50,420 nucleotides of DNA. Origin: an uncultured Lachnospiraceae bacterium (GTDB lineage Bacteria; Bacillota; Clostridia; Lachnospirales; Lachnospiraceae). Under the pieces are notes generated by a model. That model was not told the DNA's origin and did not search any database. It worked only from the letters and a program-made list of their open reading frames with translations. The translations under genes and the position numbers were made by a program. Positions 1 to 50,420 of the stretch are shown here, one piece after another. Position 1 is the stretch's first letter. Each line of letters opens with the position of its first letter. Location of the stretch: the NCBI GenBank assembly GCA_951800145.1, contig CATOJE010000020.1, forward strand, positions 1 through 50,420, read 5' to 3'.

Positions 1-1
1 T

Positions 2-628
2 AACTACGGCCATCTGGAAAAGGAGGTAAAGGAACTGGATGAGGGAGGGATCGACTCCTTCCACATCGATATCATGGACGGCCGCTACGTCCCCAACTTT
101 GCCATGTCTCTAAATGACATGCACTACATAGCATCTGCCACCTCCAAGCCTTTGGATGTGCATCTGATGATCGAGCATCCTAACAACTGCATCGATTTAT
201 TCCTGCGAAATCTCCGCAAGGGAGATACGGTTTACATCCACCCGGAGGCGGAGTACCACCCGTCCACCACCCTGCAGAAGGTAATCAACGCAGAGATGAT
301 TCCCGGTATAGCCATTAACCCCGGCACTTCCGTGGAAACGGTTCTTGAGATGCTGCGAATCGTCAAGAAAGTCCTGGTAATGTCGGTAAATCCTGGAAAT
401 GCAGGGCAGATGTACCTCCCCTACGTAGGGAAAAAGATCACCAAGCTTCTTTCCATTAAAGAGGATATGGATTTTGAGATCTACTGGGATGGCGCCTGCA
501 GTGCGGATAAGATTTTAGGATATGCTCCCAAAGGGGTGAAGGGCTTTGTGCTGGGGACAACCCTTCTTTTTGGGAAGGGCAGGCCTTATGGAGAGACCTT
601 GCAGAATATCCGGGAGCTAAAGTTTTAG
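2..628 (+). CDS. Ribulose-phosphate 3-epimerase family protein (allulose-6-phosphate epimerase-like), 5' partial
   Basis: The reading frame is open from the left edge, so the start codon and about ten N-terminal residues lie outside the window; 208 residues are visible. It is a TIM-barrel sugar-phosphate epimerase that inverts C3 of a ketose phosphate in the cytoplasm. Visible catalytic landmarks are HIDIMDG near the N-terminus, DVHLMIEHP (second metal histidine) and SVNPGNAGQ (phosphate loop). The usual C-terminal VDGG motif is replaced by YWDGACS, which keeps the aspartate but changes the phosphate-binding glycines. That variation suggests an allulose-6-phosphate-like or uncharacterised substrate rather than housekeeping ribulose-5-phosphate. 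Family assignment is firm; the exact substrate is not. Confidence 0.85.
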   Translation, partial: NYGHLEKEVKELDEGGIDSFHIDIMDGRYVPNFAMSLNDMHYIASATSKPLDVHLMIEHPNNCIDLFLRNLRKGDTVYIHPEAEYHPSTTLQKVINAEMIPGIAINPGTSVETVLEMLRIVKKVLVMSVNPGNAGQMYLPYVGKKITKLLSIKEDMDFEIYWDGACSADKILGYAPKGVKGFVLGTTLLFGKGRPYGETLQNIRELKF

Positions 629-777
629 CGGAATATTTTTGGAGGACCGATTTTGAGTGTGTATTTAAGGCAGGGACAGAATATCGGGACCTCCTTCTGC
701 TGTCCAGGCAGACAGACGAGACAGTGCGGGGAAAATACTCCGGAACATAGTGAGAGATAATTTACATGGAGAGCATA

Positions 778-1134
778 ATGAACATAGTAAATAGACAATA
801 CACAGAGGAGTTTTTAGCCATCACGCAGCACACCCACGTTACCATAAAACGGCTGCTGGAAGCGGGAAATTATCCATCTGCGCTGAAGCAATTAGAGTAG
901 TGCCAGGGCTACGCCATCGCTCTTGGACAGCGGCTTGAAGCTTCAGAAGAGGTGAGCTCTAATTCCATTATTGTGACTTTGTTAGAGGAATATTGTGAAG
1001 TGGTTTACCAGATATACGAAAAGGTTCGCTTATGTTTACCATTTGATGTCAATGATGTACATAATTGTCTTGCCATGCAGCTGATCCGGATTGGAAATAG
1101 CGCAAAAGCGGAATCGGAGTCAATAAATTCCTAG
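778..1134 (+). pseudogene. Small conserved-looking gene interrupted by an in-frame amber codon
   Basis: An ATG at 778 opens a 40-codon frame ending in TAG at 898-900. The same frame continues without further stops to TAG at 1132-1134, giving a 118-residue reading (two parts of 40 and 77 residues). Both parts read as one amphipathic helical protein: the first ends in ALKQLE and the second resumes with CQGYAIALG and later LLEEYCEVVYQIYE. The sequence resembles small helical proteins I associate with Lachnospiraceae genomes, but I cannot name a family or function. The stop could be a point mutation (for example GAG to TAG), a sequencing error or a readthrough site. A 15-bp inverted repeat begins at its stop codon. 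Confidence 0.5.
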
Positions 1135-1169
1135 TGCCTTGACTGGATTATATTCAGTCAAGACACTAG
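1131..1169. repeat. 15-bp inverted repeat between convergent remnants
   Basis: CTAGTGCCTTGACTG (1131-1145) and CAGTCAAGACACTAG (1155-1169) form a stem with one mismatch and a 9-nt loop. It sits exactly between the stop of the interrupted forward gene and the stop of the reverse Rpn remnant. Neither strand has a clear T-run after the stem, so it is a weak candidate for a bidirectional terminator. Confidence 0.5.
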
Positions 1170-1171
1170 CA

Positions 1172-1510
1172 CTATGCTGTCCGCTCTGCGTTCAGTTTTT
1201 TTACTTCGTCAAGTGGAGGTCCTGCGTATTCCGCAATTTTTTCAAGTGTCAACATTCCAGCTGCTAACATTCTTTTAGCAACCTCTTTCAAAGATTCTTT
1301 TCTCATATCCTCCATCATTTTACACATTTCTTGAACTCCTTTCGGGTTTTCTTTCAGATATCTTGTTCGTTCTGCCATCCGTTCAAAATTCATATCAGCT
1401 GCCTGGGTACAATTAAAATCGTGTATGAGTTTTCCTATATCGGATTCTCCACGATATTCACCATCTTTTGCAGGAACAATGGAAAAACCTCCATGAAGTC
1501 TGGCTGGGGG
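1172..1510 (-). pseudogene. Rpn / PD-(D/E)XK nuclease family 'transposase', C-terminal remnant
   Basis: The frame ends at 1172 and reads upstream through GESDIGKLIHDFNC and MNFERMAERTRYLKEN to a C-terminal helix-turn-helix-like tail (LTLEKIAEYAG). These are hallmarks of the C-terminal third of the Rpn/PDDEXK nuclease 'transposase' family common in Lachnospiraceae, whose members cleave DNA and promote recombination. The nuclease core (N-terminal two thirds) is absent. Upstream of about 1490 the frame loses similarity, so the gene is truncated; an internal methionine at 1393 gives a 73-residue ORF unlikely to be functional alone. It is one of at least five such remnants in the window. Confidence 0.6.
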
Positions 1511-1690
1511 GAAGACGGATTCTGGTGGACCTGCCTCCGCCGTCTTGCTATTTACCAGGGCCTGTGGTAAGCTAGTACATATTCACTGGAATTTATGCAG
1601 GGCAGTACTGACTATGGATATTCACAGGCTTAGGGCCTGGGGAATGTGTGTATGATATATGCGGCTTTTGTGCCTGGAAGGGAGAAGAGG

Positions 1691-2212
1691 ATGGCGCGTT
1701 TACAGGATGATTTTTTTCACAGGGACTGTCTGGAAGTGGCCCCGGAGCTGGTGGGAAAGCTGCTGGTCAGAAGGCTTCCGGATGGCAATGAGCTGCGATT
1801 AAGGATTTCTGAGACAGAGGCCTACCGGGGCGTGGAGGACACGGCCTGCCATGCCCACAAGGGCAGGACGAAGCGGACGGAGATTCTTTATGGGGATGCG
1901 GGGCGGATCTATGTCTATCTCTGCTATGGGATCCATTGGCTGTTAAATTTTGTTACAGGGGAAAAGGAGCAGCCTCAGGCTGTATTGGTCCGGGCATGTG
2001 TGAGCCAGGCTGGTCCGGGAAAGCTGACAAAATATCTTCAGATCAATGGAACCTTTAATCATACCTCCATCTATACCAACAAGGATCTGTGGGTGGAGGA
2101 TGACGGAAAGCGGTACAGGATTATCCCGGATGTCCGGGTGGGAATCGGCTATGCATCCCAGGCGGATCAGGAACGCTTGTGGCGGTTTAAGATGGGGGAG
2201 GAAATTACATGA
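1691..2212 (+). CDS. DNA-3-methyladenine glycosylase (AAG/MPG family)
   Basis: This 173-residue base-excision enzyme flips out alkylated or deaminated purines and cleaves the N-glycosidic bond, leaving an abasic site. Family marks are SETEAYRGVEDTACHA (containing the catalytic glutamate), GRTKRTE, YGIHWLLNF and the RA-AGPGKLTKYL region near residue 120. I chose ATG 1691 because homology begins with ARLQDDFFHRDCLEVAPELVG and a purine-rich AAGGGAGAAGAGG lies just upstream; an in-frame ATG at 1646 would add 15 unmatched residues. The stop overlaps the start of coaE by four bases (ATGA), which implies translational coupling in an operon. Confidence 0.9.
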   Translation: MARLQDDFFHRDCLEVAPELVGKLLVRRLPDGNELRLRISETEAYRGVEDTACHAHKGRTKRTEILYGDAGRIYVYLCYGIHWLLNFVTGEKEQPQAVLVRACVSQAGPGKLTKYLQINGTFNHTSIYTNKDLWVEDDGKRYRIIPDVRVGIGYASQADQERLWRFKMGEEIT

Positions 2213-2940
2213 GCCAGAAGGATAACGGAAGGCCTGCGAGCCAGTTGGAAAGTGGAGGGCCTGCGGGTCAGTTGGAAAGTGAAAGGCCCAAGGGTCGGGA
2301 GGAAAGTAAAAAGCCCGCGAGCCAGGTGGAAAATGGAGGCGGACTCCGGGGAAGACGTATAGGGCTTAGCGGCGGCGCCGGCGCCGGGAAGAGTTGTGTG
2401 CTGGACTGGCTGAGGGAGCGGCGCCACGCTTATATTATCCGCACCGACGATGTGGCAAGGAGACTTATGGAGCCGGGGGAGGAGGGCTTTCGGCGGGTGG
2501 TTCAGGCCTTTGGAGCCTGCATTTTAGGGGAGGATGGCCGGATCGACCGCCCGCTTCTGGCGCAGCGTATTTTTAATGACCGGGATGCCAAGGAGACCAT
2601 TGACCGGCTCACCCATCCGCTGGTGTGGTCTGCTGTGGAAGAGGAGATGGATCAGGCCGAGGCGGAGGGCTTTGACCTGATTGTGGTGGAGTCGGCTCTT
2701 TTTGAGCCCTCTTCCCTGGAATTTTTAGATGAAATCTGGCTGGTGGATGCGCCGGACGAGGTGAGAGTGAAGCGGATGATGGATGGCCGGGGCTACAGCC
2801 GCGAGCGGTGTGAGGCCATGCTGGCCAGCCAGCCGGATCGGAAGTCTTATCAGACGCTGGCCTCCCGCATGATTGATAATGAAGGGAGCTGGGAGGAGAC
2901 AAGGGCAGAGCTGGAGAAGATTTTTCTTAATTTTAGTTGA
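2209..2940 (+). CDS. coaE: Dephospho-CoA kinase with a repetitive N-terminal extension
   Basis: CoaE phosphorylates the 3'-hydroxyl of dephospho-CoA, the last step of CoA synthesis. The Walker A motif GGAGAGKS is at residues 55-62, followed by RTDDVARRL, the THPLVW segment and the VVESALFE and DAPDEVRVKRMM regions. The protein is 243 residues, about 45 longer than usual. The excess is an N-terminal low-complexity tail made of four imperfect nine-residue units (pattern xxPASQLES) encoded by 27-bp repeats at 2227-2334. The annotated start is the only ATG and overlaps the glycosylase stop, but translation could begin downstream at a non-ATG codon. Kinase identity is firm; whether the tail is translated is uncertain. 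Confidence 0.88.
   Translation: MSQKDNGRPASQLESGGPAGQLESERPKGREESKKPASQVENGGGLRGRRIGLSGGAGAGKSCVLDWLRERRHAYIIRTDDVARRLMEPGEEGFRRVVQAFGACILGEDGRIDRPLLAQRIFNDRDAKETIDRLTHPLVWSAVEEEMDQAEAEGFDLIVVESALFEPSSLEFLDEIWLVDAPDEVRVKRMMDGRGYSRERCEAMLASQPDRKSYQTLASRMIDNEGSWEETRAELEKIFLNFS
2227..2334 (+). repeat. Four imperfect 27-bp tandem repeats at the 5' end of coaE
   Basis: Units start at 2227, 2254, 2281 and 2308. Each encodes nine residues of pattern xxPxxQ/ExES (GRPASQLES, GGPAGQLES, ERPKGREES, KKPASQVEN). The array lies wholly in the N-terminal extension, before the kinase fold begins at about residue 50. Confidence 0.75.
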
Positions 2941-3153
2941 ATCCGTGCCGATTTTACGATAAAATCCTAGAGGAGCGGTTCTGTGGAGAGGCAAGGGCAG
3001 GAGCGGGCCGCCCTCAGCCCAAAGAGCAGGCAGCCATAAGGAACGGCAGAACAGCAGCCCTGCAGAGAGGCAAAGGCAGGCAGAAGGAAGGGGTAACCGT
3101 TCAAGGGTTATCGGAACTGCTACAAGAAAAGGGAAAAGGAATGGGAATCCAGG

Positions 3154-3951
3154 ATGAGATTAGTTAGCATTGCAAGCGGAAGCAGTGGGAACTGCATTTA
3201 TGTGGGCACGGACAGCACCCATATTTTAATCGATGCAGGCATCAGTAATAAGCGGATTGAGCAGGGATTAAAGGACGTTGGGCTGAAGGGTGAGGAATTG
3301 GATGGGATTTTTATTACTCACGAGCATTCGGACCATATTAAGGGGCTGGGGGTGCTGACGAAGAAGCACCCGGTGCCGATTTTCGGGACAAAGGAGACCC
3401 TGGAGGAGGTTTTAAGGAAGGCTGCCCTGGGGGAGTACCCTGAGGAGCTTTTGGTTCCGGTGCTTCCGGATGTGGATGTGCAGGTGGGGGATCTGACGGT
3501 GAAGCCCTTCCGCATTGACCACGACGCGGCGAATCCGGTGGCATACCGGGTGCAGAACGGGAGAAGGTCGGTGGCAGTTGCCACGGATATGGGGCATTAT
3601 GACCAGTACATAATTGACCATCTTTTAGGGCTTGACGCCGTGCTGCTGGAGTCCAACCATGATGTGCGGATGCTGGAGACCGGGCCTTATCCTTACTATT
3701 TAAAAAGGAGGATTTTAGGGGATCACGGCCACTTGTCCAATGAGACCTGCGGGCAATTATTAAATCACATCCTTCATGATAATTTAAAGCATATCTTTTT
3801 AGGGCATTTAAGTGAGAAGAATAATTATGAGGAGCTGGCTTATGAGACGGTGCGGCTGGAGATCAGCCAGGGGGAGACGCCCTATGGGGCCAATGATTTC
3901 CCCATCGACGTGGCCGGCAGGAAGAGGATGTCGGAGATCGTGACGGTGTAG
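3154..3951 (+). CDS. MBL-fold metallo-hydrolase (WalJ/YycJ-like)
   Basis: This is a 265-residue metallo-beta-lactamase-fold hydrolase. The metal-binding motif THEHSDH is at residues 55-61, with a later GDHGHLSN histidine motif and a C-terminal LGHLSEKNN. The N-terminus ASGSSGNCIYVG is typical of the WalJ/YycJ group, which is linked in Firmicutes to DNA processing and cell-division homeostasis; the substrate here is not known. The start ATG has only a weak purine tract (AAAAGGAATGGG) upstream, but homology begins immediately with MRLVSIASGSSGN. It follows coaE after a 213-base spacer in the same orientation. Confidence 0.85.
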   Translation: MRLVSIASGSSGNCIYVGTDSTHILIDAGISNKRIEQGLKDVGLKGEELDGIFITHEHSDHIKGLGVLTKKHPVPIFGTKETLEEVLRKAALGEYPEELLVPVLPDVDVQVGDLTVKPFRIDHDAANPVAYRVQNGRRSVAVATDMGHYDQYIIDHLLGLDAVLLESNHDVRMLETGPYPYYLKRRILGDHGHLSNETCGQLLNHILHDNLKHIFLGHLSEKNNYEELAYETVRLEISQGETPYGANDFPIDVAGRKRMSEIVTV

Positions 3952-4018
3952 GTAGATCGGCGAAACTGCAAGGTATTTAAATCGGCTTATTCTAGGAAAA
4001 AGAAAAGGAGAACAGGGA

Positions 4019-4291
4019 ATGAATAAGATTATTATTACAGTAGTGGGAAAGGATACGGTGGGGATTATTGCCAGGGTGTGTACCTATCTGGCGGAGAATG
4101 GGGTGAATATCCTGGATATTTCCCAGACCATCGTCCAGGATTACTTTAATATGATGATGATTGCCGATATCGCCGGGGCAAAGCAGCCCTTTGAGAGGGT
4201 GGCGGCGGACTTAGAGCAGGTGGGAAAGGAAATCGGCGTGATGGTTAAATGCCAGAGAGAGGAAATTTTCACCAGCATGCACCGGATTTAA
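4019..4291 (+). CDS. ACT domain-containing protein (UPF0237 family)
   Basis: A 90-residue stand-alone ACT domain. It opens with the first strand and helix of the fold (IIITVVGKDTVGIIARV, NVNILDIS) and ends with a second beta-alpha-beta unit (GVMVKCQREEIF). UPF0237 proteins are almost always encoded directly before a PFL/UPF0210 protein, as here (21-base gap). ACT domains bind amino acids or other small ligands, so a sensor or partner role is likely; the ligand is unknown. The upstream AAAAGGAGAACAGGG is a good ribosome-binding site. Confidence 0.88.
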   Translation: MNKIIITVVGKDTVGIIARVCTYLAENGVNILDISQTIVQDYFNMMMIADIAGAKQPFERVAADLEQVGKEIGVMVKCQREEIFTSMHRI

Positions 4292-4312
4292 GGGCAGGAG
4301 GAGCGATACGGT

Positions 4313-5677
4313 ATGATTAATATTTATGAAGTAAATGAAACCAATAATATGATTCAGCACGAGAATCTGGACGTGCGCACCATTACCATGGGAATCAGCC
4401 TGTTAGACTGCGCTTCCTCAGATTTAGCCCAGGTGAAGGAGCGGATTTACCGGAAAATCACCACGATGGCAAAGGATCTGGTCCCTACCGGGGAGGCTAT
4501 TGAACGGGATTTTGGCATTCCTATAGTCAATAAGCGGATTTCGGTTACGCCCATTGCCCTGGTGGGCGGAGCTGCCTGCCAGGGGCCGGAGGATTTTGTG
4601 TCCATTGCCCAGGTGCTGGATCAGGCGGCCAGGGAGGTGGGAGTGAATTTTATCGGCGGCTACTCAGCTCTTGTGAGCAAGGGCATGACCCGGGCGGATG
4701 AGCTTTTGATCCGTTCCATTCCCCAGGCCCTGGCGAAGACAGAGCGGGTCTGCAGCTCGGTGAATGTGGGCTCTACCAAGACCGGCCTGAATATGGACGC
4801 GGTGAAGCTTATGGGAGAGATCGTGAAGGAGACGGCGGAGGCCACCAGGGATCGGGATTCCCTGGGCTGTGCCAAGCTGGTGGTCTTCTGCAATGCGCCG
4901 GATGATAATCCCTTTATGGCCGGGGCCTTCCACGGAGTTACTGAGGCGGACGCGGTGATCCATGTGGGCGTCAGCGGGCCCGGGGTGGTGAAGGTGGCTC
5001 TTAAGAAGGCCAGGGGGGAGAACTTTGAGGTGCTCTGCGAGACCATTAAGAAGACGGCTTTTAAGATCACCCGGGTGGGGCAGTTAGTGGCCCAGGAGGC
5101 CTCCCGGAGGCTGAAGGTGCCCTTTGGCATCATTGATTTGTCCCTGGCGCCTACCCCTGCGGTGGGGGACAGTGTGGCGGAGATCCTGCAGGAGATCGGG
5201 CTGGAACGGGTGGGAGCCCCGGGCACCACCGCCGCCCTTGCCATGTTAAATGATCAGGTGAAGAAGGGCGGCGTCATGGCCTCCTCCTATGTGGGGGGCT
5301 TAAGCGGCGCGTTTATCCCAGTAAGCGAGGACCAGGGGATGATCGACGCGGTGAATGAGAAGGCCCTCACCTTAGAGAAGCTGGAGGCCATGACCTGTGT
5401 GTGCTCGGTGGGGCTGGACATGATTGCCATTCCCGGGGATACCCCGGCGGCGGCTATTGCAGGAATCATTGCAGATGAAGCGGCCATCGGCATGGTGAAC
5501 CAGAAGACCACCGCGGTCCGGCTGATCCCGGTGATCGGCAAGGGGGTGGGGGAGATGGCGGAGTTCGGCGGCCTTTTAGGCTATGCGCCGGTGATGCCGG
5601 TGAATCCCTTCTCCTGTGAGAGGTTTGTATCCAGGGGAGGCCGGATCCCGGCTCCCATACACAGCTTTAAAAATTAA
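4313..5677 (+). CDS. PFL family protein (UPF0210/DUF711)
   Basis: A 454-residue conserved protein, full length for the UPF0210 family. Recognisable segments are NVRTITMGI-like (here [14 protein letters not shown]), [41 protein letters not shown] and [15 protein letters not shown] at the C-terminus. The fold is related to pyruvate formate-lyase-like barrels, but no reaction has been proven to my knowledge. It is coupled to the ACT gene before it and followed after 12 bases by a histidine phosphatase, so it belongs to the glycosylase-to-methyltransferase transcription unit. Confidence 0.9.
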
Positions 5678-5689
5678 GCGGAGGGCGAT

Positions 5690-6322
5690 ATGAAGCTATA
5701 TTTAATTCGCCATGGACGCCAGTGCAGCAAATTGTGTAATGTGGATGTGGATATCTCTGAGGCCGGCTATAACCAGGCGATCCTTTTGGGGCAGCGCATG
5801 GCGGAGGAGGGGATCCAGATTATCTTTTCCAGCGGCCTGAAGCGTGCCATCCAGACGGCCCAGATCGCCAATTATTACTGGAATGCGGAGCATTTTATGT
5901 ACCCGGAGCTGCGGGAGATCTCCTACGGCGAGATGGAGGGCTTAAGTGATGAGGAAATCCGGCTGAAATTCGCGGATTTCCTGGCAGAGCAGAATAAGAT
6001 GGAGTATGATATCCCATTTCCCGGGGGAGAGTGCGCCGGGGATGTGGTGCGGCGGGTCATCCCGGTATTTCGCCAGATTTTGGAAAGCCAGTATGAGAAG
6101 GTGGCCATCGTCACCCACGGCGGGGTGATCCGCTGTATGGTGGCCCACTATCTGGGGGTGGATCTGGTAAACTGGCGGCTTATGGGGACAGAACTGGAAA
6201 ATGGCAGTATTACAGAGCTGGAGTACCATCCGGATATCCGCCGGGTCACCTTGGAGCGGTTTAATGATTATGCCCACCTCACCGCCCATCCGGAGCTTTT
6301 GCGCAGAAGCTGGGTGGAGTGA
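5690..6322 (+). CDS. Histidine phosphatase family protein (phosphoglycerate mutase-like)
   Basis: A 210-residue member of the branch-1 histidine phosphatases. The phospho-acceptor motif IRHG is at residues 6-9. SSGLKRAIQTA supplies the second arginine, EISYGEMEGLSDEE the acid region and VTHGGVIR the second histidine. Such enzymes remove phosphate from sugars, nucleotides or cobalamin precursors; the substrate cannot be read from sequence. The start has GGAGGGCGAT immediately upstream. Only three bases separate its stop from the next gene. Confidence 0.87.
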   Translation: MKLYLIRHGRQCSKLCNVDVDISEAGYNQAILLGQRMAEEGIQIIFSSGLKRAIQTAQIANYYWNAEHFMYPELREISYGEMEGLSDEEIRLKFADFLAEQNKMEYDIPFPGGECAGDVVRRVIPVFRQILESQYEKVAIVTHGGVIRCMVAHYLGVDLVNWRLMGTELENGSITELEYHPDIRRVTLERFNDYAHLTAHPELLRRSWVE

Positions 6323-6325
6323 GAG

Positions 6326-7525
6326 ATGGAAAAGGACGGACTTATGGAAGCGAAGGATCAGGAGCGCCTGAAGGGGCTGTGGGAGGAATATTTAGATGAG
6401 TCGCTGCTGCAGATTATTTTCAGCAGCCCAAGGGACAGAGGATCTGGGAGAAGGGCGAAAGCGCGGCCTCTTCTACTGGGCGGGCGTCTGGTTTTCCAGC
6501 TGGAGGAGCAGGTGGGAAATCAGGCCTTTCACAAAAATTTCCCCCGGGCAGAGGCGTGCATCGCCTTTACCCGGCTGATGGGGGAAGTATTTGGCCGCTG
6601 TGAGCTTCAGTCCCAAAAGGGCTGGGCCCAGGTGCTGGCAGGGAAGAAGGGCACCATTACCATAAAAAAGAAGGGGCCTTCCCAGGCTCCCGTAAGGATT
6701 CAGGAGACAGCCGGGGACAGCCGCCGCCGTCTGTCCCATAACCGGAGGAAGGCCTACCTTTTGGAGGAGGGAAATCCGGTTCCCTTTTTAGTGGATCTGG
6801 GGGTCATGACCAAGGAGGGGCGGATCGTCCATGCCAAGTATGATAAGTTCCGCCAGATCAACCGTTTTCTGGAATTTATCCAGGATATCCTCCCCCATCT
6901 TTCCAGGGACAGGGAAAATACCATCATTGATTTCGGCTGCGGGAAATCCTATCTGACCTTTGCCATGTACTATTTTCTGAAGGAGCAGAAGGGGTATCCG
7001 ATCCAAATCATTGGCCTGGACTTAAAGGAGGAGGTGATCCGCCATTGCAATGATCTGGCCCGGCGCTACGGCTATGACAGGCTTTGCTTTTACCACGGGG
7101 ACATCGCCTCCTTCCAGGGAGCTTCCCAGGTGGACATGGTGGTTACGCTCCACGCCTGCGACACGGCCACCGACTATGCGCTGGCCAAGGCTGTGGGCTG
7201 GGGAGCGAAGGTTATCCTCTCGGTTCCCTGCTGCCAGCACCAGTGGAATCAGCAGATGGAAAATGAGTTAATGCAGCCTATCCTTCAGTACGGCCTTCTA
7301 AAGGAGCGGCTTGCGGCTCTGTACACCGATGGAATCCGGGCGGAGCTTCTGGAGCATTTCGGCTATCGGACCCAGATTCTGGAATTTATCGACATGGAGC
7401 ACACCCCGAAAAATCTTCTGATCCGGGCGGTGAAGCAGGGGGCGAGGAAGGACAATCTTTCTCAGATTCAGGAGATTCTCGACTTTTGGAGGGTGGAGCC
7501 GGAGCTGGCGAAGCTGCTGCTTTAA
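6326..7525 (+). CDS. SAM-dependent methyltransferase (Methyltransferase_32-like)
   Basis: A 399-residue protein. The N-terminal ~130 residues are family-specific and lack a recognisable domain. The Rossmann methyltransferase core follows, with SAM motif I IIDFGCGKSYLT around residue 205, an acidic loop GLDLKEEVI, and VVTLHACDTATDYA and SVPCCQHQW downstream. The DFGCGKSYL and HACDTATD combination is typical of Methyltransf_32 proteins, which include eukaryotic METTL25-like enzymes and bacterial relatives of unproven target, possibly rRNA or protein. The start at 6326 has GGAG eight bases upstream. It ends the forward operon; a hairpin cluster follows. Confidence 0.82.
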   Translation: MEKDGLMEAKDQERLKGLWEEYLDESLLQIIFSSPRDRGSGRRAKARPLLLGGRLVFQLEEQVGNQAFHKNFPRAEACIAFTRLMGEVFGRCELQSQKGWAQVLAGKKGTITIKKKGPSQAPVRIQETAGDSRRRLSHNRRKAYLLEEGNPVPFLVDLGVMTKEGRIVHAKYDKFRQINRFLEFIQDILPHLSRDRENTIIDFGCGKSYLTFAMYYFLKEQKGYPIQIIGLDLKEEVIRHCNDLARRYGYDRLCFYHGDIASFQGASQVDMVVTLHACDTATDYALAKAVGWGAKVILSVPCCQHQWNQQMENELMQPILQYGLLKERLAALYTDGIRAELLEHFGYRTQILEFIDMEHTPKNLLIRAVKQGARKDNLSQIQEILDFWRVEPELAKLLL

Positions 7526-7740
7526 CAGTAACCGCGAGGTTACTATTAAAAGGTAGCATCCCGCGAGGCGTTCACTGTGAGTGAAAGTCACAGTGAACCC
7601 GAGGGGTGCGGCGCCAAAATGGACAGAATGGCCATTTTGTGTGCATCGCGTAGCGTGTTGCTGGGCACAGCCCGACAGGGGTGTGAACAGTAACACGCGA
7701 GGGTCAACAACTCTGCTGCTTGCAGCAGGGTTGTTGACTT
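7526..7740. repeat. Cluster of hairpins separating two transcription units
   Basis: This 215-bp non-coding stretch holds at least four stem-loops. One has a 7-bp stem closed by a GCGA (GNRA-type) loop at 7527-7544. A second has a perfect 11-bp stem, GTTCACTGTGA with TCACAGTGAAC, at 7570-7598. A third is an 8-bp stem at 7615-7639. The fourth has a 17-bp stem with a two-base turn (one G-T pair) at 7703-7738. The word CGAGG recurs at about 7535, 7564, 7601 and 7699. No protein is supported. It may be a dispersed palindromic element or a structured RNA; the last hairpin could end the upstream operon. Confidence 0.6.
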
Positions 7741-7762
7741 TCCGCCGCTTTCGTACTATAAT
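7734..7762 (+). promoter_or_regulatory. Sigma-A promoter for the BI-1 gene
   Basis: TTGACT (7734-7739), 17-base spacer, TATAAT (7757-7762). The -35 box lies in the right arm of the 17-bp hairpin, so folding of the DNA or of the upstream transcript could affect it. The start codon is about 73 bases downstream. Confidence 0.8.
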
Positions 7763-7834
7763 CAAAGAAACAAATTACTGCGCTCCTGGTTTCGTCCAGT
7801 TCCGGAGCGTATCTGACAGAAAGAAGGAATGAAT

Positions 7835-8554
7835 ATGAATGAAGATTGGATGAACCAAGTGTATCCTCAGGGACACAGTGTCCAGGCCCCGTCCATTACT
7901 ATGGGCCAGTATACCTCCAAGACCTTTGGCTGGATGTTCGCCGGCCTTCTGACCACCTTCCTGGTGGCAGTATCCGGGTATGTGACCGGATGGGTTTTCC
8001 TGGTGTACAGCATTCCCTACTGGCACTACATTTTACTTGCGGCAGAGCTTGGAACCGTGGTGTACATGAGCGCCAGGGTGCAGCAGATGGGTGTAGGCGC
8101 TGCCAGAGCACTGTTTTTAGTGTATGCTGTGCTGAATGGCATCGTGTTTTCCGCTTATTTCCTGCTTTTTGAGATGGGCTCTATGGTGCTGATATTTGGC
8201 TTAACCTCCCTTTTCTTTGGGATCATGGCTCTGATGGGACGTTTTTTGAATCTGGACTTTTCCAGGATCCGCCCATTTATGACAGCAGGGCTGCTGTTCT
8301 TAGCCGGCTTTTGGCTTTTGTCCATGTTTATTAATTTAAGCCAGTTTGAGATGATCGCATGTGCCCTGGGTATTTTCCTGTTCCTGGGCTATACGGCTTA
8401 TGACACCCATAAGATCAAGGAGTTTTATGCATACTACAGCCAGGACGGCGTGATGCTGGAGAAGGCGGCGGTTTTCTCCGCACTGGCATTATACCTTGAC
8501 TTTATTAATCTGTTTGTTTACCTGCTGCGGGTGTTAGGCAGAAGGAGAAATTAG
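7835..8554 (+). CDS. Bax inhibitor-1 / YccA family membrane protein
   Basis: A 239-residue integral membrane protein with about seven hydrophobic segments, beginning near FGWMFAGLLTTFLVAVSG and ending in LYLDFINLFVYLLRVLG. The C-terminal YTAYDTHKIKEFY motif carries the conserved aspartate of the BI-1/TMBIM calcium-leak channel family. Bacterial members are linked to calcium leak and membrane stress; the role here is inferred from family only. Two ATGs lie six bases apart. I prefer 7835 because AAGGA at 7824-7828 is then properly spaced, whereas 7829 abuts it. It is transcribed from its own consensus promoter. Confidence 0.9.
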   Translation: MNEDWMNQVYPQGHSVQAPSITMGQYTSKTFGWMFAGLLTTFLVAVSGYVTGWVFLVYSIPYWHYILLAAELGTVVYMSARVQQMGVGAARALFLVYAVLNGIVFSAYFLLFEMGSMVLIFGLTSLFFGIMALMGRFLNLDFSRIRPFMTAGLLFLAGFWLLSMFINLSQFEMIACALGIFLFLGYTAYDTHKIKEFYAYYSQDGVMLEKAAVFSALALYLDFINLFVYLLRVLGRRRN

Positions 8555-8577
8555 TATTTAGCATTATTTTAAATGAG

Positions 8578-8616
8578 ACAGCCGGCCAGGTCAGAGGATG
8601 ACCATGGGCCGGCTGT
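8578..8616. terminator. Terminator-like hairpin between convergent genes
   Basis: ACAGCCGGCC (8578-8587) pairs perfectly with GGCCGGCTGT (8607-8616). It lies between the BI-1 stop (8554) and the 3' end of tmcAL (stop at 8591), overlapping the latter. T-runs are weak on both strands, so bidirectional terminator function is an inference. Confidence 0.5.
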
Positions 8617-9925
8617 ATTCGTTCCACTTCGGGGCCAGATCTCCGTATTGCTGCTCCATCAGGATGTGGTAGACATGGGAGCAGGACACATGCTGATGCC
8701 AGAGGGCTAAGGCATTCCCCTCCAGGATGCGGGGGGCATCGGCTGCCTTGGAAACCAGTGGGATGGCGCTGTGCTCTCCCAGGATGGTCAGGAGAGGGGC
8801 AGAGGAACGCCTCCAGCCCAGGAGCCGGGCATAGCCTTCTTTAAGATTCCGGCGGCAGCGCTCCATATCCTCCTGGCGGATATCCAAAAGGATGTGGAGC
8901 AGCCCGCGGCTGATCCGGGTGTAAGTGTACTGCTTTGTCTTTAAGGCCATAATCCGCTGGGAGAAGGGCTGGGGGGAGAGGGCATTTCGGTTCAGCCGTC
9001 CCTCCAGCTCCGGGGAGATATCGGAAAATTCCCGAAAGGCCCATCCCTGCCGGATGCAGGTGAGAAGCTGGTAGTTTAAGATGGCGGAGCAGTCGTCCGG
9101 GGCTATGGGCAGAAGGGGGCGGTCCCGGTAGAGGGGGTGAAGAATCTCAGGGATCTGGGAAAGGATATCCTGGGAGAGAGGGATGGGAGCTCCCTTATCC
9201 ATAGCCTTCCTGGGGGATTCCAGCAAGGCGGCCCGGATGGCGGAGGCGGAGGCAAAGGAGGGGCCTTCGCCTTCCGGCTGATTTTCCATAGCAGCACAGC
9301 TTTGGCCGCTGCCAGAGTCCCTTCCTAAATGCAGATCGTGATACCCCCGCCCCTTTCTCTGGATTGCCACCGGCGTGATGGAGCTGTTAAGGAGAAGGAG
9401 GGCTTTTAAGTATTCGATCCCTAAAAGATTATTGGGCATGGATGCCTCCTTTAACACAGCCTCCTCCAGGCCGCAGGCTGCCAGGGAAAGCTCCCGGGCT
9501 TTGGGAAAGGGGAGGCCGACGGAGAGATGGCGGCTTAAGGCCTGGCGAAAGGCCGGGGGCTCCTGGGCCAGGAGTCTGGCCACGGCCCACAACGGTTTGA
9601 TATTCCCGGATTCACTGCCAAAGGCAAGGAGGGAGATACAGCCCAGGCCCTCCAGCAGGGAGACGGCCCCTCTGGCAAAGTCCTCCGCGCTGCCGGTGGA
9701 GAAGGGGGCGGGGAGCTCCAGCACCAGGTCCGCGCCTCCCAGCAATGCCATAGAGACCCGCTCCCCGGTTTCAAATAAGGCAGGCTCCCCCCGCTGGACA
9801 AAATTCCCGCTCATGACTACTATAATATAGTCCGCCCCGGTCTGCTGTCGGACCATCTCTATCTGATACTGGTGCCCCAGATGGAAGGGGTTATATTCTG
9901 CGATAATGCCTGCGATTTTCTTCAT
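8591..9925 (-). CDS. tmcAL: tRNA(Met) cytidine acetate ligase (TmcAL, YlbM family)
   Basis: A 444-residue nucleotidyltransferase-superfamily enzyme. TmcAL activates acetate with ATP and acetylates the wobble cytidine of elongator tRNA-Met, which keeps AUG and AUA decoding apart. The N-terminus IIAEYNPFHLGHQYQI contains the HxGH nucleotide-binding motif, followed by VVMSGNFVQRGEPAL and LVLELPAPFSTGSAEDFA. The start is ATG at 9923-9925, which has GGGAGG five bases upstream; frames starting further upstream add unmatched residues. Length matches the family. It is a single-gene reverse unit facing away from pduL. Confidence 0.92.
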   Translation of the reverse strand: MKKIAGIIAEYNPFHLGHQYQIEMVRQQTGADYIIVVMSGNFVQRGEPALFETGERVSMALLGGADLVLELPAPFSTGSAEDFARGAVSLLEGLGCISLLAFGSESGNIKPLWAVARLLAQEPPAFRQALSRHLSVGLPFPKARELSLAACGLEEAVLKEASMPNNLLGIEYLKALLLLNSSITPVAIQRKGRGYHDLHLGRDSGSGQSCAAMENQPEGEGPSFASASAIRAALLESPRKAMDKGAPIPLSQDILSQIPEILHPLYRDRPLLPIAPDDCSAILNYQLLTCIRQGWAFREFSDISPELEGRLNRNALSPQPFSQRIMALKTKQYTYTRISRGLLHILLDIRQEDMERCRRNLKEGYARLLGWRRSSAPLLTILGEHSAIPLVSKAADAPRILEGNALALWHQHVSCSHVYHILMEQQYGDLAPKWNEYSRPMVIL

Positions 9926-9980
9926 AGGATCCTCCCTGGATATGGATAGGCCTGCCATGCTTTGGCATCCCTTCAGCCGA

Positions 9981-10008
9981 AAAGCCAGAGCTATGGCTTT
10001 CTTTTTTT
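9981..10008 (+). terminator. Rho-independent terminator-like hairpin (forward strand)
   Basis: AAAGCCA (9981-9987), a six-base loop and TGGCTTT (9994-10000), followed by CTTTTTTT. No forward gene lies immediately upstream, so it may block antisense readthrough into the pduL promoter about 55 bases further on. Confidence 0.5.
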
Positions 10009-10058
10009 GTATTATAAGGTTGTTTGATAAAAAATGCAAAGTTATTATGGGACAAGTC

Positions 10059-10087
10059 TTGAAAAAAGATTGAAAACCCCCTAAAAT
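10059..10087 (+). promoter_or_regulatory. Sigma-A promoter for pduL-ackA
   Basis: TTGAAA (10059-10064), 17-base spacer, TAAAAT (10082-10087), 62 bases before the pduL start. No operator-like repeat is evident. Confidence 0.7.
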
Positions 10088-10148
10088 AGAGAGTAGAATC
10101 CAGTGAATGCTGGCTAGAATTCATTAAAAAGATAGGAGAGCGAGAAGG

Positions 10149-10718
10149 ATGAAATTTTTAGTAGAAACCTCAGCACGTCACGTACATGTAACAAAGGAAG
10201 ATTTAGAGACTTTATTCGGCGCAGGCTATGAGCTGACCTGGAAGAAGGATCTGTCCCAGCCAGGCCAGTACGCCAGTGAGGAGAGAGTAACTGTGGTTGG
10301 ACCGAAAAAGGAGCTGAAGAATGTATCCATTTTAGGGCCATGCCGCAAGGCTACCCAGGTGGAATTATCCATGACCGACGCCCGCTCCATCGGCGTGGCT
10401 GCTCCTGTAAGGGAGTCCGGCGACTTAGCGGGAAGCGCTCCCTGTAAGATCATCGGGCCTAAGGGGGAGGTAGAGATCTCCGAGGGCGTGATCGTAGCAA
10501 AGCGCCACATCCATGCAACCCTGGCAGAGGCGGAGGCTCTGGGCGTAACTAATGGCCAGATCGTGTCGGTCCGCATCGAGAGCGACGGAAGAAGCCTGAT
10601 CTTTGACGACGTGGTGGTTCGGGCAAGCGACAATTATGCACTGGCGATGCATATCGATACAGATGAGTCCAATGCAGGCGCCTGCACCAGAGACCAGCAG
10701 GGCGAGATCGTGAAATAA
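10149..10718 (+). CDS. pduL: Phosphate propanoyltransferase / PduL-type phosphotransacetylase
   Basis: A 189-residue two-barrel PduL enzyme that interconverts acetyl-CoA (or propanoyl-CoA) and acyl phosphate. Zinc-ligand motifs are visible as SARHVHV near residue 10 and KRHIHA in the second half, and GPCRKATQVE is typical. There is no N-terminal microcompartment targeting extension and no shell genes nearby. This is therefore probably the housekeeping phosphotransacetylase working with the adjacent acetate kinase, replacing Pta. Strong RBS (ATAGGAGAGCGAGAAGG). The gap to ackA is 18 bases. Confidence 0.92.
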   Translation: MKFLVETSARHVHVTKEDLETLFGAGYELTWKKDLSQPGQYASEERVTVVGPKKELKNVSILGPCRKATQVELSMTDARSIGVAAPVRESGDLAGSAPCKIIGPKGEVEISEGVIVAKRHIHATLAEAEALGVTNGQIVSVRIESDGRSLIFDDVVVRASDNYALAMHIDTDESNAGACTRDQQGEIVK

Positions 10719-10736
10719 GGAGGCAGGGAAAATCAT

Positions 10737-11933
10737 ATGAAAATCTTAGTAGTAAACTGTGGAAGCTCTTCCTTAAAATATCAGTTAATCGACATGGCGA
10801 ATGAGAACGTGATTGCCAAGGGCCTGTGTGAAAGAATCGGTATCGAGGGGTCTAAGCTGACCCATCAGCCCGAGGGCAAGGATAAATATGAGGTGGAAAG
10901 CCCCATGCCGGATCATAAGGTGGCGATCCAGATGGTTATGGATGCCCTTCAGGATAAGGATCACGGCGTCATCGCCAGCACCGACGAGATCTCTGCCATC
11001 GGCCACCGGGTACTTCACGGCGGAACCACCTACAGCGAGTCCATCGTAGTGGATGAGGATGTAAAGAAGGTTATCCGGGAGTGCTTTGACTTAGGCCCCT
11101 TACACAACCCGGCAAACCTGATGGGAATCGAGGCCTGCGAGGCCGCTATGCCCGGCAAGCCTAATGTGGCAGTTTGGGACACCGGCTTTGGCATGGCGAT
11201 GCCGGAGAAGGCATATATGTATGCCATTCCCCATGAGTACTATGAGAAGTACGGCGTGCGCCGCTACGGCTTCCACGGAACCAGCCATATGTTCGTGTCC
11301 GGAGAGGCCATTAAGTTCGGCGGCTTAGATCCAAAGACCGCGAAGGTGATTGTATGTCACTTAGGAAACGGCGCCAGCATTTCCGCATCCATCGGCGGAA
11401 AATGTGTGGACACATCCATGGGATTAACCCCTCTGGAGGGCCTGATTATGGGAACCAGAAGCGGCGACATCGACCCGGCAGTGGTACAGTACATCTGCAA
11501 TAAAGAGGGCAAGGATGTGAATGAAGTCTTAAATATCCTGAATAAGAAGTCCGGCGTCCTTGGGATGAGCGGCGGCGTATCCAGCGATTTCAGAGATATC
11601 GAGGCGGCAAAGTCTGCAGGAAATCATCTGGCAGAGGTGGCTCTGGAGGCATTTATCTACCGGGTAGCGAAGTACATCGGCGCTTACACCGCAGCCATGA
11701 ACGGCGTGGACGCTATCGCCTTCACCGCCGGCGTAGGTGAGAATGACAAGGCCAGCAGAAAGGCTATCTGCAGCTACTTGGGATACCTGGGCGTAAAGAT
11801 CGACGATGCGGCCAATGACGTAAGAGGCAAGAACGCCGTGATCTCCGCAGCGGATTCCAAGGTTAAGGTAATGCTTCTTCCGACCAATGAAGAGCTTGCC
11901 ATCGCAAGAGAGACCAAGAGGCTGACGGAGTAA
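10737..11933 (+). CDS. ackA: Acetate kinase
   Basis: A 398-residue ASKHA-fold kinase making acetate and ATP from acetyl phosphate, the substrate-level phosphorylation step of fermentation. The signatures are intact: VNCGSSSLKYQL at the N-terminus, GHRVLHGG, DTGFGMAMPEKAYMY, RRYGFHGTSH, GNGASISA and TAGVGEN. Length is normal. It follows pduL with an AGGAGG-type RBS and is co-transcribed with it. No terminator is obvious in the 114 bases before the next start, but a fresh promoter lies there. Confidence 0.97.
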   Translation: MKILVVNCGSSSLKYQLIDMANENVIAKGLCERIGIEGSKLTHQPEGKDKYEVESPMPDHKVAIQMVMDALQDKDHGVIASTDEISAIGHRVLHGGTTYSESIVVDEDVKKVIRECFDLGPLHNPANLMGIEACEAAMPGKPNVAVWDTGFGMAMPEKAYMYAIPHEYYEKYGVRRYGFHGTSHMFVSGEAIKFGGLDPKTAKVIVCHLGNGASISASIGGKCVDTSMGLTPLEGLIMGTRSGDIDPAVVQYICNKEGKDVNEVLNILNKKSGVLGMSGGVSSDFRDIEAAKSAGNHLAEVALEAFIYRVAKYIGAYTAAMNGVDAIAFTAGVGENDKASRKAICSYLGYLGVKIDDAANDVRGKNAVISAADSKVKVMLLPTNEELAIARETKRLTE

Positions 11934-11989
11934 GGATAAGGAACTGTTACCATATGGGCGTGTCCGGCAATGATTTTTTGAGAATTTTG

Positions 11990-12018
11990 TTGACAAAAAT
12001 TGCACAGGTATGTATAAT
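11990..12018 (+). promoter_or_regulatory. Consensus sigma-A promoter for yceD-rpmF
   Basis: TTGACA (11990-11995), 17-base spacer, TATAAT (12013-12018), 30 bases before the yceD start. A perfect consensus fits a highly expressed ribosomal-protein operon. Confidence 0.88.
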
Positions 12019-12047
12019 ACTAAGAGTGCGTATCGGGAGTATACCAC

Positions 12048-12575
12048 ATGTTAATCAACTTATCAGAGTTGTTTTCCTGCCAAGGAAAAGTGAAAACCTA
12101 TACCCAGGAGCTTGAGATGAAGCAGTTTCCGGGGCCGGGAGGCCTTTATGAGATTGCAGAGAAGGAGCCGGTGGTTCTTACCATCACCCATGTCAAGGAG
12201 AGAAGGCTGTTGGTTTCAGGAGAGGCGAGACTTACTTTGCTTATGCCTTGTGACCGCTGTCTCGAGCCGGTGAAGGTGTCCTTTGCCCTTTCCATAGAGG
12301 AAGAGCTGGACATGAACCAGAGCGAGGAAGAACGGGTAGAAGCGTTGGACGAACAACCCTATATAAGCGGTTATAATCTGGATCCTGACCAGCTGGTTCG
12401 AAACGAGCTGATGCTGAATCTTCCCATGAAGGTTCTCTGCAGGGAGGACTGTAAGGGGATATGCGGCCAGTGCGGGAAGAACTTAAACCAGGGAGCCTGC
12501 GGCTGCGCAGATCAGCCAAGAGACCCCAGGATGGCAGCGATCCAGGATATTTTCAAACGGTATAAGGAGGTGTAA
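12048..12575 (+). CDS. yceD: YceD family protein (DUF177)
   Basis: A 175-residue protein of the DUF177/YceD family, linked to 23S rRNA accumulation and nearly always encoded just before rpmF, as here. Two cysteine pairs are visible: CDRCLEPV near residue 68 and CREDCKGICGQCG near residue 135, which suggests a metal site. The start is ATG 12048, very close to the transcription start, with only a weak GGGAG-like element; homology begins at once with MLINLSELF. Confidence 0.9.
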   Translation: MLINLSELFSCQGKVKTYTQELEMKQFPGPGGLYEIAEKEPVVLTITHVKERRLLVSGEARLTLLMPCDRCLEPVKVSFALSIEEELDMNQSEEERVEALDEQPYISGYNLDPDQLVRNELMLNLPMKVLCREDCKGICGQCGKNLNQGACGCADQPRDPRMAAIQDIFKRYKEV

Positions 12576-12579
12576 ACGT

Positions 12580-12762
12580 ATGTCTATCTGTCCAAAGAAT
12601 AAATCCTCTAAGGCGAGAAGAGATAGCCGCAGAGCGAACTGGAAGATGAGCGTTCCGAATCTGGTAAAGTGCTCCAAGTGCGGTGCTTTGATGATGCCCC
12701 ACAGAGTGTGCAAGGCTTGCGGATCTTATAATAAAAGAGAGATCGTCAGCGTTGAAGATTAA
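12580..12762 (+). CDS. rpmF: 50S ribosomal protein L32
   Basis: A 60-residue ribosomal protein. The N-terminus SICPKNKSSKARRDSRRAN is diagnostic, and a zinc ribbon follows (CSKCG and CKACGSY). The start lies five bases after the yceD stop and uses the AAGGAGGTG that overlaps that stop. A strong terminator follows. Confidence 0.97.
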   Translation: MSICPKNKSSKARRDSRRANWKMSVPNLVKCSKCGALMMPHRVCKACGSYNKREIVSVED

Positions 12763-12800
12763 GATTTGAAAAATTGGCAAAATTGAAAAAAGCTAGGAAA

Positions 12801-13378
12801 CTAAGGGCTTCTGGGGGTTTTTCTCCAGGAGCCTTTGTTTATGACTTTTATTTCTGAAAGAAAGATGGAAGGCTTAACTTGTGTCCTGGTATGTTTATAA
12901 CCTGGTTTTGATGTATGATTCAGTAGATACAGTTTCTCCCGTGCCCGTGTCATGGCCACGTAGAATAACCTGCGTTCTTCTTCCAGTTCAAACTTCTTTT
13001 CTGCCTTTGCGATAGGGGTGTATCCTTCACAACAGTTGATGATAAACACGATATCCCATGGGGGTTCTTTGGAACGGTGCATGGTAGAAAGGATTACGCC
13101 CTGATCAGTCCGCTCCCTCATTTGGCTGCGGTGACAGCGGATATGTGATACTGCGGCCAAATACCATGTGTCACGATCAGCAAAACGCTCCGAGTCGGAT
13201 ACATAGTAATTCAATTTTTCCAGAAGGGTGGAGGAATCCTGACCAGTAAACCCGGCGTATTTGGTCAGATATTTTTGATATCCAATCTGATTGGCAATGC
13301 CGGGCACTTTTTCCTGCAATGTTTTCCCTCTCAGACCGCATAAATCTTTATAGAGCTTTAGGACTTGCTCGACCGAGG
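12801..13378 (-). pseudogene. UvrD/Rep-like DNA helicase, C-terminal fragment
   Basis: The frame encodes the end of a superfamily 1 helicase. VILSTMHRSKEPPWDIVFI corresponds to motif V, and EEERRLFYVAMTRAREKLYLL to motif VI with its arginine finger. Reading upstream past the TTG at 13319, the frame stays coding (VLKLYKDLCGLRGKTLQEKVPG) until about 13,375, where it meets the headless GH1 gene on the opposite strand. Walker A, motifs II-IV and the start are missing, so the fragment cannot be a working helicase. Within motif V, SKEPPWD replaces the usual SKGLEWD, a further sign of drift. Confidence 0.8.
12803..12840 (+). terminator. Rho-independent terminator after rpmF
   Basis: AAGGGCTTCTGG (12803-12814) pairs with CCAGGAGCCTTT (12825-12836), with two G-T pairs and the loop GGGTTTTTCT, followed by GTTT. 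It also underlies the end of the convergent helicase remnant. Confidence 0.75.
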
Positions 13379-14509
13379 ATCGAGTTCTATAATAATCTGA
13401 TCAACAAATGTCTGAAATATCATATGGAACCCATTGTTACCATGTTCCATTTTGATATGCCTGCCGCGCTTGATGAGAGGGGTTCATGGTCTAACAGGGA
13501 TTCTGTTGACTGGTTTATGGAATTCGCGGAGATTCTCTTCAAAGAGTTTGAGGACGGGGTAAAATACTGGCTGACCATTAATGAGCAGAATATCCTGACC
13601 CTGGTGGGACCTGTGATCGGAACTATGGTGCTTCCGAAAGACTGCAGAAATCGGGTTAAGGAAGTCTACCAGCAGAATCATCATATGCTGGTCGCACAGG
13701 CGAAAGCTATGGCTTTGTGCCATAAGATGCTGCCGAAGGCCAAGATCGGGCCGGCTCCCAATATCAGCCTGGTCTATCCGGCATCCTGCAAACCGGAGGA
13801 TATCATCGCTGCTCAGAATGCCAATGCCCTCCGCAACTGGCTGTATCTGGACGCCTACGTGTTCGGCGAGTACAATAACCTGGTATGGGCGTGGTTAAAG
13901 CAGCAGGACGCCTGCCACGATTTCGCGGAGGGTGACAGGGAGATTTTGAAAAATGTCCATCCAGATTTTATCGGCTTCAATTATTACAGCACTTCCACCT
14001 GCGGAGAAAGTGATGGCAAGGCGAGAGACAAGGCTCTTTCCCAGGAAGAAAATAAAAGCGAACCGGGATTTTTCCAAAACGTGGAGAACCCGAATCTTCC
14101 GGTAACGGATTTTGGCTGGAAGATTGATCCCGTGGGCTTCCGCGCCACGATTCGGGAGATGTATTCCAGACATCATCTGCCCATGCTGGTGACGGAGAAC
14201 GGCCTTGGGGCTTATGATAAACTTACCGAGGATGGGAAGGTTCATGATCAGTATCGTATTAAATATCTCCGGGAACATATCGGACAGGTCCAACAGGCCA
14301 TCACCGATGGATGCGTTATGATGGGATATTGCCCCTGGTCAGCCATAGACCTGATCTCTACTCATGAGGGCATGGTGAAACGTTATGGGTTTATCTATGT
14401 AGACAGGGATGAATTGGATATTCGATCGTTAAACCGGGTGAGGAAAGATTCTTTTTACTGGTATAAAAAGGTCATTGCTTCCAATGGGGCAGATCTGACG
14501 GATATGTAA
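13379..14509 (+). pseudogene. GH1 6-phospho-beta-glucosidase lacking its N-terminus
   Basis: The frame matches a GH1 glycosidase from about residue 110 (IEFYNNLINKCLKYHMEPIV) to the natural C-terminus (FYWYKKVIASNG). The acid/base region reads TINEQN instead of the usual NEP(N/Q), the nucleophile is in LVTENGLG, and the C-terminal phosphate site S-x6-KRYG (STHEGMVKRYG) marks a 6-phospho-glycosidase. The first third of the barrel, including the N-terminal substrate strand, is gone; the open frame upstream of 13379 is helicase antisense, so the apparent ATG at 13319 is not genuine. An intact paralogue lies at 38230-39696. Non-functional by inference. Confidence 0.8.
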
Positions 14510-14533
14510 AGATTCATCTTACAAGCATCAAAG

Positions 14534-14568
14534 ACGTAAAGCGCAGCGGGCCGCGCTTTACGTTTTTT
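14534..14568 (+). terminator. Rho-independent terminator after the GH1 remnant
   Basis: ACGTAAAGCGC (14534-14544) and GCGCTTTACGT (14553-14563) form a perfect 11-bp stem followed by TTTTT. A textbook terminator that has outlived its decayed gene. Confidence 0.88.
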
Positions 14569-14691
14569 GACTGATCCCCTATGCGGAGAAGTCAACTCTG
14601 TCCCGGTGTAATGAAGGGCCAAAGGGCACTTGATACAATATGCTTTCCGACCTAAAATGATAAAAAAACAAACATACGGAAAGGGGATAAT

Positions 14692-15066
14692 ATGGCTTTA
14701 CAGGAATGCGGATTGAACTTAAACCGAGTATCAAAGGAACTCCAGCCACATGGAAGCCCTCAATTTCCCTGTGCTGGGTATTCCTCCCACCATAGGGACA
14801 GACAGGAAGATATCATCCCGCGGCACTGCTGATATCAGCGAACGGGAATGCCTGCGCTGCTTCCAAAAAACAATCCAGTCCCCCCAATCCAGTATTTGTT
14901 AAAATACAGGGTGATGCAGGGGGCGGAAATGCTGCTGGGAAATCCGACGGACAGTATTTCAGATATCGCGACCTTATGTGGCTTTGACAGTCCAAGCAAT
15001 TTTTCTAAAATTTTTAAGCGCTTTTATAACTGCGCGCCCCGGGAATACAGACATAGTTCAAAATGA
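14692..15066 (+). pseudogene. AraC-family regulator, internally deleted and frameshifted
   Basis: ATG 14692, with RBS GGAAAGGGG, starts an N-terminal piece (ALQECGLNLNRVSKELQP, then SPQFPCAGYSS) that stops at TGA 14830-14832. Immediately after, in another frame, comes ADISERECLRCFQKTIQ, the start of the AraC DNA-binding domain. The reading shifts again in a C-run near 14,880 to give IQYLLKYRVMQGAEMLL and FDSPSNFSKIFKRFY to the end. About 190 internal residues, including the ligand-binding domain, are lost. The gene probably regulated the adjacent GH1 gene, since this pairing is common. Confidence 0.78.
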
Positions 15067-15124
15067 TGTAAAGAGAGCCCCACCCTGTCTGTCCATGTAA
15101 GCAAAGAATAAATCACATCCTAAG

Positions 15125-15241
15125 GCGATCTTACAGCGTGGGGGAAGTGTTGTGTTGGTCGATCCGCACAGCGGAAAAGAATATGATTTGAAGAATGATA
15201 CTGTTCGGCTGGAGGCCTTTCTGCCCTCATCTCTGCTTTGA
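15125..15241 (+). pseudogene. Unidentified coding remnant
   Basis: A short open reading (AILQRGGSVVLVDPHSGKEY, then DLKNDTVRLEAFLPS and a stop at 15239) looks like the C-terminal beta-sandwich end of a larger enzyme, possibly a carbohydrate-active one. There is no start or RBS. It overlaps the next remnant in a different frame. I cannot assign a family. Confidence 0.3.
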
Positions 15242-15404
15242 GGCAGAGGATATGGATGCGGTTTTAAGGACCCTGGAAGAAAACGAGATCCCGATTCTGG
15301 ACGGATCCAACGAGATTCCGGGATCTGAACGGTGGATTTATTTCACGGATCCGGATCAGAATGTTCTGGAATATATTGTTTGGCTGAATAAGGATAAAAG
15401 ATAG
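15195..15404 (+). pseudogene. VOC/glyoxalase family protein, C-terminal remnant
   Basis: From about 15,225 the frame reads HLCFEAEDMDAVLRTLEEN, ERWIYFTDPDQNVLEYI and a stop. This is the second beta-alpha-beta-beta-beta unit of a vicinal-oxygen-chelate protein, with the terminal metal-ligand glutamate in NVLEYI. The first unit is missing and replaced by unrelated sequence, so the protein cannot form the normal metal site. The stop is 15 bases before the PHP phosphatase start. Confidence 0.6.
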
Positions 15405-15419
15405 AGGAGGATGAGATAA

Positions 15420-16271
15420 ATGAAAACGGATCTGCACGTACATACAGAGTTTAGTGATGATTCTACATACGAGATGGAGCAGGTGGTGAAGGATGCCATC
15501 GCCATGGGCCTGGATGAGATCTGTTTTACGGATCATGTGGACTATGGGATAAAAAAGGATTGGGATGAGCCGGGAGGGATGGTGTACCGCGGGGGCGGTC
15601 CCGGAGAGCCGGAGAACATACCATTGGCGAATGTGGATTACCCGGCTTATTACGAATCCTTTCAGCGGCTCCAGGCGCTTTATGGAGACAAGATCACCCT
15701 GGGACTCGGCATGGAATTCGGGATGCAGGTGTATACTATCGAAAAATATAAGGATCTCTTTAAGCGATATCCTTTTGACTTTATCATCTTGTCGGTGCAT
15801 GAGGTGGAGGATAAGGAGTTCTGGGATCAGGCATTCCAGAGGGGGCGAACTCAGCAGGAGTATAATGAGTGCTATTATGAGGAGATGCTGAGTCTTGTCC
15901 GGGCTTACCATGACTACAGTGTCCTTGGCCATATGGACCTGATCGTCCGGTATGACAAGGCAGGAATCTATCCTTTTGAAAAGCTGCGTCCTGTGATAAC
16001 GGAGATCTTAAAGACCGTGGTCGCAGACGGAAAGGGAATCGAGGTCAATACCTCCAGCCACAGGTACGGACTTAAGGATCTGACTCCATCGAGGAATATT
16101 CTGCAGCTGTACCATGAACTAGGCGGCCGGATCGTCACCATTGGGAGCGACAGCCACAAACCGGCCCATCTGGGCGCGTACATTGAGGAAACCAAGGAGG
16201 AACTCAAGAAGCTGGGCTTTACCGAATACTGCACCTTTAAAAAGATGAAGCCGATCTTTCACGCTCTGTAA
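15420..16271 (+). CDS. Histidinol-phosphatase / PHP domain phosphoesterase (HisJ family)
   Basis: A 283-residue PHP-fold metallophosphoesterase. The motifs are LHVHTEFSDDST (first His pair and Asp), FTDHVDYG, LGMEFG, LSVHEVEDKEF, LGHMDLIVRY and GSDSHKPAHLG, which together supply the three-metal site. HisJ members hydrolyse histidinol phosphate; related PHP proteins act on other phosphates, and no his genes are nearby, so the substrate is not certain. RBS AGAGGAGGATGAG is strong. It is an intact gene among remnants. Confidence 0.85.
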   Translation: MKTDLHVHTEFSDDSTYEMEQVVKDAIAMGLDEICFTDHVDYGIKKDWDEPGGMVYRGGGPGEPENIPLANVDYPAYYESFQRLQALYGDKITLGLGMEFGMQVYTIEKYKDLFKRYPFDFIILSVHEVEDKEFWDQAFQRGRTQQEYNECYYEEMLSLVRAYHDYSVLGHMDLIVRYDKAGIYPFEKLRPVITEILKTVVADGKGIEVNTSSHRYGLKDLTPSRNILQLYHELGGRIVTIGSDSHKPAHLGAYIEETKEELKKLGFTEYCTFKKMKPIFHAL

Positions 16272-16288
16272 TAGGAAACGGGAAAAAG

Positions 16289-16550
16289 ATGAAGTTACTT
16301 TCACTGAAAACGCCTGGGAAGATTATCTTTACTGGCAGAAGATGGACAGGGAAATTGTCCGAAGAGCCAATGGGTTGATGAAAGATATAAAACGAAATAC
16401 GTTTGAGGGGATTGGAAAACCGGAACCATTGAAATTAATCATGGAAACGCATGGGAGTGCGGAATTAAACAGAAGGTAGATATAAGGTCGGATCATTTCA
16501 CAGCAGTACATACAGATTATGTTCGTATCCGGAGTAACAAGGCGATGTAG
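16289..16550 (+). pseudogene. YoeB-family toxin remnant with two frameshifts
   Basis: After codon 2 of the ATG at 16289 one base appears missing. From there the frame reads VTFTENAWEDYLYWQKMD, then GIGKPEPLK, the characteristic start and centre of the YoeB mRNA interferase. The frame then hits TAG at 16477. Shifting frame near 16,437 recovers a C-terminal-like reading ending DYVRIRSNK at 16550. The catalytic C-terminal histidine-tyrosine is not preserved. No YefM-like antitoxin lies upstream (the PHP gene ends there), so this is an orphan, inactivated toxin. Confidence 0.7.
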
Positions 16551-16658
16551 TTTACCTAAATTCGGGAGATAGGCCTCTTCCTTCTATTCCATTGTATAAA
16601 AGGCCGAAAAAGTTTTATCTGCAGACTTTTTAAAGTAACATAGGAAATTTTTTTCTTG

Positions 16659-16664
16659 TATAAT
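16659..16664 (+). promoter_or_regulatory. -10 element before the 59-residue gene
   Basis: TATAAT at 16659-16664, about 31 bases before the start at 16695. The -35 region is A/T-rich without a clear hexamer. Confidence 0.45.
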
Positions 16665-16694
16665 AGTCTCCTATCATTTGGAAAGGAGAAGAAA

Positions 16695-16874
16695 ATGGCT
16701 GAAATTATTGGAGTTGATAGCAAGAAAAGAAAGAGGTATGGGGAGATTATTGCCCGCTTGGGAGAACTTGATAGAATTCTTGGTTATGCCAGGGACGCAG
16801 ATGGAATGTCTTTAAGTCGGCGGGCCATGGAGGATATCCTGCCGTCTAATGGATATCGGCCGGATATTTGGTAG
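16695..16874 (+). CDS. Hypothetical 59-residue protein
   Basis: A short basic-then-acidic protein starting MAEIIGVDSKKRKRYGEI and ending NGYRPDIW, with a helical middle (ARLGELDRILGYARDADG). RBS AAAGGAGAAG is well placed and a -10 box and a strong terminator bracket it, so it looks like a complete one-gene transcription unit. I do not recognise the family. The helical, charged character would suit a small regulator or antitoxin, but nothing proves that. Confidence 0.6.
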   Translation: MAEIIGVDSKKRKRYGEIIARLGELDRILGYARDADGMSLSRRAMEDILPSNGYRPDIW

Positions 16875-16883
16875 AAAAGCGGA

Positions 16884-16922
16884 AAAGCCCTGCGCGGGAT
16901 AGATTGCGCAGGGCTTTGTTTT
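16884..16922 (+). terminator. Rho-independent terminator
   Basis: AAAGCCCTGCGC (16884-16895) and GCGCAGGGCTTT (16906-16917) form a perfect 12-bp stem followed by GTTTT. Confidence 0.9.
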
Positions 16923-17093
16923 AGTTCTTCCTGGGTTCGGCTTTGCGTGCGGCAAAAGATACATGGTCCAGTTTCTGGTGTATATAGTGAATTTGTGTAC
17001 AGGAGCCATAAAGCCAAGGTATGTGAAGGCGGCGGAGGGAAATCAGGTATGTGATGTGGGAATCCGGCCTATGTATGTGGTGGAACAAGCCTA

Positions 17094-17123
17094 TTGACAC
17101 TTCCATTCTCTCTGTGGTACAAT
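17094..17123 (+). promoter_or_regulatory. Promoter of the 103-residue gene
   Basis: TTGACA (17094-17099), 18-base spacer, TACAAT (17118-17123) with an extended -10 (TGG). A LexA-like box follows at once. Confidence 0.75.
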
Positions 17124-17125
17124 AC

Positions 17126-17139
17126 AAAACATATGTTCG
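17126..17139. promoter_or_regulatory. Putative LexA (SOS) box
   Basis: Read on the minus strand it is CGAACATATGTTTT, matching 13 of 14 positions of the Firmicutes consensus CGAACRNRYGTTYG. It covers the expected transcription start just after the -10 element, the classic position for LexA repression. Confidence 0.65.
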
Positions 17140-17164
17140 ATACAGAGGAAAGGGAGAAGGGAAT

Positions 17165-17476
17165 ATGAGTTGGACATTCGCGGATATTCTGGAGGCGTTT
17201 AAAGAGTATATTGAGGAGAGTGAATACATTGATGTCTGCCATTCAAAGTTTGGCTATGTGATCCTTCATTATAATCCAGGGACAGGTGATTTTGCGTACA
17301 CGCCGGAGATTATTGAGTCACCGGAGGAATTGCTCCAATGCCTGAAAGAAGAAATTGTCATGGATGTGCTGCAGGATACGGAGCATGACCTTGAGGACGC
17401 AACCAAGGAGGAGTTAAAAGAGATTGAAACGTTGATGGGGAAATATATGGATGTGTTGGAGAAAAAGAGACCGTAG
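17165..17476 (+). CDS. Hypothetical acidic 103-residue protein, probably SOS-controlled
   Basis: The start at 17165 has GAGGAAAGGGAGAAGG upstream. The N-terminal half is a small alpha/beta segment (FADILEAFKEYIEE, FGYVILHYNPGTGDFAYTPE). The C-terminal half is strongly acidic and helical (LQDTEHDLEDATKEELKEIE). No transmembrane segment or known motif is seen, and I do not recognise the family. The LexA-like box on its promoter suggests induction by DNA damage. Small acidic proteins under LexA can be DNA mimics or division inhibitors, but that is speculation here. Confidence 0.7.
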   Translation: MSWTFADILEAFKEYIEESEYIDVCHSKFGYVILHYNPGTGDFAYTPEIIESPEELLQCLKEEIVMDVLQDTEHDLEDATKEELKEIETLMGKYMDVLEKKRP

Positions 17477-17510
17477 AATTCTCATAGTATGGACAATAGG
17501 CACATTTGAC

Positions 17511-17538
17511 TTGAATTTACGGAAAAATTTGCTATAAT
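17511..17538 (+). promoter_or_regulatory. Promoter of the toxin-antitoxin operon
   Basis: TTGAAT (17511-17516), 16-base spacer, TATAAT (17533-17538), 30 bases before the first start codon. Confidence 0.65.
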
Positions 17539-17567
17539 AAGAATATCAATAGAAAAGTTGGTGTAAA

Positions 17568-17882
17568 ATGATAACGATTGAGCAGCTAAAAGCGTTAAAT
17601 AAGCCAGAAAATATAGCGATAACAGAGCATGCCAGAATCCGTTTATATGAGCGGAAGATAGGCATTGACGATATTGTAAACGGTATTTGTACAGGTGAGA
17701 TTATCAAACAGTATGAGGATGATAAGCCATTACCAAGCTGTTTGATTCTGGGCTTTTCTATGAAATCACAGTATGTTCATATCGTGGTAAGCTGCGATAC
17801 AGTTTTTATATATTTAATAACAGCATATTTTCCAGATCCCGATCTATGGGAAAGTAATTTTAAGGTGAGAAGGGGGCGATAA
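17568..17882 (+). CDS. DUF4258 domain protein, likely toxin of an MqsR/MqsA-like pair
   Basis: A 104-residue protein with the DUF4258 pattern: a helix with ITEHARIRLYERKI, then IVNGICTGEIIKQYEDD and beta strands SCLILGFS and YVHIVVSCD, ending AYFPDPDLW. DUF4258 proteins are RelE/ParE-like and are typically paired with a YgiT-type zinc-finger antitoxin, which follows here after two bases. The conserved histidine in EHARIRL and the arginines are candidates for RNA contact. The toxin role is inferred from family and pairing. Base composition is more AT-rich than the core genes, consistent with mobility. Confidence 0.78.
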   Translation: MITIEQLKALNKPENIAITEHARIRLYERKIGIDDIVNGICTGEIIKQYEDDKPLPSCLILGFSMKSQYVHIVVSCDTVFIYLITAYFPDPDLWESNFKVRRGR

Positions 17883-17884
17883 TC

Positions 17885-18112
17885 ATGGTATGTATGGAAT
17901 GCGGGGCCAAAGCAGAAAAGGGATATACAACAAGTGTTACAGATTTAGGAAGCTGTTTATTGATTGTGCGGAATGTCCCCTGTTATAAATGTACGGAATG
18001 TAATGAAATTATCTATACAGGTGATGTGATGAAAAGACTGGAGCAGATCACAGAGCAGGCGAAACAATTTACACAGGAAATTTCCATTGTAAATTATAGC
18101 AGTGCTGCATAG
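17885..18112 (+). CDS. YgiT/MqsA-type zinc-finger antitoxin
   Basis: A 75-residue protein with two CxxC pairs (CMECGAKAEKG and CYKCTECNEIIYTGD) forming the MqsA N-terminal zinc ribbon, followed by a short helix (VMKRLEQITEQAKQF). The separate C-terminal HTH of full-length MqsA is absent, as in the short YgiT-type antitoxins. It would bind and neutralise the DUF4258 protein and may autoregulate the operon. The start follows the toxin stop by two bases with GAAGGGGG upstream. Confidence 0.8.
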   Translation: MVCMECGAKAEKGYTTSVTDLGSCLLIVRNVPCYKCTECNEIIYTGDVMKRLEQITEQAKQFTQEISIVNYSSAA

Positions 18113-18175
18113 GGTAGAACGTGTAAAGTATGTTTGGCAAGCGCTGAATGTGAGAATATGGAAGAATCATAAAGG

Positions 18176-18210
18176 AATCCGCCTGCATGTGTGTATCGGC
18201 AGGCGGATTT
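18176..18210 (+). terminator. Rho-independent terminator after the toxin-antitoxin operon
   Basis: AATCCGCCTGC (18176-18186) and GCAGGCGGATT (18199-18209) form a perfect 11-bp stem with a 12-base loop and a short T-run. Confidence 0.7.
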
Positions 18211-18288
18211 GCTGCGCAGTGAGCCAATCACAAGTTATCCAGGTATTTACATATGTAATGAGATGTGATACCCGCAAAAATACTGATA

Positions 18289-18438
18289 ATGTATGCAGAA
18301 CAGAAAGCAAAGCAGGAAAACTCAATCGAACTGATCCGGAATCTCATGGACTCCATGAAACTGACTGCCGAGCAGGCAATGGAGGCTATGAAAATACCGG
18401 TCAAGGACAGGAAGCAGTATATGGCAGGGTTGCAATGA
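18289..18438 (+). pseudogene. Rpn / PD-(D/E)XK 'transposase' C-terminal tail
   Basis: A 49-codon reading that includes ENSIELIRNLMDSMKLTAEQ and AMKIPVKDRKQYMAGL before TGA. This is the helical tail typical of Rpn-type nuclease transposases in Lachnospiraceae. No nuclease core precedes it and no RBS is evident. Another scrap of the same family follows at 18632-18715. Confidence 0.5.
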
Positions 18439-18631
18439 CATTTACTATGGAGGCACTGTCTGCGTCCCACACCTATGCAGACAGCGCAGAAGCAACGGAA
18501 GTCGTCAATATAGTCTTAGCCGGGAACTCTTCCCAGCCAGATTTCGGTAAATCTTTATCGTGCCGTGTATTCGCAGGAAAACCCAGGAAAGCTAGTGATT
18601 AGCAAAGGTGGCCTTTTTCATTGCCTTGAAA

Positions 18632-18715
18632 GACCAGATGGTTTATAATAAAGGAACAGATTATCACGAGATGCCGGACATGTATCCCTTATATATTACT
18701 GAGACGTATCTGTAG
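18632..18715 (+). pseudogene. Rpn-type nuclease internal scrap
   Basis: The frame reads KDQMVYNKGTDYHEMPDMYP and then LYITETYL before TAG, resembling the central GTDYxELPxVYxIFI segment of Rpn/PDDEXK nucleases. Apart from this scrap the stretch 18439-18757 holds no supportable gene; an open forward frame across 18102-18602 has no recognisable protein. Confidence 0.4.
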
Positions 18716-18757
18716 AAAGCAGAAAAAACCGTTAAGAGAAAAGAGGTGCACCCTCAT

Positions 18758-19417
18758 ATGAATCTGATTAAATGCACAAAAGGACATTACTATGATGGAG
18801 ATGTATATTCTGCCTGCCCGTACTGCACAAGTGACGACAGCTTAAGGCGGCAGCCTGACTGTGAGGATATGGCCGGCATTTACGGCAGTCCAGTGCCAGT
18901 GCCGCCGTCGATGCCCCACGTGCTTCTCCAGCCGGATAAAAGGACGGCTCCCCTGCCGGGAGGCAAAGAGCATACCGGGGGAAGTGAAGACCGGAGGACT
19001 GCCTTTCACAATGGGGCAAAGAGTCTTTGGGACTGGTTTCTGTTTACGGCACTGTTGTCCGGGATCCCTTTGATCTTTTATGGGCTGCTGTGTGTTGCCT
19101 TTGGAATGAATCAGGAAATGGGACTGACAGAGGTGGCGGCATTTTTCTTTGGAATCACCACGCCGATTCTCTTTGAACACCAGATGGGGATTCATCTGAA
19201 AGACAATGCGATTCTCAAAGCGGTGAAATTTATAATCATCTTTTCGTTTGTGTTCTTCTGCATGTTTTATGGATATATCTATATTAAGGATTTCAGGGGC
19301 GAGGAACTGACAGCAAGGGAGTGGAATTCCTGCCTATTCATGATACTTTCCTTTGGCGGCGGGAGCTTTGTGCTGGCAGGTGTTTCACAATTTTTCGGAG
19401 GTTATTATGCTGAATAA
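18758..19417 (+). CDS. Zinc-ribbon membrane protein, first gene of an FHA/kinase operon
   Basis: A 219-residue protein. The N-terminus MNLIKCTKGHYYDGD with CPYC at 20-23 gives a probable zinc site (Cys6, His10, Cys20, Cys23), often seen at the start of FHA-associated proteins. A proline-rich linker follows, then about four hydrophobic segments (residues ~90-115, 122-142, 150-172 and 190-217). I chose ATG 18758 over GTG 18746 because AGAGGTG around 18742-18748 then acts as RBS. It overlaps the FHA gene by 11 bases. Function is unknown; a membrane scaffold or sensor feeding the kinase is an inference. Confidence 0.65.
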   Translation: MNLIKCTKGHYYDGDVYSACPYCTSDDSLRRQPDCEDMAGIYGSPVPVPPSMPHVLLQPDKRTAPLPGGKEHTGGSEDRRTAFHNGAKSLWDWFLFTALLSGIPLIFYGLLCVAFGMNQEMGLTEVAAFFFGITTPILFEHQMGIHLKDNAILKAVKFIIIFSFVFFCMFYGYIYIKDFRGEELTAREWNSCLFMILSFGGGSFVLAGVSQFFGGYYAE

Positions 19418-20030
19418 CATAAGCAGTGGTGCGGTTATCTTTACTTCCCTATTCTGGGGCGGTGCTTTGATTTTCACGGTGATCCAGATTCATGGACTGT
19501 CCAGGCAGAAGAAGCATTTGCAGCAGATGAGAAATGGAGTCGAAGGCGGGACGCTCCATATGGGTGACCTGTTTGACCAGGCACAGAAGGCGCCTTCTTG
19601 TGCCGGACAGTGCAGAACCCCATGGGGGGAGGATGAGCCAGGGGGCCAGACCGTCATGATGTGGGGGGAATCGGAGCAGACCGTCCTATGCACCGACCAG
19701 CCGGACAAAAGTGTCATTGTTTTGGAATTTCTTCAGATTGCCGGGAAGCCGTCTTCCCTGGTTGTGCGGCAGCGCGGGCATTTCTTATCTGTCGGACGCT
19801 CCCAGGAGTGCAGTGTCCGGCTTGAGGATACCACGGTATCCCGCCACCATGCAGACATTATCTGTGAAAATGATCAGATATATATCAGGGACCATGGCAG
19901 CGCTAACCACACATATGTAGACAAGCAGATGGCAGAAGCTGGTCAGATGACCAGGGTGGCCCGGACGTCCATCGTGGAGATGGGCCATACAAAATTCCGG
20001 GTTTACAGCCGGACAGAAGCGGAGGAATGA
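19407..20030 (+). CDS. Membrane-anchored FHA domain protein
   Basis: A 207-residue protein with one N-terminal membrane segment (GAVIFTSLFWGGALIFTVI), a variable linker and a C-terminal FHA domain from about residue 110. The FHA core is clear: FLSVGRSQECSVRLEDTTVSR contains the GR and S motifs, then RHHADII, and SANHTYVD replaces the usual S-x-NGT. FHA domains bind phosphothreonine, so this is the likely receptor of the adjacent kinase. Start 19407 has CGGAGG five bases upstream. Overlaps: 11 bases with the gene before and four (ATGA) with the kinase. Confidence 0.85.
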   Translation: MLNNISSGAVIFTSLFWGGALIFTVIQIHGLSRQKKHLQQMRNGVEGGTLHMGDLFDQAQKAPSCAGQCRTPWGEDEPGGQTVMMWGESEQTVLCTDQPDKSVIVLEFLQIAGKPSSLVVRQRGHFLSVGRSQECSVRLEDTTVSRHHADIICENDQIYIRDHGSANHTYVDKQMAEAGQMTRVARTSIVEMGHTKFRVYSRTEAEE

Positions 20031-20992
20031 TGCAGGCTTTACCGGAAGGCACTATATTAAACAATAAATATGCCGTTAAGCGGGTTCTGGGGCGCGGATG
20101 TATCGGATATGTATATCAGTGTGGACATGTGGCCATAAAAAAGGATTTTGCTGTCAAAGAGGCATTTCCTGCCGGATACTGCCGGGAAGGAAAGAATGTA
20201 TTCCCTGATGGGTCTGCCCTTACCCGGGAGAATATGGGCAGTTCCCGGCTCCGGATGGCAAAAGAAAATCTAAGAGCAGAAGCAGAACTGCTTTTCAGAC
20301 TTCCCTCCAGTCCGGATCTTGTCAGGGTCTACGACATTTTTGAGGAAAATCATACCGTCTACATGGTGATGGAGCTGGTGCTGGGCAGAACGCTCCGGGA
20401 GTATATGGGCAGCCGGATATGGCTGGATGAAGAGCAGGTGAGGATGACCGGTCTGCAGCTGTTAAAGCCCTTGAAAATATTCCAGGACCATGGCCTGGTC
20501 CATCTGGATATCTGTCCGGACAATATAATCATTGGGGATACGGTCAGACTGATCGACTACGGTGCGGCCAGAACCTGGGCAGAGGAGAGGACCGGGGGGA
20601 TATCCATCAGAAGGGGATATTCCCCTGGGGAGCAGTACAGGATACCCCAGAGAGTAGGCCCCTGGACCGACTTGTACTCGGTGGGCGCGGTCCTTTATGA
20701 GCTGGTGACGGCAGGAAGGATGCCGGAGGCTCTGTCCAGAGAGAATGGGGATGCCCTGGTCCCGCCTGGAAAGATCAGGCAGGATATCTCAGAGGAGCTG
20801 AACCGCATCATCATGAAAGCCGTCTCGCCGAACCCGGCCCAGCGGTTTCAGACTGTCGATGAATTCTGGCAGGCGCTAACAGGGGAAGAAGAACTGGCAA
20901 GGAAAACCAGAGAGGCAAAGACCAGGGGGCTGGTGATCTTTCTGGCGGGAGCACTGTTTTGGCTTTTTTACTTTGGGATGGGAGTTTGGTGA
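20027..20992 (+). CDS. Serine/threonine protein kinase with C-terminal membrane anchor
   Basis: A 321-residue Hanks-type kinase. The glycine loop LGRGCIGYVY is at 21-30, the catalytic lysine in FAVKEAF (Lys44), the catalytic loop HLDICPDN (Asp161, Asn166), the metal-binding motif IDYG (Asp177), the activation segment ends GYSPGEQY, and WTDLYSVGAVLYEL follows. HLD replaces HRD, so it is a non-RD kinase. A single transmembrane segment closes the protein (VIFLAGALFWLFYFGMG), placing the kinase in the cytoplasm tethered by its C-terminus. No PASTA repeats and no PP2C phosphatase gene are seen nearby. With the FHA and zinc-ribbon proteins it forms a three-gene signalling operon. Confidence 0.88.
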   Translation: MMQALPEGTILNNKYAVKRVLGRGCIGYVYQCGHVAIKKDFAVKEAFPAGYCREGKNVFPDGSALTRENMGSSRLRMAKENLRAEAELLFRLPSSPDLVRVYDIFEENHTVYMVMELVLGRTLREYMGSRIWLDEEQVRMTGLQLLKPLKIFQDHGLVHLDICPDNIIIGDTVRLIDYGAARTWAEERTGGISIRRGYSPGEQYRIPQRVGPWTDLYSVGAVLYELVTAGRMPEALSRENGDALVPPGKIRQDISEELNRIIMKAVSPNPAQRFQTVDEFWQALTGEEELARKTREAKTRGLVIFLAGALFWLFYFGMGVW

Positions 20993-21171
20993 GTCGGGGG
21001 GTTAAAGTAGTATTGAAATTTATAAGTGACAGTTCAGGTCCCAATGTCATGATGCTGGGGTCAAAAGCCCTAAAATAGAACCTTGAAAATTTAATATTTT
21101 ACAGTAAAAGCAGACATTCCGTTCTTTTATGAGTTATAATAGGATTTAGCTTGGGAAAGGTGGTTTGCTCT

Positions 21172-21327
21172 ATGTCTTTTAAAATGAATGATTGCCAACA
21201 ATTATCATTCGATGACAGTTTTATGTCTCTTACTGAACGTGAAAGAAAAGCTCTGGAAAAATCCTGGGCCAGGATCTTTGCTGACGAGATCTTCCCGGCT
21301 ATAGACGAAAAGCGCTTCCATCAATAG
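21172..21327 (+). pseudogene. IS1182-type transposase, N-terminal remnant
   Basis: Fifty-one codons from ATG 21172 (SFKMNDCQQLSFDDSF, then LEKSWARIFADEIFPAIDEK) match the start of IS1182-family transposases of roughly 500 residues. The frame stops at TAG 21325 and the DDE core is absent. RBS (GGGAAAGGTGG) and a TATAAT at 21135 are retained, so this is the left end of a deleted insertion sequence. No right end is visible; the SUKH gene lies immediately downstream. Confidence 0.65.
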
Positions 21328-21365
21328 GAACCTTCTTCAATCGTCTTGCCTCCATTTCTCAACGT

Positions 21366-22043
21366 TTATTCGATCCATCCCATTTTCCGCCCCATGATGT
21401 CGGGGTTATCCGGAGCCTTCGGCAGCTGTACGGTTTCGGAAAAACTGAAATACTCCGTACTTTGAAGGCCCGCTGTCCGGTCTGCCCAATATTCCAGCCA
21501 GTCCAGGAAATGAAAGGGCTTTCCTGTCTCTTTATCGCGCATGGGGATGATCCCGCAGTCATTAGCCAGGTCGTAATACCAGACCGTGCCATAGGTATCT
21601 GGATCCGGGCTGTTTATCACCAGAACACTGTCCATGCCGTCCCCTTCGGTACACAGGGCTATTAGGCCGTTATCAGCGGTAAAAGGCGTATCCTCATCAT
21701 AAAACTCGTCCATCTCTTCCTCGGTCATGTGAAGAAAGTAGAGGATATGGTCCAGAGTGTAGGGAAATGGCTGTTCTACAGTGCTTTCCTTCTGGCGTAA
21801 GGGCAGCAGGCCATAAAATGGCTGGCTTCCGGCACTGGCGATGGTGGTGATGAAGCGGCGGTAATCCTCCGGCAGACGGATTCCCTTCTCCGCCTCAAAG
21901 GCTGCCACGTCCTCCACGCTCATGGGCGGTTTCCAGACTGGCGGCCACTTTCCGCAGGAAAGGGAGAACTTCCTGTCATGCAGGGCTTCGATTTTTGCCA
22001 TAATGCGGGCGATACGCTGGTCGTATTGTTCTGGCTGATTCAT
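21366..22043 (-). CDS. SMI1/KNR4 (SUKH) family protein
   Basis: A 225-residue SUKH-superfamily protein. The fold markers are EDVAAFEAEKGIRLPEDYRRFIT at residues ~44-66, then GSQPFYGLLPL, DNGLIALCTEGDGMDSVLVIN, a YGTVWYYDL strand and FLDWLEYWAD. SUKH proteins often serve as immunity proteins against contact-dependent or polymorphic toxins, but many are orphans as here, with no toxin gene visible. A reverse-strand RBS (AGGAATGAC) precedes the start. Its role is therefore open. Confidence 0.82.
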   Translation of the reverse strand: MNQPEQYDQRIARIMAKIEALHDRKFSLSCGKWPPVWKPPMSVEDVAAFEAEKGIRLPEDYRRFITTIASAGSQPFYGLLPLRQKESTVEQPFPYTLDHILYFLHMTEEEMDEFYDEDTPFTADNGLIALCTEGDGMDSVLVINSPDPDTYGTVWYYDLANDCGIIPMRDKETGKPFHFLDWLEYWADRTAGLQSTEYFSFSETVQLPKAPDNPDIMGRKMGWIE

Positions 22044-22336
22044 TTGTCATTCCTCCGTGGATTTTTTATCTGATCCTTATTTTATCAAACTTTTGTATGG
22101 CTTTCAATTAGGGAACAGCGAAATTAAAACATATCATTTTAAACAGGAACCCAAAAGCAAAGCCGGCTTTCGCTGCGTTTTCCCCATAATTGAAACCAGC
22201 ATTATGATGATTGAGGAAGAATCCGTGTCAGACGATTCCGGAAATGTGACAGTAATCATGTCCAGCCTGGCCAGGAATGTGACATCTATAAAGGTGAATT
22301 TTTGTTTGATATGGAAGAATAACACATCTAAGGCTA

Positions 22337-22432
22337 TCACGTAACTGATAGGAAAAATATATCACGAAGCTGATAGAAACCTCTATTATGTAACTGATAT
22401 ATTGTAAAAGAAATACATCGTGAAATTGATGG
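22337..22432 (+). repeat. Decayed ~25-bp tandem repeat
   Basis: Related units TCACGTAACTGATAG (22337), TCACGAAGCTGATAG (22362), TTATGTAACTGATAT (22386) and ATCGTGAAATTGATG (22417) recur at 24-31-base steps. In forward translation they give YHVTDRK, YHEADRN and YYVTDIL separated by a frameshift and stops. The array looks like an eroded coding repeat. Confidence 0.45.
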
Positions 22433-22529
22433 GATGTGGGCAATAAAATTTTAAAGCAATCGATTTTTTAACTGTACATCCCAGGCATTTTGGTGGATGT
22501 AGAAAAATTTAAGGAATTTTGGCATTATA

Positions 22530-22559
22530 TTGCCATAGACAGACTTTTTGTGGTAAAAT
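22530..22559 (+). promoter_or_regulatory. Promoter of the Rpn remnant
   Basis: TTGCCA (22530-22535), 18-base spacer, TAAAAT (22554-22559) with an extended -10 TGG. Confidence 0.5.
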
Positions 22560-22567
22560 AGCATTAA

Positions 22568-23100
22568 GACAAGGAAAACTTTAGTGGAGACGAGAAGGTA
22601 GTATTTTCCCCAGAAATCCATTTTTTGAATCAGCAGGACGGGGAGGAAGTAAAACGAATCACTGACAGTAGTTTTACAATTGTGGGAAAGGACGAGAAAA
22701 AATTTCTGTATGAATGTCAAAGCACTGCAGACAGTAGCATGTTGGTTCGGATTTTTGAATACGCAACTCAGATTGCCTTAGATCAGGGAGAAATTATCGG
22801 GGATACTCTTAAAGTGGAAATTCCCCATTCAGCAATCCTGTTTCTCAGAAATATGAACATGTCAGGGAAGGAGTGAAGTCAGTTATGGGCGGAAAGATTC
22901 TTGAACATGAGGCGAAAACAATATTGAGAGAGGGATGGCAGCAGGGGCGCAGGGAAGGAGAAGACTATGGAAGAATGGAGCAGGCGAAGGAAACTGCGTT
23001 CAATCTGCGGACCATAGGATTGGAAGAAGAGACCATTGCCCAAATGGTGAATGTCCAGGTTTCTGTTATCAGGGAGTGGTTTGCTGATGTTGTTTCGTGA
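22568..23100 (+). pseudogene. Rpn / PD-(D/E)XK 'transposase' with internal deletion
   Basis: The first part (22568-22876) reads KVVFSPEIHFLNQQDGEEVK, ITDSSFTIVGKDEKKFLYEC, LVRIFEYATQIALD and IPHSAILFLR, which is the nuclease half with the catalytic E-x-Q motif region (YECQS). The second part (22873-23100) is the family's C-terminal helix-turn-helix tail (GLEEETIAQMVNVQVSVIREW). The two overlap by four bases in different frames, and the central third is deleted. The first part has no start codon in frame. The promoter survives. A 97-bp repeat begins directly after its stop. Confidence 0.72.
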
Positions 23101-23104
23101 AAAT

Positions 23105-23201
23105 GTTACTCTATTTAGTTTAAACTATATGAGCCCAGTTATTTCCAGCAATATATTTTGCGGGAAATGGCTGGGTAAAATTATGAGCGAATAGTAAAAT
23201 A
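23105..23201. repeat. 97-bp dispersed repeat, copy 1
   Basis: Ninety-one of 97 positions match copy 2 at 42054-42150; all six differences are transitions. It contains a palindrome AGTTTAAACT and a long hairpin (23134-23175) whose arms CCCAGTTATTTCC and GGAAATGGCTGGG pair with two G-T wobbles, extended by GCAA/TTGC. It starts four bases after the stop of an Rpn remnant. Confidence 0.8.
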
Positions 23202-23483
23202 CTATAAATGAGCAAATTTGAAATATTCACAAAACATAAATTTGTCAATTGTTGAATATCCACAATAGTTAACCCGAAAAATTGCGCAGAATTACCCAAC
23301 CAACGCCCAAATATCTTCCAGAGGAACCCGATGTTTTCCGCATTGATAAATGAACGTAACCTGTTCCTCCACATCCCAGCGCACCAGGTACGCATTTAAG
23401 ATGACTTTCGTGCTTTTGCTGCGATCCAGGCGTAAAAATGCCTATTGAATCGGTCAGACATTTCTTTGTTGGAATTATAGTTA
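23202..23483. other. Non-coding or decayed stretch before the Rrf2 gene
   Basis: The only notable content is a stop-free 49-codon reverse frame (23292-23441) reading KVILNAYLVRWDVEEQVTF and then CGKHRVPLEDIWALVG. It has no start or RBS and resembles the C-terminus of an unidentified protein. Nothing else is recognisable. Confidence 0.35.
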
Positions 23484-23504
23484 TTGTAATTATTGACATT
23501 ACAA
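23484..23504. promoter_or_regulatory. Operator 1 for the Rrf2 regulator
   Basis: TTGTAAT-TATTGAC-ATTACAA is a perfect 7-bp inverted repeat. Its form TTGTAA-N9-TTACAA matches two sites before the downstream gene. It overlaps the -35 element of the rrf2 promoter, implying autorepression. Confidence 0.72.
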
Positions 23505-23521
23505 CAAAAAGGAGATAAAAT
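23493..23521 (+). promoter_or_regulatory. Promoter of the Rrf2 gene
   Basis: TTGACA (23493-23498), 17-base spacer, TAAAAT (23516-23521), with the operator centred on the -35 box. Confidence 0.8.
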
Positions 23522-23549
23522 ATCAGGAAGGAAAGGGAGGTGTTATTCA

Positions 23550-23987
23550 ATGCAGATTTCAAGTAGATTTACTTTGGCAGTCCATATCTTTGCCTGCATA
23601 GATGTGTTTAAGGATGAGTATAAGGTAACTAGCGATTTTCTGGCAGGCAGCACGAATGTGAATCCGGTGATTGTCCGTAAGATACTGGGGCAATTAAAGG
23701 CGGCAGGGCTTGTGGAGGTGGCCAGGGGTTCCGGCGGAGCTTCAATCCCTAAGCCTTTAAGTGAGATTTCTTTACTCGATATCTACAATGCAGTTGCATG
23801 TGTTGAAAACGGAGAATTGTTTCACTTTCATGAGAATCCAAATTCAGACTGTCCTGTGGGAAGGAATATTCATGCAGTTTTGGATGATAAGCTGATGCGG
23901 GTGCAAAAGGCCATGGAGACCGAGTTGTCTTCCATCACCCTGGAAGATATCAGGCGGGATACAAAGGAATTAATTGATGGAAAGTAA
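23550..23987 (+). CDS. Rrf2 family transcriptional regulator (YwnA-like)
   Basis: A 145-residue winged-helix regulator. It begins MQISSRFTLAVHIFACIDVF. The recognition region follows (TSDFLAGSTNVNPVIVRKIL), then the wing GLVEVARGSGGASIPKPLSEISLLDIYNAV in consecutive segments. The three-cysteine cluster of IscR/NsrR is absent; single cysteines remain in VACVE and SDCPVG. This resembles the redox-responsive YwnA-type branch rather than Fe-S regulators. RBS GGAAAGGGAGG is strong. The pairing with an NAD(P)H-binding protein mirrors Bacillus ywnA-ywnB. It probably represses itself and that gene through TTGTAA-N9-TTAYAA sites. Confidence 0.85.
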   Translation: MQISSRFTLAVHIFACIDVFKDEYKVTSDFLAGSTNVNPVIVRKILGQLKAAGLVEVARGSGGASIPKPLSEISLLDIYNAVACVENGELFHFHENPNSDCPVGRNIHAVLDDKLMRVQKAMETELSSITLEDIRRDTKELIDGK

Positions 23988-24044
23988 TTGGAATTTGGGG
24001 CTTTGGAGCATTTTTTCAAAGCCTCAAAATTTTTTTGAAAAATT

Positions 24045-24071
24045 TTGTTGTAACTATTAACATTATAACAA
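24045..24071. promoter_or_regulatory. Operator 2 (upstream of the NAD(P)H-binding gene)
   Basis: TTGTTGTAA-N9-TTATAACAA; the core TTGTAA-N9-TTATAA (24048-24068) has the same spacing as the rrf2 operator. It overlaps the -35 box of the downstream promoter. Confidence 0.65.
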
Positions 24072-24085
24072 ACCTGTGTTAATAT
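24057..24085 (+). promoter_or_regulatory. Promoter of the NAD(P)H-binding gene
   Basis: TTAACA (24057-24062), 17-base spacer, TAATAT (24080-24085), flanked by operators 2 and 3. Confidence 0.6.
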
Positions 24086-24089
24086 CTAG

Positions 24090-24110
24090 TTGTAACAAAG
24101 ATATTTATAA
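24090..24110. promoter_or_regulatory. Operator 3 (downstream of the -10 element)
   Basis: TTGTAA-N9-TTATAA at 24090-24110, covering the expected transcription start. It lies 42 bases (about four helical turns) from operator 2, so bound dimers would sit on the same DNA face. Confidence 0.62.
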
Positions 24111-24140
24111 CAAATAAATTACGAAAGGCAGGTATTTATT

Positions 24141-24770
24141 ATGAAGATTGCGGTAGTGTGTGCAAATGGGAAGGCAGGACAGTTGATTACAAAGGAAGCC
24201 ATGCAGCGTGGGCTTGACGTTACGGCAGTTGTACGGGGAGAAAACAGATCGGCAGCGCCCCAGTCCATAAGCAGGGATGTACTGGATATCACAGCGGAAG
24301 ACTTAAGAGGCTTTGATGTGGTGGTTGATGCGTTTGGCGCATGGACGGAAAGAGAGCTTCCCCTGCATAGTTCATCCTTAAAAGTTCTGTGCGACGCGCT
24401 GTCCGGTACAGATATCCGTTTGCTGGTGGTTGGCGGTGCCGGAAGCCTGTATGTGAATCCGGAGCATACGGCCTGCGTTGCCGATGGCCCGGATTTCCCG
24501 GATATGTTCAAGCCCCTGGCGGCCGCAATGGCAAAGGCGCTTTCCGAACTTCGGCAGAGAAATGATGTGAAGTGGACTTACATAAGCCCTGCAGGGGATT
24601 TCCAGGCGGAAGGTGAGCGCAGCGGCGAGTATATCCTTGGTGGGGAGGAACTGACGCTGAATGAAAAGGGCGAGAGCATCATCAGCTATGGGGATTATGC
24701 CATTGCCATGGTAGATGAGATTGTAAAAGGCAGCCATATCCAGGAGAGGATTAGCGTGGTTCGGAAATAG
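24141..24770 (+). CDS. NAD(P)H-binding SDR-like protein (YwnB family)
   Basis: A 209-residue atypical short-chain dehydrogenase/NAD(P)H-binding protein. The dinucleotide motif is VVCANGKAGQLITKEA near the N-terminus. FDVVVDAFGAW, LLVVGGAGSLYV, KWTYISPAGDF and ISYGDYAIAMVDEI follow, as in YwnB/YhfK proteins. The usual catalytic YxxxK is not evident, so it may bind NAD(P)H for sensing or quinone reduction. RBS GAAAGGCAGG. It is controlled by two putative Rrf2 operators, suggesting induction under electrophile or redox stress. Confidence 0.82.
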   Translation: MKIAVVCANGKAGQLITKEAMQRGLDVTAVVRGENRSAAPQSISRDVLDITAEDLRGFDVVVDAFGAWTERELPLHSSSLKVLCDALSGTDIRLLVVGGAGSLYVNPEHTACVADGPDFPDMFKPLAAAMAKALSELRQRNDVKWTYISPAGDFQAEGERSGEYILGGEELTLNEKGESIISYGDYAIAMVDEIVKGSHIQERISVVRK

Positions 24771-24914
24771 GCAAAGCTGTGTTTGAGAATAACATGGCCG
24801 TCAAGGAAGGCTGCATGAACAACCCGATCGTCAAGGGGCAGTACCAGACCGCGGACAGTCCGATTTTTAAAGTATTCTACCTTGAAGAAAGGAGAGGGAA
24901 GGAATTCACGTAAA
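24770..24914 (+). pseudogene. Unidentified C-terminal protein remnant
   Basis: Starting within the YwnB stop region, an open frame reads AVFENNMAVKEGCMNNPIVK and DSPIFKVFYLEERRGKEF before TAA. It has no start codon or RBS and looks like the end of a longer protein that I cannot identify. Confidence 0.35.
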
Positions 24915-25043
24915 CCCGTGGTGATCGACCAGAACCGCTGTCTGCATTGTGGGAGGTGCGCGGAGATCTGCCCGAAGCAGGTGATTCGCCATGGGTGCAA
25001 AGAAAGCTCCGATGGAGCTTTCGCAGAAGAGAAAAGGAGTTAG
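24912..25043 (+). pseudogene. 4Fe-4S ferredoxin-type remnant
   Basis: The frame reads KPVVIDQNRCLHCGRCAEIC followed by PKQVIRHGC and a stop. CxxCxxCxxxCP is a complete [4Fe-4S] binding motif, but only about 40 codons remain and there is no start. It is probably the scrap of a ferredoxin domain of a larger oxidoreductase. Its position directly before the macrodomain gene suggests a former redox partner in the operon. Confidence 0.5.
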
Positions 25044-25045
25044 GA

Positions 25046-25816
25046 ATGGATCAGGGTGAACGGAGGAAGTTTTTGATACGGGAACTTCTGCAGGAAAATG
25101 CACAGTACCAGGATGTGGAAGTTCCGACAGGGGAGGAGGAGCAAAGGCAGCTTCTCCGGGGATTGATGAATGTCCGGCTTCCCGGCCGGATCGGCAGGGA
25201 GTTTCTCAAGGTGCAGGATGAATACCTGCAGGCGGAAACGGCCGCGAAAGGGATTACGGAACTGGATGGCTTAAGTCCGGTGTCGGAGGGTCTCTATCTC
25301 TGGCAGGGGGATATCACCACACTGCGCTGTGACGCGATTGTGAATGCCGCAAACAGCGGCATGACGGGATGTTATATGCCAAACCACAGATGTATTGATA
25401 ACTGCATCCATTCGTTCAGCGGGATACAGCTCCGCATGGATTGTGCAGAAATGATGCGGCTGCAGGGGCATGAGGAGGAGACGGGGAAGGCGAAGATAAC
25501 GAAAGCCTATAATCTTCCATGCAGATATATCCTGCATACGGTGGGGCCGATTATCAGTGGAACTCCTACAAAGACGGACTGTGAACGGTTGGCAGGGTGT
25601 TACCGTTCCTGCCTGGAGCTGGCGGCGGAAAACAATCTGGAGAGTGTGGCGTTCTGCTGTATCTCTACCGGGGAGTTCCATTTCCCCAATGACAGGGCGG
25701 CGCAGATTGCAGTAAGCACAGTTAAGGAATTTATGGCGCAGGAAACAAGTGTAAAGAAGGTGGTTTTTAATGTTTTCAAGGATCTGGACAAAGAAATCTA
25801 CAGAAAATTACTCTGA
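25046..25816 (+). CDS. Zinc-containing macrodomain protein-ADP-ribose hydrolase
   Basis: A 256-residue protein. The N-terminal ~80 residues are helical; the macrodomain follows with LWQGDITTLRCDAIVNAANS (residues ~85-104). The zinc-macrodomain insertion GCYMPNHRCIDNCIH supplies Cys109, His114 and Cys116, and later segments are YILHTVGP and ISTGEFHFPNDRAA. Zinc-macrodomains linked to class M sirtuins remove mono-ADP-ribose from protein targets. RBS AAAAGGAG precedes ATG 25046. It overlaps the SirTM gene by 47 bases. In staphylococci and streptococci this pair reverses ADP-ribosylation of a lipoylated GcvH-like protein; no GcvH-L or LplA2 gene is visible here. Confidence 0.87.
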   Translation: MDQGERRKFLIRELLQENAQYQDVEVPTGEEEQRQLLRGLMNVRLPGRIGREFLKVQDEYLQAETAAKGITELDGLSPVSEGLYLWQGDITTLRCDAIVNAANSGMTGCYMPNHRCIDNCIHSFSGIQLRMDCAEMMRLQGHEEETGKAKITKAYNLPCRYILHTVGPIISGTPTKTDCERLAGCYRSCLELAAENNLESVAFCCISTGEFHFPNDRAAQIAVSTVKEFMAQETSVKKVVFNVFKDLDKEIYRKLL

Positions 25817-26636
25817 GGGAATAGGGAGGCTTGCAGAGGCGGTAAAAGAAGCGGATGCGGTTGTGATAGGAGCAGGTTCCGGTTTATCCACTTCGGCGGG
25901 ACTTACGTATTCCGGGGAGCGTTATGAAAGGTATTTTGGGGATTTTATAGCGAAATACCATATCCGGGACATGTATTCCGGAGGTTTTTATCCCTACCCG
26001 GATCTGGAGGAATACTGGGCATGGTGGAGCAGGCATATTTATTATAACCGGTATATTGACGCCCCGGAGCCGGTCTATCCGAACTTGTATGGGGTGGTTG
26101 AGGATAAGGACTATTTTGTGCTGACAACGAATGTAGACCACCAGTTCCAGAGAGCGGGATTTGATAAAAAACGGCTGTTTTATACCCAGGGGGATTATGG
26201 GCTGTGGCAGTGCTCCAGGCCATGCCATCAGAAGACGTATGATAATGAGGATGCGGTACGGAAGATGATTTCAGAGCAGCGGGATATGAAGATCCCGGCG
26301 GTGCTGATACCGAAATGTCCCGTCTGCGGTGCGCCCATGACGATGAACCTGCGCTGTGACAATACTTTTGTGCAGGACGAAGGCTGGTATGCGGCATCAG
26401 GGCGGTATGATGATTTTATCCGCCGGCATAAAGAGACGCGTATTTTATTTTTGGAGCTTGGGGTGGGAGGAAATACCCCGGTTATCATTAAATATCCGTT
26501 CTGGCAGATGACGGCGGAAAATCCGAAAGCTGTATATGCCTGTATCAATTATGGGGAAGCGGTCTGCCCAAAGGAGATTGAGGAGCGGGCTATATGTATA
26601 GATGGAGATATTGGGGCAGTATTAAAACTGCTTTAG
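25770..26636 (+). CDS. SirTM (class M sirtuin) protein ADP-ribosyltransferase
   Basis: A 288-residue Sir2-fold protein. The NAD-binding motif GAGSGLSTSAG is at 34-44, and TTNVDHQF gives Asn121 and Asp123. The classical catalytic histidine is replaced by glutamine in YTQGDYG (Gln140), as in SirTM enzymes that ADP-ribosylate rather than deacetylate. Zinc cysteines are Cys148, Cys152, Cys183 and Cys186. The start overlaps the macrodomain gene and uses GAAGGTGG as RBS. Transfer and hydrolysis are thus encoded as a coupled pair. The protein target is unknown, because the usual lipoyl-carrier genes are missing from the neighbourhood. A 51-bp piece of this gene is repeated at 28204-28254. Confidence 0.87.
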   Translation: MFSRIWTKKSTENYSEGIGRLAEAVKEADAVVIGAGSGLSTSAGLTYSGERYERYFGDFIAKYHIRDMYSGGFYPYPDLEEYWAWWSRHIYYNRYIDAPEPVYPNLYGVVEDKDYFVLTTNVDHQFQRAGFDKKRLFYTQGDYGLWQCSRPCHQKTYDNEDAVRKMISEQRDMKIPAVLIPKCPVCGAPMTMNLRCDNTFVQDEGWYAASGRYDDFIRRHKETRILFLELGVGGNTPVIIKYPFWQMTAENPKAVYACINYGEAVCPKEIEERAICIDGDIGAVLKLL

Positions 26637-26666
26637 TATATCATGATGCCCGACATCCAACATTTT

Positions 26667-26692
26667 TAAAATCTGGTGCGCAATAAACATAA
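26667..26692 (+). repeat. Imperfect direct repeat, left copy
   Basis: TAAAATCTGGTGCGCAATAA (then ACATAA) resembles TAAAATGGTGCGCAAAGAAC (then ATAA) at 28179-28202. The two copies bracket the AlbA-type gene, with the left copy 30 bases after the SirTM stop. Confidence 0.6.
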
Positions 26693-26742
26693 ACTTCGTT
26701 CATTTGAAAGCGAAATGAAAATATCAGGTCAAATCAGATCGA

Positions 26743-26786
26743 ATCGGGTCAAAATCGGGTCGTCACATTGACACGATTGACCCGAT
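26743..26786. promoter_or_regulatory. Operator-like inverted repeats around the AlbA gene promoter
   Basis: ATCGGGTCA (26743-26751) and TGACCCGAT (26778-26786) are perfect inverted 9-mers. Further copies of the GGTCAAATC/AATCGGGTC theme lie at 26727-26760. They surround the -35 element, suggesting repression, perhaps by the winged-helix C-terminus of the downstream protein. Confidence 0.6.
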
Positions 26787-26796
26787 TTGATATAAT
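26768..26796 (+). promoter_or_regulatory. Consensus promoter of the AlbA-type gene
   Basis: TTGACA (26768-26773), 17-base spacer, TATAAT (26791-26796); 32 bases before the chosen start. Confidence 0.82.
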
Positions 26797-26828
26797 ATGT
26801 CCAGCAAATGGGCAAAGGAGATGGCGTT

Positions 26829-28178
26829 ATGCTTTTTCGGGAAAGTGAAATCGTAGAATTGAAGGAAATAGTCGTAGACGATATAAAAAAGGAAATTATT
26901 GCTTTTGCTAACTGTGACGGCGGTAAATTGTATATTGGCATCCGAGATGACGGCACAGTAGTCGGACTGGATAATCCTGACAGCGTTTCTTTGCAGATCA
27001 GTAATATGGTAAGAGATGCAATTAAGCCTGATGTGACGATGTTCCTGCATTATAAAACAATAAAGGAAGATGGAAAAGAAATTGTCGTGGTGGATATTCA
27101 GCGCGGAACGGATCGGCCCTATTATCTCGCTAAAAAAGGGATGCGTCCGGAGGGCGTATATGTCAGACAGGGATATTCTTCTGTTCCGGCCACCGACACG
27201 ACAATCCGCCGTATGATTAAGGAAACGGATGGAGACCGTTTTGAGGCTATGCGTTGCTTAAATCAGGAGCTTACATTTGAAGCCGTAAAAAAAGAATTTG
27301 CGCTTCGGAAAGTGGAGTTTGGATTACAGCAAATGCGCACTTTGAGGTTGCTCGATCAGGATAACCTTTACAGTAACCTGGGTCTTCTTCTGTCTGATCA
27401 ATGCGTCCATACAATTAAAGTCGCTGTTTTTCAGGGAACAGATCAGACAATTTTTAAGGATCGCCGGGAATTTACCGGATCGCTGATGCAGCAAATGAAT
27501 GAAGTTTATGATTTTATCGATTTTCGCAATCAAACTCGTGCAACTATAGAAAGATTGCTGAGGATTGATGTCAGGGATTACCCTGAGATTGCCGTTAGGG
27601 AGGCATTGCTAAATCTGTTAGTTCACCGTGATTATTCCTTTAGCGCCAGTGCGCTTATCAGTATTTATGCGGATCGGATTGAATTCGTATCTATTGGCGG
27701 ATTAATGCCGGGAATTGATCTGGAAGATATTATGGTAGGTATTTCTGTATGCAGAAATCAGGATCTTGCGAATGTGTTCTATCGGCTGCACCTGATTGAG
27801 GCTTACGGTACTGGCATGGGAAAGATTATGAGGGCATACGAAGGAATGGAAGAAAAACCTTCGATTGAAACGACCAAAAATGCCTTTAAGATCATATTGC
27901 CTAATATTAACGCAAAATATGAAACAGGAAAGACTTTCGTGCCGAAAGCGGAATCAATCAAAGATTCTGTTACCGAACCAGAAAAAAGTTTGGGTAATAA
28001 TGAAGAAAGAGTACTGGAATATGCCCGGTCTCATGGCTCTGTTACAAGAAATGATGTAATCGAATTGCTTGAAGTAAGTACATCTACCGCTTCCAGAGTT
28101 CTTAGGAAAATGGTAAGAAGCAACTTGCTAAAGCAGAATGGAAAAGCAAGAAACACCAATTACACTGTTATAAAATAA
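26829..28178 (+). CDS. AlbA_2/Schlafen-like ATP-binding DNA-binding protein
   Basis: A 449-residue protein. The N-terminal AlbA_2 (Schlafen-like) domain reads FRESEIVELKE, then FANCDGGKLYIGIRDDGTVVG and YVRQGYSSVPA. A C-terminal GHKL-type ATPase fragment follows (AVREALLNLLVHRDYSF, IEFVSIGGLMPGI, RNQDLANVFYRLHLIEAYGTG), and a winged helix closes it (RVLEYARSHGSVTRNDVIEL, STSTASRVLRKM). ATG 26829 is preferred because AAAGGAG lies eight bases upstream; ATG 26808 would overlap the RBS. Such proteins are frequent in mobile regions and act as regulators or in defence. The operator on its own promoter suggests autoregulation. It lies between direct repeats, so it may be a recent insertion. Confidence 0.82.
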   Translation: MLFRESEIVELKEIVVDDIKKEIIAFANCDGGKLYIGIRDDGTVVGLDNPDSVSLQISNMVRDAIKPDVTMFLHYKTIKEDGKEIVVVDIQRGTDRPYYLAKKGMRPEGVYVRQGYSSVPATDTTIRRMIKETDGDRFEAMRCLNQELTFEAVKKEFALRKVEFGLQQMRTLRLLDQDNLYSNLGLLLSDQCVHTIKVAVFQGTDQTIFKDRREFTGSLMQQMNEVYDFIDFRNQTRATIERLLRIDVRDYPEIAVREALLNLLVHRDYSFSASALISIYADRIEFVSIGGLMPGIDLEDIMVGISVCRNQDLANVFYRLHLIEAYGTGMGKIMRAYEGMEEKPSIETTKNAFKIILPNINAKYETGKTFVPKAESIKDSVTEPEKSLGNNEERVLEYARSHGSVTRNDVIELLEVSTSTASRVLRKMVRSNLLKQNGKARNTNYTVIK

Positions 28179-28202
28179 TAAAATGGTGCGCAAAGAACAT
28201 AA
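28179..28202 (+). repeat. Imperfect direct repeat, right copy
   Basis: Partner of 26667-26692. It begins directly after the AlbA gene stop and runs into the duplicated SirTM scrap. Confidence 0.6.
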
Positions 28203-28203
28203 C

Positions 28204-28290
28204 ACCCCGGTTATCATTAAATATCCGTTCTGGCAGATGACGGCGGAAAATCCGCAGGCGGTTTCTGCTTCCGTTTATAAAAAACGCATT
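28204..28290 (+). pseudogene. Duplicated 3' scrap of a SirTM gene
   Basis: 28204-28254 is identical to 26475-26525 in the SirTM gene over 51 bases (protein TPVIIKYPFWQMTAENP). Beyond that it diverges but stays homologous (QAVSASVYKK against KAVYACINYG), so it derives from a paralogous SirTM rather than a recent copy of the whole gene. No other SirTM sequence remains. It precedes the response-regulator promoter. Confidence 0.75.
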
Positions 28291-28317
28291 GAAATCATTC
28301 GGTTGTCCAATTATAAT
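28289..28317 (+). promoter_or_regulatory. Promoter of the two-component operon
   Basis: TTGAAA (28289-28294), 17-base spacer, TATAAT (28312-28317), 57 bases before the response regulator. Confidence 0.75.
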
Positions 28318-28373
28318 TGTATGACGATAATGCTACAGAAAAGGGCAAAAGGAGGAAAGGAGCAGCAGAACAA

Positions 28374-29060
28374 ATGAAACGGCTGTTTTTATTGGAAGAT
28401 GATCTGAGTTTAATAAACGGGCTTTCCTTCGCTGTAAAAAAGCAGGGATATGAGATCGTGATTGCCCGTACCACACTGGAGGCGGATGCATTATGGGCAG
28501 ATGGCAAATATGATTTAGTCATTCTGGACGTGTCGCTCCCTGACGGCTCCGGCTTTGATTTCTGTAAAAAGATACGGCAGACCTCAAAAGTACCCATTAT
28601 GTTTCTCACTGCCGCTGATGAAGAAACAGATATTATCATGGGGCTTGACATCGGGGGCGATGATTATATGACGAAGCCGTTCAAGCTGGCAGTTTTCCTT
28701 TCAAGAATCAACGCACTGCTGCGCAGGAGCGAGAATTTCTGCACGGCTGTCACAGAATTGAATTCAGGCGGCGTCTGTATCCAGCTTTTAAAAGGGGAAG
28801 TGTATAAAAGGGGAGAACCGGTTGAACTGACAGCAAGCGAATATAAGCTGCTGTGCCTGTTTATGGAAAATCCTGACCAGATACTTTCCCAGGAGCAGAT
28901 TTTGGGCAGACTATGGGACGCGGGCGGAAGCTATATAGACAACAATTCCCTTACCGTGTATATCCGCAGGCTCCGTACAAAAATTGAGGATGATCCGGGG
29001 GAACCGAAACGGATTGTCACTGTCCGTGGTATGGGGTATAAGTGGAACACGGTGGATTGA
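28374..29060 (+). CDS. OmpR-family response regulator
   Basis: A 228-residue regulator. The receiver domain has the acidic pair LLEDDLSL, the phospho-acceptor aspartate in VILDVSLPDG, threonine in FLTAADE and lysine in MTKPF. A winged-helix OmpR/PhoB domain follows (LTASEYKLLCLFMENP, NSLTVYIRRLRTKIEDD, VRGMGYKW). Start 28374 is the methionine where homology begins (KRLFLLEDD), with AAAGGAG about 11 bases upstream. It forms an operon with the kinase 13 bases downstream and probably controls the ABC transporter that follows, as BceR-like systems do. Confidence 0.9.
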   Translation: MKRLFLLEDDLSLINGLSFAVKKQGYEIVIARTTLEADALWADGKYDLVILDVSLPDGSGFDFCKKIRQTSKVPIMFLTAADEETDIIMGLDIGGDDYMTKPFKLAVFLSRINALLRRSENFCTAVTELNSGGVCIQLLKGEVYKRGEPVELTASEYKLLCLFMENPDQILSQEQILGRLWDAGGSYIDNNSLTVYIRRLRTKIEDDPGEPKRIVTVRGMGYKWNTVD

Positions 29061-29073
29061 GTTGAGGTGCAGG

Positions 29074-30111
29074 ATGAAAATATTTGTAAACCGGAAAATC
29101 AAATGGCTCTTTGGCGGTATTTTGCTATGCGTTTTGTTTTTTACATTGATTGCGATCCTGTTTATGGAACTTGAAGTCAGAAATGCGTCAGTATACACAA
29201 TCGCCTGCTTTTTACTGATGAGCGCCGCGATACTGGCGCTTTTGTTCGGGTATTTCAGGGAGCAGCATAAGATCATGGAAAACGCTATTTTGCAGATCAC
29301 GGAATATATATCCGGCAGCAAGGATGTCACCATTGAATGTAATGATGAAGGCGAATTATACAGATTGTTCCATGAAGTGAATTCTCTGGCTGCTATCTTA
29401 AATGCCCATGTGGAGAATGAAAAAAGGGCAAAAAAATTTCTAAAGAATACCATATCTGATATTTCCCATCAGTTAAAGACGCCCCTTGCCGCTCTTAATA
29501 TTTATATGGGGCTGATACAGGACGAAGCAAAGGGGCTGCCGACGATTCAGGAATTTTCCCGGCTCTCCGAGCAGGAGCTTGACCGGATCGAAGCGCTGGT
29601 GCAGAACCTTTTGAAAATCACAAAGCTGGATGCCGGCATGATTGTGCCTCAAAAATCACTGGAAAATGTGTCGGAGATTGCGGAAAGCGTCAAAAAGCAC
29701 TTCCTGTTCCGGGCAGATCAGGAAGGAAAAGAAATCGGTCTGTCAGGCAGTGGGGAGACCGTATTTTTATGTGACCGTAGCTGGATGATCGAAGCAATCA
29801 GCAACCTTGTGAAAAATGCCCTTGACCATACGGAAGAAGGCGGCTGCATCCGCATGGAATGGCGGGTATCTGCTTCGATTCTCCAGATCACCGTAAAGGA
29901 TAATGGCAGCGGCATCCATCCGGAGGACTTACACCATATTTTCAAGCGGTTTTACCGGAGCCGCTATTCGAAAGACACCCAGGGGATTGGTCTTGGGCTG
30001 CCACTTACAAAAGCCATTGTAGAAGCCCATAACGGAACGATTGAAGTAGATAGCGCTTTAGGCAGGGGAACCTCTTTCACGATGAATTTTTTAATTCCAA
30101 CAAAATTGTAG
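29074..30111 (+). CDS. Intramembrane-sensing histidine kinase (BceS-like)
   Basis: A 345-residue kinase with two adjacent membrane helices (residues ~11-31 and 40-60) and an extracellular loop of fewer than ten residues, typical of kinases that sense through a partner transporter. The H-box DISHQLKTPLAAL has His132; the ATPase domain has NLVKNALDH (N box), DNGSGI (G1) and GIGLGLPLTK (G2). The start at 29074 is chosen by RBS (TTGAGGTG) and because homology begins at the first helix. The downstream FtsX-type transporter is the likely sensory partner and antimicrobial-peptide resistance pump, by family analogy. Confidence 0.88.
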   Translation: MKIFVNRKIKWLFGGILLCVLFFTLIAILFMELEVRNASVYTIACFLLMSAAILALLFGYFREQHKIMENAILQITEYISGSKDVTIECNDEGELYRLFHEVNSLAAILNAHVENEKRAKKFLKNTISDISHQLKTPLAALNIYMGLIQDEAKGLPTIQEFSRLSEQELDRIEALVQNLLKITKLDAGMIVPQKSLENVSEIAESVKKHFLFRADQEGKEIGLSGSGETVFLCDRSWMIEAISNLVKNALDHTEEGGCIRMEWRVSASILQITVKDNGSGIHPEDLHHIFKRFYRSRYSKDTQGIGLGLPLTKAIVEAHNGTIEVDSALGRGTSFTMNFLIPTKL

Positions 30112-30185
30112 GGTAATTGTAATATAGGTGTAGGATTTCTCTGCTATATTTGGGGCTATCAAAACGAAAAAGAGGTGTTTACACA

Positions 30186-30869
30186 ATGGATTTATTAGAA
30201 GTCAGCAATGTCAGTAAGACATACGGAAGCGGCGAAGCTGCCGTAAAGGCATTAAAGAATGTCTCATTTTCCGTTCCAAAAGGTGAGTATGTGGCGATTG
30301 TGGGGGAATCCGGATCTGGGAAAAGTACACTCTTAAACATGATAGGAGGGCTTGATACGCCCACATCCGGAAAGGTAGTCATCAGTGGAAAGGAAATTTT
30401 TTCCATGAATGACCGCAAGCTTACTATTTTCAGACGGAGAAATATTGGCTTTATCTTTCAGGCGTTCAATCTGATCCCGGAACTGACCGTAGAGCAGAAT
30501 ATTGTTTTTCCGGTGCTCCTTGATTACCAGAAGCCGGACAGAAAGTATCTGGAAGAACTGCTTTCGGTGCTGAACCTGAGGGAACGGCGCAGACACCTGC
30601 CCAGCCAGTTATCCGGCGGACAGCAGCAGAGGGTGGCAATCGGGCGTGCGCTGATTACACGTCCGGCTTTAATCCTTGCGGACGAGCCAACAGGAAATTT
30701 AGACTCGCAGAATACCAGCGAAGTGATTGCGCTGTTAAAAGAAGCATCAAAAAAGTATGAGCAGACAATTATTATGATTACACACAGCCGCAGTATTGCA
30801 CAGACGGCAGACCGTATCCTGCAGGTGTCAGACGGAGAACTTACTGATTTGGGGAGGTGCAGGGAATGA
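30186..30869 (+). CDS. ABC transporter ATP-binding protein (MacB/BceA-like)
   Basis: A 227-residue ATPase of the LolD/MacB/BceA group. Walker A GESGSGKST, Q-loop FIFQAFNLIPELT, signature LSGGQQQRVAIGRAL, Walker B LILADEPTGNLDS and switch histidine in MITHS are all intact. The start at 30186 has AAAGAGGTG upstream. It powers the two-repeat permease whose start overlaps its stop by four bases. The 74-base gap after the kinase includes an A/T-rich stretch (TTGTAA and TATATT) that could be a regulator-dependent promoter. Confidence 0.92.
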   Translation: MDLLEVSNVSKTYGSGEAAVKALKNVSFSVPKGEYVAIVGESGSGKSTLLNMIGGLDTPTSGKVVISGKEIFSMNDRKLTIFRRRNIGFIFQAFNLIPELTVEQNIVFPVLLDYQKPDRKYLEELLSVLNLRERRRHLPSQLSGGQQQRVAIGRALITRPALILADEPTGNLDSQNTSEVIALLKEASKKYEQTIIMITHSRSIAQTADRILQVSDGELTDLGRCRE

Positions 30870-33196
30870 ATAGTTATTTAAGCCTTGTGCCTATTTCGGG
30901 AAAGGTGCACAAACGCCAGAACCGCATGACGATTTTCTGTGTTATTATTTCCGTGCTGCTTGTCACTGCGATTTTCAGTGTGGCGGATATGTGGATTCGG
31001 GCATCAAGTGAGGGGCTGCAGCAGAAACATGGAAACTGGCATATCCGGTTGGAAAATATCTCTCAGGACACAGCAGAAGAGATCAGCCGGCGCCCGGATG
31101 TTGCCGCCATCGGCTGGTCAGAAACATTTAACACAGACGCAGACCAGCCTTTCTATATCGGGGAGAAAAAAGCTGCATTATACGGTGCTGACAGTATTTA
31201 TCTGGCAGAGCTTGTCAATGCCCTTGAAGAAGGCGCTCTGCCGCAAAGTGACAATGACATTATGCTTAGTTCCAATGCGCGCCTTGCATTAGATGTAAAG
31301 ATTGGTGATCATGTGACGGTGAAGACACCTTCGGGAGATACGGATTTTACGGTATGCGGTTTTGGGTCGGATGACGCTGACACTTATCAGGGGCAGACCT
31401 ATCTGGTTGCTGTATATATGATGCGGGATGCGTATATCGGGGTCATGGAACAAAACAATATTCCGGTTAACCCAACCTGTTATATTCAATTTCAGGATGT
31501 GTCAAAGGCATCCGGTATCATTGCCAAAATCAGGCAGCAGTATGATCTGCCGGAGGAAGATATTTCGGAAAATACAGCAATTATGGGTCTTGCCGGACAA
31601 AGCAGCAATAAATCTATGCATAATATTTACGGAATAGCGGCAGTCTTGTTCATGTTAGTATTATTGGCTGGCGTATTGATGATTTCCGGCAGTATGAACA
31701 GTAATGTAGCGCAGCGGACAAAATTTTTTGGAATGATGCGCTGTATTGGTGCAAGCCGCCAGCAGATTATCCGGTATGTGCGGCTGGAAGCGTTAAACTG
31801 GTGCAAAACGGCTGTGCCTGTTGGATTGGTCACAGGTACGGCAATTGAATGGGGTATTTGTGCATTCTTACGTTATGGAGTTGGCGGTGAATTCGCCGCT
31901 ATGCCGGTATTTGCCTTAAGCCCTGTCGGCCTGATCAGCGGGGCAACGGTTGGAATTGTAACTGTCTTGCTGGCAGCGCAGTCTCCTGCAAAACGTGCAT
32001 CTAAAGTTTCCCCGATGGCAGCGGTTTTGGGAAATTCGGATACGGCATTTTCTGTACACCATACAACAAAACGGAAGATCAGAAGGGTTGAAAGAACTTT
32101 GGGAATCCACCATGCAACAGCATCTAAGAAAAACTGGTTTTTATTGACAGCCAGCTTTTCACTCAGTATTATACTGTTTCTTTGCATTTCCGTAGGGTTG
32201 GATTTTGTGCATGAGCTGTTTCCCGTAATGCGGTCATGGCAGCCGGATATTACCCTTGTCGGCTATGCAAATGAGCGTGTACTGAATCAGGATTTAAGTG
32301 ATGTAATCAGCGGGATTACCGGTGTCGAGCATATTTGGGGCAGTTCTTACATGGAGAATGTCCCTGTTACTTCTTCGCAGCAGGAAATCAATCATGTCAA
32401 TATAACGTCATACAGCGAGTATATGTTGGACTGTGCAGAGGATAGTCTTGTACAGGGAAATTTATCGGAAGTTTATGGGGACAGCGGCAAGGCTATGACA
32501 GTTTTGAATAAAGATAATCCGATAAAAGTTGGAGACATCATTCAGGTAGCGGGACAGGAGATCGAGGTTGTATGCGGCATATCCAGTGGGCTGTATCCCA
32601 GCGAATACAGCATAATTTGCTCACAGGAAACGTTTGCCCGGCTGACAGGGGAAGAAAATTACAGTATGATAGGGATACAATTAAGCAGACAGGCTTCGGA
32701 TGAAACGGTAAAACAGATCAACAGTCTTGCGGAAAGCAATGTTGTTTTTGAGGATCAGCGCAGGCGGAATCAGGAAGATGCCAATACCTGGCTGGCTACA
32801 AAATTTCTGTTGTATAGTTTTATGGCAATCATTGCGATGATTACGCTGTTTAACATAATCAACAGCATTTCTATGAGTGTAACTGCCCGAATAAGGCAGT
32901 ATGGAGCTATGAGGGCGGTTGGTATGGATGGGGAACAGCTTACTCGGATGATTGCTGCGGAAGCCTTTACTTACGCTGTCTCCGGTCTTATCGTTGGCAG
33001 TGGCACAGGAATCGTTTTAAGCCGTTTTTTGTATGTGAAACTGGTTACACAGTATTTTGGAAGCCAGTGGAGTCTGCCGGTCGTTTTGATTGCTATTATT
33101 GTTGTATTCGATACAGTTTCTGCCGCGGTAGCAGTATATGCACCTGCAAAGCGGATTCGAAACATGCCAATTACAGCAACGATTAATGAATTGTAA
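30866..33196 (+). CDS. FtsX-family ABC transporter permease
   Basis: A 776-residue permease with about eight membrane segments: one near residues 19-41, three at ~253-372, one at ~424-450 and three at ~647-760. This gives two FtsX repeats and two large extracellular domains. Segments such as KFFGMMRCIGASRQQI and RQYGAMRAVGMDGEQL are the cytoplasmic coupling regions of each repeat. The size and the kinase-transporter arrangement fit Bce-like peptide-sensing and resistance modules, although the classic 10-TM BceB layout is not evident, so the substrate stays open. ATG 30866 is preferred over GTG 30857 because GGGGAGGTG is then the RBS. Confidence 0.9.
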   Translation: MNSYLSLVPISGKVHKRQNRMTIFCVIISVLLVTAIFSVADMWIRASSEGLQQKHGNWHIRLENISQDTAEEISRRPDVAAIGWSETFNTDADQPFYIGEKKAALYGADSIYLAELVNALEEGALPQSDNDIMLSSNARLALDVKIGDHVTVKTPSGDTDFTVCGFGSDDADTYQGQTYLVAVYMMRDAYIGVMEQNNIPVNPTCYIQFQDVSKASGIIAKIRQQYDLPEEDISENTAIMGLAGQSSNKSMHNIYGIAAVLFMLVLLAGVLMISGSMNSNVAQRTKFFGMMRCIGASRQQIIRYVRLEALNWCKTAVPVGLVTGTAIEWGICAFLRYGVGGEFAAMPVFALSPVGLISGATVGIVTVLLAAQSPAKRASKVSPMAAVLGNSDTAFSVHHTTKRKIRRVERTLGIHHATASKKNWFLLTASFSLSIILFLCISVGLDFVHELFPVMRSWQPDITLVGYANERVLNQDLSDVISGITGVEHIWGSSYMENVPVTSSQQEINHVNITSYSEYMLDCAEDSLVQGNLSEVYGDSGKAMTVLNKDNPIKVGDIIQVAGQEIEVVCGISSGLYPSEYSIICSQETFARLTGEENYSMIGIQLSRQASDETVKQINSLAESNVVFEDQRRRNQEDANTWLATKFLLYSFMAIIAMITLFNIINSISMSVTARIRQYGAMRAVGMDGEQLTRMIAAEAFTYAVSGLIVGSGTGIVLSRFLYVKLVTQYFGSQWSLPVVLIAIIVVFDTVSAAVAVYAPAKRIRNMPITATINEL

Positions 33197-33221
33197 CAGG
33201 AATAAATGATAAAAATCTGCT

Positions 33222-33250
33222 GCACGATGGAAAAGCTGTTGTGCAGCAGA
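33222..33250 (-). terminator. Rho-independent terminator on the reverse strand
   Basis: TCTGCTGCAC (33226-33235) pairs with GTGCAGCAGA (33241-33250). On the reverse strand the stem is followed by TTTTTA, so it ends the reverse-strand permease/peptidase remnant region rather than the forward ABC operon. Confidence 0.72.
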
Positions 33251-33261
33251 AGAATGTAAAG

Positions 33262-33400
33262 AAGAGCCTTCCCGAACGATAGGATATATGCTATCTTCTC
33301 TCGCTGCATCGAACATTTCCTGCAGATTTGGATAAATCCTGCTGTCCACACTTTGACCATTTTCTATCAAACCTTCAACCGTCTTGACCAACTTTTAACC
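33262..33400 (-). pseudogene. M15 family (VanY-like) carboxypeptidase remnant
   Basis: The reverse frame reads LVKTVEGLIENGQSVDSRIY, then PNLQEMFDAAREDSIYPIVR, the N-terminal region of the catalytic domain of D-alanyl-D-alanine carboxypeptidases. The zinc-binding SxHxxGxAxD region is missing, and the frame runs into non-homologous sequence before the terminator. Its start overlaps the end of the permease remnant in another frame. Confidence 0.6.
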
Positions 33401-34340
33401 GCAAACGGCAGGCACAAAACACCGACCAAAACCGGAACAGCAATCAGCAAATATGGTGACCACACATATTTACCAAAAACGCAAAATGTATTTGTACGGA
33501 AAATATCAGCTCCACTTCCCACTAAGGGAATGAAATCCAATGCCTTCTGCACTCCATATGGCAGATACTCAGTAATCATCATCGGTCCATATACAACTGC
33601 CAAACTAAACAATAAAGCCAATACATTGCTCCTCGTTTTGGCTGATATAAACATGACCACTCCCGCAAATCCGATTACCCCTAAAAAACAAATGCATATT
33701 CATAGGTGCAATGGCAATCAGTTTGATTGTCTGGATCGGCATATCCCATCCGACAGTGCCCAAAAAGAAAATCTGTGACACAAGGTTTCCAGCGATTAGA
33801 ATTGCAAAAAATTCTGCCGTAAAGGACAAACCTACGCCTATTTTTGCAAAAGCAATTTTTTTCCATCCATTTTTCGTCGTTAAGAGCAGTGAACTTGTAT
33901 TATTGTACCACTCTCCCGCAAATAATGATGACAAAACAATCCCAAGGAACAGCGCCATTACAACGCCCATATCTGGAACTATACTTCCAAGAAGATTTGA
34001 CCAGCCTTCTGTCCATTCGTATCGAAACGGCTCTTTTACCTTTGCATTTATCTGCAAAAGATACTCTTTTTCATTCCCGTTTTGACCATTATTTTCCAGG
34101 AAAGCTTCAATGATATTTTGCCTTCTTTCATAAAATCCTGTTAATTTTCCCGGTTCCACATAGTTCATCATTGTCTTATAGCTCCCTGTGTCCAAAAGTT
34201 CCGGATATAAGGTTCCTAACCAGCTATTAATGATATGCATATCCGTCTTTTCCAATTCCCTGTCAACACCGGCAGTTCCAATATTCTGATAGTTACTAAC
34301 CATCTTCTGAAGGCTCTGATCCGTCAGTTCGTAAGCGATT
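33367..34340 (-). pseudogene. ABC-2 type permease, truncated and frameshifted
   Basis: Two reverse frames join into one protein. Frame A (34340 to about 33,700) covers an extracellular loop (LGTLYPELLDTGSYKTMMNY) and membrane segments MGVVMALFLGIVLSSLFAG and FTAEFFAILIAGNLVSQIFF. Near 33,698 a T-run (GTTTTTTA) carries an indel, after which frame B continues GVIGFAGVVMFISAKTRSN to the C-terminus VKSWSRRLKV. The N-terminal membrane segment is missing upstream of an inverted repeat at 34328-34353. The family is the ABC-2 exporter type; no partner ATPase on this strand remains. Confidence 0.7.
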
Positions 34341-34353
34341 CATCGCTTACGAA
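34328..34353. repeat. Perfect 11-bp inverted repeat at the permease truncation point
   Basis: TTCGTAAGCGA - TTCA - TCGCTTACGAA. It lies exactly where the reverse permease remnant loses its N-terminus and where forward sequence for the TetR locus begins. It could be a deletion junction, the end of a lost element or a hairpin. Confidence 0.65.
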
Positions 34354-34418
34354 GAAAATGGTTTGGTTTATGCTTTTTGGGCATGAATTGAAATGCAAAA
34401 TGGGTATGGGAATCTGTA

Positions 34419-34447
34419 TTGACACATCGTCAGAATAAATGTACAGT
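34419..34447 (+). promoter_or_regulatory. Promoter of the tetR remnant
   Basis: TTGACA (34419-34424), 17-base spacer, TACAGT (34442-34447). Confidence 0.6.
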
Positions 34448-34455
34448 AATTGTAA

Positions 34456-34468
34456 TGACGCGGCGTCA
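34456..34468. promoter_or_regulatory. Palindromic operator of the tetR locus
   Basis: TGACGC-G-GCGTCA is a perfect 13-bp palindrome at the expected transcription start. A half-site CGTCAGAATAA also occurs at 34428, inside the promoter spacer. Confidence 0.6.
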
Positions 34469-34580
34469 GAATAATATTGATAGATAAGCCTGAAGGAGGT
34501 TGTTGACATATACCAGTCTCCAGGATTTGAAAGTTTTATCTGTACGCTCAGCAATACTTATGTAGAGGAAGAACATCTGG

Positions 34581-35059
34581 ATGAAGCATTTCCAGACAAA
34601 GGAAGAGATCTTTCTGGCTTTGCTGCAAAAGGAGTATGAATTATGGGTTCATAGGCTGAGACAGATTCGGGCGGAACATGAAAGGATGAATGGGGAGGAA
34701 TTTGCGGACGCATTGGCTCATTCCCTGGAGGAACGGGAAAACCTGCTGAAGATTATGTCTATGAACCACTACGATATGGAGGATAACAGCCGGATGGAAC
34801 GGCTGATTGAGTTTAAAGTGGTATATGGACAGTCTCTGAAAGAGGTTAGGAATTGCCTGGACAAGTTTTCCCGGAAATGACGGTTCAGGAGAAGCAGGAT
34901 TTTATTTTCTCCTTTTTCCCCTTTATGTTTGGGATTTATCCATATACGGTGGTAACGGAAAAGCAGAGAGAAGCAATGAAGCAGGCGGATGTCAACTATG
35001 TGTATCTGTCGATTTATGAGATTACATTTGCGGAGATTAAAAAATTATTGGGAGTATGA
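34581..35059 (+). pseudogene. TetR-family regulator, headless and frameshifted
   Basis: From ATG 34581 the frame reads KHFQTKEEIFLALLQKEYEL, the region just after a TetR helix-turn-helix. It runs as a helical ligand domain to RNCLDKFSRK, where it stops at 34880. A second frame (34853-35059) continues PEMTVQEKQDFIFSFFPFM to AEIKKLLGV. One missing T in GTTTTCCC near 34,868 explains the break. The DNA-binding helices are not recoverable from 34,480-34,580 in any frame. The gene is thus inactive, although its promoter and palindromic operator survive. It probably once controlled itself or the aldo/keto reductase. Confidence 0.68.
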
Positions 35060-35073
35060 AGGAGAAGAAAATC

Positions 35074-36078
35074 ATGGAATATACAAAGTTAGGAAATACA
35101 GAGATTGAAATATCAAAATTATGTGTGGGCTGCATGAGCTTCGGCAAGGCGGGAACCATGCATGACTGGACGCTTAATGAGGAGAAAAGCGGAGAGATCA
35201 TCCGGCACGCACTGGAACTGGGGATTAATTTCTTTGATACAGCCAACGGCTATTCTGCCGGAACCAGCGAGGAATATCTGGGGCGGGCAATTAAAAACTA
35301 TGGGGTAAGGAATCAGATGGTCATTGCTTCAAAGGTGTATTTTAATGAAGGAAGGCTGTCTAAGAAGGCGATCATGCGGGAAATTGAGGGGAGTCTTAGG
35401 AGGCTTGGCACGGATTATCTGGATCTGTACATTATCCATCGCTTTGACTATGACACCCCCATTGAGGAAACCATGGAGGCTTTGCATGAACTGGTCAAGC
35501 AGGGAAAGGTGCGGGCCCTGGGGGCTTCTGCCATGTACGGATACCAGTTCCACAATATGCAGCTTGCGGCAAGGGATCACGGCTGGACCTTGTTTTCTGC
35601 CATGGAGAATCACTATAATCTGCTGTACCGGGAGGATGAGAGGGAACTGATTCCCATTTGCAGGCAGATGGGAGTGTCTTTAATGCCTTACAGCCCTCTG
35701 GCCGCAGGACATCTGGCCAGGGCTGTCTGGCAGTCGGATTCCCTGCGGGGACAGACGGACCGGGTGGCAAGGGGCAAGTATGACTCCATGGAGCAGCAGG
35801 ATATGAGGATCGTGGAGCGTGTCCATGAGCTGGCAAAAAAGTATGAATGCAAAATGTCACAGATTGCCCTTGCATGGCAGTGGGCAAAAGGGGTGGCCTC
35901 TCCGATTATCGGCGCGACTAGGCTTAAGTATCTGGATGAAGCCGCAGGGGCGCTGGCAATTGGGCTAAAACCGGAGGATGTAAACTATCTGGAGGAGTGC
36001 TATGTGCCTCACCCGGTTGTGGGAGCAATCGATAAAAATCCGGAGCAGGGGGTGATTCTGCTGGATGAGAAAAAGTAA
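35074..36078 (+). CDS. Aldo/keto reductase
   Basis: A 334-residue NADPH-dependent oxidoreductase of the AKR TIM-barrel family. The catalytic tetrad is visible as FFDTANGYSAG (Asp, Tyr), ASKVYF (Lys) and YIIHRFDYDTP (His). The cofactor-binding end is SPIIGATRLKYLDEA. It starts MEYTKLGNTEIEISKLCVGC; ATG 35074 has AAGGAGAAG eight bases upstream, while an earlier in-frame ATG at 35056 overlaps the TetR stop. Substrate unknown. It precedes the beta-glucoside module but is separated from it by 144 bases. Confidence 0.9.
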   Translation: MEYTKLGNTEIEISKLCVGCMSFGKAGTMHDWTLNEEKSGEIIRHALELGINFFDTANGYSAGTSEEYLGRAIKNYGVRNQMVIASKVYFNEGRLSKKAIMREIEGSLRRLGTDYLDLYIIHRFDYDTPIEETMEALHELVKQGKVRALGASAMYGYQFHNMQLAARDHGWTLFSAMENHYNLLYREDERELIPICRQMGVSLMPYSPLAAGHLARAVWQSDSLRGQTDRVARGKYDSMEQQDMRIVERVHELAKKYECKMSQIALAWQWAKGVASPIIGATRLKYLDEAAGALAIGLKPEDVNYLEECYVPHPVVGAIDKNPEQGVILLDEKK

Positions 36079-36222
36079 GGGGACGGAACCGAAATGTAAA
36101 AATGCCTGAAAAGCATTTGATGAAAGAAAAATCAAGCATTTTACTTGAAGCCTGAATTTCGGTAAGATATAGGTATCAGAGGCGCGCCTGATGAACCATA
36201 AAACGAAAGGCATGAGGGTAAA

Positions 36223-38217
36223 ATGAGCAGAGAATATGAAGGACTTGCCCGGAAAATTCTGGATAAAGTGGGCGGGAAAGAAAATGTGCTGGATGTATAT
36301 CACTGCCAGACCAGGCTGCGATTCCGGCTGGCAGAGGAAGGGAAGGCGGACCAGGCCGGCCTTGACTCCATGGACGGGGTGGCCAAGGTGCTGATCAGCG
36401 GAGGCGTGTTCCAGGTGGTAATCGGTACCCATGTAAAATATGTGTTTGAGGAGATCGACAGGCTGGTGGGGCCGAAAAAGGCAGAGGAGAGCGCGGGAGG
36501 AAACCAGGGCGGACCAAAGAGGAATCCGGCGGAAGTGGTGATTGACTTTGTATCCGGAACCTTCCAGCCCATTATTCCGGCTCTTTCCGGAGCGGGAATG
36601 GTGAAAGCCTTGCTGGCGCTGCTGGTGGTATTTGAGCTGATTGACAACCAGTCCCAGACGTATTATCTTCTCAACCTGTTCGCGGACGGGGTATTCTACT
36701 ATCTGCCCCTTCTGCTGGCAGTGACCGAGGCGCAGAAGCTGAAATGCAACCCCATTCTGGCGGCGGGAGTGGCGGCGATCATGCTTCATCCCGACTGGGC
36801 GGCACTGGTAACCGCGGGGGAAGCGGTCCATTTCTTTCAGATCATCCCCTTTACCCTGACTACCTATACAGGCAGTGTGATCCCCATTATCCTGGTGGTG
36901 CTGGTGCAGGCATATGTGGAGAAATGGCTGGACCGGCTGATTCCCAAGGCGGTAAAGCTGGTATTTGTCCCCATGCTGACCTTCCTGATTATGGGCACCC
37001 TGGCCCTTTCGGTTCTGGGGCCCATAGGAAGCGTTCTTGGAAACGGGCTGGGTGTGTTCTTCACATTCTTAAGCACCAATGCAAGCTGGGCTCCGGCTGT
37101 AGTAATCGGAGGCTTTTTGCCGCTGATGGTCATGTTCGGGCTTCACAACGGCGTGGCGCCTCTTGGTGTTATGCAGATGGCGGACCTTGGGTATGACAGT
37201 ATTTTCGGGCCGGGATGTGTGTGTTCTAATATCGCCCAGGGAGTTGCCTGTCTGGTGGTATTCCTGCGGACAAAGGACGGAAAGCTGAAACAGATCGCCG
37301 GTTCCGCCAGTGTGACCGGCCTGATGGGAATCACGGAACCGGCTCTTTACGGGGTTAATCTGCCGAAAAAATACCCGCTGGCAGCGGCCATGATCGGCGG
37401 CGGATGCGGGGGCTTATACGCGGGTTTGACCCACACCCACCGGTTTGCCACAGGATCTTCCGGGCTTCCGGCCGTACTGCTTTACATAGGCGACAATTCC
37501 ATGACCTGCTTCTACAATATTTTGATCGCGCTGGTTATTTCCGCAGTGGTTTCCGGGGTGCTGACCTATATCCAGTCATTGAAATTTGAGGCAGTCCCGG
37601 ATTTTACAAGGAAAGGGGAGAGCCTGCAGGAAACCCCTGCCCCTGCGGAGAAAGAGGAGAGCCTGCAGGAAGCTCCTGCCCCTGCGGAGAAAGGGGAAAA
37701 CCGGCAGGAAGTTCCGGCAGCGGAAGGGATGGCAGTTCCGGAAGTCGACAGCGGGAGTGGTGAGGACAGAACGATTTACAGTCCCATGAACGGCGAGATC
37801 ATCACATTGGAGGAGATTGGAGACGGTGTGTTTTCCGTAGGCGTTCTTGGACAGGGCTGCGGAATCCGGCCGGCGGAGGGGAAGGTCTATGCCCCCTTTG
37901 ACGGGGAAGTGATTCTGGTGGCGGACACCAAGCATGCCATCGGGATCCGGAGCAGGGACGGAATGGAGATTATGATTCATGTAGGGCTGGAAACCGTGGA
38001 ACTGGGGGGAGAGGGCTTTGACCCGGTGGTGAAAACAGGGGATCTGGTAACTAAGGGACAGCTTCTCATGAATTTCGACCTGGAAAAGATCGGGAAAAAA
38101 TACCCTACGGTTACCGCGTTTCTGATTACCAACAGTTTTGCGTATCAATCGGTGTCACTGGTAAAACAGGGCAGAAGCCAGGTTGGAGAAGTGATGATAA
38201 AAGCAGAGAAGCAGTAA
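36223..38217 (+). CDS. bglP: PTS beta-glucoside transporter, fused EIIBCA
   Basis: A 664-residue phosphotransferase permease importing and phosphorylating beta-glucosides. EIIB is N-terminal with the phospho-cysteine in YHCQTRLRFRL (about Cys28). EIIC spans roughly residues 105-450 with many membrane segments and GITEPALYGVNLP. EIIA is C-terminal, with the phospho-histidine in IMIHVGLETVELGG. The EIIC-EIIA linker carries a 13-residue tandem repeat. RBS GAGGG. It is followed after 12 bases by the matching 6-phospho-beta-glucosidase. No BglG-type antiterminator site was recognised upstream. Confidence 0.93.
   Translation: MSREYEGLARKILDKVGGKENVLDVYHCQTRLRFRLAEEGKADQAGLDSMDGVAKVLISGGVFQVVIGTHVKYVFEEIDRLVGPKKAEESAGGNQGGPKRNPAEVVIDFVSGTFQPIIPALSGAGMVKALLALLVVFELIDNQSQTYYLLNLFADGVFYYLPLLLAVTEAQKLKCNPILAAGVAAIMLHPDWAALVTAGEAVHFFQIIPFTLTTYTGSVIPIILVVLVQAYVEKWLDRLIPKAVKLVFVPMLTFLIMGTLALSVLGPIGSVLGNGLGVFFTFLSTNASWAPAVVIGGFLPLMVMFGLHNGVAPLGVMQMADLGYDSIFGPGCVCSNIAQGVACLVVFLRTKDGKLKQIAGSASVTGLMGITEPALYGVNLPKKYPLAAAMIGGGCGGLYAGLTHTHRFATGSSGLPAVLLYIGDNSMTCFYNILIALVISAVVSGVLTYIQSLKFEAVPDFTRKGESLQETPAPAEKEESLQEAPAPAEKGENRQEVPAAEGMAVPEVDSGSGEDRTIYSPMNGEIITLEEIGDGVFSVGVLGQGCGIRPAEGKVYAPFDGEVILVADTKHAIGIRSRDGMEIMIHVGLETVELGGEGFDPVVKTGDLVTKGQLLMNFDLEKIGKKYPTVTAFLITNSFAYQSVSLVKQGRSQVGEVMIKAEKQ
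37614..37730 (+). repeat. 39-bp tandem repeat in the bglP linker
   Basis: Three imperfect copies encode GESLQETPAPAEK, EESLQEAPAPAEK and GENRQEVPAAEG. They form a charged, alanine-proline-rich flexible hinge between the membrane and EIIA domains. Confidence 0.8.
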
Positions 38218-39696
<1,479 letters not shown>

Positions 39697-39800
39697 GGAG
39701 TTTGAACTATGGCGGTTGCTTTGGGGCAGCCGCCAATGTTATAGGAAGACCACATGAAGCAGTGAACGGTAATATGCGGGGATAGGAGGCAATGATCTAT

Positions 39801-40703
39801 ATGGAACTTCGGGTACTGGAGTACTACCTGATGGTGGCAAGGGAAGAAAATATTACAAAGGCAGCAGAGCTTCTGCATATTACACAGCCAACCCTCTCCA
39901 GGCAGCTTGCCCAGATGGAGGAGGAGCTGGGAGTCCAGCTGTTTCAACGGGGGAAGCACCGCATTATCCTTACGGAAGACGGGCTTTTTTTGAAGCGGCG
40001 GGCCAAAGAACTGATTGACCTGGCGGATAAGACAAAATCCGAGCTGAAGCGGAGTGAAGAAAACTTAAGCGGGACAATCTCCATCGGCAGCGGGGAGACG
40101 AAAAGCATGGGTCTGCTGGCAGACTGGATGACTGGTTTTCATAAAGAACATCCCCAGGTGACCTTTGATATTTACAGTTCTACCGCTGACCGCATTAAGG
40201 ACCGTATTGAGAAGGGACTGACGGATATCGGCCTTTTGACGGAGCCGGTGGAGGTGGGGAGATATCAGTTTATCCGTTTGCCGGGGAAAGCCAGATGGGG
40301 AGTGCTGGTGGGGAGTGATTCTGAACTTGGAAGAAAGACTGCCGTAAAGGCGGAGGATTTATGGGAGATTCCTGTTTTGCTGCCCAGACGGGATTCTGTG
40401 AAGAACGAATTGGCAAACTGGTTTGGCGACAGCTATGACAGGCTCAACCTCCTGGGGACTTATAATCTGGTCTACAATGCCGCTGTGATGGCGGACAGTT
40501 CCGGCGGGGCGGTTCTGTGCATGGAACATGATAATCTTTACCGGAATCTGAGATTTGTGCCCCTGGAGCCGGTTTTATCCACCGGGGCTGTGCTGGTGTG
40601 GAAGAAAGGGCAGTTCCTTTCACCGGTTATGAATCACTTTGTCCGGTATTTGAGAAATGCCGAAAAAGCATTAGTGCTGAAAGGAGGGAAAGAAACGATA
40701 TGA
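39801..40703 (+). CDS. LysR-family transcriptional regulator
   Basis: A 300-residue LysR regulator. The winged helix is at the N-terminus (LRVLEYYLMVAREENITKAA, ITQPTLSRQLAQMEEELG), followed by a substrate-binding-like domain from about residue 90. Start 39801 (MELRVLEYY) is favoured, since AGGAGG lies 11 bases upstream; ATG 39792 sits only two bases from it. It probably regulates the beta-glucoside genes before it or a now-lost transporter. It overlaps the MerR-like gene by four bases. Confidence 0.88.
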   Translation: MELRVLEYYLMVAREENITKAAELLHITQPTLSRQLAQMEEELGVQLFQRGKHRIILTEDGLFLKRRAKELIDLADKTKSELKRSEENLSGTISIGSGETKSMGLLADWMTGFHKEHPQVTFDIYSSTADRIKDRIEKGLTDIGLLTEPVEVGRYQFIRLPGKARWGVLVGSDSELGRKTAVKAEDLWEIPVLLPRRDSVKNELANWFGDSYDRLNLLGTYNLVYNAAVMADSSGGAVLCMEHDNLYRNLRFVPLEPVLSTGAVLVWKKGQFLSPVMNHFVRYLRNAEKALVLKGGKETI

Positions 40704-41056
40704 CGATGGATGAGGTAGGCAGACAGTATCAGATTCCCAGGAACATTCTGGAGGAATATGAAAGATGGGGAGGCTGCCATGGAGAAAGGAACGGAATGGA
40801 AGCATGGCAGTATGATGACCAGGATCTGGAAAATTTAAGTATGATGATGACGCTTCATGATATCGGTTTTGCCGGTGAGGAGGTTGAAACGTATATGGGC
40901 CTGGTTCTTCAGGGCACAGATAGCAAAGAGGAACGCCTCCAGCTCCTGGAACAGAAGCGCCACAGACTGCTGGATGAGATTCATTTTCAGGAACAGAAGC
41001 TGGATCGGTTGGATTATTTAAGGTATGAGATTAAAAATTTTGCACAGTCTGGCTGA
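40700..41056 (+). CDS. MerR-like HTH protein
   Basis: A 118-residue protein whose first 70 residues resemble a MerR DNA-binding domain (MDEVGRQYQIPRNILEEYE, DDQDLENLSMMMTLHDIGF). A coiled-coil tail follows (KRHRLLDEIHFQEQKLDRLD), as in MerR dimers. No C-terminal effector domain is present. The start overlaps the LysR stop (ATGA) with GGAGGG upstream, implying coupled expression of two regulators. The role is inferred. Confidence 0.75.
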   Translation: MTMDEVGRQYQIPRNILEEYERWGGCHGERNGMEAWQYDDQDLENLSMMMTLHDIGFAGEEVETYMGLVLQGTDSKEERLQLLEQKRHRLLDEIHFQEQKLDRLDYLRYEIKNFAQSG

Positions 41057-41081
41057 ATAAGACACAAAGGACGGAACTTCT

Positions 41082-41453
41082 ATGGGAATCGGATTAAGAG
41101 CAGTACAGAGCCAGAAGGTATCACAAGGCCTGGTTCAGCAAGCCGCTATTTTGCAAATGAGTTCCCCTGAGCTTACCAGCTATAAAGTGGCAGCAATACA
41201 GCTGGATACAAAGAATAATAAGCTGGATAATGCCTATGGCCTCAGCAACAATATCGTGGCCTACTACATCACGCCTGTCACCCAGTCTCTGGGATATACC
41301 AGAGCGGCATTTAATTTCTGCTTTACCTTAATGTCCATAGTTAGTTTTCTGGCGACTCCGGTTTATGGATGGAGGTTTATGAAAGTTCCCATCCGGAAAA
41401 TCATAGTGATCGGGGGAGCGGCGGGAGCAGCCTTTTTCTGGTATACTGGATGA
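41082..41453 (+). pseudogene. Chimeric remnant: sigma-54 N-terminus joined to an MFS transporter piece
   Basis: The first 37 codons (GLRAVQSQKVSQGLVQQAAI, LQMSSPELTSY) look like region I of RpoN (sigma-54). From about codon 50 the frame changes character to the first membrane part of a major-facilitator permease (NNIVAYYITPVTQSLGYTRA, NFCFTLMSIVSFLATPVYG, IRKIIVIGGAAGAA) and stops. Neither parent is complete. An RBS and ATG are present, so a chimeric peptide could be made, but function is unlikely. Confidence 0.5.
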
Positions 41454-41499
41454 CAGAAAAAGGCTGTATTGCTAATGGAGATTAAAGGAGATAGGCATA

Positions 41500-41835
41500 T
41501 GGGAAGATTCAGTAAGGGCTACACATCTGTTTTTATCGGAAAATGAGATATCCAATATCAAGAAATATGTACCGCAGGCACTAAAAGAAGTCGGGAGTTT
41601 GGTTGTCGCAGAGAACGCCAGCGGCTTTCCGGTTGCATTTATGGGAGTAGAGGGGCAGCGGCTTGAAATGCTGTTCATTCTGCCCACCGAAAGGGGAAAA
41701 GGGTTGGGGAAAACGCTGCTTCAATGCGGGATCAAGGATTACTCGGTTAATGAGCTGGCGCATGATGCGGACGGTAAGAAATATCTTTACGACCTGCTGG
41801 CAATAAAAAAAGAAACGAGCAGCCCGCTTGAGTAA
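41500..41835 (+). pseudogene. GNAT acetyltransferase remnant
   Basis: The frame reads WEDSVRATHLFLSENEISNI, then VAFMGVEGQRLEMLFILPTE and RGKGLGKTLLQCGI, which is the acetyl-CoA-binding motif A of GNAT enzymes. There is no in-frame start before 41500. After NELAHDADG the sequence leaves the family, ending KETSSPLE, so the C-terminus has been replaced by a deletion junction. An ATG with RBS at 41499 lies in another frame. Confidence 0.65.
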
Positions 41836-41943
41836 AAACTGTACAGTGAAAACCCATCTCTTTTACAAATGATTGTATCGGAAGGATGAAGTTTTGTCAA
41901 TAGAAATAATGAAAATAATCAATAACAAGGTCGCATCTGTTAT

Positions 41944-42056
41944 TTTTTGATTCCATTTTATATCTTTTCACATGAAAGCCGCTTTGAGGAGTATAATAGT
42001 GATAAAGATAAGTTGGAAACCTTAAAGGCCGAATACGCAGATATTATAGCACGGTT
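41944..42056 (+). pseudogene. Rpn / PD-(D/E)XK 'transposase' internal scrap
   Basis: The reading LIPFYIFSHESRFEEYNSDK followed by KLETLKAEYADIIARL is the region just after the nuclease core of Rpn-type proteins. It is broken exactly where copy 2 of the 97-bp repeat begins. No start or RBS. The stretch 41836-41943 upstream shows nothing recognisable. Confidence 0.55.
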
Positions 42057-42150
42057 ACTCTATTTAATTTAAACTATATGAACCCAGTTATTTCCAACAA
42101 TATATTTTGCAAGAAATGGCTGGGTAAAATTATGAGTGAATAGTAAAATA
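42054..42150. repeat. 97-bp dispersed repeat, copy 2
   Basis: Same orientation as copy 1 (23105-23201) and 91/97 identical, with the hairpin at 42083-42124. It interrupts an Rpn reading frame at its left edge. A small CTACG-CTT-CGTAG hairpin and the promoter of the HTH/desulfoferrodoxin gene follow. Confidence 0.8.
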
Positions 42151-42277
42151 ATCAAAAAGGAGAAGGGGGTATATATAGCGCAGTTCGGAAAAAATAGGAA
42201 CTCTACGCTTCGTAGGTTGTTTCGCGGGGAAACGGGCGGTAGAATATGTCTATATTCGGGAAGAGAGGTACTTACAG

Positions 42278-42859
42278 ATGGGTTATGTAACAGGAAAGAC
42301 CATAAAAGAATTGAGAGAAAAAAGAAAAATGACACAGAAGGAGCTTTCGGAAGTGATTGGTGTCAGTGATAAGACTGTGTCAAAATGGGAAACAGGAAAA
42401 GGACTTCCAGATATTGGAATCATTGAGGAGCTGGCAAAGGCGCTGGGGGTTTCTGTGGCGGAACTGCTGACAGGAGATTTAAGGGAGAATGCAAACCAGT
42501 CAGCGAATATGCGGAGGATGTGCTTTTATGTCTGTCCGGTCTGCGGGAATATTATCACCTCCGTGGGGCATGGCTCTTTTTCCTGCTGCGGGCTTACCCT
42601 GCCGGAGGCGGAGCCGGAAAAAGACAATGGCGGACACAGTATTTGCGTTGAGACCATAGACGACGAATATTCCGTGACGATGGATCATTCCATGGAGAAA
42701 GGACATTACATTTCTTTTATCGCCTATGTGACATCGGATGCCCTTGATCTGGTGAAGCTGTATCCGGAGCAGGGGATTTCCGTGCGGTTCAGGAAAAAGG
42801 GGCATGGCTTCCTTTACGCGTATTGCAACAGGCATGGAATGTTTAAAGCGATGCTCTGA
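42278..42859 (+). CDS. XRE-type HTH fused to a desulfoferrodoxin (superoxide reductase)-like domain
   Basis: A 193-residue fusion. Residues 7-62 form an XRE helix-turn-helix (TIKELREKRKMTQKELSEVI, DKTVSKWETGKGLPD). Residues 82-192 follow desulfoferrodoxin: a rubredoxin-like site Cys86, Cys89, Cys103, Cys104 (CPVCGNI, FSCCG) and a superoxide-reductase-like site His120, His137, His143, Cys183, His186 (MDHSMEKGHY, YCNRHGMFK). Ligand spacings (His-x5-His, Cys-x2-His) equal the enzyme's. The catalytic Glu-Lys pair before the first histidine (EKH) is replaced by NGGH. This points to an iron-based redox-sensing regulator rather than a fast enzyme, which is inference. A plausible promoter is TTGTTT-N17-TAGAAT (42217-42245). 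Confidence 0.85.
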   Translation: MGYVTGKTIKELREKRKMTQKELSEVIGVSDKTVSKWETGKGLPDIGIIEELAKALGVSVAELLTGDLRENANQSANMRRMCFYVCPVCGNIITSVGHGSFSCCGLTLPEAEPEKDNGGHSICVETIDDEYSVTMDHSMEKGHYISFIAYVTSDALDLVKLYPEQGISVRFRKKGHGFLYAYCNRHGMFKAML

Positions 42860-43050
42860 TTTTTATCTCCCTTTTCGGAATCGTATGCCTATTGGGAAAT
42901 TTCTATCGAATAGCAAATCTTTTCCCAGACAAAACGCAGGGCATGATGTTAGGTGCGCATGATGAGAGGGGGATTTTGTCCTTTTAATGTTGGCGGTTTT
43001 CTGGTATACTGAATGGCATAAATACGGATTAGGTTTGAAGGGTGCAGAGA

Positions 43051-43431
43051 ATGGATCAGGATGTGTTATATTTTTTTGACAGGAAGCCGGAGGCATTGCC
43101 TTTGTATGAGGCTTTTGAAGAAAGAGTTTTTTCAGAGGTGGACGGCGTGAAGGTCAAAGTGCAGAAAACGCAGATTGCTTTTTCCAATAGACGCCAGTTT
43201 GCGTTCGTTTCCTTCCTGCCGGTGCGGAAGGCGAAGGAGCGGCCGAAGGTTTATATTGTGGTGACCTTCGGGCTGGGATACCGTTTGGAGTCCCCGCGCA
43301 TAGATGCGGCGGTGGAGCCGTACCCCGGACGCTTTACCCACCATGTGCTGGTTTCCGGGACGGAGGAGGTTGATGATGAGCTGATGGGATGGGTGAAGGA
43401 GGCTGCTGTCTTTTCAGCTGGTAAGCGCTGA
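43051..43431 (+). CDS. DUF5655 domain protein
   Basis: A 126-residue cytoplasmic alpha/beta protein with the DUF5655 features: FFDRKPEALPLYEAFEERV, KVKVQKTQIAFSNRRQFAFV, YIVVTFGLGYRLESPRID and FTHHVLVSGTEEVDDELMGW. The family has no proven reaction; relatives occur near DNA-binding and stress proteins. ATG 43051 has GAAGGG upstream; GTG 43042 is an alternative three codons earlier. A TATACT with an extended TGG (43005) may be its -10 box. Confidence 0.78.
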   Translation: MDQDVLYFFDRKPEALPLYEAFEERVFSEVDGVKVKVQKTQIAFSNRRQFAFVSFLPVRKAKERPKVYIVVTFGLGYRLESPRIDAAVEPYPGRFTHHVLVSGTEEVDDELMGWVKEAAVFSAGKR

Positions 43432-43595
43432 ATGGAACCGCTTCTTTTTAGGCGGCGATACAGGCAGGCAGCGGAGCGCTTACAGGCGGTTTGCGCCAGC
43501 AGACCGGAATATGGCGGCCTTTTTCTGCTATGACGGGTAGTGGGAAAAGGCTGTCTGGAAACAGTGGTAGATTGGAATTTATAAAGGAGCTGACT

Positions 43596-44033
43596 ATGCT
43601 TGATAAAATACCAGATAGAGAGGAAATGACAACGTTAGTTGGAAAATCTTTATATGAAATATGGAATAAATTATGTGTATTAATTGATGAAAAATATGAT
43701 ATGGATTGTTTGTGGAATAAAGGTGGTAAAGCATGGACCTATGAATATAAATACCGTCGTGGCGGCAAAACATTGTGTGCGTTATACGCAAGAGAAGGAT
43801 GTGTAGGCTTTATGGTTATTCTGGGAAAAGATGAACGTTTTAAATTTGAAAATAATAGGGAAAATTATTCTACGGAGGTTCAAAGAATATATGATGAAGC
43901 TAAAACTTTCCATGATGGAAAATGGATCATGTTTGAGCCGGTAGATACTTCTATGTTTGATGATTTCATGAAGCTATTAAGTATTAAAAGAAAGCCAAAT
44001 AGAAAAATAATCAATATGCAGCAGTATCATTAA
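43596..44033 (+). CDS. DUF3788 family protein
   Basis: A 145-residue protein starting MLDKIPDREEMTTLVGKSLY. The typical DUF3788 features are an aromatic-rich core (WNKLCVLIDEKYDMDCLWNK, WTYEYKYRRGGKTLCALYAR) and FMVILGKDE, ending with a helix around SMFDDFMKLLSIKRKP. Function is unknown. RBS AAAGGAG is six bases before ATG 43596. The gene is markedly more AT-rich than its neighbours, suggesting horizontal transfer. Confidence 0.75.
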   Translation: MLDKIPDREEMTTLVGKSLYEIWNKLCVLIDEKYDMDCLWNKGGKAWTYEYKYRRGGKTLCALYAREGCVGFMVILGKDERFKFENNRENYSTEVQRIYDEAKTFHDGKWIMFEPVDTSMFDDFMKLLSIKRKPNRKIINMQQYH

Positions 44034-44115
44034 TTATTACAGAGAGATATATTCCAGTTTGTTGAAGGGTTAGAAAACTGAAAGCCAGCGGTTAAAGGAA
44101 CGGGGGGAGAAAATA

Positions 44116-44716
44116 TGGCGGAATTATACGGGCCGGATTGTTTTAAAGGTATCCAGCAACATAATAAAGAAACACCTGATAGATACAGATGTCATGATGT
44201 TTGGAGATGGACTTGCCATACGAGACGAGTTTGACAATATTTTTATGGATTATCGGAATGAAAGCGAAATTACAATGGATATTCGATGGAATGACAGGAT
44301 TACCTACGATGGAACATGGGAGAATAATCTGTTTAATTTTTTTACCAAAGTTACGCCTAAATTAACGGAGGATTTGAAGAAACCATTTAAGCTTGAGGGA
44401 ATACAGCGGATAGATGAAACGCCGGTACACAAAGCGGTGAGGGAAGCATGGACAACAATCAACAAAAAAAACAGCAGAAAAATCAGCAGAATCAGCAGAA
44501 AAATCAGCAGAAACGCAAGAGGTATTGTTATCTGAAAGGCAGAAGCAAATACTTGCGTGCATGGAGTTAGAAGTATTATATAGGACAGAAGAAATTGCTG
44601 AAAAAATAGGGTTAAAAGGACCAAGGACAAGACAGTTACTGAATGAACTGGTGGCAATGGGCAGATTAACCTGCACAGCAGCTACTAAAAACAGAAGGTA
44701 TATAAGGATTGAATAA
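44116..44716 (+). pseudogene. Second AlbA/Schlafen-like ATP-binding protein, disrupted
   Basis: Frame pieces read VMMFGDGLAIRDEFDNIFM, YDGTWENNLFNFFTKVTPKL and RIDETPVHKAVREAW, the centre of an AlbA-type ATP-binding protein up to the N box. Then in another frame come a repeat-rich linker (units of AEKSAES at 44475-44515) and a winged-helix tail (LLSERQKQILACMELEVLY, TRQLLNELVAMGRLTCTA). The ATPase core between REA and the linker is deleted. An ATG with a good RBS at 44115 starts a different 38-codon frame. It shares a family, not close sequence, with the intact gene at 26829. Confidence 0.65.
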
Positions 44717-44807
44717 GGCAGGGAATGACATGAAATTCGCTAATCGTTATGTATAAGACAAAAATTTACTTGCGATTTGCAAGATAAAATAAGCTTTTAG
44801 TCCCTGA

Positions 44808-45233
44808 TTGACAGAAGAACAGACCGTTTCAAAGTGGGAGACGGATGAAACACGCCCCGATATCCGCCAGTCAAAGAAGATGGCGGTTCTGTATGGACTG
44901 CCACTGGATGAGCTGGTGGAGCTTGATATTGATATCAAGGAGATACAGGAAGTGATCGACCGGACCAGTGAGGAGGCATCGGATAAGATTGACTGGATGA
45001 AGGCATGGATCGGAAAATATCCGGTTCTGTCCCGGTATCGGGAGGAAGTGGATACGGATCGTTATGGGGCGGAGCTGGGTAAGCTGTTAGGGGATCTGGA
45101 AAAGAGATACGGATACAATGAACTGGATTCTTTCCCGGCTCTTTGTATGATATTGCTTGAGAGGCGCAGAATAAGTGGTAAGCATAGAGAAAAAGTTTTC
45201 CGGAGAGATGTATGTGCGGCAGATATTATGTAG
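44808..45233 (+). pseudogene. XRE-family regulator lacking its N-terminus
   Basis: The frame begins directly after a stop with TEEQTVSKWETDETRPDIRQ, the second half of an XRE helix-turn-helix, then a helical acidic domain (ELDIDIKEIQEVIDRTSEE, YGAELGKLLGDLEKRYGYNE). The first helices are missing, no RBS is seen, and the C-terminus runs into the start of the SRAP gene, suggesting a lost stop. Confidence 0.6.
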
Positions 45234-45817
45234 ATGATGAGACGGCAAGGGAAATCGAAAAGCTGATTCGGCAGGTGGACGAGAAGCTGCGGCAGGAGTC
45301 CATGGCAGCCCTTAGGAGAATTGCAGAGAAGGACATCTATCCTACCCAGATGGCTCCGGTTCTGGAAGGAGGAGGCGCATGTTTGCGCTGCGGGTGGCAA
45401 AGATGGGGATTTCCTGGATTTCAGGGAAAGCAGGTGATCTTTAACGCCAGATGTGAATCCGCTATGGAAAAGCCAATGTTTCGCGACAGTATCCGTCATG
45501 GCCGCATGGTGATTCCTGCCGCATGGTTTTATGAGTGGAACCGGAGGAAAGAAAAGAACACCTTTTACAGAAAGGACAGACCGGTTTTGTTTATGGCAGG
45601 GTGCTGCAGGCAATATGAGGATGGGGTGCGTTTTGTGATTCTCACCACCGGGGCCAATGCTTCCATGAAGCCTGTCCATGACCGGATGCCGCTGATTCTG
45701 GAGGAGGATGAGATCGCTCCGTGGATTCTGGATGAGAGACAAGCGGAGCATATCCTTCATAAGACGCCCTGCCTCCTGGAGAGGAGAACTGATTATGAGC
45801 AGCTGACGTTATTTTAG
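45212..45817 (+). CDS. SOS response-associated peptidase (SRAP, YedK/HMCES family)
   Basis: A 201-residue SRAP protein. The catalytic Cys2 becomes N-terminal after Met removal (MCGRYYVDD) and forms a thiazolidine crosslink with abasic sites in single-stranded DNA, shielding them. Other active-site parts are NARCESAMEKP, AAWFYEW (Glu) and PVHDRMPLIL (His). Start 45212 has TCCGGAGAG upstream. It lies next to the LexA-boxed polymerase IV gene, fitting a damage-tolerance cluster. Confidence 0.92.
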   Translation: MCGRYYVDDETAREIEKLIRQVDEKLRQESMAALRRIAEKDIYPTQMAPVLEGGGACLRCGWQRWGFPGFQGKQVIFNARCESAMEKPMFRDSIRHGRMVIPAAWFYEWNRRKEKNTFYRKDRPVLFMAGCCRQYEDGVRFVILTTGANASMKPVHDRMPLILEEDEIAPWILDERQAEHILHKTPCLLERRTDYEQLTLF

Positions 45818-45871
45818 GCGATTGTGTCCGGACTCTCCTGAAGGATATGGTATCCCAGGGAAGCGTATTAA

Positions 45872-45899
45872 TTGTCCACAGACTGAGGGCTGGTATAAT
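45872..45899 (+). promoter_or_regulatory. Promoter of the Pol IV gene
   Basis: TTGTCC (45872-45877), 16-base spacer, TATAAT (45894-45899) with an extended -10 TGG. Two LexA-like boxes follow. Confidence 0.72.
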
Positions 45900-45914
45900 T
45901 TACCAGTTGAAATA

Positions 45915-45928
45915 AGAACATATGTTTG
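45915..45928. promoter_or_regulatory. LexA box 1 of the Pol IV gene
   Basis: AGAACATATGTTTG matches CGAACRNRYGTTYG at 13 of 14 positions, about ten bases after the expected transcription start. Confidence 0.75.
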
Positions 45929-45949
45929 CTAACATGTAAATGTGGGAGG

Positions 45950-45963
45950 TGAACATACGTTTG
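45950..45963. promoter_or_regulatory. LexA box 2, overlapping the Pol IV start codon
   Basis: TGAACATACGTTTG matches the same consensus at 13 of 14 positions. Its last bases are the TTG start. Centre-to-centre distance from box 1 is 35 bases. Confidence 0.7.
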
Positions 45964-47223
45964 AATAAGATTATATTTCATATAGATGTGAATTCAGCCT
46001 TCCTCTCCTGGGAGGCTGTTTATCGTCTGGCTCATAAAGGGGGAAAGCAGGACTTAAGAACCATTCCTTCCGCCGTGGGCGGGGATGTGGCTCTGCGCCA
46101 TGGGATCATTCTGGCCAAATCCATTCCCGCCAAAAGATACGGGGTGAAAACCGGAGAGGCTCTTTGGGAGGCTAAGAGGAAATGTCCGGGCCTGGTCCTG
46201 GTGCCGCCTAATTATGGGCTGTATGAGAGATGCTCCGCGACGCTTATGGAAATTCTCCGGGACTATTCCGATGTGGTAGAACCGTACAGCATCGATGAGG
46301 CCTTTGTGGATATGAGCGCCAGCTGCCATTTGTTTGGAAGGCCGAAAGAGGTGGGGCAAAAGATAAAGGACCGGATTTATGAAGCGTTGGGATTTACGGT
46401 TAATGTGGGAATTTCAAGCAATAAGCTTCTGGCAAAGATGGCGTCGGACTTTCAAAAACCAAACCAGGTGCATACTCTGTATCCGGAAGAGATAGAAGAG
46501 AAAATGTGGCCGCTTCCTGTGTCGGACCTGTTTTTTGTGGGAAGGGCTACTGCGAAAAAGCTGTTTTCTGTGGGAATACGGACCATAGGGGAACTGGCGG
46601 CGGCAGATCCTAAGTGGATTAAGGGATTGCTAAAGAAGCATGGGGAAGTGATCTGGGCATTTGCCAATGGGGTGGACTTATCTCCTGTTCTCATGGAACC
46701 GGAGGCGAATAAAGGGTATGGGAACAGTACGACTCCCCCTTTTGATGTGACAGGTGTGGAGATGGCGGACAAGGTATTGCTGGCTCTCAGTGAAACGGTT
46801 GGGGCCCGCCTGCGTATGGATGGAGTCAGGGCGGGGATGGTATCGGTGGGAATCCGGTATACGGATCTTTCTTATGTCTCTCACCAGAAGAAACTGTATA
46901 ATGCCACGAACCTGACGATAGAAATCTATCAGGCAGCCTGCAGATTATTCAGGGAATTGTGGGATGGACAGCCGGTCCGGCATTTGGGGGTGCATACGGC
47001 CCACATAAGCGGCGGGGAAGGATTCAGGCAAGGCAGCCTATTTGACGAAATTGATTATGAGAAGCTTTCCAGGCTGGATAAAACCATTGATGATATCAGG
47101 GACTGCTTTGGCATAGACGCTGTGAAGCGCGCCGTATTTTTAGGCCAGGCCATAGACCATATGAGCGGCGGCATATCCAGGGAGAAGAGAAGGGTTGATT
47201 ATGACAAGCTGGAGATTCTGTAG
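45961..47223 (+). CDS. dinB: DNA polymerase IV (Y-family translesion polymerase)
   Basis: A 420-residue Y-family polymerase that copies past damaged bases. Catalytic acids lie in FHIDVNSAFLSWEA and YSIDEAFVDMS; the KLLAKMASDFQKP and ELAAADPKWIKGLLKKHGEV segments mark the palm and the helix-hairpin-helix thumb, and the little finger follows to the C-terminus. I take TTG 45961 as start, because GGGAGGTG sits nine bases upstream and homology begins there; ATG 45940 would lie before the RBS. Two LexA boxes imply SOS induction. No beta-clamp-binding peptide was verified at the tail. Confidence 0.93.
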   Translation: MNKIIFHIDVNSAFLSWEAVYRLAHKGGKQDLRTIPSAVGGDVALRHGIILAKSIPAKRYGVKTGEALWEAKRKCPGLVLVPPNYGLYERCSATLMEILRDYSDVVEPYSIDEAFVDMSASCHLFGRPKEVGQKIKDRIYEALGFTVNVGISSNKLLAKMASDFQKPNQVHTLYPEEIEEKMWPLPVSDLFFVGRATAKKLFSVGIRTIGELAAADPKWIKGLLKKHGEVIWAFANGVDLSPVLMEPEANKGYGNSTTPPFDVTGVEMADKVLLALSETVGARLRMDGVRAGMVSVGIRYTDLSYVSHQKKLYNATNLTIEIYQAACRLFRELWDGQPVRHLGVHTAHISGGEGFRQGSLFDEIDYEKLSRLDKTIDDIRDCFGIDAVKRAVFLGQAIDHMSGGISREKRRVDYDKLEIL

Positions 47224-47286
47224 GGAGAACGTCAGGCAGATGATGTAGGGCGGCGTGTGTTGATACTTATGACAGGAGGGAGAAAG

Positions 47287-47601
47287 ATGGCATTTGGAAT
47301 CGGTATCCATTCCCAGAAGCCGGGCAGAGAACCATGCATCAGGGGAACACAGAAAAGGATCGCCTGTGAGTGCTGGTTTACCAGCACTGGAAGGATGATA
47401 CCGCTAATGTTGAAGATCGAAGACGAGGACGGCCAGATACAGACCATCCGTAGGATCCAGGTTCATTCTCAGGAGAAGCGAATGTATGCGGGGGTTCCTT
47501 CCATAGAATATGATTGCACACTGTTCGCCTGGAACCGGGAAATAAGGGTATGGCTTATTTATTACCAGACGGAAAACCGGTGGGTGTTAAGTGTTCCATA
47601 G
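47287..47601 (+). CDS. Hypothetical protein following dinB
   Basis: A 104-residue protein (FGIGIHSQKPGREPCIRGTQ, then CECWFTSTGRMIPLMLKIED, YDCTLFAWNREIRVWLIYYQ). It is beta-rich with no membrane segment. RBS GGAGGG at 47276 favours ATG 47287. It lies 63 bases after dinB without an intervening terminator, so it is probably SOS-induced with the polymerase. I recall similar small proteins beside dinB in other Lachnospiraceae but cannot name a family; a role as an accessory to translesion synthesis is speculative. Confidence 0.7.
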   Translation: MAFGIGIHSQKPGREPCIRGTQKRIACECWFTSTGRMIPLMLKIEDEDGQIQTIRRIQVHSQEKRMYAGVPSIEYDCTLFAWNREIRVWLIYYQTENRWVLSVP

Positions 47602-47667
47602 GATTTTGAATGTTCGCCTGCGATTACCACCCATAATCGCCAGGGAAATAAAAGGAATATGAGAAAC

Positions 47668-47696
47668 TTGAAAAGATTGCGGAATAAATGTATGAT
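47668..47696 (+). promoter_or_regulatory. Promoter of the nitroreductase gene
   Basis: TTGAAA (47668-47673), 17-base spacer, TATGAT (47691-47696). Confidence 0.5.
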
Positions 47697-47760
47697 ATAC
47701 TTATCAAAAGCCTGCCATGGAGTGGATGCGGAAAAAGGAAGAGGGAAAAGGAGGACGAAC

Positions 47761-48255
47761 ATGAAGGAGATTTTTCACAGGACAAGCATCAGGAAGTATG
47801 AAAAGAAAAAGGTAGAAGGGGACAAGATAGAACGGCTTCTCCGTGCGGCTATGGCAGCGCCATCTGCCAGGAATCAGCAGCCATGGGAATTTTATGTGGT
47901 AACAGCCGGGGAACAATTAAAAGCATTATCAGAATGCAGTCCCTATGCCGGGATGTTAAAGGAAGCGCCTTTGGGGATTGTGGTATGCTGCCAGAAGGGC
48001 TGCCGACTGCCGGATTATGCTCAGATTGACTGCAGTGCGGCGGTGGAAAATCTGCTTTTGGAGGCGGACTTTCTTGGGCTTGGAGCAGTGTGGCTGGGGA
48101 TTGCGCCCCTTGAGGAGAGGATGGAAGCTGTAGGGAAGGTGCTGGGGATTCCAGAGAATTTATATGCGTTTTCGATCATTGCCTGCGGTTATCCGGCAGA
48201 GGAAAAAGCGCAGCAGGACAGGTATGACGAAACGAAGGTGCATTATGTGGAGTAA
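47761..48255 (+). CDS. Nitroreductase family protein
   Basis: A 164-residue FMN-dependent oxidoreductase of the small nitroreductase group. The FMN phosphate motif is RTSIRKYEKK at the N-terminus, then MAAPSARNQQPWEFYVV, GAVWLGIAPLEERM and IIACGYPAEE. Such enzymes reduce nitro groups, quinones or flavins using NAD(P)H. Start 47761 has AAAAGGAGG seven bases upstream. It lies 21 bases before the macrodomain gene in the same direction, likely an operon. Confidence 0.9.
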   Translation: MKEIFHRTSIRKYEKKKVEGDKIERLLRAAMAAPSARNQQPWEFYVVTAGEQLKALSECSPYAGMLKEAPLGIVVCCQKGCRLPDYAQIDCSAAVENLLLEADFLGLGAVWLGIAPLEERMEAVGKVLGIPENLYAFSIIACGYPAEEKAQQDRYDETKVHYVE

Positions 48256-48276
48256 GGCCGGAAAGGTGCGTGTGGT

Positions 48277-48783
48277 ATGCTGAGAATTACATTGGGAGAT
48301 ATTACAAAAGTAGAAGTGGACGCCATCGTAAATGCCGCTAATACCAGTCTTTTGGGCGGAGGCGGTGTGGACGGCGCCATCCACAGGGCGGCGGGACCAG
48401 AGCTTCTGGCGGAATGCCGGATGTTAAACGGCTGTAAGACCGGACAGGCGAAGCTTACCAAGGGATATAGGCTTCCTGCGAAATATGTTATTCATACGCC
48501 GGGGCCGGTTTGGAATGGCGGAAAAAGGAACGAAGAGGAGCTTTTAAAAAACTGTTATGAAAACTGCCTGAAGCTGGCGGCGGAGCATGGGTGCAGGACC
48601 GTGGCATTTCCATCCATCAGTACTGGGATATACCGGTTTCCTCTTGATAGGGCGTCTGTGATTGCCGTGGGTGCGATTCTGGAATTTCTGGCGCTGCATT
48701 CGGATATGGAGGTGCAGATGGTATGCTTTGATAAGGAGACGTTCCAGTACTATCAAGATGCGTTAAAAGCGGTGTGCTCATGA
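48277..48783 (+). CDS. MacroD-type macrodomain protein (O-acetyl-ADP-ribose deacetylase-like)
   Basis: A 168-residue single macrodomain. ITLGDITKVEVDAIVNAANT and LLGGGGVDGAIHRAAG form the ADP-ribose site, including the catalytic Asn and the GGGGVDGAIH loop. KYVIHTPGPVW and FPSISTGIYRFPLDRA complete it. MacroD enzymes hydrolyse O-acetyl-ADP-ribose and remove ADP-ribose from acidic residues. It differs from the zinc-containing macrodomain at 25046 and has no sirtuin neighbour; the nitroreductase precedes it. Confidence 0.92.
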   Translation: MLRITLGDITKVEVDAIVNAANTSLLGGGGVDGAIHRAAGPELLAECRMLNGCKTGQAKLTKGYRLPAKYVIHTPGPVWNGGKRNEEELLKNCYENCLKLAAEHGCRTVAFPSISTGIYRFPLDRASVIAVGAILEFLALHSDMEVQMVCFDKETFQYYQDALKAVCS

Positions 48784-48863
48784 ATCAATGCCCCTCTTTT
48801 ATGATATGCATTCATTAAAACGCCTTCAGAGAAGGAGCCTGAGAGAGAACGATTAGCCAGAAT

Positions 48864-49358
48864 TTACAGCTGTTCTATCTGCTCATCTAAATATGTGAAA
48901 AGCAGTGGCCATATGTCAACTCCGCTATGGAGATATAGCTGTTTACTAAGCTCTGTGATTTTTGCTTCCGCTTCCTCGTTTAGCTCATGATTATCATGAA
49001 ATGTTGTAAGAGCATACTCCTGATAGTCGCCGCTTAATAATTCGCCTCTCATTCGATCAGGAGGGGCAAGGCGGCAGATTTCCTCCAGTGTATCGGCGTC
49101 GGCATTGTCACCGATAGCTCGGAATGCCTGTATAATATTGGGGGCGTAATGCCCAATGGAATTTTCGAGGAAGGTAAAAATGCCCTCCATGGTTAACTCC
49201 GTGTCAAATGCGATTAAAAAGGAAGCGGTTTGAATAAAATCTGCGCATTCCAGCCATTGGTCATAAGCATTGCCCCACAATTCAGTCACAAGCTTTTCGC
49301 AAAGGGCCTCTCCTGTAAATTGTTTGATATTGATATCATTCCCATCAATCCATCTCAT
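48864..49358 (-). CDS. DUF4375 (DMP19-like) domain protein
   Basis: A 164-residue helical protein (LWGNAYDQWLECADFIQTAS, TMEGIFTFLENSIGHYAPNI, CRLAPPDRMRGELLSGDYQE). The family has a DMP19-type fold once described as a DNA mimic, but the function here is unknown; many members sit near SUKH-type or immunity proteins. Start 49358 is preferred because the reverse strand shows AACAGGAGC seven bases upstream; the longer frame has no RBS. Single reverse gene. Confidence 0.72.
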   Translation of the reverse strand: MRWIDGNDINIKQFTGEALCEKLVTELWGNAYDQWLECADFIQTASFLIAFDTELTMEGIFTFLENSIGHYAPNIIQAFRAIGDNADADTLEEICRLAPPDRMRGELLSGDYQEYALTTFHDNHELNEEAEAKITELSKQLYLHSGVDIWPLLFTYLDEQIEQL

Positions 49359-49436
49359 ATGTTTGCTCCTGTTACGTTTGGTTTTGATTTGCCTGAATTT
49401 ACGATAGTATCCAGCCACATCAGCCGTATTTGTCAA

Positions 49437-49688
49437 TTCCCATTTGGGTAGTATGAACCTGCCAGTTTATTTATTATAAAGCAGTATTTGCTGAAAAGCA
49501 ACCGCTTCTCAGCAGGCGCTGCTTCCTTGTGGCAGCATATTTTAAGGATATGTAAGAAACTTTAAAGATCCTCAGGTACTATCAAAGACAGATATGAGAA
49601 ACCAATTTCTCCGAGAGACATAAGATATAGTAAGCCAAGCATTTACAAGAAAGCGAGGCTGGCTTGATAATGAAGGAGAGAGAATAGT
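49437..49688. other. Intergenic stretch before the collagen-like gene
   Basis: No gene is supported between the DUF4375 gene and 49689. Only a GAAGGAGAGAG ribosome-binding site directly before 49689 is clear. Some AT-rich segments could hold promoters but no convincing hexamer pair stands out. Confidence 0.5.
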
Positions 49689-50420
49689 ATGTTTCTAGAC
49701 GGACGAAATGGTTGTGAAAATGAGAGGAGCTGGGATTGCACCCAATGTATGAATCCTTCTGAAGAAAATTTTGAGGCTTTGGTTAGTGAGGGGTGTCCGG
49801 CATATGATAACCAGAGGGGAAGGGGTTGCTGCTGCAGAGGCCCTCAGGGCCCTAGAGGATGTCCAGGCCCCAGGGGATGTCCAGGTCCCAGAGGCCCGGC
49901 AGGAGCCCCGGGAGAGGCAGGCCCGGTGGGTCCGCCCGGGGCTATGGGGCCAGCCGGGCCATCGGGAGCCCCAGGAGCGCAAGGTCCGCAAGGTCCTCAA
50001 GGCCCGGCAGGAGCTCAGGGAGAGGCAGGTCCGATGGGTCCCCAGGGTCCAGTGGGAGCTGTGGGAGCGCAAGGTCCGCAAGGTCCTCAAGGCCCGGCAG
50101 GAATCCCAGGAGAGGTAGGTCCGATGGGTCCCCAAGGCCCAGCAGGAGCCCCGGGAGAGGCAGGCCCGATGGGTCCCCAGGGTCCAGTGGGAGTCACGGG
50201 AGCACAGGGAGCAACTGGTCCCCAAGGCCCAGCAGGGGCCCCAGGAGAGGTAGGTCCGACCGGTCCCCAGGGTCCAGTGGGAGCCATGGGAGCACAGGGA
50301 GCAACTGGTCCCCAAGGCCCAGCAGGAGTTCCGGGAGTTGAAGGTCCAACCGGCCCCCAAGGCCCAGCAGGAGTCCCGGGAGAGGTAGGCCCGACCGGTC
50401 CCCAGGGTCCAGTGGGAGCC
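49689..50420 (+). CDS. Collagen-like (Gly-X-Y) protein, 3' partial
   Basis: ATG 49689 with GAAGGAGAGAG upstream opens a stop-free frame of 244 codons to the window end. The N-terminal ~45 residues are Cys-containing and acidic ([31 protein letters not shown]), followed by [20 protein letters not shown]. From about residue 53 every third residue is glycine, in 30-residue blocks such as [20 protein letters not shown] and [14 protein letters not shown]. Such proteins form triple helices at the spore or cell surface (BclA-like) or act as adhesins. No signal peptide is evident, which favours a spore-coat or exosporium role by inference. The C-terminal domain lies outside the window. Confidence 0.88.
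49845..50420 (+). repeat. Gly-X-Y coding repeat with 90-bp blocks
   Basis: GC-rich repeats of 90 bp (30 residues) interspersed with 45-bp half-blocks, each opening with GEA or GEV and closing with GPAGxP. Unit sequences become more alike toward the right edge, as expected from recent slippage or recombination. Confidence 0.85.

Follow-up and report, generated by a model that had tools for sequence, protein, structure and literature searches.

The window analysed here is a stretch of 50,420 nucleotides from an uncultured Lachnospiraceae bacterium (GenBank assembly GCA_951800145.1, contig CATOJE010000020.1). On its forward strand, at 42278..42859, lies a gene for a protein of 193 amino acids, referred to below as HTH-Dfx, whose make-up was determined from profile matches and structure comparison. 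The N-terminal domain (residues 9-63; 42302..42466, + strand) is a five-helix helix-turn-helix (HTH) of the Cro/C1 type, which both the domain match and the structure comparison place in the XRE family. It is followed on the same strand by a desulforedoxin-like part (residues 81-105; 42518..42592), in which the alignment to the D. baarsii structures identifies Cys86, Cys89, Cys103 and Cys104 as the ligands of centre I, and by a neelaredoxin-like part (residues 117-191; 42626..42850), which carries the centre II ligands His120, His137, His143, Cys183 and His186. All nine desulfoferrodoxin ligands are present (CxxC...CC in centre I, four His and one Cys in centre II), and the description given in the initial annotation, namely an XRE domain fused to a desulfoferrodoxin-like body with nine ligands, is borne out by the ligand alignment and the domain matches. 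A comparison of a predicted structure with desulfoferrodoxin, which had been proposed as a check, gave a concordant result: the AlphaFold model matches the two-iron (2Fe) superoxide reductases (SORs) according to VIA-align, whose list covers the top chains of Foldseek. The protein scores 43.3 bits with TIGR00320, below the cut-off of 146.9 bits, while for PF01880 the score is 21.6 bits against a cut-off of 22.2 when the protein is searched alone and 22.7 bits, above the cut-off, in the genome search, in which HTH-Dfx is the sole match in this genome (86% complete). Elsewhere in the window, short open reading frames (ORFs) at 41082-41453 and 41599-41835 show partial MFS and GNAT matches below the curated cut-offs and are probably remnants, and a gene for a SRAP-domain protein adjoins a gene for a Y-family DNA polymerase at 45212-47223.

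The initial annotation regarded this fusion as a rare design and suggested a search for it across Lachnospiraceae; in this respect it has to be corrected. The order of domains in the window protein, with the HTH N-terminal to a desulforedoxin and SOR module, is that of the class HTH-Dx-SOR, which SORGOdb had already named in 2011 (PMC3116461) and to which the available portion of that article assigns 19 proteins. Among 200 Lachnospiraceae genomes, sampled at nearly one per genus, 50 contain an HTH-Dfx match at E 1e-25 or better, although three of these are incomplete (partial matches in G008 and G133, the HTH part alone in G026). Together with the SORGOdb class, this means that the fusion is a known design and not a rare one. 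No HTH-Dfx match was found in the second genome sampled from the window's genus. A tblastn scan in which each GTDB species was represented by one genome revealed at least 586 stretches encoding a relative, among which plain XRE proteins may be included; the best 80 of them (L001-L080), all aligned over nearly the whole query, come from Bacillota, from Eggerthellaceae (Actinomycetota) and from Treponema and its kin (Spirochaetota). Counts of homologues given in this work do not represent independent events, as they are inflated by close relatives, though the flanking sequences have diverged. A tree of 148 rows divides the HTH-fused proteins from the canonical ones at a support of 100/100; HTH-Dfx forms one clade, apart from the true superoxide reductases.

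We also considered a mobile element as the carrier of HTH-Dfx and rejected it; at E 1e-15 the matches were two records from the plasmid collection (one of them a replicon of 2.6 Mb) and one contig labelled 'Bacteriophage sp.'. The latter (L313, MT835563.1), an unannotated and unverified contig from human faeces, carries an HTH-Dfx gene together with the operator described below (one mismatch) and may be bacterial DNA.

For the analysis of metal ligands, 131 rows were built from the 80 GTDB loci, the window and the 50 family loci (the window being among these again). Distinct Dfx parts are found in 126 of the 131 rows, and after the truncated L164 and L165 had been dropped, 124 relatives remained for the counts. 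Cys86, Cys89, Cys103, His137 and Cys183 are kept in 124/124, His143 in 123/124, His120 in 120/124, Cys104 in 94/124 and His186 in 92/124. The substitutions at positions 104 and 186 are coupled (both in 28 rows, one alone in two and four rows, respectively), mostly because a single clade (support 94/86) combines Cys104 replaced by His or Asn with His186 replaced by Asp; the latter change is also seen on separate branches (L022, L038, L158). Rows with the double substitution include L061, L062, L066, L069 and L128-L131, so that both metal sites are re-liganded in one lineage. The first ligand, His120, is replaced only in four distant members, by Glu (L161, L162), Phe (L154) or Pro (L160). Conservation of the nine ligands in orthologues, on which the initial annotation had made its reading depend, is found in 20/20 rows of the window's own branch and in 87/124 relatives as a whole, but it breaks down in the clade with the exchanged Cys104 and His186 and in the four members without His120. 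These losses indicate that the complete set of nine ligands is dispensable for the class.

The Glu-Lys pair that precedes the first ligand His in the enzyme is replaced in the window protein by Gly118-Gly119 (42629..42634, + strand). This replacement, pointed out in the initial annotation, stands out clearly against the canonical SORs, which we represented by 30 loci from the window's bacterial family; 29 of them could be parsed, and all 29 read Glu-Lys-His. Lys is found before the first ligand His in only 7/124 HTH-Dfx proteins as opposed to 29/29 canonical SORs, the complete Glu-Lys pair is retained in 3/124, and Glu at position -2 is retained in 67/124, which makes the Gly-Gly variant peculiar to a minority of the class. 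The class as a whole, and not the window protein alone, has nearly lost the catalytic lysine. Lombard et al. reportedly described in 2001 the role of the Glu-Lys pair in SOR catalysis, and the lysine is the residue that speeds the reduction of superoxide. Without it, an SOR-type centre would be expected to be slower towards superoxide, and NO or peroxide might be among its ligands.

The pattern of conservation bears on the possibility that the C-terminal domain takes no part in redox sensing. It could be a structural element, perhaps a zinc-loaded dimerisation module, or it could bind a small molecule such as the substrate of the CatA-like enzyme discussed below, in which case HTH-Dfx would be an ordinary XRE regulator responsive to a drug or a metabolite. 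The replacement of Cys104 by His with that of His186 by Asp in one clade, as well as the residues other than His at position 120 in 4/124 relatives, would be easily accommodated by such a scenario. However, seven of the ligand positions are kept in at least 120/124 relatives, which dimerisation alone would not obviously need, and the window's branch preserves the entire set without exception. We regard this explanation as unlikely.

The DNA upstream of the gene is as informative as the protein. A predicted operator, CTCTACG-CTT-CGTAG-GTTG, occupies 42201..42219 (+ strand) and contains the inverted repeat CTACG-N3-CGTAG at 42203-42215; the conserved pattern TCTACG-N3-CGTAGGTTG spans 42202-42219. 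Its end is overlapped by a weak -35 element, TTGTTT (42217..42222, +), which is followed after a spacer of 17 nt by the -10 element TAGAAT (42240..42245, +), located 24 nt past the end of the inverted repeat; a probable ribosome-binding site, AGAGAGG, can be read from the sequence at 42262..42268 (+). If the -10 element has its usual position, the centre of the operator would be near -43 relative to the predicted start of transcription. In a comparison of the window with 14 homologues, the pattern CTACG-N3-CGTAGGTTG appears as one conserved block in otherwise diverged upstream DNA. Allowing for at most three mismatches, the 17-base pattern is present within 200 nt upstream of 76/80 homologues, as compared with 3/400 dinucleotide shuffles and 0/79 downstream controls, and removal of the 14 homologues from which it was derived leaves 63/66. 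With at most one mismatch, the merged pattern (fitted on the same data) is found in 115/126 distinct upstream stretches and in 2/630 shuffles. Three or more mismatches to it are seen in 8/126 relatives (250-260 nt examined), in at least three cases because the site sits before an upstream gene of the operon. The operator is conserved ahead of HTH-Dfx genes in Bacillota, Actinomycetota and Spirochaetota.

The exact form of the site varies between lineages. In the clade with exchanged Cys104 and His186 it often reads CTACT-N3-CGTAGGTAC. The distant ERGLGCPD group, which we had considered to be devoid of the operator, possesses a variant that approximates CTCTACG-N3-CGTTNATTG, with the right half changed, in the same place and within 160 nt of the gene in 10/14 members, while in a further three it precedes an upstream gene of the operon; the idea of an operator-less group was accordingly abandoned. 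A count of exact inverted repeats in this group yielded nothing useful.

The geometry of the promoter is also preserved: the best -10 element is exactly at +24 from the inverted repeat in 94/110 homologous promoters, as compared with 8/110 shuffled ones. The -35 box usually begins with TTG, and its positions 4-6 are unconserved. In promoters of the C104H/H186D type, counted without de-duplication of the rows, TTG is missing in 26/28 and the spacing to the -10 element is kept in 23/28. With its fixed spacing and a -35 box that is weak or missing, the promoter is more likely to be activated than repressed, and we would put the odds in favour of an activated promoter at about 60:40. The opposite arrangement, in which the protein represses the promoter and comes off the operator once its centre has been oxidised or demetallated, and in which everything else would be as in our preferred reading, is a serious alternative, although not the one we favour. 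The operator touches the -35 box, as a repressor site might, and the structurally closest XRE chains include phage repressors; on the other hand, the weakness of the -35 box and the absence of its TTG from nearly all promoters of the C104H/H186D type, most of which nonetheless keep the spacing, speak against repression.

Searches for further copies of the operator have to be read with caution. In the window's genome CTACGNNNCGTAGGTTG has a single exact match, which is the HTH-Dfx operator itself; with at most two mismatches there are 6 matches as opposed to 23 for the reversed control pattern, and a looser pattern adds one site with no clear gene behind it. No second convincing operator target was found in this genome (86% complete), and neither of the partner genes described below, the CatA-like gene and the gene for a protein of 114 amino acids, was found in it. 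Across the 200 family genomes, a composite of operator and -10 element occurs at 34 sites in 33 genomes, as compared with 53 for the reversed control (hand count), and when one mismatch is allowed and no -10 element is required, sites are present in 29 of the 200 genomes, with the reversed controls more numerous. Since the raw counts of short or mismatched patterns do not exceed those of the reversed control, the evidence lies in the location of the sites and not in their number. Of the 34 composite sites, 24 precede HTH-Dfx (with truncated frames in G026 and G008), one is at a contig end, four precede other XRE genes and five are elsewhere, including those before a CatA-like gene (G128), an FMN-reductase-like gene (G080) and a gene for a C45-type hydrolase (G082).

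An excess over the reversed control was obtained only in two scans with the merged pattern. In 20 chosen HTH-Dfx genomes there are 24 sites as compared with 12 (hand count); 15 of them are at HTH-Dfx or its operon, and the remaining nine precede three CatA-like genes (one of which follows a short XRE remnant, while another is only a fragment of 74 amino acids recognised by eye), one FMN-reductase-like gene, one DUF2087 gene, the C45-type hydrolase gene of G082 and, in three cases, nothing evident. In 391 Clostridia genomes that were not selected for HTH-Dfx, the exact merged pattern occurs at 24 sites in 22 genomes as compared with 11 for the reversed pattern (hand count). A tblastn analysis of the 1.5 kb behind these 24 sites identified HTH-Dfx in 18 cases, a CatA-like gene in three, DUF2087 in one and none of these in two, and 22/24 exact sites are ahead of HTH-Dfx or of a recurring partner gene. 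One of the 18 HTH-Dfx sites is the window itself, another has HTH-Dfx as the third gene of the operon, and the CatA-like gene comes next in two (as one frame) and in one more as a split frame. In each of two genomes (G367 and G449), HTH-Dfx and a CatA-like gene have a site of their own, and in G569 and G391 an exact merged-pattern site is at the CatA-like or the DUF2087 gene.

The CatA-like protein matches the Pfam family CAT (E 1.5e-53) and chloramphenicol acetyltransferases in the PDB (E 2.3e-44), and scores under the NCBI cut-off for type A. A search of the 200 family genomes at E 1e-30 retrieved it from 20 of them. The four closest sequences (>50% identity, query included) are all from HTH-Dfx genomes: three have the operator, which departs from the merged pattern at 1, 1 and 3 positions (the copy with 3 fits the composite pattern exactly), and the fourth (G033) is located directly behind HTH-Dfx, whereas the remaining 16 show at best four mismatches to the operator. 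Members of the CatA-like branch tied to HTH-Dfx by operon or operator are L302, L308, L293, L298, L310 and L261-L264.

A second recurring partner is the 114-aa protein, encoded in 7/200 family genomes, with the operator (0-2 mismatches) in 5/5 HTH-Dfx holders and 0/2 non-holders; three of the five genes in HTH-Dfx genomes share its operon and two are apart. In Acetoanaerobium this gene, with the operator (two mismatches), is ahead of HTH-Dfx. The protein has no Pfam or NCBIfam match, and an initial GIY-YIG assignment was dropped for this reason. The DUF2087 protein and the 114-aa protein are found repeatedly in the same operon, or downstream of the same operator (L311, L254, L295, L251), and the ORF behind DUF2087 in L254 may encode a C45 hydrolase. 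The FMN-reductase-like proteins of G080 and G166 share 39% identity, and no second target for the flavin-reductase-like gene was found in the other nine genomes of G080's genus.

Genomes that lack HTH-Dfx also have sites, before a GNAT-like gene (an exact 17-base site in G037) and before other XRE genes; the operator is thus not exclusive to HTH-Dfx and may be in wider use by XRE proteins. The other XRE-type regulators behind an operator and -10 element in such genomes are L210, L220, L221 and L223.

In view of the sites at CatA-like and other genes, we dropped the notion that HTH-Dfx regulates only itself. Regulation of a neighbouring operon was likewise rejected, as no gene family is found within 1.5 kb in more than 5/81 loci (ORFs of at least 80 aa, loci of uneven length), and a same-strand ORF of at least 80 aa within 100 nt of HTH-Dfx is present in 14/81. 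HTH-Dfx as a regulator or a replacement of the true SOR is not supported either, since a true SOR (hand count, PF01880 at E below 1e-10) is encoded in 27/50 holders and 66/150 non-holders. The same observations bear on the idea that HTH-Dfx is mainly a superoxide-scavenging enzyme that controls its own gene, with effector and regulator in one protein. The solitary PF01880 match and the solitary prominent operator in the window's genome (86% complete), as well as the lack of a regular neighbour, would fit such a self-contained device, and one archaeal SOR without the lysine is reported to be still active. Nonetheless, the lysine is missing in 117/124 relatives, the presence of HTH-Dfx does not track the absence of a true SOR, and the operator is common to other genes. 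We consider this explanation improbable.

The alternatives having been weighed, we propose that the window protein is an autoregulated transcription factor in which the lysine-poor SOR-type body serves as the sensing and dimerising part and which controls a small regulon, and we would assign to this reading as a whole a probability of about 65%. That it acts as a transcription factor on its own gene and on a small regulon appears very probable from the sequence comparisons. Direct observations cover the domain composition, the conservation of the site, the fixed geometry of the promoter and the linkage of the site to recurring genes. The mechanism that we envisage is as follows. The XRE domain would bind, as a dimer, to CTACG-N3-CGTAG about 43 bases before the start of its own transcript, while the C-terminal fold of the two-iron SOR type most likely serves sensing and dimerisation. 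The metal of centre II would respond to superoxide or to another small oxidant or ligand, the state of the centre would set the binding to DNA, and the promoter would be activated rather than repressed. It is plausible that the centre contains iron and senses superoxide or another oxidant. In relatives, the occurrence of the operator before the CatA-like and a few other genes suggests that the output comprises the gene itself, the CatA-like O-acetyltransferase and a few others, i.e. a small and probably detoxifying regulon. The partner genes resemble those for enzymes that process xenobiotics (CAT, FMN_red, C45-type hydrolase), which would be consistent with redox-active compounds, for example, as the signal; this resemblance also counts in favour of a regulator of the non-redox kind discussed above. 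Of the initial suggestion that a retuned iron centre acts as a transcriptional sensor of rare design, the transcription factor is upheld as very probable by the operator and the regulon, and the loss of the lysine extends to nearly the whole class; the sensor is thus supported in part, and the rarity is not supported.

What is newly described here is the predicted operator, the promoter architecture and the target genes, and with these the HTH-Dfx class becomes directly testable. In the available portion of the SORGOdb article (PMC3116461), the HTH-Dx-SOR proteins have the same N-terminal HTH before the Dx-SOR module as the window protein and are treated at the level of architecture only, whereas the operator, the regulon, the loss of the lysine and the ligand-swapped clade come from the present analysis. 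We found no functional study of an HTH fusion with SOR or desulfoferrodoxin in the open-licence literature. A role of an XRE-type regulator in the oxygen response of an anaerobe is described for TrtA of Treponema denticola (PMC12724145), but TrtA is described there as a protein of 104 residues whose XRE match covers 1-80 and which lacks a desulfoferrodoxin part; we rejected it as a homologue of HTH-Dfx.

To our knowledge, the sensing of superoxide by strict anaerobes is poorly understood, and in this context the comparison with better known systems is instructive. With the two-iron SOR or desulfoferrodoxin (1VZG, 2JI1, 1DFX) the window protein shares the fold and the residues of the FeS4 and FeN4S sites, but it differs in the HTH in front, in the lack of Glu-Lys and in belonging to a separate clade (100/100). 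At the promoter, an operator near -43 and a weak -35 box resemble activation by the lambda CI repressor at its maintenance promoter, where a protein of the XRE-type fold binds an operator centred near -42 beside a poor -35 box; this analogy is restricted to geometry, as lambda CI has no metal domain. SoxR combines a MerR-type HTH with a C-terminal Fe-S cluster, and the likeness to it would consist in a metal-centre sensor that governs a small detoxifying regulon, although the window protein is built of an XRE-type HTH and an SOR-type centre. It is tempting to speculate, if only tentatively, that a lysine-stripped SOR site has become a one-protein sensor in anaerobes, most of them gut dwellers, from no fewer than three phyla, where it uses a conserved operator to control its own gene, the CatA-like acetyltransferase and a few other detoxifying genes, with its centres re-ligated in one clade (Cys3His, and His3Asp with Cys). 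Such a protein would be a functional counterpart of SoxR assembled from different parts.
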